A stretch of DNA of 64,000 nucleotides from Kocuria salsicia (GTDB taxonomy: Bacteria > Actinomycetota > Actinomycetes > Actinomycetales > Micrococcaceae): contig NZ_VELE01000010.1 in the NCBI RefSeq assembly GCF_007681555.1, forward strand, positions 1-64,000, read 5' to 3'. The notes beneath the pieces were generated by a model that did not search any database, was not told the origin of the DNA, and saw nothing but the letters and a program-made list of their open reading frames with translations. Both the position numbers and the translations under genes were made by a program. Below, one piece after another: positions 1 to 64,000 of this stretch; position 1 is the first letter of the stretch, and every line of letters starts with the position of its first letter.

Positions 1-235
1 TCACCACCTCATCGTAATGAGCGGCTCTCCAACGCCGACGCGGACACTGTGCCGTAAACGGTCGTTTTTGCTACGCCCTCTCCGAGTAGGTGGGGCTAAC
101 TTGTGAAGTGCGCCGATAAATTCCCGTTATCTCGCGTGGGCAAATGTCCATCCTAGGTCCGGCCGCTAGACCGCCGCACGGTGTTCTAGGCCGGCAGCGG
201 CCGGACCTCATACCAAGGTGACTTAAGGTGTTGCC
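1..235. other. Leading non-coding stretch
   Basis: I see no convincing gene here. A ribosome-binding-like AAGGTG lies at 225-230, five bases before the GTG start of the next gene. No clear -35/-10 pair or terminator was found, and short CTAG-containing inverted motifs around 166-190 are unexplained. Confidence 0.4.
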
Positions 236-628
236 GTGATCATCGAACTGACCCGATTCCGCGTCCGCGCCGGCGCCGAGGAGCGCGCGGCCGCGTGGAT
301 GGACTTCCTCCGCGCCAATCCCAAGGCGTTCCGCGAGACCCTCGAGCCCGAGCAGATGTACGTCGAGACGATCCTCAGTGAGGTTCGCGACGGCATCACC
401 TACCTTTACTGGTACTCCGTGCAGGGTGGAGACCGCGCCTCTGTCCAGGAGTCGCAGCACTGGTTGGACAAGAAGCACCTTGAGTTCTGGCGAGACGTCA
501 TCGACCCCGACTTCCCTCCCCAGGAGCTGACCCCGCAGATCCACATGACGCCGGAGCGCGTCGAGGCCGCCATGAAGCCCCTCGACGGCCCGCAGGACAG
601 CACCCCTCACCCCGGGCGCGACACATGA
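236..628 (+). CDS. DUF6176-family protein
   Basis: A 130-residue soluble protein. Its N-terminus (MIIELTRFRVRAG) and the central run of aromatic and acidic residues resemble the DUF6176 group of small actinobacterial and firmicute proteins of unknown function, probably with a ferredoxin-like alpha/beta-barrel fold. It starts at GTG behind an AAGGTG ribosome-binding site. Its stop overlaps the ATG of the next gene (ATGA), so it is the first gene of a coupled operon with two GNAT acetyltransferases. No catalytic motif is visible. The family call is from overall look only, and the function is unknown. Confidence 0.7.
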   Translation: MIIELTRFRVRAGAEERAAAWMDFLRANPKAFRETLEPEQMYVETILSEVRDGITYLYWYSVQGGDRASVQESQHWLDKKHLEFWRDVIDPDFPPQELTPQIHMTPERVEAAMKPLDGPQDSTPHPGRDT

Positions 629-1158
629 CCACCCGACTCCGCCCCACCTCTCCCGACGACGCCCCCGCCCTCGCGACGCTGATCGTCTCCCAGCGGGAGC
701 ACCTCGTCCCGTGGGAGCCGGCCCGGCCGGAGTCCTGGTTCACTGCGGAGGGCCAGCGGGAAGTCTTGGAGCAGGCGGACGCGGACCGCGCAGCGGGCCG
801 CTCTCACGCCTTCGTCATTACCGACGGCTCCTGCGCCCTCATCGGACGTCTGAACCTCGCCAGTGTGGTGCGCGGAGCCGGCCAGTTCTGCTCCCTCGGC
901 TACTGGGTCGCCCGCGAGCAGACTGGCCGGGGCGTGGCGACCACCGCAGTCAAGCAGGCCCTGCGGATTGCCTTCGAGGACTTCGGCCTCCATCGCGTGC
1001 AGGCGGAGACCCTTCCCCACAACCAGGCCTCCCGTCGCGTGCTCGAACACCATGGATTCCAGCGATACGGACTGGCCCCGCAGTACCTGAAGATCGCCGG
1101 GGCCTGGCAGGACCACGAGCTCTGGCAGCGACTGGCTCCGAACGACGCCCCACGATGA
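625..1158 (+). CDS. GNAT N-acetyltransferase, RimJ/RimL-like
   Basis: A 177-residue acetyl-CoA-dependent acyltransferase of the GCN5-related superfamily. The N-terminus (LRPTSPDDAPALATL) is the usual RimJ/RimL opening. The acetyl-CoA loop is at about residues 98-110 (EQTGRGVATTAVKQ, a variant of the R/Q-x-x-G-x-G/A motif), followed by a C-terminal region with N-x-A-S-R-R-V-L-E-H-H-G-F, typical of ribosomal-protein acetyltransferases. The substrate cannot be told from sequence. It is translationally coupled to both neighbours by 4-base overlaps. Confidence 0.9.
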   Translation: MTTRLRPTSPDDAPALATLIVSQREHLVPWEPARPESWFTAEGQREVLEQADADRAAGRSHAFVITDGSCALIGRLNLASVVRGAGQFCSLGYWVAREQTGRGVATTAVKQALRIAFEDFGLHRVQAETLPHNQASRRVLEHHGFQRYGLAPQYLKIAGAWQDHELWQRLAPNDAPR

Positions 1159-1697
1159 GCGGCGCCTGGGCTCCCTGGGCTCCCGGCGCCCGAGGCGTCC
1201 CCCGCCCTGCCGTACGGGTGCGTCCCGCTGGGCCCCGTGATCTCTCAGCCCTTGCCGCGGTTATGGCCAGCCGTGGGGGCACCCCAGAAGATCATCGGTC
1301 GGCTGCCGTGCGCTTGCTCTCTACCGCTCCTGTCCTCCTGGTTTCTGAGGACACCGGCACCGCCCCGCCCAAAGTCGTTGGGTGGTCCGGGGCCACCCGG
1401 GTCCCTCTCCAGCCAGGGGATCCGGCGCGGTGGCTGACTGCAGGCCTGACCGTCATCCCGGAGGCCCGCCGCGCAGGGATCGGTCGCCTACTGCTGCGCG
1501 CGGTGGGGGATGCCACCGCGTCGGCAGAGGGCGGACCGCTCCACAGCGTCATCAACGCGCGCAATCAAGCCTCCCTCGCCCTGCATGAAGCCTGCGACTT
1601 CAGGGTTCTTGCCACGGGTCCACGCTTCGCGGGCATCGAGTTCGACGGCGGGGTTGGCGTCCTATTGGTCATGGATCGCTCTCTTGAGCGGGATTGA
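1155..1697 (+). CDS. GNAT N-acetyltransferase
   Basis: A 180-residue GNAT-fold acetyltransferase. I chose ATG 1155 because it overlaps the upstream stop (ATGA) and the reading frame upstream is only a shadow of the previous gene. Core motif: GLTVIPEARRAGIGRLLL (beta-4 and the acetyl-CoA P-loop R-R-A-G-I-G), then the N-x-A-S-L-A-L-H-E helix with a divergent 'CDF' in place of the usual G-F/Y. It is the last gene of the three-gene coupled operon. The operon ends about 80 bases before an IS481-type repeat. Substrate unknown. Confidence 0.88.
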   Translation: MSGAWAPWAPGARGVPRPAVRVRPAGPRDLSALAAVMASRGGTPEDHRSAAVRLLSTAPVLLVSEDTGTAPPKVVGWSGATRVPLQPGDPARWLTAGLTVIPEARRAGIGRLLLRAVGDATASAEGGPLHSVINARNQASLALHEACDFRVLATGPRFAGIEFDGGVGVLLVMDRSLERD

Positions 1698-1774
1698 GCG
1701 CCCATGCCTGCACAAGAACGAAAGCGTCGCGTGTGCAAGCTTCGCAGCGTCTCGACACCGGCTGGTTTTGTCTT

Positions 1775-1799
1775 CTAGGTGTACTGACCGGGGACGTTG
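1775..1799 (+). repeat. Left terminal inverted repeat
   Basis: It begins CTAGGTGTACTGACC and ends GGGGACGTTG. The reverse complement of 3633-3657 is identical except at the tenth base. The last codons and stop of the transposase remnant (minus strand) lie inside it. Confidence 0.88.
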
Positions 1800-2221
1800 A
1801 TCAAACGTGAGAACAGCGGCTGGTTCCCGCAGGCCGTGTGCGGACGGTGCTCGTTGTACTGGTGCAGCCAGGCGGGCAGGGCGTCTCGGCGTTCTTGCTC
1901 GCTGGTGCAGCAACGGGCGTAGGCCCACCCATCAGCCATGGTGCGGTGGAACCGCTCGATCTCCCCGTTGGTCTGCGGCCGACACGGCCGAGTGCGCTTG
2001 TGCGTGATCCCCAAGTCGGCGCAGGTGTCGCGCCACAGGTGTGAGCGGTAAGCGCCGCCATTGTCGGAGAGGACCCGCTCGACGGTGACTCCGCGGGCGT
2101 TGAACCACTCGACAGCGCGCACGAGCACGGCGATGGAGGTGACGGCAGTCTTGTCGTCATGGATCTCGGCGTACGCGACGCGGGAGTGCTCGCCGCCACG
2201 TAGGGCCTCTTGTCGGGTCAA
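1775..2221 (-). pseudogene. IS481-family transposase, C-terminal fragment
   Basis: About 148 codons of an rve-type (DDE) integrase domain. It keeps the second catalytic Asp (ERVLSDNGGAYRS), the HKRTRPCRPQTNG stretch, the catalytic Glu (NGEIERFHR), and the family's C-terminal N-E-H-R-P-H and PGQYT ending. The N-terminal helix-turn-helix and the first catalytic Asp are gone: the conserved D-D-H-S-R is replaced by G-E-H-S-R at the junction. The apparent TTG start overlaps the VOC gene's stop, so it marks the junction of two unrelated sequences rather than a real start. It cannot be active on its own. Confidence 0.88.
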
Positions 2222-2583
2222 TCGATGGGGCTGACTCGGATGAGGTTGCCGTCGGGGTCGGCGATCACGAAGGTGCGACCGAACACGTCGTCATGGGGTT
2301 CCTCGACAACGCGCACGCCCTTGGCAGTCCAATCCTGGTAGACGGCGTCGATGGCCGAGGCAGGACCGGGGACCATGAGTCCGATCTCGCTTGTGCGAGG
2401 TGTCTCAGGAGTGGTGTTCTCGTTGCCGCCGGTCCAGATGGCGAACAGCACCCCGGGTGCCACCTCGAAAGCGACGTAGCGCGGGCTGGTGAAAGTGGGC
2501 TCGATGTCGAACAGGCTGCTGTAGAAGGCGGTGGACCGTTCGGCGTCGCTGACGTAGGTCAGGAACAGGTTGGGTGCCGGCAT
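2218..2583 (-). CDS. VOC (glyoxalase/bleomycin-resistance-like) protein
   Basis: A 121-residue vicinal-oxygen-chelate fold protein. The two beta-alpha-beta-beta-beta halves are visible: LFLTYVSDAERSTAFYSSLFDIEPTF, and a C-terminal half ending in FVIADPDGNLIRV, the standard end of the PhnB/glyoxalase-like group. Such proteins bind a divalent metal and may act on electrophiles or simply bind and sequester a drug. The substrate is not deducible. It starts at ATG 2583 with a GAAGGAG-type ribosome-binding site and is divergent from a WYL regulator, the classical layout for a regulator controlling this gene. Both lie inside the IS481-ended cassette. Confidence 0.88.
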   Translation of the reverse strand: MPAPNLFLTYVSDAERSTAFYSSLFDIEPTFTSPRYVAFEVAPGVLFAIWTGGNENTTPETPRTSEIGLMVPGPASAIDAVYQDWTAKGVRVVEEPHDDVFGRTFVIADPDGNLIRVSPID

Positions 2584-2673
2584 GGATGTCTCCTTCGGAT
2601 CGGTGGATCAGGTGGCTTCATCCGATCAGTCAAATACGACATCTACTGTCATGTTTTCTGTGAGGATCGGGCC
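2584..2673. promoter_or_regulatory. Divergent VOC/WYL control region
   Basis: A 90-base region, more AT-rich than the surroundings, between the two divergent genes. It contains the perfect inverted repeat GACA-TCTAC-TGTC at 2638-2650, a plausible operator for the WYL regulator, and TGAGGA at 2661-2666 as its ribosome-binding site. No -35/-10 pair is assigned with confidence. Confidence 0.5.
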
Positions 2674-3657
2674 ATGAAGTCCTCGAGGCTCTTGTCGATC
2701 CTGCTGCTCCTGCAGACCCATGAGCGGATGACGAGCAAGGAGCTGGCCCGGCGGTTCGAAGTATCGCCGCGCACGATCCTGCGTGATGTCGAGGCGCTGT
2801 CGGCCGCTGGCGTCCCGGTCCATACGGAGCAGGGCCGGGGCGGGGCGATTGTGCTGGACCGCCGATCCCGTCTCGATGTGGCGCGTCTCGATCCTGCCGA
2901 GCTGCAGTTGCTGACCGTCGCAGGACTGGAGGCCAACTTCTTCGAGCAGGTCGGGCTGCAGGCAGTTCACACCAGCGCCCGGGAGAAGCTGGCGGCCGTC
3001 GCCACGCGAAGGCAGGCTCCTACCACCTCGCCCATGTCCGAGGTGCTCCTCATCGACCCATCGGGGTGGTTCACGACCGGGCAGGAACTCGACCTGACCG
3101 ACCTGCTGGCCGCAGCGCGCGAACGACGACGCATCCTCCTCCGATATCGACGCAGCGGGGAGGCAATCGGGCAGTGGCTCACTGCAGACCCCTACGGGCT
3201 CGTGAACAAGGCCAGCTCTTGGTACCTCGTGGCTGACGTTGACGGGCAACCCCGCCTGTTCAACACCAGCCGCATCGAAGATTGTGAGTCCCTCACGGAC
3301 ACCGCGGCACTGCGACCAGACTGCGATCTCCGGTCGGTGTGGCGGGACCTGCTGGCCAGCTTCCACTCGGAGCCCGGTGTCGAGGTGCACGCGCTGCTGC
3401 GTTCGACCCGTCTGGACCTGGCCCAGCGAATCCTCGGAACACGCCTGGTCAACATCACCAATACTGAGGACGAGTGGACCCCAATCGTCGTTCACTACCC
3501 CGACGTCGAATCGGTGCGACAGCTCCTCCAGTTCGGCGACCACATCCGCATCCTGAACCCGACCGAAGCGGCCGCTCGGTTCCACGACCTCGCCGCCCAA
3601 ATCATGCAGGCTCACGCCGCAAGCAGCTCAACCAACGTCCCCGGTCACTACACCTAG
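2674..3657 (+). CDS. YafY-type HTH/WYL-domain transcriptional regulator
   Basis: A 327-residue regulator. Residues 1-60 form a DeoR-like winged helix (SRLLSILLLLQTHERMTSKELARRFEVSPRTILRDVEAL). A WYL domain follows, with WYLVADVDGQPRLFNTSRIE at about residues 183-205, and then a C-terminal WCX-like extension. Such proteins sense ligands, often nucleic-acid or nucleotide derived, and control neighbouring genes. ATG 2674 is chosen for the TGAGGA 8 bases upstream; the longer frame upstream is antisense to the VOC gene. Oddity: the last 8 codons and the stop are formed by the IS terminal repeat (NVPGHYT echoes the transposase ending), so the native C-terminus was probably replaced at insertion. 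Confidence 0.88.
   Translation: MKSSRLLSILLLLQTHERMTSKELARRFEVSPRTILRDVEALSAAGVPVHTEQGRGGAIVLDRRSRLDVARLDPAELQLLTVAGLEANFFEQVGLQAVHTSAREKLAAVATRRQAPTTSPMSEVLLIDPSGWFTTGQELDLTDLLAAARERRRILLRYRRSGEAIGQWLTADPYGLVNKASSWYLVADVDGQPRLFNTSRIEDCESLTDTAALRPDCDLRSVWRDLLASFHSEPGVEVHALLRSTRLDLAQRILGTRLVNITNTEDEWTPIVVHYPDVESVRQLLQFGDHIRILNPTEAAARFHDLAAQIMQAHAASSSTNVPGHYT
3633..3657 (-). repeat. Right terminal inverted repeat
   Basis: The mate of 1775-1799, with one mismatch in 25. It supplies the stop codon of the WYL gene and ends in CTAG. Confidence 0.88.
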
Positions 3658-3682
3658 CGGCTTGACGAAAACCATAGAGGCA

Positions 3683-3696
3683 CCCCCCCCCCCCCC
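3683..3696 (+). repeat. Homopolymer of 14 C
   Basis: An uninterrupted run of 14 cytosines, 26 bases outside the cassette edge and about 57 bases before the ATG of the next gene. Tracts like this slip in replication and are also error-prone in sequencing, so the true length is uncertain. Confidence 0.85.
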
Positions 3697-3753
3697 GCAG
3701 CGGCGCCCGGTAGGCTTCTGGGACACCCCGTCCGCCGTCGCAGGAGCCCCGCC

Positions 3754-4938
3754 ATGTCCGAGTCCCCCGCCCACCGGGCCGCCAAGGCCGCCCACTCCGT
3801 GGACCACCTCTTCGGCTCCCGGGCGTTCCGCGTGCCGGGCACGTACCTGGGCGCCGTCGCATTCCCGCACCCGCGTCGCGGCCCCTGGCACTACTGGTGG
3901 CAGGCGCACCTCATGGAGGCGTTCCTGGACGCCGCCGCCCGCGAGCGCCGTGCCGCTCACGCCGACGCCGCCGCCTTGGCCCGCTCCCGCGCGCACCAGC
4001 TGCTGCGGGGCATCGCCGTGCACAGCGGCGGCCGGGTGACGAACAACGTGTTCTTCGACGACATGGCCTGGCTGTCCCTCGCGCTGGGCAGGCTGCGCCA
4101 CGAGGACGTCGCGGCCACGGGCCGCACCACGCGCACGGTGAAGGACGACGGCGTGGCGCTGGCCAGGCGACTCGAGGCGGGGTGCGACGAGAATCTGGGC
4201 GGCGGCTCGTGGTGGAACACGACCCGCGACTACAAGAACACCGCGTCCACGGCGCCGGTGGCGCTGAGCTTCCTGCGGATGCACCGCGTCGAGGAGGCCC
4301 ACGCCCTGCTGATGTGGCTCTTCGACACGCTCTTCGACGCCGAGCGCGGCGTGTTCCTGGACGGTGTCCGGCTGATCGCGGCGGGCTCCGGCACGGAGAC
4401 GACCGCCGTGGACCCGCACGTGTACACGTACAACAGTGGACCGGTCCTGGGTGCGGCGCTCGAACTCGCGCAGCACGTGACGGACCCGGCGCAGCGGAAG
4501 CTGTGGTTGGACCGTGCGGCACGCCTCGTCCACGGGGCGGCCCGCGAGTTCACCGTCGAGGGACCGCACGGCCTGCCCGTCCTGAAGGGCCAGGGCGGTG
4601 GAGACGCCGGGCTGTTCACCGGGATCCTGGCGCGTTACCTGGGCGAGGCGGCGGCGTCGTCGCAGCTGGAGCCGACAGCGCGCATGACTGCTCGCGCGCT
4701 CGTCGCCGCCACCGCCGACGCCCTGTGGGACGGCCGCCGTGAGTTCGACCCGGACGTGGACTTCTCCCGGCCCGGCGTCACCGCGCAGACCGTGGATCAC
4801 GAGACGGTGGCCGTGTTCTCCCCGGAGCCCTCCCGCCACGCGAACGACACCCAGCGCACCGGAGCCCCCGTGGAGCTGAGCACCCAGGTGCAGGCGTGGA
4901 CGGTCCTCGAGGCCGCGGCGCTTTCGGCTGACCGCTGA
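3754..4938 (+). CDS. Glycoside hydrolase family 76-like protein
   Basis: A 394-residue (alpha/alpha)6-barrel protein resembling the GH76 alpha-1,6-mannanase family. The adjacent acid pair F-F-D-D-M-A-W (Asp102-Asp103) matches the catalytic Asp pair of GH76. The following GGSWWNTTRDYKNTASTAPVAL and YTYNSGPVLGAALEL segments are typical substrate-cleft motifs. There is no signal peptide, so a cytoplasmic role in mannan-oligosaccharide or glycolipid turnover is likelier than extracellular degradation. CAGGAG at 3741-3746 supports the ATG. The C14 tract lies in its 5' region. Confidence 0.82.
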   Translation: MSESPAHRAAKAAHSVDHLFGSRAFRVPGTYLGAVAFPHPRRGPWHYWWQAHLMEAFLDAAARERRAAHADAAALARSRAHQLLRGIAVHSGGRVTNNVFFDDMAWLSLALGRLRHEDVAATGRTTRTVKDDGVALARRLEAGCDENLGGGSWWNTTRDYKNTASTAPVALSFLRMHRVEEAHALLMWLFDTLFDAERGVFLDGVRLIAAGSGTETTAVDPHVYTYNSGPVLGAALELAQHVTDPAQRKLWLDRAARLVHGAAREFTVEGPHGLPVLKGQGGGDAGLFTGILARYLGEAAASSQLEPTARMTARALVAATADALWDGRREFDPDVDFSRPGVTAQTVDHETVAVFSPEPSRHANDTQRTGAPVELSTQVQAWTVLEAAALSADR

Positions 4939-5000
4939 ACCCGGCGCGGCACGCGAATCCGCTCTGGCCCGAAAGGGTGTGACGAGGGTAGAAACGACTC

Positions 5001-5543
5001 ATGAGTTCAGTACGCACACCGGACCCGAACCCTGGTTGGCTCAGCGAAGAGGACCTCAACCGAGCACGCGCCACGCTGCCCATCGTGTACGTCCAGGCCA
5101 TTCCCGTGCGCCTGGACCCACTGGGGTGTCTCTCTGAGATCGGGCTGCTGCTCACCGCCAACGACGAAGGCCGCATGGTGCGCACGTTCGTCTCCGGGCG
5201 TGTGATGTACCGAGAGACGGTGCGCGCCGCGCTGCTGCGCCACCTGGAGAAGGACCTCGGGCGCCTGGCGATGCCGCAGATGCCCTCCACCACGGTGCCG
5301 TTCGCGGTCTCGGAGTTCTTCCCGTCCCCGTCCGAGACGGGGTTGACCGACGACCGCCAGCACGCCGTGGCGCTGAGCTACATCATCCCCGTGCGCGGTG
5401 AGTGCGAGCCCCGCCAGGACGCGCTGCAGCTCTCGTGGATGACCCCGGACGAGGCCCTCTCGCTGGACGTCCAGGATGAGTTCGAGGGCGGCCGCGAGGA
5501 CCTCATCCGCCAGGCCATCGCCCACGCCGGCTGGGGCCGCTGA
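5001..5543 (+). CDS. DUF4916/Nudix-family protein
   Basis: A 180-residue protein of the actinobacterial DUF4916 group, which is related to Nudix hydrolases. It has the N-terminal GWLSEEDLNRARATLPIVYV and a beta-rich core with ETVRAALLRHLEKDLG in the place of a Nudix helix. The canonical Nudix box G-x5-E-x7-R-E-U-x-E-E is not intact, so catalytic activity on nucleoside diphosphates is doubtful. It is separated by 62 bases from the upstream glycosidase and convergent with the FUSC gene downstream. Function unknown. Confidence 0.72.
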   Translation: MSSVRTPDPNPGWLSEEDLNRARATLPIVYVQAIPVRLDPLGCLSEIGLLLTANDEGRMVRTFVSGRVMYRETVRAALLRHLEKDLGRLAMPQMPSTTVPFAVSEFFPSPSETGLTDDRQHAVALSYIIPVRGECEPRQDALQLSWMTPDEALSLDVQDEFEGGREDLIRQAIAHAGWGR

Positions 5544-5550
5544 GGCCTTC

Positions 5551-6678
5551 TCAGTCTTCGTCCCGCGTCGGGACCCTGGGCATCATTCCAGTGGCCTGCC
5601 GGATGAGCGGCAGGGCCTGCGTGTCCGCGATGCGCTCCTCGCGTGATCGGAACACGTAGACCACAGCGAGTCCGCACGCGGCACCGATGACCGTCTCCAC
5701 CGCGCGTGCCTGCAGCAGCGAGGACGCCCCGCCAGGGTTCGCGAGCTCGGTCATCAGCAGGGCCAGCGGGGTGATGAACAGAAGCGCCACGGAGTAGTTG
5801 CGCCCCACGAACAGCTCCGCGAGGAACTGCAGCAGGATCACGAACACCACGATGTGCCAGCTCTGCAGTTGCAGGGACAGCAGGAACGCGGTGACCCCCA
5901 CACCTCCCAGGGTGCCAATCACGCGGTGCACCGCGCGCAGGGTGCGGGCGGTGAGGTCCGGCGCGGCAATTGGGGCCGCGGCCGCCACCATGGCCCAGTA
6001 GCTGTGGGAGAGTCCGCTCAGGCTGCCCAGCACCGCGGCCAGGCCCGTGGCTACGAAGAACCGCCCGGCGTGGGCCCACAGCTGCGCCCAGCTCAGGCCG
6101 TGGTGCGCAGGAACGGGTGCGACGGGGCCCCGCACGCCCTCGCCCACGAGGGTGAAAGCGGCACCGAGGCCCACGGACAGTGCTGCGGAGACGGCGGCCA
6201 CCGCACCGGCCTGCCACACGGGGGCCGCGTCGGGCAGCGTGCCGATCGCCCCCGTCGCGAAGATGAAGAACAGCGAGCCCGCCGGCTTGAGCGTGAGGTA
6301 TGCCGCAAGCAGCGCACCCACCCCGGCCACGACCGCCGTGACGGCCAGCACCGCAGGCTCCGGTGCCCCCACGTCCGACAGCAGAGCACCCAGCATCACG
6401 CACAGCACCACCAGCAGACCCGCCCAGGACTGGTGTGCCGCACGTGCGCGGGCGGGTTCGTTGCGCGCGTAGATGGAGGTGAAGGCCCCGAACGCCGCGT
6501 AGATGGCCAGGTCCGTACGGTCCACGAGCAGCAGCACCAGCAGGGGGATCGCCACCGACAGGGCGATCCGCGCCGCCGGGACGTGGTCGCGCTGGGACGG
6601 CTGGATCGTGAAGAACTCGGAAATCTGACTCACGTGTGCTGGAGCGCCTTTCCACGGGGTGACACGGGGACGCCCCAT
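5551..6678 (-). CDS. FUSC-family integral membrane protein
   Basis: About 375 residues with many hydrophobic segments in two blocks (roughly residues 30-190 and 225-340), the pattern of FUSC-type (fusaric-acid/aromatic-acid exporter-like) proteins. Key segments are RDHVPAARIALSVAIPLLVLLLV near the start, and SYWAMVAAAAPIAAPDLTARTLRAVHRVIGTLGGVG, the FUSC signature, in the second block. The family exports aromatic acids, or in actinobacteria is simply uncharacterised. ATG 6678 has GAGGGA only 4 bases upstream; GTG 6633 is a possible alternative start closer to the conserved FTIQPSQRDH. Confidence 0.8.
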   Translation of the reverse strand: MGRPRVTPWKGAPAHVSQISEFFTIQPSQRDHVPAARIALSVAIPLLVLLLVDRTDLAIYAAFGAFTSIYARNEPARARAAHQSWAGLLVVLCVMLGALLSDVGAPEPAVLAVTAVVAGVGALLAAYLTLKPAGSLFFIFATGAIGTLPDAAPVWQAGAVAAVSAALSVGLGAAFTLVGEGVRGPVAPVPAHHGLSWAQLWAHAGRFFVATGLAAVLGSLSGLSHSYWAMVAAAAPIAAPDLTARTLRAVHRVIGTLGGVGVTAFLLSLQLQSWHIVVFVILLQFLAELFVGRNYSVALLFITPLALLMTELANPGGASSLLQARAVETVIGAACGLAVVYVFRSREERIADTQALPLIRQATGMMPRVPTRDED

Positions 6679-6734
6679 TCTCCCTCAGATGCGTCCCCCC
6701 GTCCGCACCCACCCAGGAAATCGTTCCCTCGCTC

Positions 6735-6750
6735 GCAACGGTGTTGCAAC
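6735..6750. promoter_or_regulatory. GTTGC-type inverted repeat, distal
   Basis: GCAAC-GGT-GTTGC at 6735-6747, overlapping the palindrome GTTGCAAC at 6743-6750. It has the same half-site as the element next to the creatine-transporter promoter and lies between that promoter and the divergent FUSC gene. Probably a second site for the same regulator. Confidence 0.5.
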
Positions 6751-6832
6751 ACGACCGTAACGACACGCGTGTTCTGTGAGGAGTAGGCCGCTCACCCGCT
6801 CTCGATCCGGCAAGCAGACAGAGCTCTACCCC

Positions 6833-6889
6833 TTGACGGAACGATCGGCCACTACTACTTTGAAGCAACCGCGTTGCAGACATTGCAAC
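6833..6889 (+). promoter_or_regulatory. Promoter plus GTTGCA/TGCAAC operator
   Basis: -35 TTGACG at 6833-6838 and -10 TACTTT at 6856-6861 with a 17-base spacer, one of the best promoters in the window. Immediately downstream lies the perfect inverted repeat GTTGCA-GACAT-TGCAAC (6873-6889), placed where a bound repressor would block initiation. The IclR-family gene downstream is the obvious candidate regulator (inference). Confidence 0.7.
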
Positions 6890-6908
6890 ATCACACCCTG
6901 GGGGACCC

Positions 6909-8246
6909 ATGACCCACGAAGCCACAGCCCAACCCGCGCCCGCGGCGGGGAGTCCCGAGGCGCCGTCTGCCCCGGTCTCGGCCGCCACCCGACGCCGCGT
7001 GATCTCCGCGAGCTTCATCGGCAACTTCGTGGAGTGGTTCGACTACGCGATCTACGGCTACCTGGCCGCGACCATCGCCGTCGTGTTCTTCCCGGACTCC
7101 GATCCGCAGACGGCGCTTCTGGCCACGTTCGCGCTGTTCGCCATCTCATTCTTCGTGCGGCCCCTGGGTGGCTTCTTCTGGGGCCACCTGGGCGACAAGC
7201 TGGGCCGGCGCACCGCGCTCTCGCTGTCCATCCTGATCATGACGGGCGCCACGTTCTGCATGGCCCTGATCCCCGGCCATGCGAGCATCGGCATCTTCGC
7301 CCCGATCCTGCTGCTGATCGTGCGCATCGTCCAGGGCTTCTCCGCGGCGGGCGAGTACGCTGGCGCCTCCGCGTTCCTGGTCGAGTACGCCCCGTCCAAC
7401 CGGCGCGGAATCTACGCCGCCGTGGTTCCGGCCAGCACCGCAGCCGGTCTGCTGTTCGGCTCGCTGTTCGTGGCCGCACTGTCCGCGCTGCTCTCCGGGG
7501 ACCAGATGAACTCGTGGGGCTGGCGCATCCCGTTCCTGCTGGCCGCCCCCATGGGCCTGATCGGGCGCTACGTGCGCACCAAGCTCGAGGACACTCCGGT
7601 CTTCCAGGAGCTCGCCAAGGATGACGAGGTCATCCCGGCCCCGGTGAGGGACATGTTCCGCCACCACTGGGCCACCCTGCTGCGGGCGTGCGGCGCGGTG
7701 CTGCTCAACGCCGTCGGCTTCTACATGCTGCTCAGCTACATGCCCACGTACCTTTCCGAGGAGATCGGATTCGGCAAGACGGAATCCTTCCTGGCCACGT
7801 CCCTGGCACTGCTGTCCTACATCGGTTTCATCTTCCTCACGGGCCTGGCCTCGGACCGCTTCGGCCGCAAGAAGATGCTTCTGGCCGCAGGGATCTGTTT
7901 CATCCTCTTCACGGTGCCGCTGTTCATGCTCCTGGACCAGGGCACGTTCGCGGTGGTGCTGCTCGTGCAGGTGCTCCTCGGGGCCATGCTCACGCTCAAC
8001 GACGGCACTCTGCCCAGCTTCCTGGCCGAGCAGTTCCCCACCCGGATCCGCTACAGCGGCTTCGCGGTCAGCTTCAACCTGTCCAACGCGGTCTTCGGCG
8101 GCACCGCCCCCTTCATGGCCACGCTGCTGATCTCAGCCTTCGACTCGGATCTCGCGCCGGCCTGGTACCTCATGGTCGCCGCCGCAGTCTCGCTCGTCGC
8201 CGTCGCCTTCTCCCACGAGACGTGCGACAAGCCCCTGACCGACTGA
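6909..8246 (+). CDS. MHS-family MFS transporter, probably for creatine
   Basis: A 445-residue, 12-helix major facilitator of the metabolite:H+ symporter type. It has the family opening ISASFIGNFVEWFDYAIYGYLA, the loop 2-3 motif GDKLGRRTALSLSI, its partner SDRFGRKKML in the second half, and SAAGEYAGASAFLVEYAP in helix 5. MHS members import small charged metabolites such as betaine, proline or dicarboxylates. Lying upstream of creatinase with its own TTGACG promoter and operator, it is best read as the creatine (or sarcosine) importer; that substrate is inferred from context only. Confidence 0.87.
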   Translation: MTHEATAQPAPAAGSPEAPSAPVSAATRRRVISASFIGNFVEWFDYAIYGYLAATIAVVFFPDSDPQTALLATFALFAISFFVRPLGGFFWGHLGDKLGRRTALSLSILIMTGATFCMALIPGHASIGIFAPILLLIVRIVQGFSAAGEYAGASAFLVEYAPSNRRGIYAAVVPASTAAGLLFGSLFVAALSALLSGDQMNSWGWRIPFLLAAPMGLIGRYVRTKLEDTPVFQELAKDDEVIPAPVRDMFRHHWATLLRACGAVLLNAVGFYMLLSYMPTYLSEEIGFGKTESFLATSLALLSYIGFIFLTGLASDRFGRKKMLLAAGICFILFTVPLFMLLDQGTFAVVLLVQVLLGAMLTLNDGTLPSFLAEQFPTRIRYSGFAVSFNLSNAVFGGTAPFMATLLISAFDSDLAPAWYLMVAAAVSLVAVAFSHETCDKPLTD

Positions 8247-8255
8247 CCGCCATAC

Positions 8256-8288
8256 CGGGGGCGACGCCGCGCGGCGTCGTCGTCCCCC
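8256..8288 (+). other. Strong hairpin between transporter and creatinase
   Basis: The perfect palindrome GACGCCGC/GCGGCGTC at 8263-8278, flanked by G5 and C5 runs. There is no T-tract, so it may stabilise the mRNA or lower downstream expression rather than terminate. The rest of the 132-base gap is featureless except for AAGGAGG before the creatinase start. Confidence 0.5.
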
Positions 8289-8378
8289 GCCTCACCCGCC
8301 ACCCCGCCCGAGAAGTCCCCCGTCCAGACGAGAACGACCACCCCACCAGAACACGACAGCACACCACCAAGGAGGATC

Positions 8379-9653
8379 ATGAACACCTCACCCGCCACCG
8401 AAGCCACGCGCACGACGGAAGCCACCGACGTCTCCGAGCTGGCCCGCCTGAAGGTCATGCACAACGGCGAGAAGGAGCAGCTGACCTTCTCGGACGCCGA
8501 GTTCGAGCGCCGCCTGGCCGGACTGCGCGCGATCATGGCCGCCCGGCAGATCGACGCCGTGATCCTCACCAGCTACCACGGCATCAAGTACTATTCGGAC
8601 TTCCTGTTCACCACGTTCGGCCGCAGCTACGCGCTCGTGGTGACCGCACTGGACTCGGTCACGGTGACCGCGAACATCGACGCCGGCATGCCGTGGCGCA
8701 CCAGCTACGGCGAGAACGTGATCTACACGGACTGGCGCCGGGACAACTACTACTTCGCACTGCAGGAGGTGCTGCGCCAGCGCAACGTGACAGCGCGGCG
8801 GATCGGTGTGGAGGACGACGCCCTGCCCCTGCTCAACCGTCAACGCATCCAGGATGCGTTCCCGGACGCCGAGCTGGTGGACGTCTCCCTGGACGCCATG
8901 CGCCAGCGCATGATCAAGTCCGCGGAGGAGATCGCGGTCATCACCCACGGTGCGCGTATCGCGGACCTCGGCGGCGAGGCCATCCGGGAGGCTATCCGCG
9001 AGGGGGTGAGCGAGTACGAGGTGGCACTGGCCGGCACGGAGGCCATGGTGCACGAGATCGCGCGGACGTTCCCCCTGCGCGAGGTTCGGGACACCTGGGT
9101 GTGGTTCCAGTCCGGGCTCAACACGGACGGCGCCCACAACTGGGCCACCACCAGGAAGCTGCGGCGCGGGGACATCCTGTCCCTGAACTGCTTCCCCATG
9201 ACCTCCGGCTACTACACGGCCCTGGAGCGCACCCTGTTCCTGGGTGAGCCGGACGCCCGCTCGCGCGAGCTGTGGGAGATCAACGTGCAGGTGCACGAAC
9301 GGGGCCTGGAGCTCATCAAACCGGGTGCGGTGTGCAAGGACATCGCCGCGGAGCTCAACGAGATCTACATCTCCCACGGGCTGCTCGCCAACCGCACGTT
9401 CGGTTACGGGCACTCCTTCGGCGTGCTCTCCCACTACTACGGCCGCGAGGCGGGACTGGAGTTGCGCGAGGACATCGACACCGTCCTGGAACCGGGCATG
9501 GTGGTATCCATGGAGCCGATGATCACCATCCCGGAGGGCGAGCCCGGTGCCGGAGGCTACCGCGAGCACGACATCGTGGTGATCGGGGAGGACACCACGG
9601 AGGACATCACCAAGTTCCCCTACGGTCCTGAGCACAACATCATCCCGGCCTAG
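8379..9653 (+). CDS. Creatinase (creatine amidinohydrolase)
   Basis: A 424-residue cytoplasmic hydrolase, EC 3.5.3.3, converting creatine and water to sarcosine and urea. It belongs to the pita-bread (M24) fold but lacks the dinuclear metal site. It resembles Pseudomonas putida creatinase along its whole length: LTSYHGIKYYSDFLF, NVIYTDWRRDNYYFAL, NTDGAHNWATTRK with the catalytic His at about residue 253, GYYTALERTLFLG with the Glu contacting substrate, and GMVVSMEPMI. The N-terminus is about 20 residues longer. The sarcosine-consuming enzymes and urease are not in this window. It sits between a transporter and an IclR regulator. Confidence 0.93.
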   Translation: MNTSPATEATRTTEATDVSELARLKVMHNGEKEQLTFSDAEFERRLAGLRAIMAARQIDAVILTSYHGIKYYSDFLFTTFGRSYALVVTALDSVTVTANIDAGMPWRTSYGENVIYTDWRRDNYYFALQEVLRQRNVTARRIGVEDDALPLLNRQRIQDAFPDAELVDVSLDAMRQRMIKSAEEIAVITHGARIADLGGEAIREAIREGVSEYEVALAGTEAMVHEIARTFPLREVRDTWVWFQSGLNTDGAHNWATTRKLRRGDILSLNCFPMTSGYYTALERTLFLGEPDARSRELWEINVQVHERGLELIKPGAVCKDIAAELNEIYISHGLLANRTFGYGHSFGVLSHYYGREAGLELREDIDTVLEPGMVVSMEPMITIPEGEPGAGGYREHDIVVIGEDTTEDITKFPYGPEHNIIPA

Positions 9654-9751
9654 TCAGTCGCAGCACCGCGGGGGTGGCACCGTGTCCGCACGGCGCCACC
9701 CCCGAGGCCTGCCGTGGCTCCGGCCCCATCTGCGCAAGAATGTAAAGTCCT

Positions 9752-10549
9752 ATGGCACCCCCGAGATCCGAGTCCGCAGCCGACTCCCGCACCACCCCCG
9801 TCATCGCCAACGCAGTCAGCGTGCTGCGCTGCTTCTCCCACGACGATCCCCTGTTGGGTGTCACCGACATCGCCGGGCGGGTGGGGCTGCACAAGTCCAC
9901 CGTTTCCCGCATCCTGGCGACCCTCGAGCAGGAGCACCTGGTGGAGCGTGACCCCCAGAGCCGCCGCTACCGTCTGGGGCTCGGGCTGATCACCCTGGCC
10001 GGGCCGCTGCTGGCCGATCTGGACGAGCGCCGCGTGGCCTACCCAGTGCTGCAGGAGCTGACCGAGCAGACCGGCGAGACCAGTGCCCTGGTGGTCTGGA
10101 ACGGCTCCGAGACCGTGTGCGTGGAGCAGATCCCCAGTCCGCAGGAGATCCGGCACACGATTCCACTCGGCACCCGGTACGACACCGCCCTGAGCTCGTC
10201 CGTGCAGATCTTCCTGGCCCACCAGCCCGCGGAGCGGGTCCGCGCCCTGCTGCTCGCGGGGACCGTGACCCACCACTCCGCGGCCGACGACGCCGTCGCC
10301 CGCTACCTGGAGGCCCTCACCGAGGTGCGCGCCGCCGGGGTGGCCGTGAACTACGGCAAGACCCGCGTGGACGAGGTGGGCGTGGCCGCGCCCGTCTTCG
10401 ACCACCGGGACGAGCTCGTGGCCGCCGTGATCATCGCGGCGCCGCGCTACCGCGTCACGGAGGACCAGGTGGAGCAGATCGCGGCAACGTGCACCGCCGC
10501 GGCGGACGAGGTGTCCCAGCGGCTGGGACACGCATCGCACGGCGGCTGA
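9752..10549 (+). CDS. IclR-family transcriptional regulator
   Basis: 265 residues. An N-terminal winged helix (about 18-80: VIANAVSVLRCFSHDDPLLGVTDIAGRVGLHKSTVSRILATLEQEHLVERD) is followed by an IclR effector-binding domain (about 95-260, with the typical GVAVNYGKTRVDEVGVAAPVFDHRDELVAAV). These proteins bind small acids and usually regulate an adjacent catabolic operon; here creatine uptake and breakdown are the natural targets. ATG 9752 has no clear ribosome-binding site, and TAAAGT at 9743-9748 could be part of a promoter for a very short leader. Confidence 0.9.
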   Translation: MAPPRSESAADSRTTPVIANAVSVLRCFSHDDPLLGVTDIAGRVGLHKSTVSRILATLEQEHLVERDPQSRRYRLGLGLITLAGPLLADLDERRVAYPVLQELTEQTGETSALVVWNGSETVCVEQIPSPQEIRHTIPLGTRYDTALSSSVQIFLAHQPAERVRALLLAGTVTHHSAADDAVARYLEALTEVRAAGVAVNYGKTRVDEVGVAAPVFDHRDELVAAVIIAAPRYRVTEDQVEQIAATCTAAADEVSQRLGHASHGG

Positions 10550-10605
10550 CACCCTTGCCCGGCTGGCCACGATCCGGTGCCCCGCACAGACCGGGTGGCC
10601 CGCAG

Positions 10606-10863
10606 TCAGTCCAGACGGGGGACGTGCTCCGGATGACTCGCGCCCAGCGCCCGGTCAAAGGTTGCGAGCTCCACCCCGGCAAGTGCGGCCAGTGTGACGA
10701 GGTATTCGTCCGTGACCTGACGACGGCCCCTGAGAGTTTCAAGGCCGACCTGCGTGTAGGGCGGCGAATCCGTCAGGAAATCGACTCGGGGGTGTTCGTG
10801 GAGTGCCCTCAGCGGCCGTGCGAGGGACAGCGATGGGAGGCCGGTGACGGGACGCACCGGCAA
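10606..10863 (-). pseudogene. VapC-like PIN-domain toxin remnant
   Basis: About 85 codons whose C-terminal half (GRRQVTDEYLVTLAALAGVELATFDRALGASHPE) is the conserved end of a VapC PIN-domain ribonuclease: T-D-x-Y-L-x-x-L-A then E-L-A-T-F-D-R, carrying the last two acidic metal ligands. The N-terminal half with the first catalytic Asp is missing, and an in-frame stop lies just upstream (about 10888). No VapB antitoxin is seen. The 10550-10947 stretch otherwise holds nothing I can support. Confidence 0.65.
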
Positions 10864-10947
10864 TGCACCAGGGATTGTTCTGCGGGATCAGCGTCGTCAC
10901 GCCGGAAGCGGCACCATGGGGATTCCGCGGTCCGGCACAATGGTGAG

Positions 10948-12234
10948 GTGCCTTCCCCAGACTCCGTTCCCGCGTTCAGCTTCCAGTTCCACACCCGTCT
11001 GCGTGACGGCAAGGGTGTGCCGGAGGCGCGGATCCGCGAGAACGGCGGGCAGTTCCAGGCGCGCACCGGAACCATCATCACGCCGCACGGTCAGATCCAG
11101 ACGCCCGCGTTCATCCCCGTGGCCACCCAGGCCGCGATGAAGGCCGTGCTGCCCGAGTCCATGGCGGCGGAGGGCGCGCAGGCGATGCTCGCGAACGCCT
11201 ACCACCTGTTCCTCGAACCCGGGGACGACGTCCTGGACGAGGCCGGCGGGCTCAGCACCTTCATGAACTGGCCGGGCCCCACCTTCACGGACTCCGGCGG
11301 GTTCCAGGTGATGTCCCTGGGCTCGGGTCTGGGCAAGGTCATCGACATGTCCACCGTGGCCAACCCCCTGGGGGACTCCCAGATGGCGCCCGGCCAGAAG
11401 CGCATGGCGCGCGTGGACGACGACGGCGTGTGGTTCCGCTCCTACCTCAACGGTGACCTGCACCGGTTCACCCCCGAGGTCTCCATGCGGGTGCAGCACA
11501 ACATCGGCGCGGACATCATGTTCGCCTTCGACGAGCTCACCACCCTCCACAACTCCCGCGAGTACCAGGAGGTCGCCCTGGAGCGCACCCGGACGTGGGC
11601 GCTGCGCTGCGTCTCCGAGCACCACCGGCTCACGGAGGAGCGCACCCACAAGCCCTACCAGGCGCTGTTCGGCGTGGTCCAGGGCGCGCAGTACGAGGAC
11701 CTGCGCCGCCGGGCCTGCCGGGACCTGTCCGGGATGGGTTTCGACGGCTTCGGCATCGGCGGCGCACTGGAGAAGTCGCAACTGGGCACGATCGTGCGCT
11801 GGTGCACCGAGGAGCTGCCGGAGAACACCCCCAAGCACCTGCTGGGCATCTCCGAGCCGGACGACATCTTCACCGCGATCGACAACGGCGTGGACACCTT
11901 CGACTGCGTCTCCCCCACCCGCGTGGCCCGCTCCTCGGCCGTCTACTCGCCCACGGGCCGGGTCAACCTCACGAACATCCGCTTCAAGCGGGACTTCACC
12001 CCCATCTCGGACACGTGCCCCTGCTACACGTGCACGCACTACACGCGTGCCTACCTGCGGCACCTGTTCAAGTCCAAGGAGCGCAACGCCGCCACCCTGG
12101 CGTCCATCCACAACGAGCGCTTCGTCCTGGACCTCGTGGCCGGGGCCCGCGCGGCCATCGACGACGGCACCTACTTCGAGTACCGGGACGAGTTTCTGGG
12201 CAGCTACTACGGCACGACCCAGCCGAACATCTGA
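10948..12234 (+). CDS. tgt: tRNA-guanine transglycosylase
   Basis: A 428-residue enzyme that swaps guanine-34 in GUN-anticodon tRNAs for a queuine-type base. It shows TFTDSGGFQ with Asp115 (proton acceptor), DTFDCVSPTRVARS with the nucleophile Asp319, and zinc ligands Cys357, Cys359, Cys362 and His388. An insertion of about 30 residues after MSLGSG is present, as I recall for other actinobacterial Tgt proteins. GTG 10948 is chosen because it sits right before the conserved start; the longer frame runs back through the IclR gene in another frame. With the queuosine-precursor transporter at 16.3-17.0 kb and no precursor-synthesis genes in view, salvage of a precursor base is likely. Confidence 0.94.
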   Translation: MPSPDSVPAFSFQFHTRLRDGKGVPEARIRENGGQFQARTGTIITPHGQIQTPAFIPVATQAAMKAVLPESMAAEGAQAMLANAYHLFLEPGDDVLDEAGGLSTFMNWPGPTFTDSGGFQVMSLGSGLGKVIDMSTVANPLGDSQMAPGQKRMARVDDDGVWFRSYLNGDLHRFTPEVSMRVQHNIGADIMFAFDELTTLHNSREYQEVALERTRTWALRCVSEHHRLTEERTHKPYQALFGVVQGAQYEDLRRRACRDLSGMGFDGFGIGGALEKSQLGTIVRWCTEELPENTPKHLLGISEPDDIFTAIDNGVDTFDCVSPTRVARSSAVYSPTGRVNLTNIRFKRDFTPISDTCPCYTCTHYTRAYLRHLFKSKERNAATLASIHNERFVLDLVAGARAAIDDGTYFEYRDEFLGSYYGTTQPNI

Positions 12235-12396
12235 GGACGACGACGCCGCGGGGCCCACCCCCGCACGTCGCACGCGACGTCCCCATGACCACGGCGGATA
12301 TCATCCGAACTCATGATCGGTCTGGTCCTGATCGCCGCGCGGGCTCTCCACATCACGACACGTTGTGCGCAATTACCCGTGCTCGGCTCCTCTGTG

Positions 12397-12426
12397 TTGC
12401 TCCTCACAAACGGCGGCCTGTATAAA
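12397..12426 (+). promoter_or_regulatory. Promoter for the ATP-grasp operon
   Basis: -35 TTGCTC (12397-12402) and -10 TATAAA (12421-12426), spacer 18, about 34 bases before the chosen GTG. A ribosome-binding GAGGAG follows at 12445-12450. Confidence 0.6.
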
Positions 12427-12459
12427 CGGAACTCACACCGATGCAGAGGAGTGGTCATC

Positions 12460-14214
12460 GTGACCGACACCGCAGGTCGTTCGGAAACTCAGGGGACTTC
12501 AGGACGGGGTGCGTCGGAGGAGGAGCTGCTGCGCGCGCAGGTCTCGCAGACCATGGCCGCCACGCCCGCCGTCGACGACGCCGCGGGGCCAGACCTCGCC
12601 ACTCCCCCCGTCGAATCACTGCCGGAGGACGTGCCTGCCGAGCCGGAGACCGGCCGCCCGGGCTCCGTGGACGACTCGCCGGAGACCTCCGCGGGAGGCT
12701 ACGGGGTGGCGGCGGACGCCAAGTACGTGCCGTTCGACGTCGTCGGCCCCACCCGCCGGGTGCTGCGCAACATGTCCGAGGTGCGCCACTTCTTCCGCGT
12801 CAACGACGTCCCAGTGTTCTTCGTGGGCGCCACGCCGTTCAACCTGCTGGGCCTGGACCGCTGGGTCCGCAACCTGTCCTACGTCTCGTACTACGACGGC
12901 TGGGACGGAGCCCACCCGCGCATCTTCACGCCCAAGGACAAGCCGGCCCGCGAGTTCGAGTCTGGCGAGGACATCAACAACTGGCTGCTGCGCCACCACG
13001 AGGTGCGCGCGCACATCGAGTCCCGCACGCCGCACGGCAACCGGCCCAAGATCGCCCTGGTCTTCTTCAATGAGGAGACGGAGGAGATCTGCGAGGAGCT
13101 CGGCTACGACCTGATCCTGCCCAAGGCGGAGCTGCGCGAGATGCTCGACTCGAAACTCGTGACCACGCGCCTCGGCAACGAGGTGGGCGTGCCGTCCGTG
13201 CCGAACGTCCTCACCACCGTGGACTCATGGGACGACCTGCGCGAGCAGTCCGAGGACTACGGGCTGGGCACGGACCTGGTGGTGCAGACCGCCTACGGGG
13301 ACTCCGGCAAGACCACGTTCTTCATCGCCTCGGAGGAGGACTGGGAGAAGCACTCGGGTGAGATCGTGGGCCACGAGGTCAAGGTCATGAAGCGCATCAA
13401 CAACGTGCCCGTGGCGGTGGAGGCGGTGCAGACGAGCGCCGGCACCATCGTGGGCCCGTTCATGACCGAGCTCACAGGCTATGCGGAACTCACCCCTTAC
13501 CGCGGCGGCTGGTGCGGCAACGAGACCTTCCCAGATGTCCTGGACGACGAGACTCGGGCCGTGGCCGCAGGCATGGTGCGCCGGCTGGGCGACCGCCTGG
13601 GCCAGGAGGGTTACAAGGGCTTCTTCGAGGTGGACGTGCTTGTGGACACGGACACCAAGGACGTCTACCTGGGCGAGCTGAACCCGCGCATCTCCGGCGC
13701 CACGGCCATCACGCAGGTCACGGCAGGCGCATACGCGGACATCCCACTGTTCCTGTTCCACCTGCTGCAGTACATGGACGTCGAGGTGCAGCTGGACGTG
13801 GACGAGATCAACGAGCGCTGGGCCGAGCTCGCGGCCGTGGACGTGTGGAGCCAGGCAGTGGTCAAGGAGACCGGTCCCGGGGTGGCCCGGATCGACAAGG
13901 CGCCCCGCACCGGCCAGTACTTCGTGAACGCGGACGGCGAACTGGTCTTCCGCCGCGCGGCACTAGACTGGCACCAGCTCCAGAACTCGTCGGAAGTCTT
14001 TTTCATGCGGATCTACGGTCCCGGCGAGTTCCGCTGGAAGGGCGCAGACCTCGGCATCATCGTCTCGGTGGGACGGCTGCAGCGCGCCGCACGGGACGGG
14101 CTCGGCCTGAGCATCAGGGCCAAGCACCTGATCGAGTCCTTCCGGAACATGTACGCCGTGACTCCCCTGGTTCGCCCGGCAGGGGCCAGGGGATCCGCAG
14201 GTTTGAAGGCCTGA
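12460..14214 (+). CDS. ATP-grasp ligase (biotin-carboxylase-like) of unknown substrate
   Basis: 584 residues. After about 80 disordered acidic residues comes a conserved N-terminal domain (VGPTRRVLRNMSEVRHFFRVNDVPVFFVG), then an ATP-grasp fold: the glycine loop YGDSGKTTFF from about residue 279, and the magnesium-binding E-L-N-P-R-I-S-G motif (Glu406, Asn408) following FFEVDVLVD. These enzymes activate a carboxylate as acyl phosphate and join it to an amine or similar nucleophile. There is no biotinyl or carboxyltransferase partner here. GTG 12460 is chosen for the GAGGAG 9 bases upstream. It is 1 base from the NylB-like hydrolase, so the two are co-translated. The product is unknown. Confidence 0.85.
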   Translation: MTDTAGRSETQGTSGRGASEEELLRAQVSQTMAATPAVDDAAGPDLATPPVESLPEDVPAEPETGRPGSVDDSPETSAGGYGVAADAKYVPFDVVGPTRRVLRNMSEVRHFFRVNDVPVFFVGATPFNLLGLDRWVRNLSYVSYYDGWDGAHPRIFTPKDKPAREFESGEDINNWLLRHHEVRAHIESRTPHGNRPKIALVFFNEETEEICEELGYDLILPKAELREMLDSKLVTTRLGNEVGVPSVPNVLTTVDSWDDLREQSEDYGLGTDLVVQTAYGDSGKTTFFIASEEDWEKHSGEIVGHEVKVMKRINNVPVAVEAVQTSAGTIVGPFMTELTGYAELTPYRGGWCGNETFPDVLDDETRAVAAGMVRRLGDRLGQEGYKGFFEVDVLVDTDTKDVYLGELNPRISGATAITQVTAGAYADIPLFLFHLLQYMDVEVQLDVDEINERWAELAAVDVWSQAVVKETGPGVARIDKAPRTGQYFVNADGELVFRRAALDWHQLQNSSEVFFMRIYGPGEFRWKGADLGIIVSVGRLQRAARDGLGLSIRAKHLIESFRNMYAVTPLVRPAGARGSAGLKA

Positions 14215-14215
14215 C

Positions 14216-15409
14216 TTGCTGAGCGAAACCAGTAGCTCTCCTGGCGCGGGGGTCACTCTCAACAACTGGCAGACGCCCGAGCAGCTCGCGTGGTCTTTCC
14301 AGCACATCGCGGACATCCTGCCCACCGCCGTGATCTCCCGCGCCGCGGCACCCACCGCCCCGTTCGAGAGCGCACCCGCCCCCGTGGATGAGCTGCCCCT
14401 CGTCACAGTGGATGGCCGGTTCCTGACGGTGCGGGAGGTCATGGACTGGACGTACACGGACGGCTGGCTCGTGGAGCACGACGGCCGCCTGCTCGCGGAG
14501 CACTACCCGAGCGGCATGGCCCCGGGCACCCGTCATCTGCTGATGTCCGTGAGCAAGTCCCTGGTCAGCCTGGTGTCCGGCTCCCTGTGGGGCGCGGGCC
14601 TGCTGCACCCGGACGCGCCCGTGACCGCGTACGTGCCGCAGCTCGCGTACTCCGGCTACGCCGGCGCCACCGTGCGCCAGCTGCTGGACATGCGCACCGG
14701 CGTGCGGTTCTCCGAGGAGTACACGGATCCGGACGCCGAGGTGCGCCAGCTCGAGGAAGCCATCGGCTGGAAGGCGTGGACCCACCCGGGCCCGCGCAGC
14801 ATGTACGAGTTCCTCCTGGGTCTGCAGAAGGTCCGGGAGCACGGCGGGCTGTTCGAGTACCGCTCGGCGGAGACCGACGTGCTCGGATGGATCTGCGAGG
14901 CCGCCGGCGGCGCGCGCATGCCTCAGCTGATGTCCCGTCTGCTGTGGAGCCGCATCGGCGCGGAGGAGGACGCCAACATCGGCGTGGACTCCACCGGCAC
15001 AGGCATGTTCGACGGCGGCATCTCTGCCTCCCTGCGGGACATGGCCCGTGTGGGCCGCGTGGTGCTGGGCGACGGCGTGTCCATGACGGGCGCGCGGGTC
15101 ACCCCGGCCGAGTGGATCCACGACACGCTCACCGGTGCACCGGACTCCCGGCAGGTCTTCGCAGACTCCCCCACGGACACCCGGATGCCCGGCGGCATGT
15201 ACCGCAACCAGTTCTGGATTCCCCGTGAGGGCTCGGACGTGGTGCTCGCCCTGGGCATCCACGGCCAGATGATCTACGTGAACCGCCCGGCCCGCGTGGT
15301 CGCCGTGAAGCTCTCCAGCTGGCCGGTTCCGCAGGACGCGTGGATGCTGCTGAGCACCATCACGGCCTTCGACACGATCGCGGCGGCGGTGCAGGAAGGC
15401 CGCCTGTGA
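14216..15409 (+). CDS. NylB-like serine hydrolase (class C beta-lactamase fold)
   Basis: 397 residues, resembling over its full length NylB, the 6-aminohexanoate-dimer hydrolase of nylon-oligomer degraders. The catalytic S-V-S-K is at 111-114, Y-R-S at 215-217, and Y169 falls next to the position of NylB Tyr170; HLLMSVSKSL, TDVLGWI, GIHGQ and VKLSSWP are shared. The family cleaves short amide or ester bonds (amidase, esterase, D-peptidase-like); the natural substrate is generally unknown. There is no signal peptide, so it is cytoplasmic. It starts at TTG 14216, one base after the ligase stop, and overlaps the next gene by GTGA. Confidence 0.88.
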   Translation: MLSETSSSPGAGVTLNNWQTPEQLAWSFQHIADILPTAVISRAAAPTAPFESAPAPVDELPLVTVDGRFLTVREVMDWTYTDGWLVEHDGRLLAEHYPSGMAPGTRHLLMSVSKSLVSLVSGSLWGAGLLHPDAPVTAYVPQLAYSGYAGATVRQLLDMRTGVRFSEEYTDPDAEVRQLEEAIGWKAWTHPGPRSMYEFLLGLQKVREHGGLFEYRSAETDVLGWICEAAGGARMPQLMSRLLWSRIGAEEDANIGVDSTGTGMFDGGISASLRDMARVGRVVLGDGVSMTGARVTPAEWIHDTLTGAPDSRQVFADSPTDTRMPGGMYRNQFWIPREGSDVVLALGIHGQMIYVNRPARVVAVKLSSWPVPQDAWMLLSTITAFDTIAAAVQEGRL

Positions 15410-16266
15410 GCCTGGCCCGCCCCTACGAGGCCGTCCCCGGCAAGCTGCACCGCGTGAGCAGCTCGGCGGGCGTGGTGCTCGCCCCGAACTCCGGCCCCAT
15501 GACGCTGGACGGGACCAACACCTGGATCCTCTCGGGCCGGGGTGAGGGCCCGGAGCACCCGCACTACGGCAACCACCCGTCAGCGCAGGGTCGCGGCGAG
15601 TGGCCCGGCCCCGACGTCGTCGTCGTGGACCCGGGCCCCGCGGACGAGGAGCATCTGCAGGCCGTCGCGGCCACGGGCACCGTGGTGCTGATCCTCGTGA
15701 CGCATCGCCACGGGGACCACACGGACGGCATCGACCGGCTCCACGAGATCACCGGTGCCCCCGTGCGCGCCGCGCTGCCGCAGTTCTGCCGGGACAGCGG
15801 CGAACCGCTGCGGGACGGGGACTCCGTCCTGGCCGCCGGCGTGAGCATCCGCGTGATGGCCACCCCCGGGCACACCTCGGACTCGGTATGCCTGCGTCTG
15901 CCCCACGACGTCCCGGAGACGGTGCTGACGGGGGACACCGTGCTGGGCCGCGGCACCACCATGATCGATCACCCGGACGGCTCCCTGACCGACTACCTCG
16001 CCTCCCTCGAGCGTCTCTCGCAGCGCGCCGGTGTCGTGGGCCTGCCCGCCCACGGGGACCCGTTGCCGGACCTGCGCGAGACGTGCCTGGAGCTGCTGCG
16101 GCACCGGCGCGCGCGCCTCGAGGAGGTGCGCGACGTCGTGAACAGGCTCGGCTCCGGGGCCAGCGTCGAGGCGGTCACGGACGTGGTCTACCCGGACGTG
16201 CCCGGCGGCGCGCGCCGCGCGGCCGAGCACTCGATCGCCGCGCAGCTCGCCCACCTGGACCGCTGA
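15406..16266 (+). CDS. MBL-fold metallo-hydrolase
   Basis: 286 residues. The metallo-beta-lactamase signature T-H-R-H-G-D-H-T-D lies near residue 105, with further zinc ligands in TPGHTSDSVC, LTGDTVLG and PAHGDP. A C-terminal winged-helix-like region is typical of the LACTB2/RNase-Z-like subgroup, which includes endoribonucleases and thioester hydrolases. GTG 15406 overlaps the upstream stop. It could act in the same pathway as the ligase and hydrolase, or simply share the transcript. Confidence 0.87.
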   Translation: MSLARPYEAVPGKLHRVSSSAGVVLAPNSGPMTLDGTNTWILSGRGEGPEHPHYGNHPSAQGRGEWPGPDVVVVDPGPADEEHLQAVAATGTVVLILVTHRHGDHTDGIDRLHEITGAPVRAALPQFCRDSGEPLRDGDSVLAAGVSIRVMATPGHTSDSVCLRLPHDVPETVLTGDTVLGRGTTMIDHPDGSLTDYLASLERLSQRAGVVGLPAHGDPLPDLRETCLELLRHRRARLEEVRDVVNRLGSGASVEAVTDVVYPDVPGGARRAAEHSIAAQLAHLDR

Positions 16267-16315
16267 GCGCTCCTCCTGGGCACGACGAGGCCGCTGCCGC
16301 CGGTGCCCGCCAGCC

Positions 16316-17041
16316 TCACCCCTGGCTCGTGGCGGACTGCGCGTAGCCGGGCTCCCGGCGCTTGATCCAGGCGATAGCCGCGTATGTCACGGGCATGATC
16401 ACGACCTCCACGAGGCACTTGTACACGTAGCCCACCACGGCGTAGTTCACGAACGCGGACCACGAGTCGATCCCGATCACGGGTGCGGCCACCGCGCAGA
16501 AGATCAACGTGTCCACGAGCTCCCCCACCAGTGTCGAGGAGATCAGCCGCGCCCACAGGTGCTTCTCGCTGGTGCGCTCCTTGACCTTGACCATCACGTA
16601 GGCGTTGAGCAGCTGCCCCACCAGGTAGCCCAGCAGCGAGCCGGCCACGATCAGCGGCACCGGGCCCAGCACCGCCTCGAACGCGGACTGGTTCTCGTAG
16701 AACGGGGCGGCCGGGAGGGCGATCACGATCCAGAACACCAGGGACGAGAACGCACCGAAGAAGAACGACGTGAGGATCGCCCGGCGGGCCGCGCGGAAGC
16801 CGTAGACCTCAGAGACCACGTCCCCCAGCACGTAGGCCAGGGGGAAGAGGAAGAAGCCGCCGTCCGTGATGACCGGCCCGAACTGCACGCCCTTCGTGGC
16901 CCCGATGTTGGAGAGCACGAGAATCACGCAGTAGCCCGCGAGGACGAGGTCGAAGTACGTGCGGGGGCGGCTCGCTAAGGCGGCCCCGCGTGCGGGAGGC
17001 GGGGCGGCAGAAGGGCGCGGCGGGGTGGCGTGGGAAGACAC
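16316..17041 (-). CDS. Queuosine precursor transporter (YhhQ/VUT family)
   Basis: 241 residues from GTG 17041; a longer frame to 17176 is possible but has no conserved residues. It has six or so membrane helices with family motifs ATKGVQFG near helix 1, YVLGDVVSEVYGFRAARRAI, LLGYLVGQLLNAYVMVKVKERT and STLVGELVDTLIF. The family imports queuine, preQ1 or preQ0. The nearby tgt supports salvage. An N-terminal 25-residue Pro/Ala-rich stretch precedes the first helix. It is divergent from the kinase gene. Confidence 0.88.
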   Translation of the reverse strand: MSSHATPPRPSAAPPPARGAALASRPRTYFDLVLAGYCVILVLSNIGATKGVQFGPVITDGGFFLFPLAYVLGDVVSEVYGFRAARRAILTSFFFGAFSSLVFWIVIALPAAPFYENQSAFEAVLGPVPLIVAGSLLGYLVGQLLNAYVMVKVKERTSEKHLWARLISSTLVGELVDTLIFCAVAAPVIGIDSWSAFVNYAVVGYVYKCLVEVVIMPVTYAAIAWIKRREPGYAQSATSQG

Positions 17042-17160
17042 AGATGTCCTTGGAGTCGAGGGACGTCGAGGGGACGTCGCCTGCCACCCGACGTCGCACC
17101 CAGTGTAGTGGGGCGTGGGGAACTCGCGGGGCCGGTGCGGGGCGGAGCACAATACTGTCC

Positions 17161-17988
17161 ATGAGTGAAACCACACGAAACCAGCCGCCCGTCGCCATGA
17201 CCGTCGCGGGCTCCGAGGCCACCGGCGGTGCCGGCGCGCTCGCGGACATCAAGACCTTCACCTCGCTGGGGGTCTTCGGCTCCCTCGCACTCACGTGCAT
17301 CGTGGCGTTCGACCCGGAGAACGGGTGGGACCACCGCGTGACCCCCGTGGACCAGCAGACCCTGGCGAACCAGCTGCAGACCATCACCGCGGCATTCGAC
17401 CTGGACGCCGTGAAGATCGGCATGCTCGGCCACCCGGACACCATCCGCACCGTGGCCACCGCCATGAAGGAGCTCCGGCCGAAGCACCTGGTGCTGGACC
17501 CCGTGCTGATCTGCAAGGGCCAGGAGCCTGGTGCCGCCCTGGACACGGACCAGGCGCTGAAGGCGGAGGTGCTGCCGCTGGCCACGTTCGTGACCCCCAA
17601 CCACTTCGAGTCCCTCTCGCTGTCCGGGATGGAGTCCATCGACTCGGTGGAGGACCTCAAGGAGGCCGCGCAGCGCATCCACGACTCCTCGGGCGCCGCG
17701 GTGCTTGCCAAGGGTGGAGTGCGCCTGGCAGGAACGGACGCCGTGGACGTGTTCTACGACGGCTCCACCCTCGAGGTGCTCAGCGAGCCCAAGGTCAGCG
17801 AGGTGCCGGTCTCCGGCGCCGGGTGCTCCCTGGCCGCCGCCATCACTGCCGAACTCGCCAAGGGTGCCGCTCCCCTGGACGCCGCCCGGACCGCCAAGCG
17901 CTTCGTCACCGCCGGGATCCGGCACCGGTTGAGCTCGCGCCTGCCCTTCGACTCCCTGTGGCAGGGCGGGCTTGCCGCTGAGGTGTGA
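17161..17988 (+). CDS. PdxK/ThiD-type pyridoxine / hydroxymethylpyrimidine kinase
   Basis: A 275-residue ribokinase-fold kinase that phosphorylates pyridoxal-type vitamers and/or hydroxymethylpyrimidine. It has the N-terminal TVAGSEATGGAGALADIKTF, the DPVLICKG and TPNHFE segments, and the anion hole/catalytic region PVSGAGCSLAAAITAELAKG. The usual ThiD Cys-Gly-Gly is not evident, and the sequence resembles the PdxK-like class. Its own promoter probably lies in the 119-base divergent gap; a perfect terminator follows. Confidence 0.85.
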   Translation: MSETTRNQPPVAMTVAGSEATGGAGALADIKTFTSLGVFGSLALTCIVAFDPENGWDHRVTPVDQQTLANQLQTITAAFDLDAVKIGMLGHPDTIRTVATAMKELRPKHLVLDPVLICKGQEPGAALDTDQALKAEVLPLATFVTPNHFESLSLSGMESIDSVEDLKEAAQRIHDSSGAAVLAKGGVRLAGTDAVDVFYDGSTLEVLSEPKVSEVPVSGAGCSLAAAITAELAKGAAPLDAARTAKRFVTAGIRHRLSSRLPFDSLWQGGLAAEV

Positions 17989-18020
17989 CAGAACACCGGC
18001 ACTGAGATTCCTGTAAGCCT

Positions 18021-18055
18021 GCCGGGAATGCCCTGTTGCGCAGGGCATTCCCGGC
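18021..18055 (+). terminator. Terminator-like perfect hairpin
   Basis: A stem of 15 perfectly paired bases (18021-18035 with 18041-18055) around the loop TTGCG, 33 bases after the kinase stop. There is no T-run, so it may act on both strands or serve as a 3'-end stabiliser. Confidence 0.7.
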
Positions 18056-18138
18056 TCGGGTGGGGTGGAATGGAGGCAAGAACCCACGGCAGTCGGCAAG
18101 CCCTCCATTTTGCTGACAGAATCGGATAAGGTGTCGTT

Positions 18139-18804
18139 ATGCCCCGCATCTCAGCCTCCAGCAACGCCGCACAGCGTGAGCGCACGCAGCGCTCCATTCT
18201 CGACGCGTTCGGAGAGCTGCTCTACAGCAACGGACTGACGGACCTCACGATGACCCGCGTGGCCAAGACTGCCGGTGTGGGCCGCACGGCGGTCTACAAC
18301 TACTTCGCGGACATGGGCGAGCTGCTCGTGGCCTACGCCTTGGACAAGACCGAGCGCTTCGTCTCAGATCTGAACCGGGAGCTCGCCGCCGTGGAGAACC
18401 CGGTGGACCAGCTGGGCGTGTACATCCGCGTTCAGATCGAGGACCTCAGCCGCCGCCACCTGCCCCCCGGCCAGGCCATGCGCACTGTGCTCTCCCCGGA
18501 GGACTTCGCCAAGCTGGGCAAGCACGTGGCCCAGCTGCAGGCCGTGCTCTCGGAGATCCTGCAGCGCGCCATGGACGAGGGCTACCTGCCGCAGGGCGAC
18601 ACCGCCGAGCTGTCCCAGCTGGTGCATGGCTCCCTGACCGCCACGGCGGACCGCAGCAAGAGCGTGGAGAGCACCCGCGCCCAGAACGAGCGCACGCAGG
18701 CCACCGTCCGCTTCATCCAGCGTGGTCTCGGCGCCCAGTTCGACGCCGATTTCCACCCCGTGCGCCTGCCCGTCCAGCCCCCGGTGCTCAGCGCGGTCTC
18801 CTGA
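18139..18804 (+). CDS. TetR-family transcriptional regulator
   Basis: 221 residues. The N-terminal helix-turn-helix (about 12-58: QRSILDAFGELLYSNGLTDLTMTRVAKTAGVGRTAVYNYFADMGELL) is followed by an all-helical ligand domain. TAAGGT at 18127-18132 ends 6 bases before the ATG, and there is no ribosome-binding site, suggesting a leaderless transcript. The target is not evident; the flanking genes are in other units. Confidence 0.9.
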   Translation: MPRISASSNAAQRERTQRSILDAFGELLYSNGLTDLTMTRVAKTAGVGRTAVYNYFADMGELLVAYALDKTERFVSDLNRELAAVENPVDQLGVYIRVQIEDLSRRHLPPGQAMRTVLSPEDFAKLGKHVAQLQAVLSEILQRAMDEGYLPQGDTAELSQLVHGSLTATADRSKSVESTRAQNERTQATVRFIQRGLGAQFDADFHPVRLPVQPPVLSAVS

Positions 18805-18822
18805 GCGACCTCCCCGAAGCAC

Positions 18823-18859
18823 CGGCCCTCGCGTCACAATCCGTCGCGGGGGCCGTTTT
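18823..18859 (+). terminator. Rho-independent terminator
   Basis: An 11-base stem (18823-18833 with 18845-18855, one G-T pair) followed by TTTT, 19 bases after the TetR gene. The remaining bases to 19007 hold AAAGGA before the next gene. Confidence 0.8.
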
Positions 18860-19007
18860 CATGCGCAAACGTACCGGGTGGTCACTGGCCGGGCTACAGT
18901 TCTGCCATCCCCATCGGACGTGACGACGACGGCGCGCAGCGGCGGGCTGCCGGTCCCCCTGTGCATCGGGCTGGGTGCCGCGGTCGTCCGGAACAAAGGA
19001 CCCTCTC

Positions 19008-19400
19008 ATGGTCACTGTCTCCACCCTTCGCCGCTCATCCGCCACCGCCCTCGCGGCGCTCGTGCTGACGGCGGGCCTCTCCGTTGCCGGAGCCGCTCCC
19101 GCGGAGGCCGCCACTGTGCGGCCCTGCCAGGCAAGCGTCTCCGTCAAGCAGCCGCGCCAGTACACGACCACCGTGGTCCACGTGTCCAAGGTGGGCAACG
19201 GCGCGAAGGTCACGACGAGCGCCCGCTACAAGACGACCACAAACGCCAAGTCCACCAAGGCCTCCACCCGTGGCACGGCCGCCGTGCGCTATCCCATTGC
19301 GGGGGCAACGCCGGGTCGCACGGTGCGCGTGGACGTCGTCGCCACCGGCGGGGGCACCACCTGGAAGTGCTCCACCACGTTCACGCCGCGCCGCAAGTAG
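19008..19400 (+). CDS. Small secreted protein, unknown function
   Basis: 130 residues with a Sec signal peptide (positive RR at 8-9, hydrophobic ALAALVLTAGLSVAGAA, cleavage near A-E-A-A at 33-36). The mature part is about 95 residues, Lys/Thr-rich and strongly basic, with just two cysteines (Cys40, Cys121) that could form one disulfide. Alternating Thr/Val patterns suggest an all-beta immunoglobulin-like fold. ATG 19008 is supported by AAAGGA. I do not recognise the family. Confidence 0.75.
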   Translation: MVTVSTLRRSSATALAALVLTAGLSVAGAAPAEAATVRPCQASVSVKQPRQYTTTVVHVSKVGNGAKVTTSARYKTTTNAKSTKASTRGTAAVRYPIAGATPGRTVRVDVVATGGGTTWKCSTTFTPRRK

Positions 19401-19412
19401 GCACGGAGCGGG

Positions 19413-22157
19413 TCATCGGCGCATGATGCGGTAGCCGCGGCGGGGGTCGTAGCCGTGGACCTCGCGAGTGTCGAGCACAGCCATGAACGCGAGGACCTCC
19501 GCCGTGATGGCCTGGCCCGGCACCAGGATCGGGAAACCGGGCGGGTACGGCGTCACGAAGGCGGCCGAGACGGGTTCCTCGCCGCGCGCCACCCGCTCGC
19601 GCAGCGTGTCTCCCAGCACGTACTCCACGGCCCCGCGCTGACCTCGGTAGAAGGCGGCGCGCATGTCCCCGTCCGGCAGCACGCCGTCCGTGGCGTAGGG
19701 CGGGGCGAAGGAGCTGAAGTCCGGCAGAGGCGGCATCTCCCGCTCGTCCCGGGCGACGACGCTCGGGGCGCTCTGCGCCCAGTCCTCCTCGAAGCGTTCC
19801 GCGAGCTTCACCAGCACCTCGATGAGGTAGGCGATCGCGCTGCGGGAGGTGCCGATGTTCGTCATGAACAGCACGGTGTTGCGGCTCGTCTTGTTGACCT
19901 GGATCCCGTAGCGGTCCATGAGGTACTCGTGCTTGAACGTGTCCCCGTCCACACCCGTGCGGCTGATCTCGATGGTGATGCGTGAGGGGTCCACCACGAA
20001 CTCGTCCTCGGCCCACGCCTTCCACATGGACGCCGTGCCGTCCCGCATGGGCATGGGCCGCTGGGTCTGCCGGTTCTCCGGCGGGATCAGGTGGTGTGCC
20101 GTGAGCACCGTGAAGGTCCTGCGCAGCAGCGGGTGCCGGGCAATCGCCTGGGCAAGACTCGTGGCGAGGTCCAGCTGCTTCTGCACGAGCTCGTAGCCCT
20201 CGAGCTCCACCTGCCGGCGCCCGATGTCCAGGGACGCGAGAATCTGGTAGTTCGGGGAGGTCGAAGTGTGCGTCATGAACGCCTCGTGGAAGGGGTCCTC
20301 CGCCTCCCGGAACCACTCCTGGTCGTAGACGTGGATCATGGATCCCTGCCGCAGCGCGGTGAGGGTCTTGTGCGTGGACTGCGTGGCGTACACCCGGATC
20401 TGGGCGTCCGGGGCGGGCACGAGCCGCTCGGCAAGCCAGACCTCGTCCGGTGCGGGGGTGCCGTCCGGGGCGTAGAGCCGCTCCTGCTGCTGCCGGTGGG
20501 CGGCCTCGTGGGCGCGGGTGCCGAGCCGGCGCTCGAGCCTGCGGGCTGAGGCCATGGCCGTACGCCGTCGTGTCACGGGGTGGAACGCGGCGAACGCAAA
20601 CCACGCCTCGTCCCACAGGAACACGAGGTCGGGCTTGATGGCCAGACACTCCGCCATGACCCGCTCGGGGTCGTAGACGATGCCGTCGAAGGTGCAGTTG
20701 GTCAGCGTGATCATGCGGACCTCGTCCAGGCGGCCCTGCGCACGGTAGTCCAGCAGCAGCTGCTTGATCCGGCTCAGTGGGACGGCCCCGTAGAACGCGA
20801 AGTCGTTGAGCGGGTACGCCTCTAGGTAGGCCGGTCGGGCGCCGGTGAGCATCACGGCGTGGTGGTGGGACTTGTGACAGTTGCGGTCCACCAGCACCAC
20901 GTCGTTCGGCGCCGTGAGCGCCTGGTGCACGATCTTGTTGGCCGTGGACGTGCCGTTCGTGACGAAAAACGTGTGCTTGGCCCCGTATGCGCGGGTGGCC
21001 AGGTCCTGCGCCTTCTTGATCGCCCCGGTGGGTGCGAGCAGCGAGTCCAGCCCGCCCGACGTCGCGCTCGTCTCCGCGAGCAGCAGGTTCAGTCCGTAGA
21101 AGTCCGAGAGGTCACGGATCCACGGGGAGGACATCACCGAGCCACCACGAGCCACCGGCAGCGCGTGGAACACCCCCACGGGGCGCCGGGCGTGCTCCTG
21201 GATGGCTGAGAAGAAGGGCGTGTCGTAGAGGTGCGAGACCCGGCGCAGCAGAGACAGGTGCAGCTCCAGCTGGTCCTCGCGCCGGAAAACCCGCCGGAAC
21301 CGCCGGGTCAGCGCCCCGGCCAGGTCCTCGATGTGCGCGCCCGCCACCAGGTAGAGGTCGAGTTCCGGACGCAGCCCTGAGAGAGTGTCCGCCAGCCCGA
21401 GCACCCGCTGCACTGACGCGAGCGAGCTGCGCCCGGACGCGGCCCCCGGGACCACCTGCTCGCGCGCCAGGCGGACGGTCTCCGTCAGGTCCTTGCTGAA
21501 CTTCTCCCGCGTGTGCTCACTGAAACCGGGGCGCAGCACGCACGCAAGGATGTGCGGGTTCGTGAGGACCGCTGCCACGGCGTCGTCCGCGGACGGGACG
21601 ATCACGTAGTCGTAGACGAAGTCGTCCGCGGGGTTGCGCAACCGCAGCGTCTCGACCCGCAGGGCGTCCCTGTCCTGCGGCCGGATCTGGTCGACCACCA
21701 GGACCTCGAAGCGCGGCCGGGTCTCCTCGTCGTTGAGCTGCTCCGCGCGCTCCTGCTCGTCGAGGAAGTCGTCCCGGGGCTCCTCCGGGAGGGAGTCCCT
21801 GCGCAGCCGCCGGACCACGCGCCGGATGCGGTCCTGGGCGGTAGGGTAGTCGCCCGCCTCGAGCAGGTCGCGGATGGCCATCACGTAGCGCTGCCCGAAG
21901 CCGCCCCAGTAGAGCTCGATGGTCTCCAGCGCCCGGAGGTTGCGCTGGATCTCGCCGTCGCCCGCGAGCGCCTCCGCGTGGTCGTGGTCCGTGGCCAGTC
22001 GCTTGACCGCGAACCCCAGATACTCCCAGCAGTCGCTGCGCAGCCGCCACGTGGACACCGGCATCCCGGGGTCGCGCTCCATGGGGGCCGGGCGGGCGGA
22101 GATCCCCCGGGAATCCTGCGCGCGCGGTGCGGCGGCGTCGTGCGGCCGTGGTGTCAT
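19413..22157 (-). CDS. Orn/Lys/Arg decarboxylase-family PLP enzyme
   Basis: 914 residues, fold-type I PLP enzyme. The large middle domain has FFVTNGTSTANKIVHQAL, DRNCHKSHHHAV, LWDEAWFAF (Asp pairing with the pyridine ring) and the Schiff-base lysine in ATQSTHKTLTALRQGS (Lys597). The C-terminal domain ends in PGFPILVPGQAI, as in bacterial basic amino-acid decarboxylases. The first 300 residues contain a divergent wing-type region, and the whole is longer than the usual 710-760. The product would be a polyamine such as cadaverine, putrescine or agmatine; the substrate is undecided. ATG 22157 has GGGGA upstream. Confidence 0.87.
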   Translation of the reverse strand: MTPRPHDAAAPRAQDSRGISARPAPMERDPGMPVSTWRLRSDCWEYLGFAVKRLATDHDHAEALAGDGEIQRNLRALETIELYWGGFGQRYVMAIRDLLEAGDYPTAQDRIRRVVRRLRRDSLPEEPRDDFLDEQERAEQLNDEETRPRFEVLVVDQIRPQDRDALRVETLRLRNPADDFVYDYVIVPSADDAVAAVLTNPHILACVLRPGFSEHTREKFSKDLTETVRLAREQVVPGAASGRSSLASVQRVLGLADTLSGLRPELDLYLVAGAHIEDLAGALTRRFRRVFRREDQLELHLSLLRRVSHLYDTPFFSAIQEHARRPVGVFHALPVARGGSVMSSPWIRDLSDFYGLNLLLAETSATSGGLDSLLAPTGAIKKAQDLATRAYGAKHTFFVTNGTSTANKIVHQALTAPNDVVLVDRNCHKSHHHAVMLTGARPAYLEAYPLNDFAFYGAVPLSRIKQLLLDYRAQGRLDEVRMITLTNCTFDGIVYDPERVMAECLAIKPDLVFLWDEAWFAFAAFHPVTRRRTAMASARRLERRLGTRAHEAAHRQQQERLYAPDGTPAPDEVWLAERLVPAPDAQIRVYATQSTHKTLTALRQGSMIHVYDQEWFREAEDPFHEAFMTHTSTSPNYQILASLDIGRRQVELEGYELVQKQLDLATSLAQAIARHPLLRRTFTVLTAHHLIPPENRQTQRPMPMRDGTASMWKAWAEDEFVVDPSRITIEISRTGVDGDTFKHEYLMDRYGIQVNKTSRNTVLFMTNIGTSRSAIAYLIEVLVKLAERFEEDWAQSAPSVVARDEREMPPLPDFSSFAPPYATDGVLPDGDMRAAFYRGQRGAVEYVLGDTLRERVARGEEPVSAAFVTPYPPGFPILVPGQAITAEVLAFMAVLDTREVHGYDPRRGYRIMRR

Positions 22158-22353
22158 GGTTCCCCGATCATCGACTGTGTCCTGGCTCACGGTCAAGGAT
22201 ACGCACGGGGGCTCCTGTGGCCCGGGTCTGCGGCGGGATGTGAACCTACGGGCCCGGGTCGGGGGACGACGGCGCCCGAGGGCCTGGAGAGTCGGGGATC
22301 GGAGCCCCGGCACCTCCGCAACCCCGGGAGTCCAGGGGTCCCGGGGCGTACGA

Positions 22354-22395
22354 AAATACCCCCTGACCGGCATTTCTGCGGGTCAGGGGGTATTT
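22354..22395 (-). terminator. Terminator of tRNA-Ser
   Basis: A perfect 15-base stem (22354-22368 with 22381-22395) and a 12-base loop, starting 9 bases past the tRNA 3' end; on the minus strand it runs into TATTTTCG. A convincing intrinsic terminator. Confidence 0.85.
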
Positions 22396-22403
22396 CCTGC
22401 GGC

Positions 22404-22487
22404 GGAGGATGGGGGATTTGAACCCCCGAGGGCGTTAACCCAACACGCGTTCCAGGCGTGCGCCATAGGCCGCTAGGCGAATCCTCC
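22404..22487 (-). tRNA. tRNA-Ser(GGA)
   Basis: An 84-base class II tRNA. The acceptor GGAGGAT pairs with ATCCTCC, a long variable arm is present, the T-arm contains GGTTCAAATCC, and the anticodon is GGA (22453-22451) in the loop CTGGAAC. CCA is not encoded. Its position upstream of SRP RNA and dnaX is a common actinobacterial arrangement, here widened by the sugar importer. Confidence 0.95.
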
Positions 22488-22617
22488 AAGCAAGCACGTG
22501 CACCACAGACGTGGGCAACGTGCGGCCATCAGCATAACAAAACTGGGCGGGCGGACGCGAATCGGGACGGTGGGCGGCCCGGACATGCCTGGCCGAGCGA
22601 CGTCGTCACCCTTCGAG

Positions 22618-23532
22618 TTACCCCTTGACGGCCCCTCCGGTGAGACCAGAGACGATGTAGCGCTGCAGGAAAAGGAACAGCAGCACCACGGGGATCGCCG
22701 ACAGGATGGCGCCGGCGGTGAACACTCCCCAGTTCTCACCGAACTGTACGGAGACGAATTGGTACAAGCCCACGGCCAAGGTGTACTTCTGCGGGTCCTG
22801 CAACACGATTTGAGCCAACAGGAAGTCCGAGAAGGACGCGATGAACGACAGCATGCCCACGACCACGAGGATGGGTGTGACCAGGGGAAGGATGATCGTC
22901 CAGTAGATCTGCGAGTGTGACGCGCCGTCCAGTGTCGCGGCTTCGTCCAGGTCACGCGGAATGGTGTTAAAGAAGCCGTACATCAAGAAGGTGTTCGCCC
23001 CCAACGCGCCCCCCAGGTAGACCGCGACCAGACCCATGCGGGAATTGAGCCCCAGGAACGGATACACCTCGGAAATACTGAAGAGCAACAAGAAGATTGC
23101 CACAAAGGCCAGCAACTGCGGGAACATCTGAATGATCAACAGGGACATCAGACCGCCCCTGCGGAACCTAAACCTGAACCGGGAGAAGGCGTATGCAGCT
23201 GCCGCGCCCATGAGAACCGTGCCCACAGCCGTGATGGACGAGATCAACATGGAGTTTCCGAACCATCTCAAGAACGGGTTCTGTGGATCGTTAAGAAGGT
23301 TTCGGTAGTTGGCGCCGGTGATCTCCGCGAAGAGGTCATTGGATCCCAACAAGGACCCCGTGGGCGACAACGAGGCCGATAGCGCGTAGACCAGGGGGAA
23401 CAGGGCGAAGACGCACGCGATGACTGCGGCCACGTGTTTCCATCCCCCACGGGCGAACCGTTGTCCGACACTGAGCCGTGACCGGGACCCTGGCTTCCTG
23501 GAGGCGACGTTCGAGACTCGTGATGTGGACAT
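22618..23532 (-). CDS. malG: Maltose-type ABC permease, MalG-like
   Basis: 304 residues and six helices. The EAA loop is at about residues 190-210 (NTIPRDLDEAATLDGASHSQIYWTIILPL), and the family C-terminus RYIVSGLTGGAVKG is present. It forms the heterodimeric channel with the MalF-like protein. It begins one base after the upstream stop. Codon choice is noticeably less GC-rich (for example TTA, AAT, GTA occur) than in the flanking housekeeping genes. Confidence 0.9.
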   Translation of the reverse strand: MSTSRVSNVASRKPGSRSRLSVGQRFARGGWKHVAAVIACVFALFPLVYALSASLSPTGSLLGSNDLFAEITGANYRNLLNDPQNPFLRWFGNSMLISSITAVGTVLMGAAAAYAFSRFRFRFRRGGLMSLLIIQMFPQLLAFVAIFLLLFSISEVYPFLGLNSRMGLVAVYLGGALGANTFLMYGFFNTIPRDLDEAATLDGASHSQIYWTIILPLVTPILVVVGMLSFIASFSDFLLAQIVLQDPQKYTLAVGLYQFVSVQFGENWGVFTAGAILSAIPVVLLFLFLQRYIVSGLTGGAVKG

Positions 23533-23533
23533 G

Positions 23534-25165
23534 TCAGTTGATCTCCTCGAGTGCCCTGCTGCGGCGGAAGGTCAGTGCCGAGACCACCGCCACCATGATG
23601 AAGATGAGGATCGACAGCGCGGAGGCAACTCCGTAGTCGTTGGCACCGCCGGCGAAGGCGATCTTGTAGACGAACGAGATCAGGATGTCCGTGGCCCCCA
23701 CTCCCGTCGTGGATTCTAAGTCCTGGGGCCCGCCGCCGGTGAGCAGATAGATGACATTGAAATTGTTGAAGTTCATGGCGAAGGAAGCGATCAGAAGGGG
23801 CCCCACAGCCACCATGAGCATCGGCAGAGTGATCGAGCGGAACTTCTGGACGGCTCCCGCACCGTCCATGTCCGCGGATTCATAGAGTTCCGACGGGATG
23901 GACTGGAGCGCGCCGGTAGTTACCAAAAACATGTAGGGGAACCCCAACCACAGGTTTACCAGCAACAGCGAGACCTTGGCCAGCCACGGATTGTCCAACC
24001 AAGGGATGTTCGTCCCGCCCAGCAGCACCTGGTTGATGTAACCGAAATCAGCGTTTAGTAACCCCGCCCAGATCAGGATGGAGAGGAATGCGGGAAACGC
24101 GTAAGGCAGGAAGATGATGGCCCGGTAGACGTTACGGAACTTGAGGTTCTTGTCGTTGAACAGCATGGCCAGAAGCAGACCGAGGAAGAACGTCAGGGCT
24201 ACCGAGAGGATCGCGAAAGCGAAGGTCCAGAGGGTGACGGAGATGAACGGCCCACCGAGGATCCCGGGATCGAAAATGGCCGCGAAGTTGTCCAGCCCCA
24301 CGAAAACCCGCCACCCGGGACGCAGCTCTTCTCCCGCCGGGCCGACGAAGGCTCCCTGCCCGTTATCCGCGTACACGGTCCCGTCGTCCGAGACCATGGC
24401 ATTGGCCTGCTCGTCGTAGACCAACGTGGGCGTATAGGGATACGCAGTGCGGCCGTCATCGGTGCGCAGCGCGCCCACGGCCGGATCATCGGAGACCGGG
24501 ACTCGCAGGTCCATGACCGCTTCGTGCGCCGCGGTGACCTGCCCGTAATCGAGGATGTCGTAACCGGGGACCGCATCGATGGCACCGTTCGTCACGGTCG
24601 CACCCTCGACCGGGCTGAGCGCCTGGTGTGCGGAGCCGACGAGAACCCGGCCGTCCTGCACGGTCGCCAAAGCCAGGTCACCGTCCGCATTGAGCACCGA
24701 GACCGGATATTCCTGACCACCCGCCACCCGCTGTTCGTACGTACGGGTCAGCTGATTGACGGCCGCTTGTTTTGTGGAATTGTGACCATCACCGTAATTG
24801 GTGAACGCGGTAGCCGCGGTATAGAGGACCACGAAGATCTGGAAGACCAGTAGGAAGATCAGCCCGGGATAGAGGTACTTAGCCGGGAGCATCCTGCGGG
24901 TCGGTAGGAAGTACACGAGGTCCGCCGCGATCAGGGCCAGGAGCAGGAACACCAGGATGCCCCAGCTCTCGGCCGCCCATGCGGACAGGATGCCGAGCAG
25001 CCCGAAGGCGTTGATCAAGGCCATGAGCACGAGCTTGATCACGAACCCCATGCCGAAGCCGCGCGAGTGGGAATGCCGGATGCTCGGAGGTGACTCCGGC
25101 CGGCCGTCACCTGCTGAGTCCCTCTCCGTCGGAGAGATCACTGGACGGGCGGGGGTCGTGCTCAT
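23534..25165 (-). CDS. malF: Maltose-type ABC permease, MalF-like
   Basis: 543 residues. Three N-terminal helices are followed by a large extracytoplasmic region (about residues 125-260, including the GDLALATVQDGRVLVG repeat-like strands), as in E. coli MalF P2, and then the transport domain with the EAA loop SELYESADMDGAGAVQKFRSITLPM. The P2 size and GGPQDLESTTGVGATDILISFVYK near the end argue for a real maltose/maltodextrin-class importer. ATG 25165 overlaps the upstream stop. Confidence 0.9.
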   Translation of the reverse strand: MSTTPARPVISPTERDSAGDGRPESPPSIRHSHSRGFGMGFVIKLVLMALINAFGLLGILSAWAAESWGILVFLLLALIAADLVYFLPTRRMLPAKYLYPGLIFLLVFQIFVVLYTAATAFTNYGDGHNSTKQAAVNQLTRTYEQRVAGGQEYPVSVLNADGDLALATVQDGRVLVGSAHQALSPVEGATVTNGAIDAVPGYDILDYGQVTAAHEAVMDLRVPVSDDPAVGALRTDDGRTAYPYTPTLVYDEQANAMVSDDGTVYADNGQGAFVGPAGEELRPGWRVFVGLDNFAAIFDPGILGGPFISVTLWTFAFAILSVALTFFLGLLLAMLFNDKNLKFRNVYRAIIFLPYAFPAFLSILIWAGLLNADFGYINQVLLGGTNIPWLDNPWLAKVSLLLVNLWLGFPYMFLVTTGALQSIPSELYESADMDGAGAVQKFRSITLPMLMVAVGPLLIASFAMNFNNFNVIYLLTGGGPQDLESTTGVGATDILISFVYKIAFAGGANDYGVASALSILIFIMVAVVSALTFRRSRALEEIN

Positions 25166-26394
25166 TGGATCTGTCCTTCGATATTGGCGATCATGCGATC
25201 CCACAGCTCGATCGGGTCCCCGTTGCCGTTGACGATTCCGTTCTCGGTGGTTCCCCAGAAGGACCACACTGCGCCCATCGCGGGGATGGTGGGCATGGGT
25301 AGTGCCTTGGTGGCGATCTCTGCGTAGGCGGAACGCAGCGGGTCACCCTGCATACCGTCAATGGCCACTTTGCTGGCCGGTGGCCGCCCCGTGCTCTTGT
25401 AGAGCGCAGTCTGTGATTCCGAGCGTGTCAGGTAGTTGGTCGCGAAGTCCTGCGCGGCCACGGGATTCGCCGCGTTCGCATTGACGAAGAACGCCTGGAC
25501 TCCGGCGAACGGGCGTGCTTCCTTCCCACCCGCGGACGGGACGGGAAGAACGGTCACGTCCATGCCCGCGGCTTCGATGTCGCCGAGCTCCCACGGGCCC
25601 GCGATGTGGAAGGCGGATTGCCCGGAGATGAAGGACTCTTTTGCGATGTCCGGTGTCATGGACGTCCTGAGGTCACCGCTGCGCCCCAGCTCCGCCAGGT
25701 AGCGGGCGAACTCGTGACCATTTTGTCCACCCATGGCCAGCTCGTTCGAGTACTCACCGTCCGCGCCCCGCTGGAACACTTCCACACCGAACGAGGTCTG
25801 AAGGGGGTAGAGGTGATAGGGATCCCCGGCATCGGGTGACTGGCTCACCGTGAAGGGGTATTTGATGCCGCGTTCGTCCATGAGCCGATGGCCCTCGGCG
25901 CGCAGTTCGTCGAAGGTCGCGGGATCATCAGTGGTCAAGGCATTGTTGCGCACCAGGGCCACGCTTTCCACGGCGTAGGGCACCCCGTAGCTGACTCCGT
26001 TGTAGACGACGGCGTCCCGCGCGTTCTTCGTGAATTCCTCACCCCGGTCCCCCAGCTCCACGGGGGCGACCACCCCGTTGGCCGCCAACTGTCCGAGGTT
26101 GTCGTGCGGTGACACGATGATGTCCGGAGCTTGACCCGTGGGGCTCTGGGAGATGAAGTTCGAGATGGCCTGGGCGTTGATCTCGCGCTCGATGAACCGG
26201 ACGTTCACACCCGTGTCGGCCGTGTATTCCTGCGCGATCTCACGCAGCGCGGGGATCTCGTCGTCACCGGCCTGGATGGTGACCTCCCCCGGCCCTCCGC
26301 CCAGCCCCGCCACCCCTGTTGTGGGTACGCTCGAACACCCGGCCAGTAGCAGAGCGCAACCAGCCAGAGCGGCTGCCCACCGCGTGCGTCTCAT
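25162..26394 (-). CDS. malE: Maltose-type substrate-binding lipoprotein, MalE-like
   Basis: 410 residues. The signal peptide ends in the lipobox L-A-G-C (Cys20), anchoring the mature protein to the membrane. It has the cluster-B/C binding-protein features FISQSPTGQAPDIIVSPHDNLGQLAANGVV, AFHIAGPWELGDIEAAGMDVTVLP and GVQAFFVNANAANPVAAQDFATNYL, as in MalE. It would deliver maltose, maltodextrin or a similar glucoside to MalFG. It lies 62 bases after malK and overlaps malF by 4 bases. Confidence 0.9.
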   Translation of the reverse strand: MRRTRWAAALAGCALLLAGCSSVPTTGVAGLGGGPGEVTIQAGDDEIPALREIAQEYTADTGVNVRFIEREINAQAISNFISQSPTGQAPDIIVSPHDNLGQLAANGVVAPVELGDRGEEFTKNARDAVVYNGVSYGVPYAVESVALVRNNALTTDDPATFDELRAEGHRLMDERGIKYPFTVSQSPDAGDPYHLYPLQTSFGVEVFQRGADGEYSNELAMGGQNGHEFARYLAELGRSGDLRTSMTPDIAKESFISGQSAFHIAGPWELGDIEAAGMDVTVLPVPSAGGKEARPFAGVQAFFVNANAANPVAAQDFATNYLTRSESQTALYKSTGRPPASKVAIDGMQGDPLRSAYAEIATKALPMPTIPAMGAVWSFWGTTENGIVNGNGDPIELWDRMIANIEGQIQ

Positions 26395-26456
26395 GGGCTT
26401 GTCCTCATCTCTCGTTCGGGTCCGTCGTCCGGCACGCCCACCGGGTCGCACGGGGC

Positions 26457-27623
26457 TCACGAGGGCAACCGGTTTCCGGTCGCGGCATCGAAAAGGTGGA
26501 TGCGCTCGGGATCGGGAGCGACCCACAGGGTGCTCCCGGCGCTCGGCGGCGTGCGGCCGTCCGTCCGAACCACGATGGGGCTGGCGCCCCCATCGGCCCC
26601 TTCCTCCTCGGAATCGATGGAGTGGTCCGCGGCGTGTGCGGACGGATCCACCCGTACCACCGACGTGGCGGCTGTCAGCGGGGCGAGTTGGCCGTACACG
26701 TATGCATCGGCGCCGAGTTCCTCAACGACCTCCACCGTGATCGGGACCCCCGTCCCTTCCGCTGCGGGTGACAGGTCCTCCGGGCGGATTCCGACGGTGA
26801 CCTGATGATCGGTCACCGCCTCCTGCTGGGCGGAGGACAACTGCAGAGAAAGCGTGCCCAACTCCACATGACCGGCGGAAACCGGGGCTCGGAACAGGTT
26901 CATGGCCGGGGACCCGATGAAGCCCGCCACGAATTCGCTGTTCGGTCGGTCGTACAGGTTGTGAGGGGTGTCCACTTGCATGAGCACCCCGTCCTTGAGC
27001 ACAGCCACCCGGTCACCCATGGTCATGGCCTCCACCTGATCGTGGGTCACGTACACCGTGGTCACACCCAGCCGACGGGTCAGGGACGCGATCTGGGTCC
27101 GCGTCTGGACACGCAGCTTGGCATCCAAGTTGGACAGTGGCTCGTCCATGAGAAACACCTGCGGTGAACGGACGATCGCGCGTCCCATGGCGACGCGCTG
27201 CCGCTGGCCGCCGGAGAGGGCTTTCGGTTTGCGATCGAGATACTGCGTCAGGTCCAAGATCTTCGCGGCCTCTTCGACCCGCCGACGCCGTTCCTCGGGA
27301 TTGACCTTGGCGATCTTGAGCGCGAAGCCCATGTTCTCCGCCACCGTCATGTGTGGATAGAGGGCGTAGTTCTGGAAGACCATGGCGATGTCCCGATCAC
27401 GGGACGGGACATCCGTGACATCACGGTCGCCGATCAGGATCGTGCCGTCCGTGACCTCCTCGAGTCCGGCCAGCATGCGCAGGGTCGTCGATTTGCCACA
27501 CCCGGAAGGGCCGACCAGGACCAGGAACTCCCCGTCGGCGATGTCGAGGTTCAGATCGGTCACGGAGGGGCGCTCGGCTCCCGGGTACTGACAGGTGATG
27601 TGGTCGAAGGTCACGGCGGCCAT
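26457..27623 (-). CDS. malK: Maltose-type ABC ATPase, MalK/MsmX-like
   Basis: 388 residues. Walker A is GPSGCGKST, the Q-loop is FQNYALYPHMTV, the signature is LSGGQRQRV, Walker B is VFLMDEPLSNLD and the H-loop is VTHDQ. A C-terminal OB-type regulatory domain follows (residues 240-388), with an unusual 30-residue acidic insert (HSIDSEEEGADGG). It energises MalFG. It is the first gene of the operon, after a regulated promoter. Confidence 0.93.
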   Translation of the reverse strand: MAAVTFDHITCQYPGAERPSVTDLNLDIADGEFLVLVGPSGCGKSTTLRMLAGLEEVTDGTILIGDRDVTDVPSRDRDIAMVFQNYALYPHMTVAENMGFALKIAKVNPEERRRRVEEAAKILDLTQYLDRKPKALSGGQRQRVAMGRAIVRSPQVFLMDEPLSNLDAKLRVQTRTQIASLTRRLGVTTVYVTHDQVEAMTMGDRVAVLKDGVLMQVDTPHNLYDRPNSEFVAGFIGSPAMNLFRAPVSAGHVELGTLSLQLSSAQQEAVTDHQVTVGIRPEDLSPAAEGTGVPITVEVVEELGADAYVYGQLAPLTAATSVVRVDPSAHAADHSIDSEEEGADGGASPIVVRTDGRTPPSAGSTLWVAPDPERIHLFDAATGNRLPS

Positions 27624-27995
27624 GGGCTGAGCTTCCTTTCAGAGTCCCCGTCACGGGGAAATTCCGACATGTCACGAGGAGACTGCCGGGCGCCACCACC
27701 ACCATGCGATAGTGATGGACCTCACTAGTGTAAGCGATTCCATCAGTGGGAGGCAGGATCGGCACTTTGTTGCGTTGACATGTCGGAAGGAAGGAGCAAG
27801 CGTTTCCAGAAATGGGGTGAGACCCGCAGAGGAGAGGGAGCACGGGTTGGCCGGAGGCCGGTCCGCCGTGGAAGGTTTCGGGCCATAATTGGCGCATGCG
27901 GCGGTGGCGGCCCGCATCGCAGCTCATCCACCGCCCCGCCACGTGTTCTGTGCGGGATCACGCTGGTACCCACCCCTTGATGCGGAGGCACGCCC
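27624..27995. promoter_or_regulatory. Divergent malK/lacI control region with two LacI-type sites
   Basis: Two copies of the LacI-family operator core: TAAGCGATTCCA at 27731-27742 and CAAGCGTTTCCA at 27797-27808. The first overlaps a possible minus-strand -10, TACACT (27732-27727), for malK. TTGACA at 27775-27780 could be a -35 for the plus strand, but no good -10 follows. GGAGG at 27983-27987 serves the regulator. Confidence 0.6.
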
Positions 27996-29060
27996 ATGAT
28001 CGCCCGAGAACTGTCGGCAACGCGTCGGCCGCAGGGGCCACCCCGCTTGAAGGACGTGGCCTCCAAGGTGGGGATGTCCACGGCCACCGTCTCACGCGCG
28101 CTCACGGGCCGGGGGCCCGTCTCCCCGGGGACGAAACGCCGCATCGAGGCCGCAGCCAAAGAACTCGGGTTCGTGGCGTCCTACCACGCATCGAGTCTCG
28201 CGAGCGGGCGCAGCCGGAACATCGGCGTCGTCCTGCCCTACGTGGATCGCTGGTTCTTCGCCACGGTCCTCGACGGCATCGCGAGCACACTGACAGCAGC
28301 CGGGTACGACGCCGCCCTGTACAACTTGCAGGGCGAGAACTTCCGCGAGAGCGTGCTCACCGATTTCCTGCTCCGCAAACGGCTGGACGCGGCCGCCGTG
28401 GTCTCGCTGCGATTGGCACCCGGAGAGACCGAACAGTTGTTATCCGCCGGCATTCCGCTGGTAGGAATCGGGGGCTCCCTCGAGGGTGCCCCCACGATCA
28501 GCGTGGACGATCTGAATGCGGGACTGCGCGCGACCAATCACCTGATCCAGTTGGGACATTGCCGTATCGCCTTCATCGGAGGGCCCCCCGAGGCCGGCCG
28601 TTCCTTCCCCATGTCCAGTGATCGACGCCGCGGTTTCGAACGAGCGATGTCAACTGCGGGACTGCCGATCCACGAGAGGGACCAACTCGTCTCGGACTTC
28701 ACATTCCTGGGCGCCTATCAGCAGGTTAAGAATCTGCTCGCCGAGCCAGAGCAACGGCCCACCGCCGTATTCGCCGCGACGGACGAAATGGCGGCCGGCG
28801 CCATTCTCGCAGCGAGGGACCTGGGCCTCGAGATCCCCCGGGATCTGTCCGTGATCGGCATCGACGCCCATCCCCTTGGTGAGGCCTTCGGGCTGACCAC
28901 CATCGACCAGCAAGCCCACCATCAGGGCACCCGCGCCGCGCAGCTGCTCCTGCGCCAGTTAGCCGGGGAACCGGTCACCGCCGGCCACGAACTGCATCGG
29001 GCCCACTTCATCGCACGATCCTCGACGGCACCGCTCGGTTCGAACTCCTCGCCGGCTTGA
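27996..29060 (+). CDS. LacI-family transcriptional regulator
   Basis: 354 residues. The N-terminal DNA-binding domain (residues 14-65: LKDVASKVGMSTATVSRALTGRGPVSPGTKRRIEAAAKELGF) is followed by a periplasmic-binding-protein-like sugar sensor. It is divergent from malKEFG with two operator-like sites between, so it presumably represses the importer until an inducing sugar binds. An 11-residue N-terminal extension precedes the helix-turn-helix. Confidence 0.92.
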   Translation: MIARELSATRRPQGPPRLKDVASKVGMSTATVSRALTGRGPVSPGTKRRIEAAAKELGFVASYHASSLASGRSRNIGVVLPYVDRWFFATVLDGIASTLTAAGYDAALYNLQGENFRESVLTDFLLRKRLDAAAVVSLRLAPGETEQLLSAGIPLVGIGGSLEGAPTISVDDLNAGLRATNHLIQLGHCRIAFIGGPPEAGRSFPMSSDRRRGFERAMSTAGLPIHERDQLVSDFTFLGAYQQVKNLLAEPEQRPTAVFAATDEMAAGAILAARDLGLEIPRDLSVIGIDAHPLGEAFGLTTIDQQAHHQGTRAAQLLLRQLAGEPVTAGHELHRAHFIARSSTAPLGSNSSPA

Positions 29061-29070
29061 GCTAAAGTAT

Positions 29071-29165
29071 GGGGCAGCCCCTCGTGTGGCGCCATCTCGT
29101 AAAACTCCCCCAGGGCCGGAAGGCAGCAAGGGTATATGGGCTCTGGCGGGTGCACGGGGGGTCTT
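29071..29165 (+). ncRNA. ffs: Signal recognition particle RNA (4.5S type)
   Basis: The universal SRP domain IV is intact: CAGGGCCGGAAGGCAGCAAG at 29111-29130, closed by helices that end in CCCCTCGTG (29078-29086) paired with CACGGGGGG near 29153-29161. The apical GGAA tetraloop and the asymmetric loop that bind Ffh are present. A TAAAGT (-10) lies at 29063-29068. The ends are approximate. Confidence 0.93.
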
Positions 29166-29233
29166 CACGTTCCTGGCTCCCCGTGCTCGCGGGCCCGCTG
29201 AGGGCGTCTGAGACCCCCGCTAGAGTCTTCGGT

Positions 29234-32200
29234 GTGACTACCGCCCTGTACCGCCGCTACCGCCCGGAGACCTTCGAGGACGTCATCGGTCAGGAGCACG
29301 TGACCGAGCCCCTGATGACCGCGCTGCGCAAGAACAGGGTCAACCACGCCTACCTCTTCTCGGGCCCCCGCGGCTGCGGCAAGACCACGTCCGCGCGCAT
29401 CCTGGCCCGCTGCCTCAACTGCGCGGAGGGGCCCACCGCCACGCCGTGCGGGCGCTGCGAGTCCTGCAGGGACCTCGCCCGGGACGGCGCCGGCTCCCTG
29501 GACGTCATCGAGATGGACGCCGCCTCCCACGGCGGCGTGGACCACGCGCGTGACCTGCGCGAACGCGCCACCTTCGCGCCCGTGCGGGACCGCTACAAGA
29601 TCTTCATCATCGACGAGGCCCACATGGTCACGCGCGAGGGCTTCAACGCCCTGCTGAAGATCGTGGAGGAACCTCCGGAGCACGTGAAGTTCATCTTCGC
29701 CACCACCGAGCCCTCCAAGGTGCTCACCACCATCCGCTCCCGCACACACCACTACCCCTTCCGGCTGGTGCCGCCCGAGCCGCTCATGCGCTACCTGGAG
29801 CAGCTGTGCCAGGAGGAGGGCGTCAGCACCGAGCCGGGTGTGCTCTCCCTGGTGGTCCGCGCCGGCGGCGGGTCCGTGCGCGACTCGCTCTCGGTGCTGG
29901 ACCAGCTCATGGCGGGCTCGGACGAGCGCGGGATCAGCTACGACCTCGCCGTCGCCCTGCTCGGCTACACCCACGCCGCGCTGCTCGACGACGTCGTGGA
30001 TGCCTTCGCCGCCGGGGACGCCGCCACGGTCTTCTCCTCCGTGGACCGGGTGATCCAGACGGGCCAGGACCCCCGCCGCTTCGTGGAGGACCTGCTGGAA
30101 CGCTTCCGGGACCTTGTAGTTGTCAACGCGGTGCCGGACTCCGCGGACAACATCCTGCATGGCATGCCCACGGACCAGATCAACCGGCTGCGCAACCAGA
30201 GCACCCAGCTGGGCGCGGCGGAGCTGTCCCGGTCCGCGGACATCATCAACGAGGCGCTCAACGAGATGACGGGCGCCACCTCCCCGCAGCTGCACCTGGA
30301 GCTGCTGTGCGCGCGGATCCTGCTGCCCGCCGCGGACCACACCACGCGCGGCATCACCTCCCGCGTGGACCGGCTGGAGCGGCGCCTGAGCATTCCGCGC
30401 GGAGCCGGGATCCGGCAGGGAACGGGGCACACGGCGTCGTCGTCCGCCGGGACCGCGGCGCCCGAATCTGCAGCGCCGGAACCCGCTGCGGCCGCGCCCC
30501 CTCCCACGGTGACAGCGGTCCCCGGGACCTCCTCGCCGGTCGTCGAGCAGCCACGCCGCGAAGAGCAGGACGGGCCCTCGCTGCCGGTTGCCCCGGACGG
30601 CTCAGCACCGGCCGGCGCGGGCGGGAACGGCTCGGCCGAGGGACGGCCCGCTGAGCAGACCCCGGATGCCCAGGAGCCCACCGACCCGCAGGACGAGTCC
30701 GAGGAGACGGAGGGCAGCGCCCACCCCGCGGCGGGTGAGCCCGTGCCGGAGCAGGCCCGCGGACCCCAGGCGCAGCATCCCCCGGCCGATGGCACCGTCG
30801 ACGTCTCGCAGCCGTCCTCGCGCTCCGGTTCCGGGGCGCAGGAGGGGCCGTCCCGTCCAGCGCAGCCGCACGCACCCGCCGCGCCGTCGGACTCGGGCTC
30901 CGGACCCGGCACTGCGCGCCCCCAGGACGACGCACCCGCCACACCCTCGACCGGCGCCCCCGCATCCGACAGGTCCACGTCCAGCACGTCGGCACCCGTC
31001 GGTGCCTCCACCACGGACGACGTCTCCGAGCGCACCGCCTCCCGGGAGGCCGCCCCGCAGCCGCCGCAGGTTCCAGACGAGCAGAGCGCGCCGAGCGACG
31101 TCACCAGCGGGGAGCTCGAGCTGCTGCGCTCCTCGTGGCCCGAGATCGTCTCCGCCCTGGCGGAGATCCGTCGTGTCGCCTGGGCCATCACCGTGCGCGG
31201 GACACCCATCTCGTACGAGAACGGCACGCTGCGGATCGCGTTCGAGGGCGACGGCGACATCCTCAACTTCCCCCGCTTCGAGGCGGACGTCCGCACCGCC
31301 ATCCAGACCGTCGTGGGCCTGGACTGCGCCGTGGAAGCCGTGCGCCCCGGAGACACACAGGGCCGCTCCCGGAGCCAGGAACCCGGAGACCCGGGCCCCC
31401 GTCCAACCACCGCCCCCGGCGGGTCGAACGGGTCCCCCAACCGGCCGAACGGGCAGAGTCCATCCGGCACTCAGGGTTCCTCGCGTGGCCGCGGCCCGTC
31501 AGGAGGAGTGCCGGCCGCACGGGCACCCACCGGCGGAGGCTCCCGCGATCAGCCCGACTACTTCCGCGAGCCCGAGGGATTCGGTGTCAACCGCCGCCGT
31601 AGCCCGCAGAATCGGGACACCGCTCCGTCGCGGACCGCCACCGCTCCCGCGGAGGACGACGAGCCCGTCACGTCCTGGTCCGTCGCCGCCATCCCGCAGC
31701 CGGGTTCCACCACGACGCCGAGCACGGGCCCCGGCGCCACCTCCGACGCGCCCGACGTGGCCCACGCTGCTGACGCTGCGGCTACGTCCGGCCCCCCGGG
31801 GGGCGAAGATTCCACGTCGGAGCGCCCCCGGCGGGAGCGCGGTGGGCCCGAGCGGAGTGCGGCCATCACGCCCAACGCTGTCGGCTCGGAACCTTCTGAC
31901 CACGGGGATCCCACAGATCCCCCCGCGGTGGCCGCACAGCCGGACGTGCCGGGATCCCCTGCGGGGGAGCTGGCTGAGGGAGAGTCCGCAGAGGCGGTAA
32001 CCGAGGACCCCGGGCTGGCAGCGCCGGGGACGTCCGTGCCCGGTCCGATGTCGTCGGCCCCACCGTCATCACAGTCCGAGTCCTCGCAACGGTCCGGAGG
32101 ATGGTCTCAGCCCGGGGGCTCTGCCGCGACCGGAGCCTCGTCTCGGACCGGTCAGTCCGTGGATTCTTCCTCCTCCGGATTCCCGCGCCAGTCCTCGCCT

Positions 32201-32869
32201 CAGTCATCGCGCGGGACAGATCGTCACGCGGACCGCGGGCCAGAGTACTGGAGCCCGGACGAAACCCCGCCTCCCCCGGAGGACGAGCCGCCCGCGGACA
32301 TGTACGACGCCCCGCTCAGTCGGACACGACCGGTCCCGCGCCGGGGCACCTCGGCAGCAGATCAGGCGGCGGCCCTCGGATCCGGAGCCCAGGTATCGGC
32401 GAGCACCGGTGTTGGCGGCGCAGGGTCGGGCTCCGGCGCTGGCCCTTCCCCCCGCCCCGGAATGAACGACGCTCCTGGCACCGGCGAAGGCAGTGACAGT
32501 GACAGCCGCAGCCCCGGTGCCACCGGCATTGGACGGGGCACCGGCCCCAGCAGCGGCAACGGCAACGGCAACCAGGGTGGCGATACCGCATCTGCGGGCT
32601 CGCAGGTCAGGCCCCCGGGGAGCCGCCCCAGCTGGCGCGAACGCCACGCGGCCGCGATCGCCGCGGCAGGTGGCACCAACCCCGGGGCTGCGGACCACCA
32701 CGGCGGACAGCGCGGCGATGGTTCCGGCAGCGGCGTCGAGGACGAGAACTTCGTCCCCGGTGCGGACGACGAGTCCCTCGAGGACTCAGCCCTGTACGGT
32801 CGGGCCGCGATCGAGCGGATCCTGGGTGGCATGCTGATCGACGAACGAGCACACGACGCGAACCAGTGA
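29234..32869 (+). CDS. dnaX: DNA polymerase III gamma/tau subunit
   Basis: 1,211 residues. The AAA+ clamp-loader region (1-370) has Walker A GPRGCGKTTSARI, the zinc module C-x8-C-x2-C-x2-C (CLNCAEGPTATPCGRCESC), Walker B FIIDEAHM and domain III. A folded tau domain is seen at about 626-705 (ELELLRSSWPEIVSALAEIRRVAWAI). Most of the rest is low-complexity Pro/Ser/Gly/Glu. A short conserved tail ends in AIERILGGMLIDERAHD. GTG 29234 is preceded by TAGAGT ending 7 bases upstream and no ribosome-binding site, suggesting a leaderless mRNA. The longer frame upstream crosses the SRP RNA and is not coding. Confidence 0.95.
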   Translation: MTTALYRRYRPETFEDVIGQEHVTEPLMTALRKNRVNHAYLFSGPRGCGKTTSARILARCLNCAEGPTATPCGRCESCRDLARDGAGSLDVIEMDAASHGGVDHARDLRERATFAPVRDRYKIFIIDEAHMVTREGFNALLKIVEEPPEHVKFIFATTEPSKVLTTIRSRTHHYPFRLVPPEPLMRYLEQLCQEEGVSTEPGVLSLVVRAGGGSVRDSLSVLDQLMAGSDERGISYDLAVALLGYTHAALLDDVVDAFAAGDAATVFSSVDRVIQTGQDPRRFVEDLLERFRDLVVVNAVPDSADNILHGMPTDQINRLRNQSTQLGAAELSRSADIINEALNEMTGATSPQLHLELLCARILLPAADHTTRGITSRVDRLERRLSIPRGAGIRQGTGHTASSSAGTAAPESAAPEPAAAAPPPTVTAVPGTSSPVVEQPRREEQDGPSLPVAPDGSAPAGAGGNGSAEGRPAEQTPDAQEPTDPQDESEETEGSAHPAAGEPVPEQARGPQAQHPPADGTVDVSQPSSRSGSGAQEGPSRPAQPHAPAAPSDSGSGPGTARPQDDAPATPSTGAPASDRSTSSTSAPVGASTTDDVSERTASREAAPQPPQVPDEQSAPSDVTSGELELLRSSWPEIVSALAEIRRVAWAITVRGTPISYENGTLRIAFEGDGDILNFPRFEADVRTAIQTVVGLDCAVEAVRPGDTQGRSRSQEPGDPGPRPTTAPGGSNGSPNRPNGQSPSGTQGSSRGRGPSGGVPAARAPTGGGSRDQPDYFREPEGFGVNRRRSPQNRDTAPSRTATAPAEDDEPVTSWSVAAIPQPGSTTTPSTGPGATSDAPDVAHAADAAATSGPPGGEDSTSERPRRERGGPERSAAITPNAVGSEPSDHGDPTDPPAVAAQPDVPGSPAGELAEGESAEAVTEDPGLAAPGTSVPGPMSSAPPSSQSESSQRSGGWSQPGGSAATGASSRTGQSVDSSSSGFPRQSSPQSSRGTDRHADRGPEYWSPDETPPPPEDEPPADMYDAPLSRTRPVPRRGTSAADQAAALGSGAQVSASTGVGGAGSGSGAGPSPRPGMNDAPGTGEGSDSDSRSPGATGIGRGTGPSSGNGNGNQGGDTASAGSQVRPPGSRPSWRERHAAAIAAAGGTNPGAADHHGGQRGDGSGSGVEDENFVPGADDESLEDSALYGRAAIERILGGMLIDERAHDANQ

Positions 32870-32926
32870 ACCGTGCGCCCCGTCCCCGTGTGCCGAGCGC
32901 ACAGGCCGCAGCGGGATGGGATCCCG

Positions 32927-32963
32927 GTCCTGTCCCCGGAGCGCGCCAGCCCGGGGACAGGAC
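32927..32963 (+). other. Perfect 13-base hairpin between dnaX and recR
   Basis: GTCCTGTCCCCGG (32927-32939) and its exact complement at 32951-32963 with an 11-base loop; no T-run follows. The same 287-base gap has three GGGCACA direct repeats near 33016-33035. Confidence 0.55.
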
Positions 32964-33156
32964 GTGGTCCGGCCCTCCGGAGCAGACAAGTTGCACCCGC
33001 GCACCGGGCAGAGGGCACAGGGCACAGGGCACACAGCACAAATTCCACGATCCAGCACGCGGAGCCCGGATCCCGGAGCGCAGAGCCTGGGGCGAGCGAA
33101 CGGGGCGGCGTCATCGAGCGGGCGACTCCCGCACCGCAGACTACTGAAGGAGCAGG

Positions 33157-33762
33157 GTGTACGAAGGACCGGTTCAAGACCTGATCGACGAGCTGGGCAG
33201 GCTGCCCGGCGTGGGCCCGAAGTCCGCCCAGCGCATCGCGTTCCACCTGCTGGACGCGGACAAGGATGAGGTCCAGCAGCTCGTGGACGCAATCACCACG
33301 GTGAAGACCTCCGTGTCCTTCTGCGTGATCTGCGGCAACGTCACCGAGCAGGAGGAGTGCGCCATCTGTCGTGACGCCCGCCGGGACCGCAGTGTGATCT
33401 GCGTGGTCGAGGAGTCCAAGGACGTCATGGCCATCGAACGCACCCGCAGCTTCCGGGGCCTCTACCACGTGCTCGGCGGTGCCATCTCCCCGCTGCAGGG
33501 CGTGGGCCCGGACCAGTTGCGCATCCGTGAGCTGATGACCCGCCTGTCGGACGAGACCGTGCAGGAGATCGTCCTGGCCACGGACCCCAACCTGGAGGGT
33601 GAGGCGACCGCCACCTACCTGTCCCGGCTGCTGAAGACCCTCGGCATTCGCGTGACCCGCCTGGCGTCCGGACTGCCCGTGGGCGGTGACCTCGAGTACG
33701 CGGACGAGGTCACGCTGGGCCGCGCGTTCGAGGGAAGAACGGTGGTCTCCGAGGCCGGCTGA
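33157..33762 (+). CDS. recR: Recombination mediator RecR
   Basis: 201 residues. The helix-hairpin-helix is [20 protein letters not shown], the C4 zinc finger is [16 protein letters not shown], and the Toprim domain carries [12 protein letters not shown] and [12 protein letters not shown]; the C-terminal Walker-like region ends the protein. It acts with RecO and RecF to load RecA at gaps. The dnaX-recR neighbourhood is widespread in bacteria. Starts at GTG behind GAAGGAGCAGG. Confidence 0.96.
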
Positions 33763-33913
33763 CACGCGGCGTCGGGCCCGGAAGTCACCGCCGACGTGTG
33801 TGACCTGCGCCGTCCCACCGGCTCGGGGCCGCGGCGGGTGAGCCGATAGCATGGGCACTGATCCCCGTCACCACCCGCCCGTCGGGATGCGTGCCTGCCC
33901 GTGAGAGGAATGC

Positions 33914-35200
33914 ATGAGCCTCATTGTCCAGAAGTACGGCGGTTCGTCCGTCGCCGATGCCGACGGCGTGCGTCGGGTCGCCCGGCGGGTCGCCGAGACC
34001 CGGAACGCCGGACACCAGGTGGTGGTGGTGGTCTCCGCCATGGGCGACACCACGGACGACCTGCTGGACCTCGCCAACGAGGTCGCCCGCAAGCCACCGG
34101 CCCGCGAGTTGGACATGCTGCTGACCTCCGGGGAGCGGATCTCCATGGCGCTGCTGGCCATGGCCATCTCGGCCCTGGGCGTTCCCGCGCAGTCGTTCAC
34201 CGGCTCCCAGGCCGGGATGATCACGGACGGCGCCCACGGTGCCGCGAAGCTCGTGGAGGTCAGCCCGCTGCGCGTGAGCGAGGCGCTCGAGGCCGGCAAC
34301 GTGGCCATCATCGCCGGCTTCCAGGGCATGAACCGCACCTCCAAGGACATCACCACGCTCGGCCGTGGCGGTTCGGACACCACCGCCGTGGCTCTGGCCG
34401 CCGCGCTGGACGCGGACGTGTGCGAGATCTACTCGGACGTGGACGGGGTCTACTCCGCGGACCCGCGCATCGTGCCCTCCGCCAGGAAGCTGGACCAGGT
34501 CTCCTCCGAGGAGATGCTCGAGCTCGCGGCCAACGGCGCCAAGATCCTGCACCTGCGCTGCGTGGAGTACGCCCGCCGTTTCGGCGTGCGGCTGCACGTC
34601 CGCTCGTCCTTCACCCACAACCAGGGCACCTGGGTGATTCCCAGCCCCGATGAGATGCCCACGCCCCAGAAGGAGATTCCCTTGGAACAGCCGTTGATCG
34701 CCGGTCTCGCGCATGATCGCAGCCAGGCCAAGATCACGATCGTCGGAGCGCCGGATCACCCGGGCATCGCCTCCCGGATCTTCCGCCTGCTGGCGGACTC
34801 CAAGGTCAACGTGGACATGATCGTGCAGAACGTCTCCACGGGCGAGCACCCCCTCACGGACGTGTCCTTCACCCTGGACGAGTCCCAGGGTGAGCTGGCC
34901 ATGAACCTGCTGCGCGCCGCCGAGGAGAAGATCGGCTACACCCGCCTGGACTACAACAGCGAGGTGGGCAAGCTCTCCCTGGTGGGCGCGGGCATGAAGA
35001 CCAACACGGGCGTGGCGTTCACGTTCTTCGAGGCCCTGGCGGACGCGAACGTCAACGTGGACATGATCTCCACCTCCGAGGTGCGCATCTCGATCGTCAC
35101 CGGCGTGGACAGGCTCGACGACGCCGTGCGAGCCGTCCACACCGCCTTCGGCCTGGACTCGGACGAGACCGCCACGGTCTACGGCGGCACGGGACGCTGA
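33914..35200 (+). CDS. lysC: Aspartate kinase
   Basis: A 428-residue enzyme phosphorylating aspartate, the first step to lysine, threonine, methionine and diaminopimelate. The kinase domain has [44 protein letters not shown] and [15 protein letters not shown]. Two ACT domains (from about residue 265) follow for feedback control. In Corynebacterium lysC a separate beta subunit starts inside the gene just before the ACT domains; here ATG codons near 34655 could do the same. It lies behind GAGAGGA. No asd follows directly, unlike in many relatives. Confidence 0.95.
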
Positions 35201-35215
35201 CCCGGGCTTCCACCC

Positions 35216-35851
35216 ATGGCCTCTGACACCTCCGACCGCGCGACCTCCGGCATCCCCGAGAGCACGGGCGCCCCTGGCACCTCGGGGTCCGAGGCCGTTC
35301 GAGAACCCGATGGCGCCCCGGTGCCCGTGGCCGCCGCGGAGCTGCACCCCACGCAGGGGCACGACGCCGCCCGGGCACCTGACGCATGCCCAGAACCGGC
35401 GCAGGGCGCCGTCGAGGACCCGCTGGCCCTGGCCAACCAGCTGTGCTTCTCGCTGTCGGTGGCCTCGCGCACGGTGGTGCAGAGCTACCGCCCGGTCCTG
35501 GAACCGCTGGGGCTCACGCACCCCCAGTACCTGGTGATGCTCGCGCTGTGGGGCTCCGCCCCGCGCACGGTGAAGGACCTCGCGGAGCAGCTGAACCAGG
35601 ACTCCGCCACCATCTCGCCGCTGCTCAAACGGCTCGAGGCCCGGGGGTACGTGACGCGCGAGCGCGATCCCCACAACGAGCGCGCACTGGCCGTTGCCCT
35701 CACCCCGGAGGGCACGGCCCTGCGGGAGCGGGCACGGGAGGTCCCGCTGCGCATGATGCAGCGGCTGAACATCGGCCCGGACCAGGTGCACGCCCTCAAC
35801 GAGCAGATGCACCGGCTCATCACCAGCGCCCGGGACCTCGGCGATGCCTGA
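35216..35851 (+). CDS. MarR-family transcriptional regulator
   Basis: 211 residues. After an unusually long disordered N-terminus (about 65 residues), a standard MarR winged helix is seen: VVQSYRPVLEPLGLTHPQYLVMLALWG, TVKDLAEQLNQDSATISPLLKRLEARGYVTRERDPHNERALAVALTPEG. The TVKDLAEQLNQDSATISPLLKRLE stretch is the OhrR/MarR type, but the N-terminal peroxide-sensing Cys of OhrR is not at the usual place (there is one Cys in NQLCFSLSVASR, worth comparing). Its stop overlaps the next gene by 8 bases, so it heads a three-gene operon. Confidence 0.88.
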   Translation: MASDTSDRATSGIPESTGAPGTSGSEAVREPDGAPVPVAAAELHPTQGHDAARAPDACPEPAQGAVEDPLALANQLCFSLSVASRTVVQSYRPVLEPLGLTHPQYLVMLALWGSAPRTVKDLAEQLNQDSATISPLLKRLEARGYVTRERDPHNERALAVALTPEGTALRERAREVPLRMMQRLNIGPDQVHALNEQMHRLITSARDLGDA

Positions 35852-36782
35852 GCCCACCTCAGGCGCAGCCAACCTGCTCACGTGCATGCCCCGCGAGGAG
35901 TGGACCCGCCGTGCAGAGGCGCACGAGGCGCGCGTGAGGCCGTGGACCCAGCCCTTCCTGGACCGGCGGTTCCGCGGGGAGAAGCACCCGGTGGAGGACT
36001 TCCTCTTCACCTACTACACACTCTCCCCCGGCCAGTTCACGCGCTGGCACCCGGGCCCCGGGGTGGTCCTCCTGGACGCCCCGGAGCGCGAGGAGTGGAC
36101 GTTCTACCGTGCCGCCACGTCCGCGGAGCTGACGGCGGCGGGCGCGCCCGAGGGCGCGAGCGGCGTCGTCGTGGCGGCCGAGGCCTTCCTCGCCAAGCGC
36201 GAGACGGCGGTGCGGTTCACCCGCGAGCTGCTCGGCAGAACAGCAGCCAACCCCGCGACCTTCGACTGCTTCGGGCTGCACGAGTGGGCCATGGCGTACC
36301 GGGCCGAGAGCAACGGGGTGCGCCACGAGGACGCACCCCTGCGGCTGGGAGCCGAGGGCACGGACGAGGTGGTGGAGACCCACAGGATCCGCTGCTCCCA
36401 CTACGACGCGTTCCGCTTCTTCCAGCCGCAGGCGGTGGAGCGCAACCAGCTGCAGCCCACCCGCGAGACGCAGCGCAGGATGGAGCAGCCCGGCTGCCTG
36501 CACGCCACCATGGACCTCTACAAGTGGGCGTACAAGCTGCTGCCGGTCGTGGACTCGGACCTGCTGGCCGACTGCTTCGAGCTCGCGTGGGACGTCCGCG
36601 CCACGGACATGGCGGCCTCCCCCTACGACCTCCAGGACTGGGACGTGGAGCCCGTGCGCATCGAGACCCCGGAGGGCAAGGCGGAGTACGTGCGCCGACA
36701 GCGGGCCTTCGCCGCGCGCGGTGCCGCCCTGCGCCCCCGGCTGGTGGCCGCCACGGACCGGCTGCTGGCGGTCGCGGCGTGA
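35844..36782 (+). CDS. Conserved protein of the actinobacterial '3-methyladenine DNA glycosylase' group
   Basis: 312 residues. It resembles a group often labelled 3-methyladenine DNA glycosylase in actinobacteria, but I see no helix-hairpin-helix or AAG/TagI fingerprint to support that activity. Conserved-looking polar clusters are EKHPVEDFLFTYY, RWHPGPGVVL, FGLHEWAMAYR, HYDAFRFF, ERNQLQPTRETQ, EQPGCLHATMDLYKW, and DCFELAWDVRATDMAASPYDL. The many His/Glu/Asp/Cys look like a metal or substrate pocket. It is coupled upstream to MarR and downstream (GTGA) to a Rieske protein, which suggests a redox role. Function unproven. Confidence 0.7.
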   Translation: MPEPTSGAANLLTCMPREEWTRRAEAHEARVRPWTQPFLDRRFRGEKHPVEDFLFTYYTLSPGQFTRWHPGPGVVLLDAPEREEWTFYRAATSAELTAAGAPEGASGVVVAAEAFLAKRETAVRFTRELLGRTAANPATFDCFGLHEWAMAYRAESNGVRHEDAPLRLGAEGTDEVVETHRIRCSHYDAFRFFQPQAVERNQLQPTRETQRRMEQPGCLHATMDLYKWAYKLLPVVDSDLLADCFELAWDVRATDMAASPYDLQDWDVEPVRIETPEGKAEYVRRQRAFAARGAALRPRLVAATDRLLAVAA

Positions 36783-37138
36783 GCTGGCACGAGGTTCCCG
36801 ACGCCGCCGCGGTCGCCCGGGCGCTCGCGGAACCGCTCAGCGCGGTGCCGGTGCGCGTGGCCGGGCGGGCGCTGGTGCTCACCAGGGACGGAGCCGGGCA
36901 GCTGCGCGCCCTCGCGAACGAGTGCCCCCACCAGGGCGCCACGGTGTGCCGGAGCCCGAGCTCCGGGGCGGACCATCTGGAGTGCCCCAACCACTTCTGG
37001 GTCTTCGACCTCGCGGGGACGTTCGAGGGTTCGCGTCTGGCACTGGATGCCGGACGCACCGCACCTCCGGACCCTGCCAAGAACCTCGCGGAGCGCCCGT
37101 GCCGGGAGGTCGCCGGCGTCGTCGAGGTGCGGCTGTGA
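36779..37138 (+). CDS. Rieske-type [2Fe-2S] protein
   Basis: 119 residues forming a single Rieske domain. The cluster ligands are in C-P-H-Q-G-A-T-V-C and C-P-N-H-F-W-V-F-D (one Cys and one His in each), as in ferredoxin components of oxygenases and nitrite-reductase small subunits. No transmembrane helix or signal is present. GTG 36779 overlaps the upstream stop. It is expected to pass electrons to an oxidase, and the only candidate in its operon is the upstream protein. Confidence 0.87.
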   Translation: MSWHEVPDAAAVARALAEPLSAVPVRVAGRALVLTRDGAGQLRALANECPHQGATVCRSPSSGADHLECPNHFWVFDLAGTFEGSRLALDAGRTAPPDPAKNLAERPCREVAGVVEVRL

Positions 37139-37186
37139 GTCCCGAAGCACAGCCGTGAGCGTCGAGGTGGCTGCGGGTCCGTCGCG

Positions 37187-37843
37187 TCAGGCCAGGTGCA
37201 CGTAGCGGTGCTCGGGGCGTCCCCGGCTGCCGTAGCGCAGCTCCAGGCGCAGCGCCCCGCGCTGGACCATGGCCGAGAGGTAGCGCTGAGCCGTGGCCCG
37301 GGAGATCCCCACGGCCCGGGCCACGTCCATCACCGTGACCTCACCGCCCTCCACCACGGCGGCCAGCACCGAGCTCTCCGTGGCGGACGCGCTCGGCCCT
37401 GAGGACGTCTCCTCCGCACCCGTCACCGCGCGCCGGGCCCGGTCGATCGCCGCCTGGTCCAGGGGCCCGGGAGCGTCCAGCTGGCGACGGTAGCGGGCGT
37501 AGCCGCGCAGCCTGGACTGCAGCGCCTCCGGCTCAAAGGGCTTGAGCAGGTAGGCGAGCGCCCCGCGCCGGAACGCCGCCGTGACGGTGGCACGCTCAGA
37601 CGCGGCCGAGAGCACGAAGGCGTCCACGTCCACGGCGCGCAGCACGTCCAGCCCGGAGCCCTGGGGGAAGTACATGTCCACGAGCATGAGGTCCGGTGAC
37701 GTCTCGGCCACCGCCCTGCTCACGGCCCGCAGGTCGTGCACCGGCGGCAGCGCCGTGAACCCCGGGACGGCGTCCACGTAGCCCACGTGCAGCGCGGCCA
37801 CGTGGAAGTCGTCGTCGATCACCAGCACCCTGAAGTCGCTCAT
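37187..37843 (-). CDS. CitB/DcuR-type response regulator
   Basis: 218 residues. The receiver domain has acidic D10-D11-D12 and phosphoacceptor Asp56 (LMLVDMYFP), then Thr/Ser and Lys in LLKPFEPEALQSRL. The C-terminal helix-turn-helix (VTVMDVARAVGISRATAQRYLSAMVQRGAL) is of the CitB/DcuR kind. It overlaps the kinase gene by 4 bases. It probably activates the divergent citrate transporter. Confidence 0.9.
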   Translation of the reverse strand: MSDFRVLVIDDDFHVAALHVGYVDAVPGFTALPPVHDLRAVSRAVAETSPDLMLVDMYFPQGSGLDVLRAVDVDAFVLSAASERATVTAAFRRGALAYLLKPFEPEALQSRLRGYARYRRQLDAPGPLDQAAIDRARRAVTGAEETSSGPSASATESSVLAAVVEGGEVTVMDVARAVGISRATAQRYLSAMVQRGALRLELRYGSRGRPEHRYVHLA

Positions 37844-39567
37844 GAGTCCCCCTGCTCCGTGTCCGTTCCCACTGCCAGCACGCCCGGCAGCCGCGCGACG
37901 AAGACCGCGCCCTGCCCCTCCTCCGCCCCGCCGGGGTCCGCGAGCCACACGTCCCCGCCCATCGTGCGGGCCAGCCGCCGGGAGAGGCTGAGCCCCACCC
38001 CGTGGCCGTGGGCGTCCAGGCCCGGTTCGGCGCGGGTGCTGACCCCGGAGGCGAAGATGTCCAGCCCGAGTGCCACGCCCGCGCCGGAGTCCGCCACCGC
38101 GAGGTGGAGCGTGGAGCCCTCCCCGATGAGGTCCACCTCCACCCAGCGCCCGCTGTCCCCGGCCGCCGCCGAAACGGCGGGCCCCTCGGGCGCCTCGATG
38201 ACCGCTGTCAGAGCGTTGTCGATCAGGTTGCCCAGGATCGCCGTCACGTCCTGCGCCTCCACGAGCTGGCCCTCCAGCACCGTCTCCGGCCCCACCCGCA
38301 GGTCGACGCCGCGCTCGTGGGACTGGACCCCCTTGGCGCCGATGAACGCGCGCAGGAACGGGTCCGTCACGGCGGAGATGTTCGCAACGGGATCCCGTAC
38401 GGGCCCGGAGGCCATGATCTGCGCGACGTAGGTCCGGGCGTGCTCGTTCTCCCCGTTGGCGAGCAGCCCGGAGATGGTGTGCAGCCGGTTGGCGAACTCG
38501 TGGCGCTGGGCGCGCAGGGCATCGGTGATCGCGCGCATGGCGGAGAGCCGGCTGCGCAGGTCCTCCACGGCGGTGAGGTCCCGCAGCAGCACCACCTGGC
38601 CGAGGTCCACGCCGTCCCGGTGCACGCCCTGCACCTGGGCGCGGATGGAGCGGTGGGAGGTGTCCAGGCGGATGATCGACGCCTCGGCACCCTCCCCGGA
38701 ACGCTGCCCGGTGATGGCCTGGGTGAGGGCGTCGTCGAATCCTGCCTGCGTGTACGGCCTGCCCACCACGTCCGCGGCCTCGGAGCGCCGTGGGAGGTCG
38801 AGCATCATGCGCGCCGCCTTGTTGCGAATGCTGATCCGCCCGTCCGGACCGATGCCGATCACGCCGTCCTCCACGCCGTAGAGCACCGCTTCCTGGTCCC
38901 GCACGAGCTGCGCCATCTCCTCCGGCTCGAGTCCCAGGGTGGTGCGGCGCAGCCACCGCACAAGCAGCGCCGCGGCGCCCGCGGCGAGCGCCATGGCGAG
39001 CACGGCGATGATCGCGATGGACACGGCCGCCTGGCGCACCTGCCCGGTCACGGCCGAGACGGGAACGCCCACGCTGACCTCACCGACCACGCGCTGGCCG
39101 TCCCGCACGGGCACCTTCGCGCGCACGGACTCGCCGAGCGTTCCGGCCTCGCGCGAGACGGACTCCCGCCCGCCCAGTGCGTCCGGGGACGTGCTGACCT
39201 CCTGGCCGAGCTCGGCGGTGTCCGGGTGGGAGAGACGCAGACCGTGGTCGTTGGTCACCACCACGAACAGCGCCCCGGTGCGCTGGCGCACCGCTTCCGC
39301 ACGCTGCTGCACGGGCCCGTCCGCGAGAGTCGCTGCGTCCAGGGAGGTGGCCCCGGAACTCTCCCGTGCGGCGTCGACGACGGCGGGGTCGGCGGCGAGT
39401 GTGCGCCCGATCCCCAGGGCCTCCCGCTCCGCCTGGTCGTACACCCGCTCCACGCTCAGCACGAGCACCGCGGCGAGACACAGCACGACGATTCCGGCCA
39501 CGATCCCGAACAGCACCACCAGCATGCGGGTGGTGAACGTTCCCGCGGGGGTGCGTCCGGTGGTCAT
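37840..39567 (-). CDS. CitA/DcuS-type sensor histidine kinase
   Basis: 575 residues. Helix 1 (about 15-38), an extracytoplasmic PAS-like sensor (38-175), helix 2 (about 178-200), a cytoplasmic PAS (215-320), then a short dimerisation helix with His356 in QRHEFANRLHTISGL, the DcuS/CitA form, and an ATP-binding domain with NLIDNALTA and DSGAGVAL. It likely senses citrate or another carboxylate outside the cell. Coupled to the response regulator. Confidence 0.9.
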   Translation of the reverse strand: MTTGRTPAGTFTTRMLVVLFGIVAGIVVLCLAAVLVLSVERVYDQAEREALGIGRTLAADPAVVDAARESSGATSLDAATLADGPVQQRAEAVRQRTGALFVVVTNDHGLRLSHPDTAELGQEVSTSPDALGGRESVSREAGTLGESVRAKVPVRDGQRVVGEVSVGVPVSAVTGQVRQAAVSIAIIAVLAMALAAGAAALLVRWLRRTTLGLEPEEMAQLVRDQEAVLYGVEDGVIGIGPDGRISIRNKAARMMLDLPRRSEAADVVGRPYTQAGFDDALTQAITGQRSGEGAEASIIRLDTSHRSIRAQVQGVHRDGVDLGQVVLLRDLTAVEDLRSRLSAMRAITDALRAQRHEFANRLHTISGLLANGENEHARTYVAQIMASGPVRDPVANISAVTDPFLRAFIGAKGVQSHERGVDLRVGPETVLEGQLVEAQDVTAILGNLIDNALTAVIEAPEGPAVSAAAGDSGRWVEVDLIGEGSTLHLAVADSGAGVALGLDIFASGVSTRAEPGLDAHGHGVGLSLSRRLARTMGGDVWLADPGGAEEGQGAVFVARLPGVLAVGTDTEQGDS

Positions 39568-39754
39568 GGGGTCATCCTAGGTCTCGGAACACCTCCTGAG
39601 CACAATGCGCACAAACAGCGCAACGAGCGCATTCAGCGGCAATGAGCACAACGGCTCCCACGAGCCCTCCCGCCCCTAGCGTGTGATGCAGCACACGCCA
39701 TCTTTGGCTCCGGCCCACACGCCGTCGTCCACCCACACTCCCCAGGAGACGCCC

Positions 39755-41128
39755 ATGCTCGTCGTACTCGGGTTCCTGATGATCGCCACCTTCATGGGGC
39801 TCATCATGAGCAAACGCCTCACACCCCTGCTCGCCCTAATCATCGTCCCCACGGTGTTCGGCCTCTTCACGGGCGCGGGTTTGGGCCTCGGCGACATGGT
39901 CATGGACTCGGTCAAGGACATGTCCTCCACCGCCGCCCTGCTGATGTTCGCGATCATCTACTTCGGGCTGATGATCGACGTGGGACTCTTCGACAAGCTC
40001 GTGAACCTGATCGTGCGCGCCACCGGCCACGACCCCGCCAAGGTGGTGGTGGGAACCATGATCCTCACGGCCCTGGTCTCACTGGACGGGGACGGCTCCA
40101 CCACCTACATCGTGGTCACCGCGGCCATGCTGCCGGTCTACCAGCGCCTGGGCCTGAGTCCCGTGGTGCTCACGTGCGTGGCCGGCCTGACCAACGGCGC
40201 GCTGAACATCGTCCCGTGGGGCGGACCCACCGCGCGCGCCTCGGCCGCCCTGAAGGTCGAGGCCACGGACATCTTCCTGCCCATGCTCCCCTCCCTCGGC
40301 GCGGGTCTCGTGGTCATCTTCGTCTTCGCCGTGATGCTCGGGCGCTCCGAACGACGCCGCCTGGCCGTGGCCGACCCCGCCCGCTGGGGCGCCGGTACCA
40401 CCGTGGGCGCGGGCTCCGGCAGCGCGGGTACCGCGGTTGCCACAGGCTCACCCGCGCCCGTGAACATGGGCCTCACCGACACCGCCCTGGACCCGAATCG
40501 CGAGTCCCTGCGTCCCAAGCTGTTCTGGTTCAACCTGGTGCTCACCGTGGCCATCATGGTCCTGCTCGTGGTGGACGTGGTCCCCCTGCCCTACCTGTTC
40601 ATGGTGGGCAGCGCGATCGCCCTGCTGGTGAACTTTCCCAGGATGACGGACCAGGCCAAGATGGTGGTCTCCCACTCCTCCTCGATCATCGCCGTGGTCT
40701 CCATGGTGATGGCCGCCGCTGTCCTCACCGGCATCCTCTCCGGCACCGGCATGGTGGACGCCATGTCCCAGTGGCTCGTGGCCGTGATCCCCTCCAGCAT
40801 GGGTCCGTACATGGCCGTGCTGACCGGGCTCATCAGCATCCCGGCCACGTTCTTCATGAGCAATGACGCCTTTTACTTCGGCGTCCTGCCGGTGCTCACG
40901 GAGACCGGCGCGCACTACGGGATCCCCGCCGTGGACATGGCCCGCGCCTCCATCACGGGCCAGCCCGTGCACATGCAGTCCCCGCTGGTCCCCGCGATCC
41001 TGCTGCTCGTCTCCCTGGCGGGCGTGCAGCTGGGCGACCACCACAAGAAGGTGCTCTGGCGCGCCCTGGTGGTCTCGCTGGTCATGCTCGTGGTGGGCGT
41101 CCTGGTGGGCGCGGTGGCCATCGGCTGA
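39755..41128 (+). CDS. CitMHS-family citrate transporter
   Basis: A 457-residue polytopic protein that imports metal-citrate complexes with protons. It has the family features LDGDGSTTYIVVTAAMLPVY, NGALNIVPWGGPTARA, SSMGPYMAVLTGLISIPATFFMSNDAFYFGVLPVL and an extended C-terminal helix set. AGGAG at 39744-39748 fits ATG 39755. It is divergent from the CitAB-like system; the 187-base gap carries repeated GCGCA/GCGCATT motifs (39606-39635) that may bind the regulator. Confidence 0.92.
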   Translation: MLVVLGFLMIATFMGLIMSKRLTPLLALIIVPTVFGLFTGAGLGLGDMVMDSVKDMSSTAALLMFAIIYFGLMIDVGLFDKLVNLIVRATGHDPAKVVVGTMILTALVSLDGDGSTTYIVVTAAMLPVYQRLGLSPVVLTCVAGLTNGALNIVPWGGPTARASAALKVEATDIFLPMLPSLGAGLVVIFVFAVMLGRSERRRLAVADPARWGAGTTVGAGSGSAGTAVATGSPAPVNMGLTDTALDPNRESLRPKLFWFNLVLTVAIMVLLVVDVVPLPYLFMVGSAIALLVNFPRMTDQAKMVVSHSSSIIAVVSMVMAAAVLTGILSGTGMVDAMSQWLVAVIPSSMGPYMAVLTGLISIPATFFMSNDAFYFGVLPVLTETGAHYGIPAVDMARASITGQPVHMQSPLVPAILLLVSLAGVQLGDHHKKVLWRALVVSLVMLVVGVLVGAVAIG

Positions 41129-41216
41129 CGACGTCGCACCACCCTCGGCCAGCGGGTCCACCTCCACGGGGTGGGCCCGTTCTCCGTGCCGGAGGGTGCC
41201 GGTAGATTTGCCCATC

Positions 41217-41984
41217 ATGAGCCCCGCCACTCCTTCCGCCCGACGTCGCGACACGGCTCGCGCCGCCGGTTCCGCGGCACCCGGCTCCTCGCCCGGCACC
41301 TCGCGGCGGGGCTCTGAGGACGCAGCCTCCTCCCGCGCGGCCGCGCGCACGGAGCCACGCCTGGCCCTGTGCCGACCGCGCACCGTCGAGACCTTCTGCG
41401 GGGACGTGTACGCCGAGGAGAGCCTGGAGGGCCTCATGATCCGCGCCGCCGCATGGGCGGACCGCGACCTCCACGGCCTCACCCTGCTGGACTGCACCCT
41501 GCAGGGTGCAGAGCTGGACGGCGCGAACCTCAAGGGCGCACGGATCCACGACACCGAACTGGCAGAGATCAGCGAGCCCTCCCTCGCCGCGCCGGAGTCC
41601 TCGTGGTGCACCGCGTCGGTGCGGGACTCGCGGATCGGGGCGGCGGTGCTGCACGGCGGCGACTGGCGCTCGGTGCTCGTCACCGGGTGCAAGATCGACT
41701 TCCTCAACCTGCGGGACACCACGCTGCAGGACGTGGTCTTCGAGAACTGCTCGTTCCGGGACGTGGACCTCGTCAACGCCCGCGCCACCCGCGTGGCCTT
41801 CCGCGACTGCCGCGCCGAGACGCTGGACGTGCGCTTCGCCCAGTTCGACGCCGTGGACCTGCGCGGGCTGGAGTTCACCCGCGTGGACGGGCTCGCCGCG
41901 CTGCGCGGCACGGTGCTCGACGAGCAGCAGCTCATGGCACTGGCCCCGGTGCTCGCCCGGCACCTGGGCATCGACGTCCGCTGA
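41217..41984 (+). CDS. Pentapeptide-repeat protein
   Basis: 255 residues. After a 60-residue basic, Ala/Ser-rich tail comes a right-handed quadrilateral beta-helix read from repeats of the form A(D/N)LXX: LHGLTLLDCTLQGAELDGANLKGARIHDTEL, then ITGCKIDFLNLRD-type turns to LDVRFAQFDAVDLRGLEF. Such proteins can mimic DNA and protect gyrase (Qnr/MfpA-like), but most are uncharacterised. It has no clear ribosome-binding site and precedes the siderophore operon by 94 bases in the same direction. Confidence 0.87.
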   Translation: MSPATPSARRRDTARAAGSAAPGSSPGTSRRGSEDAASSRAAARTEPRLALCRPRTVETFCGDVYAEESLEGLMIRAAAWADRDLHGLTLLDCTLQGAELDGANLKGARIHDTELAEISEPSLAAPESSWCTASVRDSRIGAAVLHGGDWRSVLVTGCKIDFLNLRDTTLQDVVFENCSFRDVDLVNARATRVAFRDCRAETLDVRFAQFDAVDLRGLEFTRVDGLAALRGTVLDEQQLMALAPVLARHLGIDVR

Positions 41985-42055
41985 CACCGTCGAAGCCGCC
42001 CCTGGGCAGTACAGAGCGGCTACCGTCATCCCCCTCACGGGCTTTGGCGCTTCAC

Positions 42056-42074
42056 TAAGGTATGCCTATCCTTG
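42056..42074 (+). promoter_or_regulatory. DtxR/IdeR-like iron box
   Basis: TAAGGTATGCCTATCCTTG, a near-palindrome matching the DtxR consensus at the AGG/CCT arms, ending 4 bases before the GTG of the first permease gene. With iron bound, DtxR would repress transcription. Confidence 0.7.
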
Positions 42075-42078
42075 CTGG

Positions 42079-43236
42079 GTGACTTCGCGCCCCTCGGTCC
42101 CGGCCGATGCCCCTGCCGCCTCCGCACCGGCCGATCCGGACGCAGCCGGAGCGGGCGCGGCCGACCTCGAGGCCACCGACCCCGTGGCACCCGCCCGACG
42201 CCGCGGCGTCGTCTTCTGGTTGCCCGTCCTCCTGATCGCGGCGATCGCGGGACTCTTCCTGCTGAGCCTGCTCGTGGGCGGGCGGCTGAACACCCTGGCC
42301 GAGGGATGGCAGCGCATCCCCCAGGCCTTCACCTATGCGTTCGCGCCGCAGCGGCTTAACCCGGATGCCCAGGCCGACGACCTCGTGACCGTGATGGGTC
42401 TGCTGCGCCTGCCGCGCACCCTCGGGGCACTGCTCGTGGGCGCGGCGCTGGGCATGGCCGGTACCGTGATCCAGGGCCACACGCGCAACCCCCTCACCGA
42501 TCCTGGCATCCTGGGAATCAACGCCGGTGCGGCCGCCGCCGTGGTTCTGAGCATCGTGTGGGGGTGGGTGTCCTCCCCCCTGGGTTATGTGTGGCCCGCG
42601 CTCATCGGCTGCGCGCTGGTCACGGCCGCGGTCTTCGCGCTGTCCTCCACGGGCTCCAGCGCGGCCAACCCCCTGAGCATCATCCTGGCCGGAGCGGCAC
42701 TGTCCGCGATCCTGATGGCCGTGGTCAACGCGCTGGTGCTCTCCGACCAGAACACCCTGGACCGCATGCGCCAGTGGGCCACCGGTTCCGTCTCCGGCGT
42801 GACCCTGGAGGTCGCCGCGGTCACCGTGCCGTTCGTGCTGGTGGGCGCCGTGCTGGCCATGGCCCAGGGGCCCGGTCTGAACCTGCTGGCACTGGGCGAG
42901 GCCGTGGCGGAGTCGCTGGGGTTGAACGTGACCCGCCAGCGCGTGCTCGGCCTGCTGGCCGTGGCGCTGCTGGGTGGGGCGGCCACCGCTGCCGCCGGGC
43001 CCGTGGCCTTCATCGGTCTCGCTGCTCCGCACATGGTGCGCGGCCTGCTCGGCCCCGACTACCGCCTGCTGGTGCCCTACTCCGCGTTGCTCGGCGCGGC
43101 CCTGGCCCTCGGCGCGGACGTCCTCGGGCGTGTCATCGGGCGTCCCGGAGAGCTGCAGATGGGCATCGTCATGGCCCTGGTGGGCGTGCCGTTCTTCGTG
43201 GTCCTGATCCGCCGGGGGAAGGTGACCTCGCTGTGA
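42079..43236 (+). CDS. Ferric-siderophore ABC permease (FecCD family), first
   Basis: 385 residues and about nine helices. It has LRLPRTLGALLVGAALGMAGTVIQGHTRNPLTDPGILGINAGAAAAVV, the signature entry, and GPVAFIGLAAPHMVRGLLGPDYRLLVPYSALLGAALALGADVLGRV near the end. GTG 42079 directly follows the iron box, so translation may begin near the transcript's 5' end. It overlaps the second permease by GTGA. Confidence 0.9.
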   Translation: MTSRPSVPADAPAASAPADPDAAGAGAADLEATDPVAPARRRGVVFWLPVLLIAAIAGLFLLSLLVGGRLNTLAEGWQRIPQAFTYAFAPQRLNPDAQADDLVTVMGLLRLPRTLGALLVGAALGMAGTVIQGHTRNPLTDPGILGINAGAAAAVVLSIVWGWVSSPLGYVWPALIGCALVTAAVFALSSTGSSAANPLSIILAGAALSAILMAVVNALVLSDQNTLDRMRQWATGSVSGVTLEVAAVTVPFVLVGAVLAMAQGPGLNLLALGEAVAESLGLNVTRQRVLGLLAVALLGGAATAAAGPVAFIGLAAPHMVRGLLGPDYRLLVPYSALLGAALALGADVLGRVIGRPGELQMGIVMALVGVPFFVVLIRRGKVTSL

Positions 43237-44351
43237 GCCGCCTCCTGGCCGGGCCCCGCGCCCGGGCGCACACCACAGCACCGGACCTCGGCATCTCCGC
43301 CCTGCGCGTGGGACCCTGGTCCGTCCCGTTCAGCCTCCGCCGGTTCCTCGTGGGCCTCGTGCTCGTGCTGCTGTGCGCTCTGGCGTTCACCCTCGGCATT
43401 GGCATGGGGGACTACCGGCTGAGCGTGCCGCAGGTGCTGCGGACTCTCGCCGGGGGCGGCAGCCACATCGAGGAGACCGTGGTTTTCAAATGGCGCATGG
43501 GGCGGGCCGTCCTGGGTCTGCTCGTGGGCGCGGCCCTCGCCTTCGCCGGTGCCCTGACCCAGTCGGTGGCGCGCAACCCCCTGGCGAGCCCGGACGTCCT
43601 CGGCATCACCAGCGGGGCGTCCACCGCCGCGGTCTTCGTGATCACCGCGTCCGGAGGCACCGGGATCGTGGGGGCGGTCGCGGGCTTCGGCGACAACGTC
43701 CTGGGAGTCCCGGTGGTCGCAGTGATCGGGGCGACGCTGACCGCCCTGGCCGTGTGGTTCGTGGCGGGGAAGGACCGCGACTCCATGATCCGCCTGGTAC
43801 TGATCGGCGTGGGCACCTCCATGTTCCTGGGCGCGATCTCCACGTGGCTCATGGCCACCACGAACGTGGACCAGGCCGCCACCGCCAAGCTGTGGCTCAC
43901 CGGCTCGCTCAACGGGAGGGGCTGGGGTGAGGCCTGGCCCGTGCTCGCGTGCGTGGTCGTGGCCGTGGCGTTCGCCGGCTGGCTCGCCTTCCGCCTGGAC
44001 GCCCTCGCCCTGGGCCCGGACGTCGCCCAGGTGCTGGGCCACGGCATCCGGGTGGCGCAGGCCGTGCAGCTGCTCTTCGGCGTCGTCCTCGTGGCCGTGG
44101 CCGTGTCGGCGGCCGGGCCGGTGCCGTTCGTCGCCTTCGTGGCCCCGCAGATCGCCCAGCGCCTCGCCGGAACTCCCACCCCGCCGCTGCTGTGCTCCGC
44201 GCTCAGCGGCGCCCTGCTCGTCTCCGGAGCGGACCTCCTCGCCCGCACCGTCCTGCCCTGGGAGCTGCCGGTCGGCATCGTGACCGCCTTCTGCGGTGCA
44301 CCCGCCCTGATCTACCTGGTCGTGAAGACCAACCGAAAGGCCAGCGCATGA
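43233..44351 (+). CDS. Ferric-siderophore ABC permease (FecCD family), second
   Basis: 372 residues. KWRMGRAVLGLLVGAALAFAGALTQSVARNPLASPDVLGITSGAS and GPVPFVAFVAPQIAQRLAGTPTPPLLCSALSGALLVSGADLLAR are the FecCD motifs. It pairs with the first permease (FepD/FepG-like arrangement). Coupled on both sides by 4-base overlaps. Confidence 0.9.
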   Translation: MSRLLAGPRARAHTTAPDLGISALRVGPWSVPFSLRRFLVGLVLVLLCALAFTLGIGMGDYRLSVPQVLRTLAGGGSHIEETVVFKWRMGRAVLGLLVGAALAFAGALTQSVARNPLASPDVLGITSGASTAAVFVITASGGTGIVGAVAGFGDNVLGVPVVAVIGATLTALAVWFVAGKDRDSMIRLVLIGVGTSMFLGAISTWLMATTNVDQAATAKLWLTGSLNGRGWGEAWPVLACVVVAVAFAGWLAFRLDALALGPDVAQVLGHGIRVAQAVQLLFGVVLVAVAVSAAGPVPFVAFVAPQIAQRLAGTPTPPLLCSALSGALLVSGADLLARTVLPWELPVGIVTAFCGAPALIYLVVKTNRKASA

Positions 44352-45124
44352 GCCCCGCCCGTCTCGCCGCCCGCTCCCTCACCGCGGGGTACGGCCAGGA
44401 ACCCGTGCTTTGCGACCTGGACCTGGAGGTCCCCGCCGGTGCGGTGACCACCCTGATCGGCCCCAACGGCTGCGGGAAGTCCACCCTGCTGAAGTCCCTG
44501 TGCGGGCTGCTGCCCTACGAAGGCACCGTGGAGCTGGAGGGCCGGGACCTGCACGGCGTCCGCCGCCCGGACCGGGCCCGGTTGCTGACCATGCTCCCCC
44601 AGGCCCCCGTGGCCCCGGAGGGACTGACCGTGGCCGGGCTGGTGGCCCGCGGCCGCCACCCCTACCAGTCCTGGATGAGCCGCTGGTCCGCGCAGGACGA
44701 GAAGGAGGTGCGCCGCGCACTGCGGGCCACGGGGCTGTCCCACCTGGGCACCCGGCCCATCTCCGCTCTGTCCGGGGGCCAGCGCCAGCGGGTGTGGATC
44801 GCCATGGCACTCGCCCAGGACACCCCCACGCTGCTGCTGGACGAGCCCACCACCTACCTGGACCTCGCCTACAGCATCGAGGTGCTGAGCCTGGTGCGCC
44901 GGCTGCAGAGCGAGCAGGGCAAGACCGTGGTCATGGTGCTGCACGACCTCAACCTGGCCATCCGCTTCTCCGACCACCTGGTGGTGCTGGGGGACGGCGT
45001 CGTCGCCGCGCAGGGCACCCCGCAGGACGTGGTCACGCCCGAGCTGCTGCACGAGGTCTTCGGTCTGGACGCCCTGGTGGTCCCGGACCCGGCCACCGGC
45101 GGGCCGCTGGTCGTCCCCCGCTGA
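44348..45124 (+). CDS. Ferric-siderophore ABC ATPase (FepC/FecE-like)
   Basis: 258 residues. Walker A is GPNGCGKST, the Q-loop lies in MLPQAPVAPEGLTV, the signature is LSGGQRQRVWIAMALAQ, Walker B is TLLLDEPTTYLD and the H-loop is LHDLNLA. The ARGRHPYQSWMSRWS stretch after the Q-loop is typical of the siderophore class. Last gene of the coupled permease operon. Confidence 0.93.
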   Translation: MSPARLAARSLTAGYGQEPVLCDLDLEVPAGAVTTLIGPNGCGKSTLLKSLCGLLPYEGTVELEGRDLHGVRRPDRARLLTMLPQAPVAPEGLTVAGLVARGRHPYQSWMSRWSAQDEKEVRRALRATGLSHLGTRPISALSGGQRQRVWIAMALAQDTPTLLLDEPTTYLDLAYSIEVLSLVRRLQSEQGKTVVMVLHDLNLAIRFSDHLVVLGDGVVAAQGTPQDVVTPELLHEVFGLDALVVPDPATGGPLVVPR

Positions 45125-45258
45125 GTCCCTCGTTCAGGCCGGGGACGGGCATCCTCGCCGACGCCGCGGCAGCGGAGCAGAACCGGTGGCTGGGGGCCCG
45201 CGGGCGCGCCGCGGGGGAACTGTCGCGCCACGGTCCGCGTGTCACCCCCAGACAGAGT

Positions 45259-45277
45259 TTAGGTTAGCCTAAGCTTC
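45259..45277 (+). promoter_or_regulatory. DtxR/IdeR-like iron box
   Basis: TTAGGTTAGCCTAAGCTTC, matching the DtxR consensus in most positions (the first nine are exact), 65 bases before the binding-protein gene. It implies separate iron-repressed transcription of that gene. Confidence 0.85.
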
Positions 45278-45342
45278 CTAACAGGCTTGTCCATCTGGCC
45301 CGCCGAACCCAGGACCCCGTCCCGATCTCACGGAGGAAACTC

Positions 45343-46383
45343 GTGTCCCAGACATCCAGCCTGCGTCGCCTGCTCGCGGCGCTCGTCGTCGGCCTGTGCG
45401 CCGTCTTCGCACTCACCGCCTGCGGTGGTTCGCAGAGCTCGTCCTCGGACTCCAGCGCCTCGGCGTCGGCCTCCGACGAGACCTGGCCCAAGACCGTCAA
45501 GGACGACAACGACCAGGAGGTGAAACTGGAGTCGAAGCCCGAGAAGATCGTCTCCACCTCCGTGACCCTCACCGGCTCGCTGCTCGCCATCGACGCCCCC
45601 GTGATCGCCTCCGGCGGCACCTCCGCCAACACCTCCATCTCCGACAGCCAGGGATTCTTCACCCAGTGGGGTGACAAGGCCACCGAGAAGAACGTCAAGT
45701 CCCTCTACACCGGTGACCCGAGCGCCGAGAAGATCCTCGCCGAGAACCCGGACCTGATCGTCGTCTCCAAGAGCGGCGCGGACTCCGCCATGGACATCTA
45801 CGACCAGCTCAAGGAGACGGGTGTCCCCGTCTACGTCATGGACTACAGCGACAAGGACTGGGAAGAGGTCTCCCAGCAGCTGGGTGAGCTGACCGGCAAG
45901 CAGCAGAAGGCCGACGAGCTCGTGAAGTCCTTCGGCGAACGCGTGAACGAGGTCAAGGACAACATCAAGGAGCCCGAGCAGCCCGTGACCGGCATGGTCT
46001 ACAACGCCGGCTCCTTCAAGGACGACTCCGGCGCCAACATCTGGACCTCCGAGTCCGCGCAGGGAAAGCTGCTCGAGAAGCTCGGCTTCAAGCTGGCCGA
46101 CATCCCCGAGGACGCCGTGGACAAGAACTCCCAGATGGGCCAGCGCAGCGACATCAAGCCGATCACCGGCGAAAACCTGTCCAAGGCCGCAACCGGCAAG
46201 ACCGTGTTCCTCTTCGCCTCCGACGACGATGGCAAGGACGCCTACCTGAAGGACAGCCTGGTGGCGAACACCGAGGCCGTGAAGAACAAGGCCGTGTACG
46301 CCCTGGGCCAGGACTCCTTCCGCCTGGACTACTACTCCGCCAACAACGTGCTCGACAAGCTCGAGACCCAGCTGAAGAAGTAG
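45343..46383 (+). CDS. Ferric-siderophore-binding lipoprotein (FepB-like)
   Basis: 346 residues. The signal peptide has lipobox L-T-A-C (Cys27), then a Ser-rich linker, then a helical-backbone (class III) binding domain with VSTSVTLTGSLLAIDAPVIASGG and DPSAEKILAENPDLIVVS, as in FepB-like proteins for catecholate siderophores. It starts at GTG behind GGAGG, under its own iron box. It supplies the importer encoded just upstream. Confidence 0.9.
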   Translation: MSQTSSLRRLLAALVVGLCAVFALTACGGSQSSSSDSSASASASDETWPKTVKDDNDQEVKLESKPEKIVSTSVTLTGSLLAIDAPVIASGGTSANTSISDSQGFFTQWGDKATEKNVKSLYTGDPSAEKILAENPDLIVVSKSGADSAMDIYDQLKETGVPVYVMDYSDKDWEEVSQQLGELTGKQQKADELVKSFGERVNEVKDNIKEPEQPVTGMVYNAGSFKDDSGANIWTSESAQGKLLEKLGFKLADIPEDAVDKNSQMGQRSDIKPITGENLSKAATGKTVFLFASDDDGKDAYLKDSLVANTEAVKNKAVYALGQDSFRLDYYSANNVLDKLETQLKK

Positions 46384-46420
46384 CCCGCGAGGGACGCCTT
46401 CCCCGCGCCCCGCAACCACG

Positions 46421-46464
46421 AAACGCCCCGTGCCTCCGGAACCTTCCGGAGCCACGGGGCGTTT
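46421..46464. terminator. Bidirectional terminator
   Basis: A nearly perfect 44-base palindrome: AAACGCCCCGTG (46421-46432) pairs with 46453-46464, and inside it CTCCGGAA pairs with TTCCGGAG. A-run on one side and T-run on the other; it serves both the binding-protein gene and the converging FrnE-like gene. Confidence 0.9.
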
Positions 46465-46556
46465 TCCGTTGCCCGTGGGCCGCCCGCCGGACGAGCCGCG
46501 GGGAGAGACCTGCGCGGCGGGGCAGCGGCAGGCACCCTCCCGGACGTGGTGCGGGC

Positions 46557-47249
46557 TCAGTCCGCGAAACGTCGCAGCAGCTGCCGGTAGGCGGCCACGT
46601 CCTGCGCACCCGGGGCCGCGAACTGGCGGTCCACCACGAGGTACGGCACGCCACGCACACCGATCTGCCGGGCAGTGGCGATGTCGTGGGACACCACGTT
46701 CTCCGCCTTCTCCCCCACGGGTGAGGTGGGCTCGGCGGCCAGCAGCGCGGCGTCGCCGGCGGGAAGTCCCACGGCGCGGGCCTGCTCGGCGAGCACCACG
46801 GGGTCGAAGATGTCGAGGGTGCCGGAGAAGTAGCCGTCCTGCAGGGTGGCAAAGAAGGCCGCAGCGGCACCGTGGCCCACGGTGGCCTGCACCGCCTGCA
46901 GGAACCGGTGCAGGGAGCGGGTGCTGCCGCTGGGGCGCACGTCCACGTAGGGCACGCCCAGGGAGTCCGCGAGGGCGCGCAGCCGGTCCTCACCCTCAGC
47001 GATCTGCTCGGGACTCAACCCCACCTTCTCCCGCAGGTACTCGGTGTTGGTGGGCAGCCCGGCGCCACCGTCCGGGCCTGCGACGGGGGCGTCCGGGTCC
47101 AGCTCGAAGGAGTGCAGGGTGCGGTGCACGCGCCCCTCCAGGCCCTCCTCGCTGATCGCGCGCTCCAGGGCCACGCGGCCCACGTAGCACCAGGGGCAGA
47201 CGATGTCCGCCCACAGGTCCAGGAGGACGGGTTCGGGTGCGTCGGGCAT
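46557..47249 (-). CDS. DsbA-family oxidoreductase, FrnE-like
   Basis: A 230-residue thioredoxin-fold protein with a helical insertion. The active site is C-P-W-C in LWADIVCPWCYVGR, the middle region PTNTEYLREKVGLSPEQIAEGEDRLRALADSLG follows, and the cis-proline is in GVRGVPYLVVD. There is no signal peptide, so it is cytosolic, like the FrnE group of stress-related disulfide isomerases or polyketide-linked enzymes. ATG 47249 is chosen because family homology begins there. Confidence 0.9.
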   Translation of the reverse strand: MPDAPEPVLLDLWADIVCPWCYVGRVALERAISEEGLEGRVHRTLHSFELDPDAPVAGPDGGAGLPTNTEYLREKVGLSPEQIAEGEDRLRALADSLGVPYVDVRPSGSTRSLHRFLQAVQATVGHGAAAAFFATLQDGYFSGTLDIFDPVVLAEQARAVGLPAGDAALLAAEPTSPVGEKAENVVSHDIATARQIGVRGVPYLVVDRQFAAPGAQDVAAYRQLLRRFAD

Positions 47250-47521
47250 GGGAAGACTCCTGGGGCTTCTCGGGGAGGGCGTGCGGGACTGGATTGCGGG
47301 ACAGGGTCGCGGGTGACCACCGCGCAACGGTGCCGCCGAACGGCACCGCGGGGCAGAGCCGTGGGACGGCCCCCAGCGTACGCCCGGGCCCGCCCCCGGC
47401 CGCTAGACTGGTGGGGCAAGCTCGCGGAGCGGGTCTCGACGCCACGGCGTCGGGCCCGTGAGACGGCACCCGAACCGGCACTCTCCGCGCCCATCCCTTC
47501 GCACCGCGTACAGGAGCGCCG

Positions 47522-47779
47522 ATGCCCCGCATCATTGTTGACGTCATGCCCAAGCCCGAGATCCTCGACCCGCAGGGCAAGGCGATCGCGAACGAACTTC
47601 CCCGCATCGGCCTGACCGGGTTCACCGGGGTCCGGCAGGGCCGCCGCTTCGAGCTCACCGTGGCGGGCGAGGTCACGGACGAGGTCCTGGCCCAGGCGCG
47701 CGAGGCGGCCGAGAAGCTGCTCTCCAACCCGGTGATCGAGGACGTCGTCAGCGTCTCCGAGCTGGCCGAGGAGAACTGA
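47522..47779 (+). CDS. purS: FGAM synthase subunit PurS
   Basis: 85 residues. [44 protein letters not shown] is the canonical PurS start. It forms a ferredoxin-like dimer that bridges PurQ and PurL in the fourth step of purine synthesis. First of the operon, with TAGACT at 47402-47407 a possible -10; 2 bases separate it from purQ. Confidence 0.96.
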
Positions 47780-47781
47780 GC

Positions 47782-48573
47782 GTGGCGCAGCACCTCACCG
47801 CCGAGCAGACCCCGCTGGTCGCGGACCTGGACCAGCCCGCCCCGGACGCCCGGCTCGCGGACGTCCGTGTGGGCGTGGTGACGTTCCCGGGCACCCTGGA
47901 CGACCGCGACGCCGCCCGCGCCGTGGACATCGCCGGCGGCACCTCCGTGCCGCTGTGGTACGCGGACGAGGACCTGCAGGGCGTGGACGCCGTGATCCTG
48001 CCGGGCGGGTTCTCCTACGGGGACTACCTGCGCGCCGGGGCGATCGCACGCTTCGCCCCGCTCATGGGCCGGATCGTGGACGCCGCGAGCGGGGATGGTG
48101 GGATGCCCGTTCTGGGCATCTGCAACGGCTTCCAGGTGCTCACCGAGGCCCACCTGCTGCCCGGGTCCATGATCAAGAACGAGCAGCTGAAGTTCATCTG
48201 CCGGGACCAGCGCCTGCGCGTGGAGAACGCCGAGACCTCCTGGGCCGGGCGCTTCACGGCGGGCCAGGAGATCGTGGTGCCGCTGAAGAACCAGGACGGC
48301 CAGTACGTGGCGGACCAGCGCACCCTGGACGAGCTGGAAGCCGAGCACCGTGTGGCCTTCCGCTACGTGGGCGGCAACCCCAACGGCTCGCGCAACGACA
48401 TCGCCGGGATCACGAACGCCCGGGGCAATGTGGTGGGTCTCATGCCGCACCCGGAGCACGCAGTGGAACCGGGCTTCGGCGCGGACCTCTCCGGCGCGGG
48501 CACCGTGGGCATGCGCGAGGGCACCGACGGCCTGGACGTGTTCGTCTCGGTCCTGGAACGCCTGACCCGCTGA
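47782..48573 (+). CDS. purQ: FGAM synthase glutaminase subunit PurQ
   Basis: 263 residues, class I glutamine amidotransferase. The catalytic Cys is in [13 protein letters not shown], and His and Glu are in [11 protein letters not shown]. It supplies ammonia to PurL. It has an N-terminal extension of about 28 residues before [20 protein letters not shown] compared with usual PurQ. GTG start. Confidence 0.96.
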
Positions 48574-48580
48574 CGGCACA

Positions 48581-48604
48581 AGGACGCCGCGAGCCCGGCG
48601 TCCT
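48581..48604 (+). other. Hairpin between purQ and purL
   Basis: AGGACGCCG paired with CGGCGTCCT around a 6-base loop, 7 bases after purQ, without T-run. May tune expression across the 96-base gap rather than stop it. Confidence 0.5.
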
Positions 48605-48669
48605 CGTCGTCCCCCTCCATCTCTCCCCGCTCGCCCCACCTCCTTCACGTAAGGGACACCGCACACGTC

Positions 48670-50967
48670 ATGAGTGAAACGCACTTCAACCTGGACACCG
48701 TCGAGCACGCCGCCTCGACCCCGGACACCGAGCTGCCCTGGGCGGAGCTGGGGCTCTCGGAGGCCGAGTTCGGGCGGGTCAAGGACATCCTGGGCCGCCG
48801 TCCCACCGCCGCGGAGCTGGCCATGTACTCGGTCATGTGGTCCGAGCACTGCTCCTACAAGTCCTCCAAGGTGCACCTGAGCCAGTTCGGCGAGAAGGTC
48901 ACGGAGGAGATGCGCAAGAACCTGATGGTGGGCATCGGGGAGAACGCGGGTGTCACGGACATCGGGGACGGCTGGGCCGTGACCTTCAAGATCGAGTCCC
49001 ACAACCACCCGTCCTATGTGGAGCCCTACCAGGGGGCGGCCACGGGCGTGGGCGGGATCGTGCGGGACATCATCTCCATGGGCGCGCGCCCGGTGGCCGT
49101 GATGGACCCCCTGCGCTTCGGCGCGATCGACCACCCGGACACCCAGCGCGTGGTGCACGGGATCGTGGCCGGCGTGGGCGGCTACGGGAACTCGCTGGGC
49201 CTGCCGAACATCGGCGGTGAGGTGGAGTTCGACCCCTGCTACCAGGGCAACCCGCTGGTCAACGCCCTGGCGGTGGGCGTGATGCGCCACGAGGACATCC
49301 GCCTGGCCAATGCCTCCGGTACGGGCAACAGGGTGGTGCTCTTCGGTGCGCGCACCGGCGGCGACGGCATCGGTGGTGCGTCCGTGCTGGCGTCCGAGTC
49401 CTTCGACGACTCCAAGCCTTCCAAGCGCCCCGCCGTGCAGGTGGGTGACCCCTTCGCGGAGAAGGTGCTCATCGAGTGCTGCCTGGAGCTGTTCAAGTCC
49501 TCGCTGGTGGAGGGCATCCAGGACCTCGGCGCGGCGGGCATCTCGTGCGCCACGTCCGAGCTGGCGTCCAACGGTGACGGCGGCATGCGGGTGGACCTGA
49601 CCGAGGTGCTGCTGCGCGACCCGTCCCTGACCCCGGGCGAGATCCTGATGTCGGAGTCCCAGGAGCGGATGATGGCCGTGGTCACGCCGGAGAAGGTGGC
49701 GGACTTCGAGGCCGTCATGGCCAAGTGGGACGTCGAGCACTCGTGGATCGGCGAGGTCACGGACACCGGCCGGCTGGTGATCAACTACCAGGGCGAGGTG
49801 ATCGTGGACGTGGATCCGCGCACAGTGGCCCACGACGGCCCCGTCTACGAGCGGCCCTTCGCCCGACCGGAGTCCCAGGACGCCCTGCAGGCGGCGCACT
49901 TCACGGGCTCCCCGGAGGACGCGGCGCGGCCCTCGGGCGCCGAGCTGGGCCCGGCCCTTCTCGAGCTGATGGGCTCCCCGAACCTGTGCTCCAAGGCGTG
50001 GGTCACCAGCCAGTACGACCGCTACGTCCAGGGCAACACCGCCATGGCCATGCCGGACGACGCCGGTGTGCTCCGCGTGGACGAGAGCACCAACCTGGGA
50101 GTGGCCCTGTCCACGGACTCCAACGGCCGCTACACGCGGCTGGACCCGTACGAAGGCGCCCGGCTCGCGCTCGCGCAGGCCTACCGCAACGTGGCCACCG
50201 CCGGGGCCCGCCCCGTGGCCGTCTCCGACTGCCTCAATTTCGGCTCCCCCGAGGACCCCGACGTGATGTGGCAGTTCGCGGAGGCCGTGCGCGGACTCTC
50301 GGACGGCTGCCAGGAGATGGGCGTGCCCGTGACCGGCGGCAACGTCTCGCTCTACAACCAGACCGGCGGCGTCGCCATCAACCCCACGCCGGTGGTCGCC
50401 ATGATGGGCGTGCTGGACGACGTCACCCGCCGCACGCCGTCGGGCTGGCGGGAGGACGGCCAGGCCATCTACCTGCTCGGCGAGACCGCGGACGAGCTGG
50501 ACGGCTCCGAGTGGGCGCGCGTGCGCGGCCACCTGGGCGGCACGCCCCCGCGCGTGGACCTGGGCCGTGAGCGCACCCTCGGGGACATGCTCATCAACAT
50601 GTCCCGGGACGGCATGATCGACGCCGCGCACGACGTCGCGGAGGGCGGGCTGGGTGCCACGCTCGCCGAGATGGCGCTGCGCTTCGGCGTGGGCGCGCGG
50701 ATCGGGCTGGGCGAGGTCGCGGAGCGCGACGGTGTGGACCTGTTCACGCTGCTGTTCTCCGAGTCCCAGGGCCGCGCCGTCGTGGCCGTGCCCCGCTCCG
50801 AGGAGGTCCGCTTCAGCGACATGTGCACCGTGCGCAACTACCCCTTCGCGCGAATCGGCGTGGTGGACGCCGTAAGCGGCACGCTGGACTTCCAGGGGGA
50901 GTTCGCCGTGGCGCTGGACGCCCTGCGGGAGGCCCACGAGGCCACGCTGCCCCGCCACTTCGGCTGA
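48670..50967 (+). CDS. purL: FGAM synthase large subunit PurL
   Basis: 765 residues, the small PurL type that needs PurS and PurQ. It has [69 protein letters not shown] (active-site His in ESHNHP) and [10 protein letters not shown]. The enzyme converts FGAR to FGAM with ATP. Third gene of the purSQL set. Confidence 0.97.
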
Positions 50968-50998
50968 GGCACGGGGGCGGAGCCCGTTGGGTGTGGCC

Positions 50999-51376
50999 AT
51001 GATGGACGAACTGCCCGAGCTGGACGGGCCCCGGCCGCCGCGCACCGAGCGGCTGGAGCTGCGTCCGTTCATGTGCGAGGAGCTCGAGGCCGTGGCGGAC
51101 GGGCGCACGCTGCCCCGCTTCGCCCCCGGGTTCCCCGCCGCGGCGGACCGGGACTGGGCGCGCGGTGCCAGCGAGGCCGGCGCGCACTTCGCCACCGAGT
51201 CCCCGTACTCGCGCTTCGCGGGGGTCGAGCTCGTCACCGGCGGGATCGTGGGCACGGGCGGCTTCTCGGGCCCCGCGATGAACGCGGAGCTGGAGCTGGA
51301 GGGTTCGCTGGTCGCCGACCGGCGCCGCCGGGGTCTCGTACCACCTCCCCCACCCCTGATGGAACCGCAAGCATGA
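50999..51376 (+). pseudogene. Truncated GNAT acetyltransferase
   Basis: About 125 codons. The beginning ERLELRPFMCEELEAVADG and the central VTGGIVGTGGFSGPAMNAELELEGSLVADRRRRGLV match the first two thirds of a GNAT domain up to the acetyl-CoA loop, where the frame goes to a Pro-rich tail (PPPPPLMEPQA) and stops. The C-terminal third (N-x-A-S motif) is missing. It overlaps the cardiolipin synthase start by ATGA, so it may still be translated as a leader for that gene. Confidence 0.65.
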
Positions 51377-52863
51377 ACCCCTGGATCCCCTTCAACCTGC
51401 TGCCCGCGGACACCGTGCCCGAGTGGATTCTGGTCGCCCTCGCGGTGCTGGACCTCGTGGCGAAACTCGTGGCGCTGGGCTGGATCCCCCACCAGCGCCG
51501 CCCCTCCGTAGCGCTGGCCTGGCTGCTGGCCGTGTTCCTGCTGCCCTACGCGGGCCTCGTGCTCTTCCTGGTGCTGGGCTCCTCCCGGCTGTCGCGGCGC
51601 CGCATGGACAAGCAGGCCCGGATGAACCACGTGATCCAGGAGAACACCCCGGAGGGCGTGGCCCTGGGCCCAGAGTTCGACCGGTACCCGGAGTGGGTGC
51701 GCACCACCGCGGCGCTCAACCAGAACCTCGGGGCGCTTCCCATGGTGGGCGGCAATGACTTCGAGATCCTCCCGGACAACCACCGAAACATGGCCCGGAT
51801 GGCGGCGGACGTGGACGCCGCCACGGACTACGTGCACTTCGAGTTCTACATCGTGGCCGTGGACGAGGTCTCCAGGGACCTGCTCAACGCCCTGATCCGT
51901 GCCCACGAGCGCGGCGTGCGGGTGCGCATCCTCATCGACCACGTGGGGTCCCTGGGCTACCCCGGGTACGCGGAGCTGGTCCGCGAGTTCGACCGATCCG
52001 GGGTGCCGTGGCGGCGGATGCTCCCCATCCGCCCGTGGCGCGGGGAGTGGCAGCGCCCGGACCTGCGCAACCACCGCAAGATCCTGGTCGTGGACGGGCA
52101 GGTGGCCTACACCGGTTCGCAGAACATCATCCACCGCTCGTACAACAAGTCGAAGAACGTGCGGAAGGGACGGCAGTGGAAGGACCTCATGATCCGGGGT
52201 ACCGGCGCCGTGGTCACAGAGCTCAACGCGGTGTTCGTCTCGGACTGGTACTCGGAGACCGACGACCTGCTGCTGGACGAGTCCCCCGCCGCCCTGGAGC
52301 AGGCCTCCGGGCCCATGTTCGCGCAGGTGGTGCCCTCCGGGCCCGGATTCGAGACCGAGAACAACCTGCGGCTGTTCAACCACCTGATCTACAACGCCAA
52401 CCACCGCGTGGTGATCTCCAGCCCGTATTTCGTACCGGACGAGTCCCTGCTGCACGCGCTCACCACGGAGGCCCAGGCGGGGGTGCGGATCCAACTGTTC
52501 GTGGGTGAGACCTCGGACCAGTTCCTCGCGCAGCACGCCCAGAACTCCTACTACTCGGAGCTCGCGCGCGCCGGGGTGCAGATCCACCGCTACAGCTCCC
52601 CCACCGTGCTGCACGCCAAGTTCGTGCTGGTGGACGACATTGTCTCGGTGATCGGCTCCTCCAACATGGACGAGCGCTCGTTCGCGCTGGACCTCGAGGT
52701 CTCCGTGATGATCGTGGACCACGGGTTCCGCGAGCGGATGGAGCGGATCGTGGAGCAGTTCACCGCGCACTCCACGCGCCTGGACCTCGGCGTCTGGGAG
52801 AAGCGGCCCCTGGGCGGCAAGTTCGTGGAGAACGTCTGCCGCCTCACCTCCGGGCTGCTCTGA
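51373..52863 (+). CDS. cls: Cardiolipin synthase
   Basis: 496 residues. Two N-terminal helices (about 15-65) are followed by two phospholipase-D domains. The catalytic HKD motifs are N-H-R-K-I-L-V-V-D-G with GSQN, and H-A-K-F-V-L-V-D-D with GSSNMDERSF. It condenses phosphatidylglycerol at the membrane. ATG 51373 lies at the family start and overlaps the truncated GNAT stop. Confidence 0.94.
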   Translation: MNPWIPFNLLPADTVPEWILVALAVLDLVAKLVALGWIPHQRRPSVALAWLLAVFLLPYAGLVLFLVLGSSRLSRRRMDKQARMNHVIQENTPEGVALGPEFDRYPEWVRTTAALNQNLGALPMVGGNDFEILPDNHRNMARMAADVDAATDYVHFEFYIVAVDEVSRDLLNALIRAHERGVRVRILIDHVGSLGYPGYAELVREFDRSGVPWRRMLPIRPWRGEWQRPDLRNHRKILVVDGQVAYTGSQNIIHRSYNKSKNVRKGRQWKDLMIRGTGAVVTELNAVFVSDWYSETDDLLLDESPAALEQASGPMFAQVVPSGPGFETENNLRLFNHLIYNANHRVVISSPYFVPDESLLHALTTEAQAGVRIQLFVGETSDQFLAQHAQNSYYSELARAGVQIHRYSSPTVLHAKFVLVDDIVSVIGSSNMDERSFALDLEVSVMIVDHGFRERMERIVEQFTAHSTRLDLGVWEKRPLGGKFVENVCRLTSGLL

Positions 52864-52873
52864 GGTGGTACGA

Positions 52874-52916
52874 CGACGCCGCCACCCGGGGTAGCCGGGT
52901 GGCGGCGGCGTCGTTG
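52874..52916. terminator. Bidirectional terminator
   Basis: GCCGCCACCCGG (52878-52889) pairs with CCGGGTGGCGGC (52895-52906), extended imperfectly by CGACG/CGTCG, and then TTGT. It lies between two converging genes. Confidence 0.8.
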
Positions 52917-52948
52917 TCCTCGTAGTGCGGCGCCCGCGCCGCGACGGC

Positions 52949-54013
52949 TCAGGAGGCCACGAGCACCGTGCGGCCGTTGAACGTGCGGTTGCGCAGGCCG
53001 TCCAGCGCGGAGTTGACCTCCTGTGCGGTGAGCGGGAGCTCCGTGATGGGCGGCCTGGGCAGATCCGTGTCCTGGGCGAGCTTCACAAGCTCCTTGAGCT
53101 CGGGCAGGCTGCCCACGAAGTTGCCGCGGATGTTCAGCAGGTTGAACGCCACGAGCGCGGTGGGGAACGTGAACTGGCCGCCGAACAGCCCCACGCTCAC
53201 CAGGGTGCCGCCGTTGGCCAGGGCGAACAGGGCGGCGCTGGAGGTGTCCCCGTTGTTGACCAGGTCGATGGCCGCGGCGATCTTCTCCCCGCCGGCCGCC
53301 ACGATGTCCTTGTGGAGGGCCTCGCCACCCGCTACCACGGTTGCCGTGGCACCCATTGCGGTGGCGTTCTCCAGTGCCTTCTCACTCATGTCCACCGCCA
53401 CGATGTTCTCGTGGCCCAGTGCCTTGAGCAGCGCAATGGTCATGAGCCCCACACCACCGGCGCCGATGACCGCAACCGGCTTGTCCGCGGGGACCGGGAT
53501 GATCTTCTGGATGGCCGAGTAGGACGTCAGCCCAGAGCAGGCCAGCGTGGCACCGAAGGAAGGCTCGATGTCCCCGAGCGGCACCAGGTAGCGGTCCCCT
53601 GGGACCAGGACCTCCTCCGCGTAGCCGCCGTTGAGTGCCACCGAGAGGTTGCGCTTGGCGCCGCTGCAGTAGTTCTCGCGGTCCTCCTGGCAGGCCTGGC
53701 ACTCACCGCACCCGACCCAGGGGTAGACGATGTACTTGGTGTCCCCCGGCTGCACCGTGGCCTGCGGGCCCACCTCCACCACCTCTCCCACAATCTCGTG
53801 GCCCAGCACCACCGGGTACTGCGCGCCCGAGGCGGTCAGCTCGCGACGCCCCGCGCTGCCCAGGTCGAAGTACCCGTCCTGAGCGTGGACGTCCGAGTGG
53901 CACACCCCCGAGTTCGTGACGCGGATCAGCACCTCGGAACCCGTGAGCTGGGGCTTCTCCAGCTCGATCTCCTCCGCCGGGGCACCGGGCTCGGCATGGG
54001 CGAAAACCTTCAT
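52949..54013 (-). CDS. Zinc-dependent alcohol dehydrogenase (AdhP-like)
   Basis: 354 residues, medium-chain dehydrogenase. Catalytic zinc ligands are Cys38 (GVCHSDVH) and His72-Glu73 (GHE), structural zinc Cys102, 105, 108 and 116, and the Rossmann motif VIGAGGVGLMTIALLKALG. It interconverts alcohols and aldehydes with NAD(P). GAAGGAG precedes the ATG; TACAAT at 54075-54070 may be the -10, followed by the palindrome GTGAG-C-CTCAC (54055-54065), a likely operator. Confidence 0.93.
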   Translation of the reverse strand: MKVFAHAEPGAPAEEIELEKPQLTGSEVLIRVTNSGVCHSDVHAQDGYFDLGSAGRRELTASGAQYPVVLGHEIVGEVVEVGPQATVQPGDTKYIVYPWVGCGECQACQEDRENYCSGAKRNLSVALNGGYAEEVLVPGDRYLVPLGDIEPSFGATLACSGLTSYSAIQKIIPVPADKPVAVIGAGGVGLMTIALLKALGHENIVAVDMSEKALENATAMGATATVVAGGEALHKDIVAAGGEKIAAAIDLVNNGDTSSAALFALANGGTLVSVGLFGGQFTFPTALVAFNLLNIRGNFVGSLPELKELVKLAQDTDLPRPPITELPLTAQEVNSALDGLRNRTFNGRTVLVAS

Positions 54014-54225
54014 GGCTACTCCTTCGTAGCAGTTGCGTTCGTGCGACTCGCAGTGTGAGCCTCACCATAATTGTAGGCCGCACCACCCGGATGCCGAACC
54101 GGTGCGCCGGGGCTCGCCGCACTGCCAGGTGACGGGCCACCGGGGCCCGCACGACGACGTCGCACCCGCCGGCCCGTGGTGGGCCTTCCGGCAGACCGAG
54201 CTACGGGAAGGTCTAGCGTGACCCC

Positions 54226-54771
54226 ATGGACGAGACACCCACGGACACGACCCACCGATCCGAACCACCCCAGCAGGGCGACGAGACCGCCACCCTGCTG
54301 GGGTTTCTGGAATACCTGCGCGCTACGGTCGCGTGGAAGACCGAGGGGCTCAGCACGGCGCAGCTGCACGAACGTCCCCTGCCCAGCACCATGACCCTGG
54401 GCGGCATGCTCCGCCACCTCACCTACGTGGAGGACCACTGGTTCTGCTACGTGCTCAGCGGGCAGCGGCAGTGCTCCCCGTGGGACGCCGTGGAGTGGGA
54501 GAAGGGCCCGGACTGGGACTGGGACTCCGCCTCCGAGGCGGGCGGGGACGCCCTGCGAACGCACTGGGCCGCCGCTGTGGAGCAGTCCCGGCAGCGGTGG
54601 GAGAACTTCGCCGCGGAGCACGCTCACCCGATGGACGCGCTCGTGGCCCGTCCCCTCCGCGGGGACATGAACGCCCGGTGGGTGCTCACGCACATGGTCG
54701 AGGAGTACGCGCGCCACTGCGGCCACGCAGACCTGCTGCGGGAGGCGATCGATGGCGCCGTCGGGGAGTGA
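54226..54771 (+). CDS. DinB/DUF664-family protein
   Basis: A 181-residue four-helix bundle. The metal-site histidines can be read in GGMLRHLTYVEDHWF and EEYARHCGHADLLREAIDG, the standard DUF664 pattern. The family includes mycothiol- or bacillithiol-dependent enzymes and many of unknown role; in a mycothiol-producing actinobacterium a mycothiol-linked role is plausible but unproven. Confidence 0.88.
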   Translation: MDETPTDTTHRSEPPQQGDETATLLGFLEYLRATVAWKTEGLSTAQLHERPLPSTMTLGGMLRHLTYVEDHWFCYVLSGQRQCSPWDAVEWEKGPDWDWDSASEAGGDALRTHWAAAVEQSRQRWENFAAEHAHPMDALVARPLRGDMNARWVLTHMVEEYARHCGHADLLREAIDGAVGE

Positions 54772-54877
54772 GGTCCTTGCGACCGACGGCGCCTGGGCCG
54801 ACCCACGAGCCCGGGCCACGCCACTCGGTGTCGGGATGGCGGTCGCACGGGTCAGTCACGAGCCGGGCGGGCCACCG

Positions 54878-55147
54878 TCACTCCACTCGGCAGCCGCAGC
54901 TCACCGGATCCTGTGGGATCGGTTCCAGGCTGCGTACCGCCAGCAGGTGACACTCTGGGAAGCGGTGGCCCTCGTCCGGGCGGCTCATGGTGTGCCAGAC
55001 CTCGCGGAAGCCGGCCCGCAGGAGGTGGTCCGCCATCACCTCGGGGTGCCAGCGCCAGGCCGGGCCCACGGCGTGGTCAAAGGAGACGACCGCCCGACCG
55101 CGGTCCATCGCCTGGAACGCGAGCATCACCACGCCGCCCTCCGGCAT
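54878..55147 (-). pseudogene. SAM-methyltransferase C-terminal fragment
   Basis: About 90 codons reading PEGGVVMLAFQAMDRG, then SFDHAVGPAWRWHPEVMADHLLRAGFREVWHTMSR and FPECHLLAVRS. This is how the last third of a class I methyltransferase (post-motif III and the final beta-hairpin) looks. The N-terminal SAM-binding motifs are absent, and the frame upstream has no matching residues. A decayed copy. The remaining stretch 55148-55341 holds nothing I recognise. Confidence 0.6.
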
Positions 55148-55341
55148 CCGCTCTGCCCGGTCCGCGCGCACGCCCGCCACCCTGCACCGCCCGCTGCGGC
55201 ACCGTCCGGAACTAGTGCCGTCCGGAACAGGGCCCCGGCGGCGCGGACCCCGGGCGGGAAACGGGCCGTTGTCCCACCCGAGTGGGGTGCCCCGGCAACC
55301 CGGCCGTGCGGCGTCGTCCTCCCTGCGTCCCGGGCCGCCGC

Positions 55342-56748
55342 TCAGCGGGAACTGGCCGTGGCCACGGAGCACGCGTCCGCGAACGCGCCCCGGTAGGCCG
55401 CGGCGGGGTGAGTGTCCTTCACGCGGTCCTGGCCGGCTCCGTAGAGGGACTCGCGCAGGGTGGAGCCCTCGTACTCGGTGCGGTAGCGGCCGCGGGCCTG
55501 CAGTTCGGGGACCACGTACTCCACGAAGTCCTCGAAGGAGCCCGGGCTCACGTGGTAGGCCAGGTTGATGCCGTCCAGGCCGCCCTCGTCCACCCAGCGC
55601 TCCAGCTCGTCCGCCACGGTGGACGGAGAGCCCACGATCACGGCGCCCATCCCGCCCAGGGCGCAGTGCTTGGCGATCTCCTCGCGCGTCCACCGCTTGT
55701 CCTTCGCCTGGAGGGTGAACGGGGTGAGGAAGGACTGGATGGAGTCGGTCTTGATGTAGTTCAGGGCCTCGTCCTCCGGGAACTGGGAGAGGTCCACGCC
55801 GGACCAGCCGCCGATGATCGCCTGGGACGCCTCCAGGTCCACGTACTGCAGGTAGTCACGGTACTTCTCCGCGGCCTCCTCATCCGTGTCCGCGACCACC
55901 ACGGAGAGCATCGCGTAGATCTTCACGTCCTCCGGGTCCCGGCCCTGGGCCTGCGCCTGCTCGCGGATCTTGTCCGTCATGTACCGGGTGAGGTCCGGGC
56001 GGGTGCCGCCGATGAACACCGCCTCCGCGTGCCGCCCGGCGAACGCCTGCCCGCGCGAGGACGCACCCGCCTGGAAGATCAGCGGCGTGCGCTGCGGGGA
56101 CGGCTCGGTCAGCCCGGCCCCGGGAACCGTGAAGTGCTCGCCGGCGTGCCGGATGGGGTGCACCTTGGTGGGGTCCGCGTAGACCCCGGATTCGCGGTCC
56201 TTCACCACGGCGTCGTCCTCCCACGAGCCCTCCCAGAGCTTGTAGCACACGTCCAGGAACTCCTCCGCGATCTCGTAGCGCTGGTCGTGCTCGATCTGGC
56301 GCGGCAGCCCCTGGTTCTCAGCGGCGGAGGGCAGGTAGGAGGTGACCACGTTGAAGCCCACGCGCCCGCGCGTGAGGTGGTCCAGCGTGGCGAACTTCCG
56401 GGCGAGGGTGTAGGGCTGCTCGTAGGTCACTGCGCTCGTGACGCCGAAGCCCAGGTGCTCCGTCACGGCGGCCATGGCCGAGACCTGCATGAACGGGTCG
56501 TTGACCGGGACCTGCGCGCCGTCCCGCACGGCCGGTGCCGCGGAGTTGCGGTAGATGTCGTAGATCCCGACGACGTCCGCCAGGAAGAGTGCGTCGAACT
56601 TCCCCTTCTCCAGCAGCCGGGCCAGATTCGTCCAGTACTCGAGCGTGTTGTACTCGGTGGCCCGGGACCGCGGGTGCCGCCACAGGCCAAAGCTCTGGTG
56701 GTCCACACAGGTCATGTCAAATGCGTTGACGGAGATCCGCTTGCTCAT
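55342..56748 (-). CDS. LLM-class FMN-dependent monooxygenase (NtaA/SnaA/DszA type)
   Basis: A 468-residue TIM-barrel flavin enzyme using reduced FMN from a partner reductase. It has NAFDMTCVDHQSFGLWRHP, FLADVVGIYDIYRN, TLDHLTRGRVGFNVVTSY, and PLIFQAGASSRGQAFAGRHAEAVFIGG, characteristic of the NtaA/DszA group that attacks aminopolycarboxylates, sulfones or other organosulfur compounds. It is divergent from a riboswitch-led sulfonate-type importer, which points to organosulfur use. There is no flavin reductase in view. ATG 56748. Confidence 0.9.
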   Translation of the reverse strand: MSKRISVNAFDMTCVDHQSFGLWRHPRSRATEYNTLEYWTNLARLLEKGKFDALFLADVVGIYDIYRNSAAPAVRDGAQVPVNDPFMQVSAMAAVTEHLGFGVTSAVTYEQPYTLARKFATLDHLTRGRVGFNVVTSYLPSAAENQGLPRQIEHDQRYEIAEEFLDVCYKLWEGSWEDDAVVKDRESGVYADPTKVHPIRHAGEHFTVPGAGLTEPSPQRTPLIFQAGASSRGQAFAGRHAEAVFIGGTRPDLTRYMTDKIREQAQAQGRDPEDVKIYAMLSVVVADTDEEAAEKYRDYLQYVDLEASQAIIGGWSGVDLSQFPEDEALNYIKTDSIQSFLTPFTLQAKDKRWTREEIAKHCALGGMGAVIVGSPSTVADELERWVDEGGLDGINLAYHVSPGSFEDFVEYVVPELQARGRYRTEYEGSTLRESLYGAGQDRVKDTHPAAAYRGAFADACSVATASSR

Positions 56749-56867
56749 GTGCCGGTTCCTTGAAGTTGACGCAACCCGCACCCCGTGCACCGCCCGCGGC
56801 GGCCATCTGCGGGTCCAGCGCGCGCGTGCGCGGCGCCGTACTTGCCGCATGCGGTGTGCCATGCGGC

Positions 56868-56932
56868 CCGATCCTCACCTGGGGCACCCCGCTACGGGAG
56901 AGGGTTGCCGTCCGACAAGCCAGGGCTGAACG
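56868..56932 (-). other. Candidate structured leader upstream of the LLM gene
   Basis: On the minus strand the stretch reads CCTGG, then CGGCAACCC, a CCCG/CGGG hairpin, then GGGGTGCCCCAGGTGAGGAT, so CCTGG and CCAGG can close it. The GGCAACC and GGTGC pieces are also the core of S-box/SAM-IV aptamers, but the rest is not a clear match. It lies 120 bases before the monooxygenase start. Possibly a second sulfur-responsive RNA. Confidence 0.45.
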
Positions 56933-57085
56933 TCGGAACTCGTGATCGTCTCGATCCAGAGTCTAACCACGCTCCCTCAGCAGGCGAAGCTCCACGTGAC
57001 GCCGCGTGACCCCGCGCACCACCGATCCCCGTGGGCTGTCTCACACCGACTTGCATCACCGCTCCGGGCAACCGTTGAATGAGGG

Positions 57086-57172
57086 CGTTCCCATCCGGAG
57101 CGGCTGAGAGACCTGGCTCGTCGACGTCGCAGCAACCGGCCCCACGCGGGCAAGGTGCTAATGCCAGGAACG
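57086..57172 (+). ncRNA. SAM-I/IV-class riboswitch
   Basis: P1 is CGTTCC (57086-57091) with GGAACG (57167-57172). Inside are GAGCGGCTGAGAGACCTGGC, GCAGCAACCGGC and AGGTGCTAATGCC, the conserved S-adenosylmethionine-binding core. It is followed within a few bases by GGAG (57175-57178) and the TTG start, so SAM binding probably hides the ribosome-binding site (translational control). The rest of the divergent gap is described with the minus-strand leader. Confidence 0.88.
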
Positions 57173-57186
57173 ATGGAGTTGATGAG

Positions 57187-57990
57187 TTGCGTCATGTCCT
57201 CACACGCCCGGACACCGCCCTCGACGCCGCGGCGGTCTCGTTCGAGAACCTGGGCAAGTCCTTCCCCTCCCGCGACGGTCGGTACGAGCAGCCCGTCCTG
57301 ACGGACGTCTCCTTCCGGGTCGAGCCGGGAGAGATCGTCACCGTCCTGGGCCCCTCGGGCTGCGGGAAGTCGACGCTGCTGCGCGCGGTGGGCGGCCTCA
57401 GCGCCCCCACGTCCGGCGCGGTACGGATCGACGACGACGTCGTCTCCGGGATCGACCCGCGCTGCGCCGTCGGCTTTCAGGAGCCGCGGCTGCTGCCCTG
57501 GCGCACGATCACGAAGAACGTGGAACTCGGCCTGCCCGCGAGAACCCCGAGCGGCACTGGCCGACGCCGGGTGGCCGAGCTGCTGGATCTCGTGGGGCTG
57601 ACCCACCACGCGGGCCACCGCCCCGGAGAGGTCTCGGGCGGCATGGCGCAGCGCGCGTCGCTGGCCCGTGCGCTGGCCCGCAACCCCCGGGTGCTGCTGC
57701 TGGACGAACCCTTCGGCGCGCTGGACGCCCTCACCCGGATCCGCATGCAGGACCTCCTGCTGCAGGTGCACCGGGCGGATCCGACAACGGTCCTGATGGT
57801 CACGCACGACGTCGAGGAGGCGCTCGTCCTCTCCGACCGCGTGGTCGTCCTGACCCGAGAGACCCCCACGAGCCCGGCCACGGTGGCGGAGGTGCTCGCC
57901 CCGGATCTGGCCCGCCCGCGCTCCCGGGACGACACCCGCCTCACCGCCATGCGCACCCACCTGCTGCGCCTGCTCGGTGTGGAGCGCTGA
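57187..57990 (+). CDS. Sulfonate/taurine-type ABC ATPase (SsuB/TauB-like)
   Basis: 267 residues. Walker A is GPSGCGKST, the signature is VSGGMAQRASLARALA, Walker B is VLLLDEPFGALD and the H-loop is VTHDVEEAL; the short Q-loop region VGFQEPRLLPWRT is the SsuB/TauB hallmark. In this frame no ATG or GTG is available at the right place: TTG 57187, 8 bases after GGAG, is chosen. Under the SAM riboswitch it should be made when methionine or SAM is low. Confidence 0.87.
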   Translation: MRHVLTRPDTALDAAAVSFENLGKSFPSRDGRYEQPVLTDVSFRVEPGEIVTVLGPSGCGKSTLLRAVGGLSAPTSGAVRIDDDVVSGIDPRCAVGFQEPRLLPWRTITKNVELGLPARTPSGTGRRRVAELLDLVGLTHHAGHRPGEVSGGMAQRASLARALARNPRVLLLDEPFGALDALTRIRMQDLLLQVHRADPTTVLMVTHDVEEALVLSDRVVVLTRETPTSPATVAEVLAPDLARPRSRDDTRLTAMRTHLLRLLGVER

Positions 57991-57993
57991 GGG

Positions 57994-59040
57994 GTGCCCG
58001 TCGTCTCACGCCGGGGCGTGCTGCGTGCCGCCGCCCTCTCCTCCCTGGCGCTGCCGTTGAGCGGCTGCGTCATGGCCGGGGAGGGCCCCGGACGCGGCGT
58101 GGCCGGCGGCTCCGCGGACGAGATCTACCTGGACTACGCCACGTACAACCCGCTGTCACTGATCATCAAGTCCAAGGGGTGGCTCGAGAAGGTTGCCGCC
58201 GAGCACGGCCAGAGCGTCACCTGGGTCTACTCGGCCGGGTCGAACAAGGCGAACGAGTCCCTGCGCGCGGGCGTGGTCGATGTCGGCTCCACCGCCGGCT
58301 CGGCCGCGCTGCTGGCACGGGCCAACGGCTCCCCGATCAAGACCATCAGCCTCTTCTCCCAGCCCGAGTGGTCTGCCCTGGTGCGCACGGCGGCCTCGCC
58401 CGTGCGCGCCATCGCTGACCTCGCAGGCAAGAGCGTGGCCGTCACCAAGGGGACGGACCCCTACTTCTTCCTGCTGCAGTCCCTGAAGGCTGCGGGGATG
58501 AGCGCGGAGGACGTCACCGTGACGAACCTCCAGCACGCGGACGGGCGCACGGCCCTGGACTCCGGCCGGGTGGACGCCTGGTCCGGGCTGGACCCGATCA
58601 TGGCGGCGTCCGAGCAGAACGGCGACGTGCTGTTCCACCGCAAACTCGAGTACAACACCTACGGCTTCCTCAACGTCCGCGAGGTCTTCCTGCGGCTGAA
58701 CCCCACCGGCGCCCAGGACGTGGTGAACACCTACGCCTATGCCCGCTCCTGGGCGGCGCGGCACCGTGACGAGGGGATCGAGGTCCTCGCGGAAGCGGCG
58801 AAGATCGACCTCGACACCGCCACCCGTGTGTGGCACCGCACCCACCTGGACATCGACCCCGTCCCCGGCGAGAAGCAGCTCGCCGTGCTGCGGGAGGTGG
58901 GCCCGATCCTCGTCGACTCGGGGGACGTGCCCTCGCAGCAGGATGTGGACGACGCCCTCGCGGGGATTGTCGAGCAGCACTACGCACAGAGCGCGGACGC
59001 CGACGCCGCGGCCCGGGCCATCGAAGGGAACGCCCCATGA
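57994..59040 (+). CDS. Sulfonate-type ABC substrate-binding lipoprotein (SsuA-like)
   Basis: 348 residues. A twin-arginine-like S-R-R-G-V-L precedes a hydrophobic stretch and lipobox L-S-G-C (Cys25). The binding domain has IIKSKGWLEKVAAEHGQSVTWVYSAGSNKANESLRAGVVDVGSTAGSAALLARANGSPIKTI and GKSVAVTKGTDPYFFLLQSLKAAGMSAEDVTVTNLQHADGRTALDSGRVDAWSGLDP, the SsuA/TauA form. GTG start 3 bases after the ATPase gene. Confidence 0.88.
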   Translation: MPVVSRRGVLRAAALSSLALPLSGCVMAGEGPGRGVAGGSADEIYLDYATYNPLSLIIKSKGWLEKVAAEHGQSVTWVYSAGSNKANESLRAGVVDVGSTAGSAALLARANGSPIKTISLFSQPEWSALVRTAASPVRAIADLAGKSVAVTKGTDPYFFLLQSLKAAGMSAEDVTVTNLQHADGRTALDSGRVDAWSGLDPIMAASEQNGDVLFHRKLEYNTYGFLNVREVFLRLNPTGAQDVVNTYAYARSWAARHRDEGIEVLAEAAKIDLDTATRVWHRTHLDIDPVPGEKQLAVLREVGPILVDSGDVPSQQDVDDALAGIVEQHYAQSADADAAARAIEGNAP

Positions 59041-59954
59041 GCACGCACTCCACCTCCGGAAGCACGACCCTGGACGAGGTGACCGGCGAACCCCTCGGCG
59101 GCGCGAACGCGAGCACGGTGCCCGCCGCCGAGCACGAAGGCTCCGGTCCGCTGCCCCCACGACGTCGACGGGCAGGTTCCGTGCCGCGCACCCGGCTCAC
59201 GGTCGCCCTGCTCGGACTGGTGCTGCCCGTCCTGCTGCTGCTCGTGTGGCACCTCCTGTCCACAAACGGCTTCTACTCCCCTGTGCAGCTCCCGCAGCCC
59301 TCGGCCGTCCTCGGCGCCGGGTGGGAGCTGCTGCGCAGCGGTGACCTGTGGGTGCACGTGGGGATCTCCACCCAGCGCGTGGTCGTAGGATTCATGCTCG
59401 GCAGCGCCCTGGGCCTCGCCGTCGGCGCCCTGGTGGGACTCTCCCCGTGGGCGCGGATCCTCGCCGGGCCCACCGTCGGAGCCCTGCGCGCGGTACCGTC
59501 CCTGGCCTGGGTTCCGCTGCTGCTGCTGTGGATCGGGATTGGGGAGAACTCCAAGGTGACCCTGGTGGCCATCGGCGCGTTCTTCCCCGTGTACACCACG
59601 GTCTCCGCGGCGCTGCAGCACGTGGACGGGCAGATCGTCGAGGCGGCCCGCTCGTTCGGCATCCGGGGCGTCCGGCTGTTCACCACCGTGCAGCTGCCCG
59701 CCGTGCTGCCCGCCGTGATCTCCGGGCTGCGTCTCGCGCTGGCCCAGGCGTGGCTGTTCCTCGTGGCCGCCGAGCTGCTCGGCTCCTCCATGGGGCTCGG
59801 ATTTCTGCTCACCGACTCGCAGAACAACGGTCGCACGGACCGGCTCCTGCTCGCGATCGTGCTGCTCGCCGTGCTGGGCAAGCTGACAGATGCGCTGATC
59901 GGGGTCTTCGAGCGCTGGACACAGCACCGGTGGGGCTCGGCCCCCGCCACCTGA
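59037..59954 (+). CDS. Sulfonate-type ABC permease (SsuC-like)
   Basis: 305 residues. A 60-residue disordered cytoplasmic N-terminus precedes six helices. The EAA motif is EAARSFGIRGVRLFTTVQLPAVLPAVISGLRLALAQAW, characteristic of SsuC/TauC. Starts at ATG overlapping the previous stop. The gene order is ATPase, binding protein, permease. Confidence 0.9.
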   Translation: MSTHSTSGSTTLDEVTGEPLGGANASTVPAAEHEGSGPLPPRRRRAGSVPRTRLTVALLGLVLPVLLLLVWHLLSTNGFYSPVQLPQPSAVLGAGWELLRSGDLWVHVGISTQRVVVGFMLGSALGLAVGALVGLSPWARILAGPTVGALRAVPSLAWVPLLLLWIGIGENSKVTLVAIGAFFPVYTTVSAALQHVDGQIVEAARSFGIRGVRLFTTVQLPAVLPAVISGLRLALAQAWLFLVAAELLGSSMGLGFLLTDSQNNGRTDRLLLAIVLLAVLGKLTDALIGVFERWTQHRWGSAPAT

Positions 59955-60090
59955 GCCCGGTTTCTCGTCCGGGCGGCGTCGGCACCCGACGACGACGCCC
60001 GCACCCCTGAGCACGCCACCCACCCGAGGCGCGAGCCCCACGGCCGCCGCCCCCTGACCTCCGACGGACCATGAACCAGGAGACACCACG

Positions 60091-62265
60091 ATGACCGCGT
60101 TCGCATACACGGACCCCCACGCCCCCACCCCGAACCCCGCGCTCATCTCGGACGAGGCGCGGATCGAGTTCTGGGCGGAGCAGGCCGGCCGGCTGGACTG
60201 GGCCGAGCCGTGGCACACGACCCACCGCTTCGAGAAGCCGCGGCGCACCGGGGAGGACGAGGACGGCAATCCCACCTACACGGTCCCGGAGATCGCGTGG
60301 TTCGAGGGCGGCACGCTCAACGTGTCCTACAACTGCGTGGACCGCCACGTGGCAGCGGGGCGCGGCAACCACGTGGCCCTGTACTTCGAGGGCGAGCCCG
60401 GGGACCGTGCGGTCTACACGTACGCGGACCTGCAGCGGGAGGTCTGCAAGGCCGCCAACGCCCTGCTGGACCTCGGTGTGGAGAAGGGCGACCGCGTGGT
60501 GGTCTACCTGCCCGTGATCCCCGAGACGGTCATCATCACGCTGGCGTGCGCCCGGATCGGCGCGGTGCACTCACTGGTCTTCGGCGGGTTCTCAGCCGAG
60601 GCGCTGAAGTTCCGTGTGGAGGACACCGGCGCGAAGGTGCTGGTGACCACGGACGGGCAGAACCGGCGCGGCGTCGTCGTGCCCGTGAAAGCCGCGGCGG
60701 ACGAAGCGTGCAACGGGGAGAACGCGATCGAGCACGTGGTGGTGGTGCGCCGCACCTCACGCCCCGGCCGCACGGACCTGCCGCGGGGCACGCGCGGGCT
60801 GCGGTCCAAGGACCAGGAGCTCGTGCCGTGGACGCCCGGACGGGACGTGTGGTGGCACGAGCTCACCGCGCAGGCCTCCGAGGTCCACGAACCCGAGGCG
60901 TTCGACGCCGAGACGCCGCTGTTCATCATCTACACGTCCGGCACCACCGGGAAACCCAAGGGCCTGGTCCACACCATGGGCGGGTACCTGGTGCAGACGG
61001 CATACACCCACGCGCTGATGTTCGATCTCCTGCCGGACGTCCCGGACGCGGACGGAACTGTGCGCCCGGACGAGCTCTCGACCGTGAACGATCCGGCCAA
61101 GGTGGACTCGACCGTCCACTGGTGCACCGCGGACCTCGCGTGGGTCACCGCCCACACCTACGAGATCTACGGACCGCTGGTCAACGGCGTGTCGGAGGTG
61201 ATCTACGAGGGCACCCCGAACACCCCTGACTACGGCCGGCACTTCGAGGTCATCGAGCGCTACGGCGTGACCAACTACTACACCGCGCCCACTCTGATCC
61301 GCTCGCTCATGGGCGCGTTCCCCAAGGGCCTGCCGCCGGTCTACAACCTTTCCTCCATCCGACTGCTCGGCTCGGTGGGCGAGTCCATCAACCCCGAGGC
61401 CTGGCGCTGGCTGCGCGCACAGGTGGGCCGGGACGAGGTGCCGTTCGTGGACACGTGGTGGCAGTCCGAGACGGGTTCGTGCGTGGCGTCGCCGCGCCCG
61501 CACGATCCGCAGTTCGCGCCTCCCGGCACGTTCGACGACGACGCTCCGCTCACCTCCCCGAAGCCCGGTTGCGTCACGCGCGCCGTGCCGGGGGTGTCCC
61601 TGCGAGTGGTGGACGAGTCCGGCGAGGACGTGGCACCGGGGCTGCAGGGCTTTGCGGTGGTCGACAAGATCGGCCCGTCCATGGCGCGGACGGTGTGGAG
61701 GGACCCGCAGCGCTTTCTCGCCTCCTACTGGGAGGCCTACGGCGAGCGCGGCTGGTTCCTGGCCGGGGACGGCGCCCGTGTTGACGAGGAAGGGGACCTC
61801 TACATCCTGGGACGCGTGGACGACGTCATCAACGTCTCCGGGCACCGGCTGTCGACCATCGAGATCGAGTCCGCGCTGGTCACCCACCCGCATGTGGTCG
61901 AGGCCGGGGCCACTCCGGTGACGGACCCGGTGGCCGGGCACGCGGTGCTCGCTTACGTGGTGCTCAGCCGTGCGGCGCTGTCCCTGCCCCCGGACGAGGT
62001 GCGGGACGAGCTTCGCGCCCACGTGGCCAGGGAGATCGGCCCGATCGCCAAACCACGGGAGGTCGTTGCGGTGCCGGACCTGCCCAAGACGCGCTCCGGC
62101 AAGATCACCCGCCGCCTGCTCGGCCAGCTCTACGAGGGCGCACCGCTGGGTGACCGCTCCTCGCTGCAGAACGAGGAGGCGCTGGACGCGATCGCGGACG
62201 TCCTGGCGGCACGGGGGCAGGTCGGCCAGGGCCCGGACCGCCGTCGCCGTCGTACGTCCTTGTAG
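60091..62265 (+). CDS. acs: Acetyl-CoA synthetase-like acyl-CoA ligase
   Basis: 724 residues, ANL superfamily. It makes acetyl-CoA from acetate, CoA and ATP via acetyl-AMP. It has NVSYNCVDRHVAAGRGNHVALYFEGE, YTSGTTGKPKGLVHTMGGY, DTWWQSETG, and the C-terminal catalytic Lys671 in KTRSGKITRRLL, the acetylation-controlled lysine. After DTWWQSETG the usual GGIMITPLPG is replaced by a longer divergent SCVASPRPHDPQFAPPGTF stretch, so a propionate or other short-acid preference is possible. AGGAGA precedes the ATG. Confidence 0.88.
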   Translation: MTAFAYTDPHAPTPNPALISDEARIEFWAEQAGRLDWAEPWHTTHRFEKPRRTGEDEDGNPTYTVPEIAWFEGGTLNVSYNCVDRHVAAGRGNHVALYFEGEPGDRAVYTYADLQREVCKAANALLDLGVEKGDRVVVYLPVIPETVIITLACARIGAVHSLVFGGFSAEALKFRVEDTGAKVLVTTDGQNRRGVVVPVKAAADEACNGENAIEHVVVVRRTSRPGRTDLPRGTRGLRSKDQELVPWTPGRDVWWHELTAQASEVHEPEAFDAETPLFIIYTSGTTGKPKGLVHTMGGYLVQTAYTHALMFDLLPDVPDADGTVRPDELSTVNDPAKVDSTVHWCTADLAWVTAHTYEIYGPLVNGVSEVIYEGTPNTPDYGRHFEVIERYGVTNYYTAPTLIRSLMGAFPKGLPPVYNLSSIRLLGSVGESINPEAWRWLRAQVGRDEVPFVDTWWQSETGSCVASPRPHDPQFAPPGTFDDDAPLTSPKPGCVTRAVPGVSLRVVDESGEDVAPGLQGFAVVDKIGPSMARTVWRDPQRFLASYWEAYGERGWFLAGDGARVDEEGDLYILGRVDDVINVSGHRLSTIEIESALVTHPHVVEAGATPVTDPVAGHAVLAYVVLSRAALSLPPDEVRDELRAHVAREIGPIAKPREVVAVPDLPKTRSGKITRRLLGQLYEGAPLGDRSSLQNEEALDAIADVLAARGQVGQGPDRRRRRTSL

Positions 62266-62611
62266 CCTGCACCCATGGACAACCCTCCCGCAGACGCCTC
62301 CCTCCGACCAGGTCCCCGCGGTCGGCCCTGCACGGTTGCTGCTGCCCCGCGAGGTGACCGCCACCGAGGAGCAGCAGCGGGCGATCGCTGCGGGGTTGCA
62401 GCCCCACTGGTGGTCAGGATGGCGCCCGTGCTTCCCTCCCTCCGGGCGGACGTGGAGGCGGCGGTCCGCAGGGTGTCACCGCCGCAGACCTGAACCACCT
62501 GGTGGGCCCGCCGGAGGTCGAGGGGTCCGAGGGAGCTGAGTGCACCGGCAGGCGTGACCGCGTGTGACCCTCGGAACTGGTCCCTCCCGCGCCACCTTCT
62601 AGGATTGGGCA
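62266..62611. other. Intergenic region with possible decayed small gene
   Basis: 346 bases between acs and sdhC. A peptide-like stretch (ARLLLPREVTATEEQQRAIA) is readable around 62330-62395 in one frame, preceded and followed by protein-like pieces in another frame (MDNPPADASL from 62275, LPSLRADVEAAV to about 62465). This may be a frameshifted small gene. TAGGAT (62600-62605) may be the sdh -10. I am not confident in any gene here. Confidence 0.3.
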
Positions 62612-63625
62612 GTGATGACTTTCTCCGATCCCTCCCCGCGAGAGCCCGCCGCGCGCGCGTCACGCCCCGCCGCGCCGGCTGCCGTCCCCTCGGACGCGCC
62701 CGACGACGCCGCCCCGCGCTCGAACGCGTGGCAGCGCACCCTGGGAGCGGCGTCGAACCCGGACCTGAAGCTCGCCATGGCGGCCTCAGGCACCGCGCTG
62801 AGCCTGTTCACCGTGGGGCACATGGCCGGGAACATGCAGGTCTACGCGGGCCGTGAGCGGTTCAACGAGTACGCCCGGATGCTGCGCCGCGCGGGCGCCC
62901 CAGTGCTGCCGCCGAACACCCTGCTGTGGGTCGCGCGGGCCGGTCTGCTCGCGAGCGCCGGTGTGCACGTGCTCGCGGGCACCGAGCTCACGCTGCGCAG
63001 CATGCGCCGGGAGGGCCGAACGGTCGCGGTCACAGCGCGGCAGGTCACGCTCCGGATCGCCACGGTGGTGGGCTCGCGTCCCCGCCCTGCGCTGCCCGGG
63101 CGGCCCCTGGGCGTCCCGACGAGCGCACCCGAACAGCCAACGGGTGCACCCACGGGCACGCCGAAGGCCTCCCGCCGCGCGCCGTTTGCCGGCGCCTTCC
63201 TCCCCGACCGCTCCGGCGCCCCCCGCAGGCGCCCCCGGGGACGACGTCGCACACTCCCCCAGCTCGTCGCCCGGTCAATGCGCTCCACGGGCGCGGTCCT
63301 GGGCCTGTTCGTGGGCTACCACGTGATGGACCTCACCACCGGAACCCGCCCGGCGGCCGCGCGCTCCTTCGAGCACGGTGACGCCTACGGAAACCTGGTC
63401 TCGAGCCTGTCCCGGCCGGTGGTCGCGGCGTTCTACGCGGCGTCGATGGCCGCCCTGGCCGGGCACATGGTCCACGGGCTGCGCACCGCCGCGCTGGACA
63501 CCGGGCTCACCGGGACCGCCCAGCGTGTGCACCGGGTGGACGTGGCCGCGAAGGCCGTGGGCGCCGTCGTCGCGATTGGCAACGTGAGCATTCCTGTAGC
63601 CGTACAAATCAAGGTGGTGCGCTGA
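62612..63625 (+). CDS. sdhC: Succinate dehydrogenase cytochrome b subunit with long linker
   Basis: 337 residues, the single-polypeptide, five-helix type. Helix 1 has SGTALSLFTVGHMAGN, helix 2 WVARAGLLASAGVHVL, helix 3 GAVLGLFVGYHVMDL, helix 4 AAFYAASMAALAGHMVHG and helix 5 AVVAIGNVSIPVAVQ; histidines at 70, 119, 237 and in the GHMVHG are candidates for heme ligands. Unusual: a linker of about 60 residues rich in Pro, Ala and Arg at 152-214 between helices 2 and 3 (usual proteins are 100 residues shorter), plus a 40-residue disordered N-terminus. Starts at GTG 62612 or ATG 62615. Confidence 0.85.
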   Translation: MMTFSDPSPREPAARASRPAAPAAVPSDAPDDAAPRSNAWQRTLGAASNPDLKLAMAASGTALSLFTVGHMAGNMQVYAGRERFNEYARMLRRAGAPVLPPNTLLWVARAGLLASAGVHVLAGTELTLRSMRREGRTVAVTARQVTLRIATVVGSRPRPALPGRPLGVPTSAPEQPTGAPTGTPKASRRAPFAGAFLPDRSGAPRRRPRGRRRTLPQLVARSMRSTGAVLGLFVGYHVMDLTTGTRPAAARSFEHGDAYGNLVSSLSRPVVAAFYAASMAALAGHMVHGLRTAALDTGLTGTAQRVHRVDVAAKAVGAVVAIGNVSIPVAVQIKVVR

Positions 63626-64000
63626 TGCTGCTGACCGTGCACGTCTGGCGACAGCCGGACGCCGAGACCCAGGGCGGCTTCGAGACCGTCCATCCCGTGG
63701 AGGCGCGCGAGGAGATGAGCGTCCTCGAGCTGCTGGACGCCGTCAACGAGACCCTGGAGCGCCAGGGGGACGAGCCCGTGAGCTTCGACGACGGTTGCCG
63801 CGAGGGCATCTGCGGCAAGTGCGGCGTGACCGTGGACGGTGTCCCGCACGGTCCGGACCGCAACAGGGCCTCGTGCATGCAGTCCCTGAACGCCTACCGG
63901 GACGGGGACGAGATCTTCGTCGAGCCCATGCGCGCCGGTGCCCTGCCGGTCAAGAAGGACCTCTCCGTGGACAAGAAGTCCCTGCGGCGGGTCTCCAAGG
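63625..64000 (+). CDS. sdhB: Succinate dehydrogenase/fumarate reductase iron-sulfur subunit (partial)
   Basis: The first 125 residues; the gene runs off the window. The [2Fe-2S] domain is clear: LTVHVWRQPDAETQGGFETV, FDDGCREGICGKCGVTVDG with Cys58, Cys63 and Cys66, and Cys84 in RASCMQSL. ATG 63625 overlaps the sdhC stop by one base. The usual actinobacterial order puts the flavoprotein gene (sdhA) between these two; here it is not. Confidence 0.87.
   Translation, partial: MLLTVHVWRQPDAETQGGFETVHPVEAREEMSVLELLDAVNETLERQGDEPVSFDDGCREGICGKCGVTVDGVPHGPDRNRASCMQSLNAYRDGDEIFVEPMRAGALPVKKDLSVDKKSLRRVSK

Follow-up and report, generated by a model that had tools for sequence, protein, structure and literature searches.

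A 1.9-kb unit in the window, the whole stretch of 64,000 nucleotides from Kocuria salsicia analysed here, is best read as a non-autonomous member of an IS481 clade in the form of a mobile insertion cassette (MIC), which would have suffered a deletion from a hairpin into the transposase gene and arrived in a compound structure that split an IS110-type element; this reading is given a probability of roughly 0.78. Between its ends lie a 3' remnant of an IS481 transposase, then a VOC gene and then a divergent WYL gene (Table 1). Judged from its sequence, the unit is a MIC-like, degraded representative of an already known type of cargo-bearing IS481 element, and the main interest lies in a regulator-plus-effector pattern across the clade and in the apparent compound insertion.

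The ends were recovered as two arms of 25 nt each that match in 24 of 25 positions (96% complementary) with a spacing of 1833 nt, the same arms that an earlier note on this DNA had described. Allowing up to 3 mismatches, a search of the 3.06-Mb genome for their core, TGTACTGACCGGGGACGTTG, gave 16 matches, against 0 for a reversed-pattern control; the arms are therefore the ends of a repeated element, and a chance hairpin as their origin is ruled out. The terminal inverted repeats start with TGT, as those of IS481 do, and CTAG is found at each outer edge. IS ends around passenger genes with no functional transposase make the arrangement that of a MIC, and not that of a transporter IS, because the unit holds transposase residues 191-328 of 328 instead of the complete gene. 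The proposal of a non-autonomous, cargo-bearing IS481 derivative is in line with these ends, the cargo and a transposase too short for autonomy.

Table 1. Features of the unit and its flanks (positions in the window)
Feature	Positions	Strand	Evidence
Left terminal inverted repeat and outer CTAG, also coding the end of the transposase remnant	1775..1799	+	Repeat search; 16 related genomic ends
3' IS481 transposase remnant (residues 191-328 of 328)	1775..2191	-	tblastn; Pfam rve and rve_3; NF033577
Deletion junction, where the VOC terminator hairpin (first arm, part of loop) runs into mid-transposase sequence	2188..2207	-	Comparison with L037 and L026, by eye
VOC gene, EhpR-like antibiotic-binding protein (predicted)	2218..2583	-	Pfam Glyoxalase; PDB 3sk1 EhpR, E=2e-35
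Divergent promoter region with palindrome GACA-N5-TGTC, candidate operator	2584..2673		Comparison of 13 sequences
WYL-domain transcription regulator, last codons and stop within right end and CTAG	2674..3657	+	Pfam HTH_11, WYL, WCX
Right terminal inverted repeat and outer CTAG	3633..3657	-	Repeat search
CCTAGC (one target-duplication copy), then IS110-type 3' end	3653..3690	+	Flank comparisons
DUF6176 gene and two GNAT genes that may lie as cargo inside a larger compound element	236..1697	+	Pfam; position inferred

The transposase remnant scored 166.9 bits against NF033577, below the cut-off of 224, with model positions 156-279 of 284 covered, and its homology to the full 328-residue IS481 transposase starts at residue 191 by tblastn. 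The SDNGG motif and the Glu segment are still present, and the HVDVKKL segment, taken by motif reading as the first catalytic Asp in full copies, is missing; the earlier note had likewise read the remnant as a last third without this Asp. In two related elements with a complete transposase, L037 and L026, a 13-bp stem with a 4-nt loop follows the VOC gene (folding covered these two of the four such VOC/WYL elements, and the unit). The 13-bp-stem hairpin as such is missing in the unit (z -0.1): by-eye comparison with L037 and L026 showed that the first hairpin arm is kept, that the break falls in the loop and that mid-transposase sequence follows. Two Cutibacterium species (L038 and L040) have in common another deletion: on the left it breaks in this loop or at most about 2 nt from it, and on the right it breaks deeper in the transposase gene, as compared by eye with micro-homology blurring the exact base. 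Although there are only two cases, this second deletion at nearly the same breakpoint points to breakage at the hairpin. Before the deletion, the element would have had two ends around a full transposase, an EhpR-like VOC gene and, divergent from it, a WYL regulator. The junction shows that an internal deletion fused mid-transposase sequence to the loop of the VOC terminator hairpin; the 5' part of the transposase was lost, presumably by breakage at the hairpin.

With a dN/dS of 0.39 against L014, the remnant is not necessarily long dead. A complete related IS able to act in trans had been suggested as something to look for, and candidates were found: the genome has a complete transposase on contig C47 (L015, residues 1-328) and a nearly complete one on contig C11 (L014, residues 1-323), of which the last residues and the right end are gone. 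These candidate transposases could move the ends of the unit in trans.

A simple deletion in one element does not seem to be the whole story, since the tail of the transposase is nearest to one element and the cargo to another. The tail is sister (99/96) to that of the TetR/RibD element L014 on C11, with 92% DNA identity and 84% for the next best, while the VOC gene, the intergenic region and the WYL gene are closest to those of Kytococcus L037 (93, 91 and 85%). Exchange between IS481 elements has probably occurred too. A recombination chimera, in which two residents fused so that the tail and left end came from a TetR/RibD IS481 and the VOC/WYL pair and right end from a Kytococcus-like VOC/WYL IS481, would account for this mixed ancestry and for the mismatched 6-bp flanks described below, and is a serious competitor at somewhat under even odds. 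However, the 8% divergence between the tail and L014 means that any exchange was not recent, and the separate Cutibacterium deletion with nearly the same hairpin breakpoint favours breakage at the hairpin.

The VOC and WYL genes, read as a pair in the earlier note and both supported by Pfam, are intact and look selected: dN/dS against L037 is 0.21 for VOC and 0.18 for WYL, which indicates that both genes are kept. The best PDB match of the VOC protein is EhpR (3sk1), with E=2e-35 over residues 3-121. EhpR (PDB 3sk1/3sk2) is a phenazine-binding resistance protein whose ligand-contact side chains are R42, Y43, W57 and F109 (PMC3175449), and these correspond to R35, Y36, W50 and F101 in the VOC protein when the alignment is mapped by eye. 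The VOC protein is a homologue of EhpR, for which binding of a phenazine-type ligand and resistance may be predicted. The WYL protein has all three domains of a YafY-type regulator (HTH, WYL and WCX, by Pfam), and its frame crosses the right end, so that its C-terminal tail and TAG stop come from the IS and the target sequence. The tail NVPGHYT-stop and the transposase tail NVPGQYT-stop use one and the same frame of the end repeat, and both stops thus derive from the CTAG edge; the same arrangement was found in 7 of 20 listed cargo elements (L026, L037, L044, L048, L098, L128 and L134). In the divergent promoter, GACA-N5-TGTC is exact in 12 of 13 sequences, which are related and not 13 independent cases, with GACA-N5-GGTC in L039. 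In the proposed mechanism, the WYL protein would sense a toxic planar aromatic compound and control the divergent promoter through this palindrome, while the VOC protein would bind such a compound as EhpR binds a phenazine; sensing, repression and resistance by the pair are predictions from homology. In another context, beside EVE domains, the co-occurrence of YafY-type (WYL) regulators with proteins of the EhpR family has been recorded (PMC7641849).

The searches recovered four VOC/WYL IS481 elements whose transposase is complete: L026 from a genus relative, L037 from Kytococcus aerolatus, L098 from another genome of the order and L041 from the C. jeikeium plasmid pA505. The gene order in all four is end, transposase, VOC, divergent WYL and end, as in the window; the VOC frame of L026 is broken, and three have perfect 6-bp duplications, L098 being the exception. 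VOC/WYL pairs with no nearby IS481 end or transposase detected were also found (L039, L042, L095-L097, L106, L116, L118 and L119). The earlier note had held that such pairs with the same flanks would speak against its reading; IS-less pairs do exist, but they sit at other places with other flanks, and the pair therefore looks like a captured module. The truncated 1.9-kb form had no second copy in 27 genomes, with 14 candidates scored per genome, or in 396 genomes, with only 2 candidates scored per genome (own genome included in both searches), and no plasmid record covers 80% of the unit; this lack of a second copy counts against the reading given first. In the own genome, a second, decayed VOC/WYL pair was observed (L024 2535-3477, on C33 at about 22534-23476) with a transposase-tail-like INLPAQ further on.

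The IS-less pairs in other genomes and the low dN/dS of both genes would also suit a domesticated VOC/WYL operon, in which the IS ends are fossil, the transposase remnant is decaying and the pair is kept as a chromosomal resistance operon. The truncated VOC/WYL unit of the two Cutibacterium species (L038 3194-4957, L040 from 3194), with degraded ends and a common junction across both, looks like such vertical domestication. For the unit in the window, domestication is rather unlikely, since its ends match in 24 of 25 positions and the genome holds many related ends together with two near-complete to complete transposases.

The flanks connect the unit to a second contig. CTAG at both edges does fit the target choice of IS481, as had been pointed out, but its left 6-bp flank is TCTAGG and its right one CCTAGC; this mismatch, which counts against the reading given first, contrasts with the perfect repeats of 26 of 30 cargo-bearing relatives. 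A 6-bp direct repeat, usually NCTAGN, was found not around the unit alone but only at the outer pair formed by C11 and the window. The right flank from 3659 on is the 3' end of an IS110-type element, whose other part is found on C11, where it ends in CCTAGC immediately ahead of the TetR/RibD element. When the C11 left flank and the window right flank are joined, they align at 88% each to the IS110 copies L089 and L090, and relative to both of these unsplit copies they have six additional bases at CCTAGC. In four of five relatives (L082, L084, L087 and L088; not L085), the conserved block that comes next upstream of the GH76 gene, about 0.1-4.6 kb away, is the one that precedes IS110 on C11. 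The relatives show this locus without the unit: the stretches of all five contain neither an IS481 end nor an IS110 end. In the own genome, the unsplit IS110 end gave 0 matches, and the stretch upstream of GH76 in relative G026 gave only three short weak matches. Given the six-base duplication and the split IS110, a single insertion running from the left end of the TetR/RibD element to the right end of the unit is the simplest explanation.

That the unit inserted here alone, mobilised in trans by the transposases present in the genome and with one flank mutated afterwards, agrees with CTAG at both edges but is very improbable, because both informative flank bases differ and the right flank is an IS110 3' end while the left flank is not, the matching IS110 part lying beside another IS481 end on C11. 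By the compound reading, a larger IS481 structure, with the unit as its right end, probably inserted in the IS110 element next to the GH76 gene; the split with its 6 bp is observed, and continuity is presumed across the contig gap, which is unclosed. It speaks against this reading that C11 and the window contig C1 are unjoined in the assembly and that C11 continues for almost 6 kb past the left end before it stops; the TetR/RibD element there is without its inner end. If one insertion explains the split, the DUF6176 and GNAT genes would lie inside the compound insertion. Four contigs (C2, C11, C47 and C49) stop within about 70 bases of an IS481 end, which suggests that a multi-copy relative was probably collapsed or missing in the assembly. 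A run of 14 C (3683-3696) was seen directly after the IS110 3' end in the window; C runs also follow the IS110 ends in L089 and L090, and one lies on C11 between the conserved block and IS110.

Cargo was considered unusual for the family in the earlier note, a view that does not fit this IS481 clade, in which the census found cargo to be common. The first part of the census comprised 36 loci, 28 of them with both ends, 22 having a perfect 6-bp repeat and 6 not (the unit, L021, L038, L040, L098 and L137); the second comprised 20 loci, 17 with both ends, 12 perfect and 5 not (L141, L143, L148, L149 at a contig end, and L151). Among the 45 two-ended loci, 30 carry cargo beside a full-length or nearly full-length transposase. 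Simple 1.1-kb elements account for 10 more, and the last 5 were set aside as broken, truncated or with a doubtful right end (the unit, L021, L038, L040 and L137). That relatives of this element are normally cargo-free is ruled out by these counts. Four of the 30 cargo elements entered the census by the VOC/WYL query (L026, L037, L041 and L098) and 26 by the transposase tail, with near-copies among them (L044/L134/L048 and L130/L131). Perfect 6-bp repeats were found in 26 of the 30, with CTAG in 23 of these; the others are AGTAGC (L130), TCTAAG (L134) and TCTAAT (L138). The transposase frame is open throughout in 27 and near full length but broken in L141, L144 and L150. L144 and L150 have perfect 6-bp repeats, and the three frame-broken copies indicate that transposase loss in cargo-bearing elements may be frequent.

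A regulator is present in 28-29 of the 30 cargo elements; it was HMM-tested in 23, among them L150 with just an AbrB/MazE-like protein, and assigned by similarity or record annotation in L048, L131, L134, L135, L136 (insertion-interrupted) and L141. The regulators are of the WYL, AraC, TetR, MerR, ArsR, Rrf2, MarR, HxlR, LysR and PadR types or an HTH_3/cupin protein, besides the weakly AbrB/MazE-like one. The effectors include VOC, RidA, NAD(P)H-binding, ArsP permease, EamA transporter, SRPBCC, SnoaL, alcohol dehydrogenase, alpha/beta hydrolase, DUF2268, DUF2938, cupin and ABC proteins; the second ORF of L155 had no Pfam match. In L142 (1086-5165, genome G411) no regulator was found; it has a perfect ACTAGC repeat, and its cargo is a piece of an MFS gene and an ABC protein in which two ATPase domains are present.

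A transposase tree of 42 rows splits into two sides, each at 100/98: one consists of nine simple elements, and the other contains the cargo-bearing elements together with the simple, long-branched L158. VOC/WYL, MerR/DUF2268 and NAD(P)H/Rrf2 each occur in both cargo sub-groups (90/90, not starred, and 99/94), so that exchange between elements or repeated capture is needed. In a WYL tree of 17 rows, the IS-borne rows are not one clade, and the intervening IS-less rows could have lost their ends; L094, labelled IS-less in this tree, in fact carries the end repeat.

Cargo-bearing IS481 elements are already known (ISPfr21, ISArsp12 and TnRErm46), and the clade-wide regulator-plus-effector pattern is more interesting. 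ISArsp12, an IS481 family element on the Arthrobacter plasmid pA2H1 (PMC6305408), has the end repeat TGTACTGACCGGACACGTTG, which matches the core of the unit in 18 of 20 positions, and shares with the clade a CTAG-centred 6-bp duplication and a regulator and effector beside the transposase; it differs from the unit in its intact transposase, its ArsR and permease cargo and its length of 2,615 bp. ISPfr21 of Propionibacterium freudenreichii, with 86% DNA identity to ISArsp12 (PMC6305408), likewise combines an IS481 transposase with a TetR regulator and one more gene, but its cargo is different and the available text of its description mentions no transposase loss (PMC2909200). TnRErm46, an IS481-driven element of Rhodococcus equi, is described as having NCTAGN direct repeats like the clade, a target CTAG that supplies the transposase stop codon, and a TetR regulator with a resistance gene as cargo; unlike the unit, it is 6.9 kb long with seven genes, reported active transposition and another end sequence (PMC6794481). 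A MIC with ISPfr11 ends resembles the unit in having IS termini around a passenger gene and no transposase gene, but no regulator is mentioned in the accessible part of the report (PMC2909200). EhpR itself belongs to an operon for phenazine biosynthesis and, unlike the VOC protein, has no WYL partner on an IS (PMC3175449). Element L041 of pA505 (NC_004773) has the same module in the same order and the duplication TCTAGC as its own, but it differs in its complete transposase, a WYL protein 48% identical and a WYL stop before the end repeat.

A brief remark on IS481 names resistance genes and regulators as possible cargo of its members (PMC6794481); AraC and LysR genes near IS transposases (PMC7232470) and IS5564/Tn5564 with cmx, listed as IS481 (PMC8304765), have also been reported. 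No clade-wide regulator-plus-effector rule was found in the open-licence PMC literature, judged mainly by title, with ISfinder and TnPedia outside the scope. The chances appear about equal for and against the proposal that the actinobacterial IS481 clade is a vehicle for exchangeable one-component response cassettes, in which nearly every element has one regulator and one or two small effectors in the space from the start of the transposase to the opposite end, transposases of distant lineages are found with the same cassette types, and a part of the regulators take their C-terminus from the end repeat and their stop from CTAG. Swapping, transposase loss and compound pairing would then be routine, and the unit would have been caught midway. 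As sensor and effector very often travel together in this clade, the cargo would already be regulated on landing, and small regulated modules for detoxification or resistance, here EhpR-like, may spread among actinobacteria by this route, which can be tested. The CTAG-derived stop codon, the hairpin between effector and transposase and the palindrome common to the divergent promoters are directly checkable features.

The own genome holds two other cargo-bearing IS481 elements, the TetR/RibD element on C11 and, bounded by a perfect CCTAGG repeat, a MerR/DUF2268 element on C47. A decayed cargo IS481 was also observed at L021 1855-4856 (C22), with DJ-1/PfpI- and AraC-like genes, named from sequence reading, and a broken transposase.
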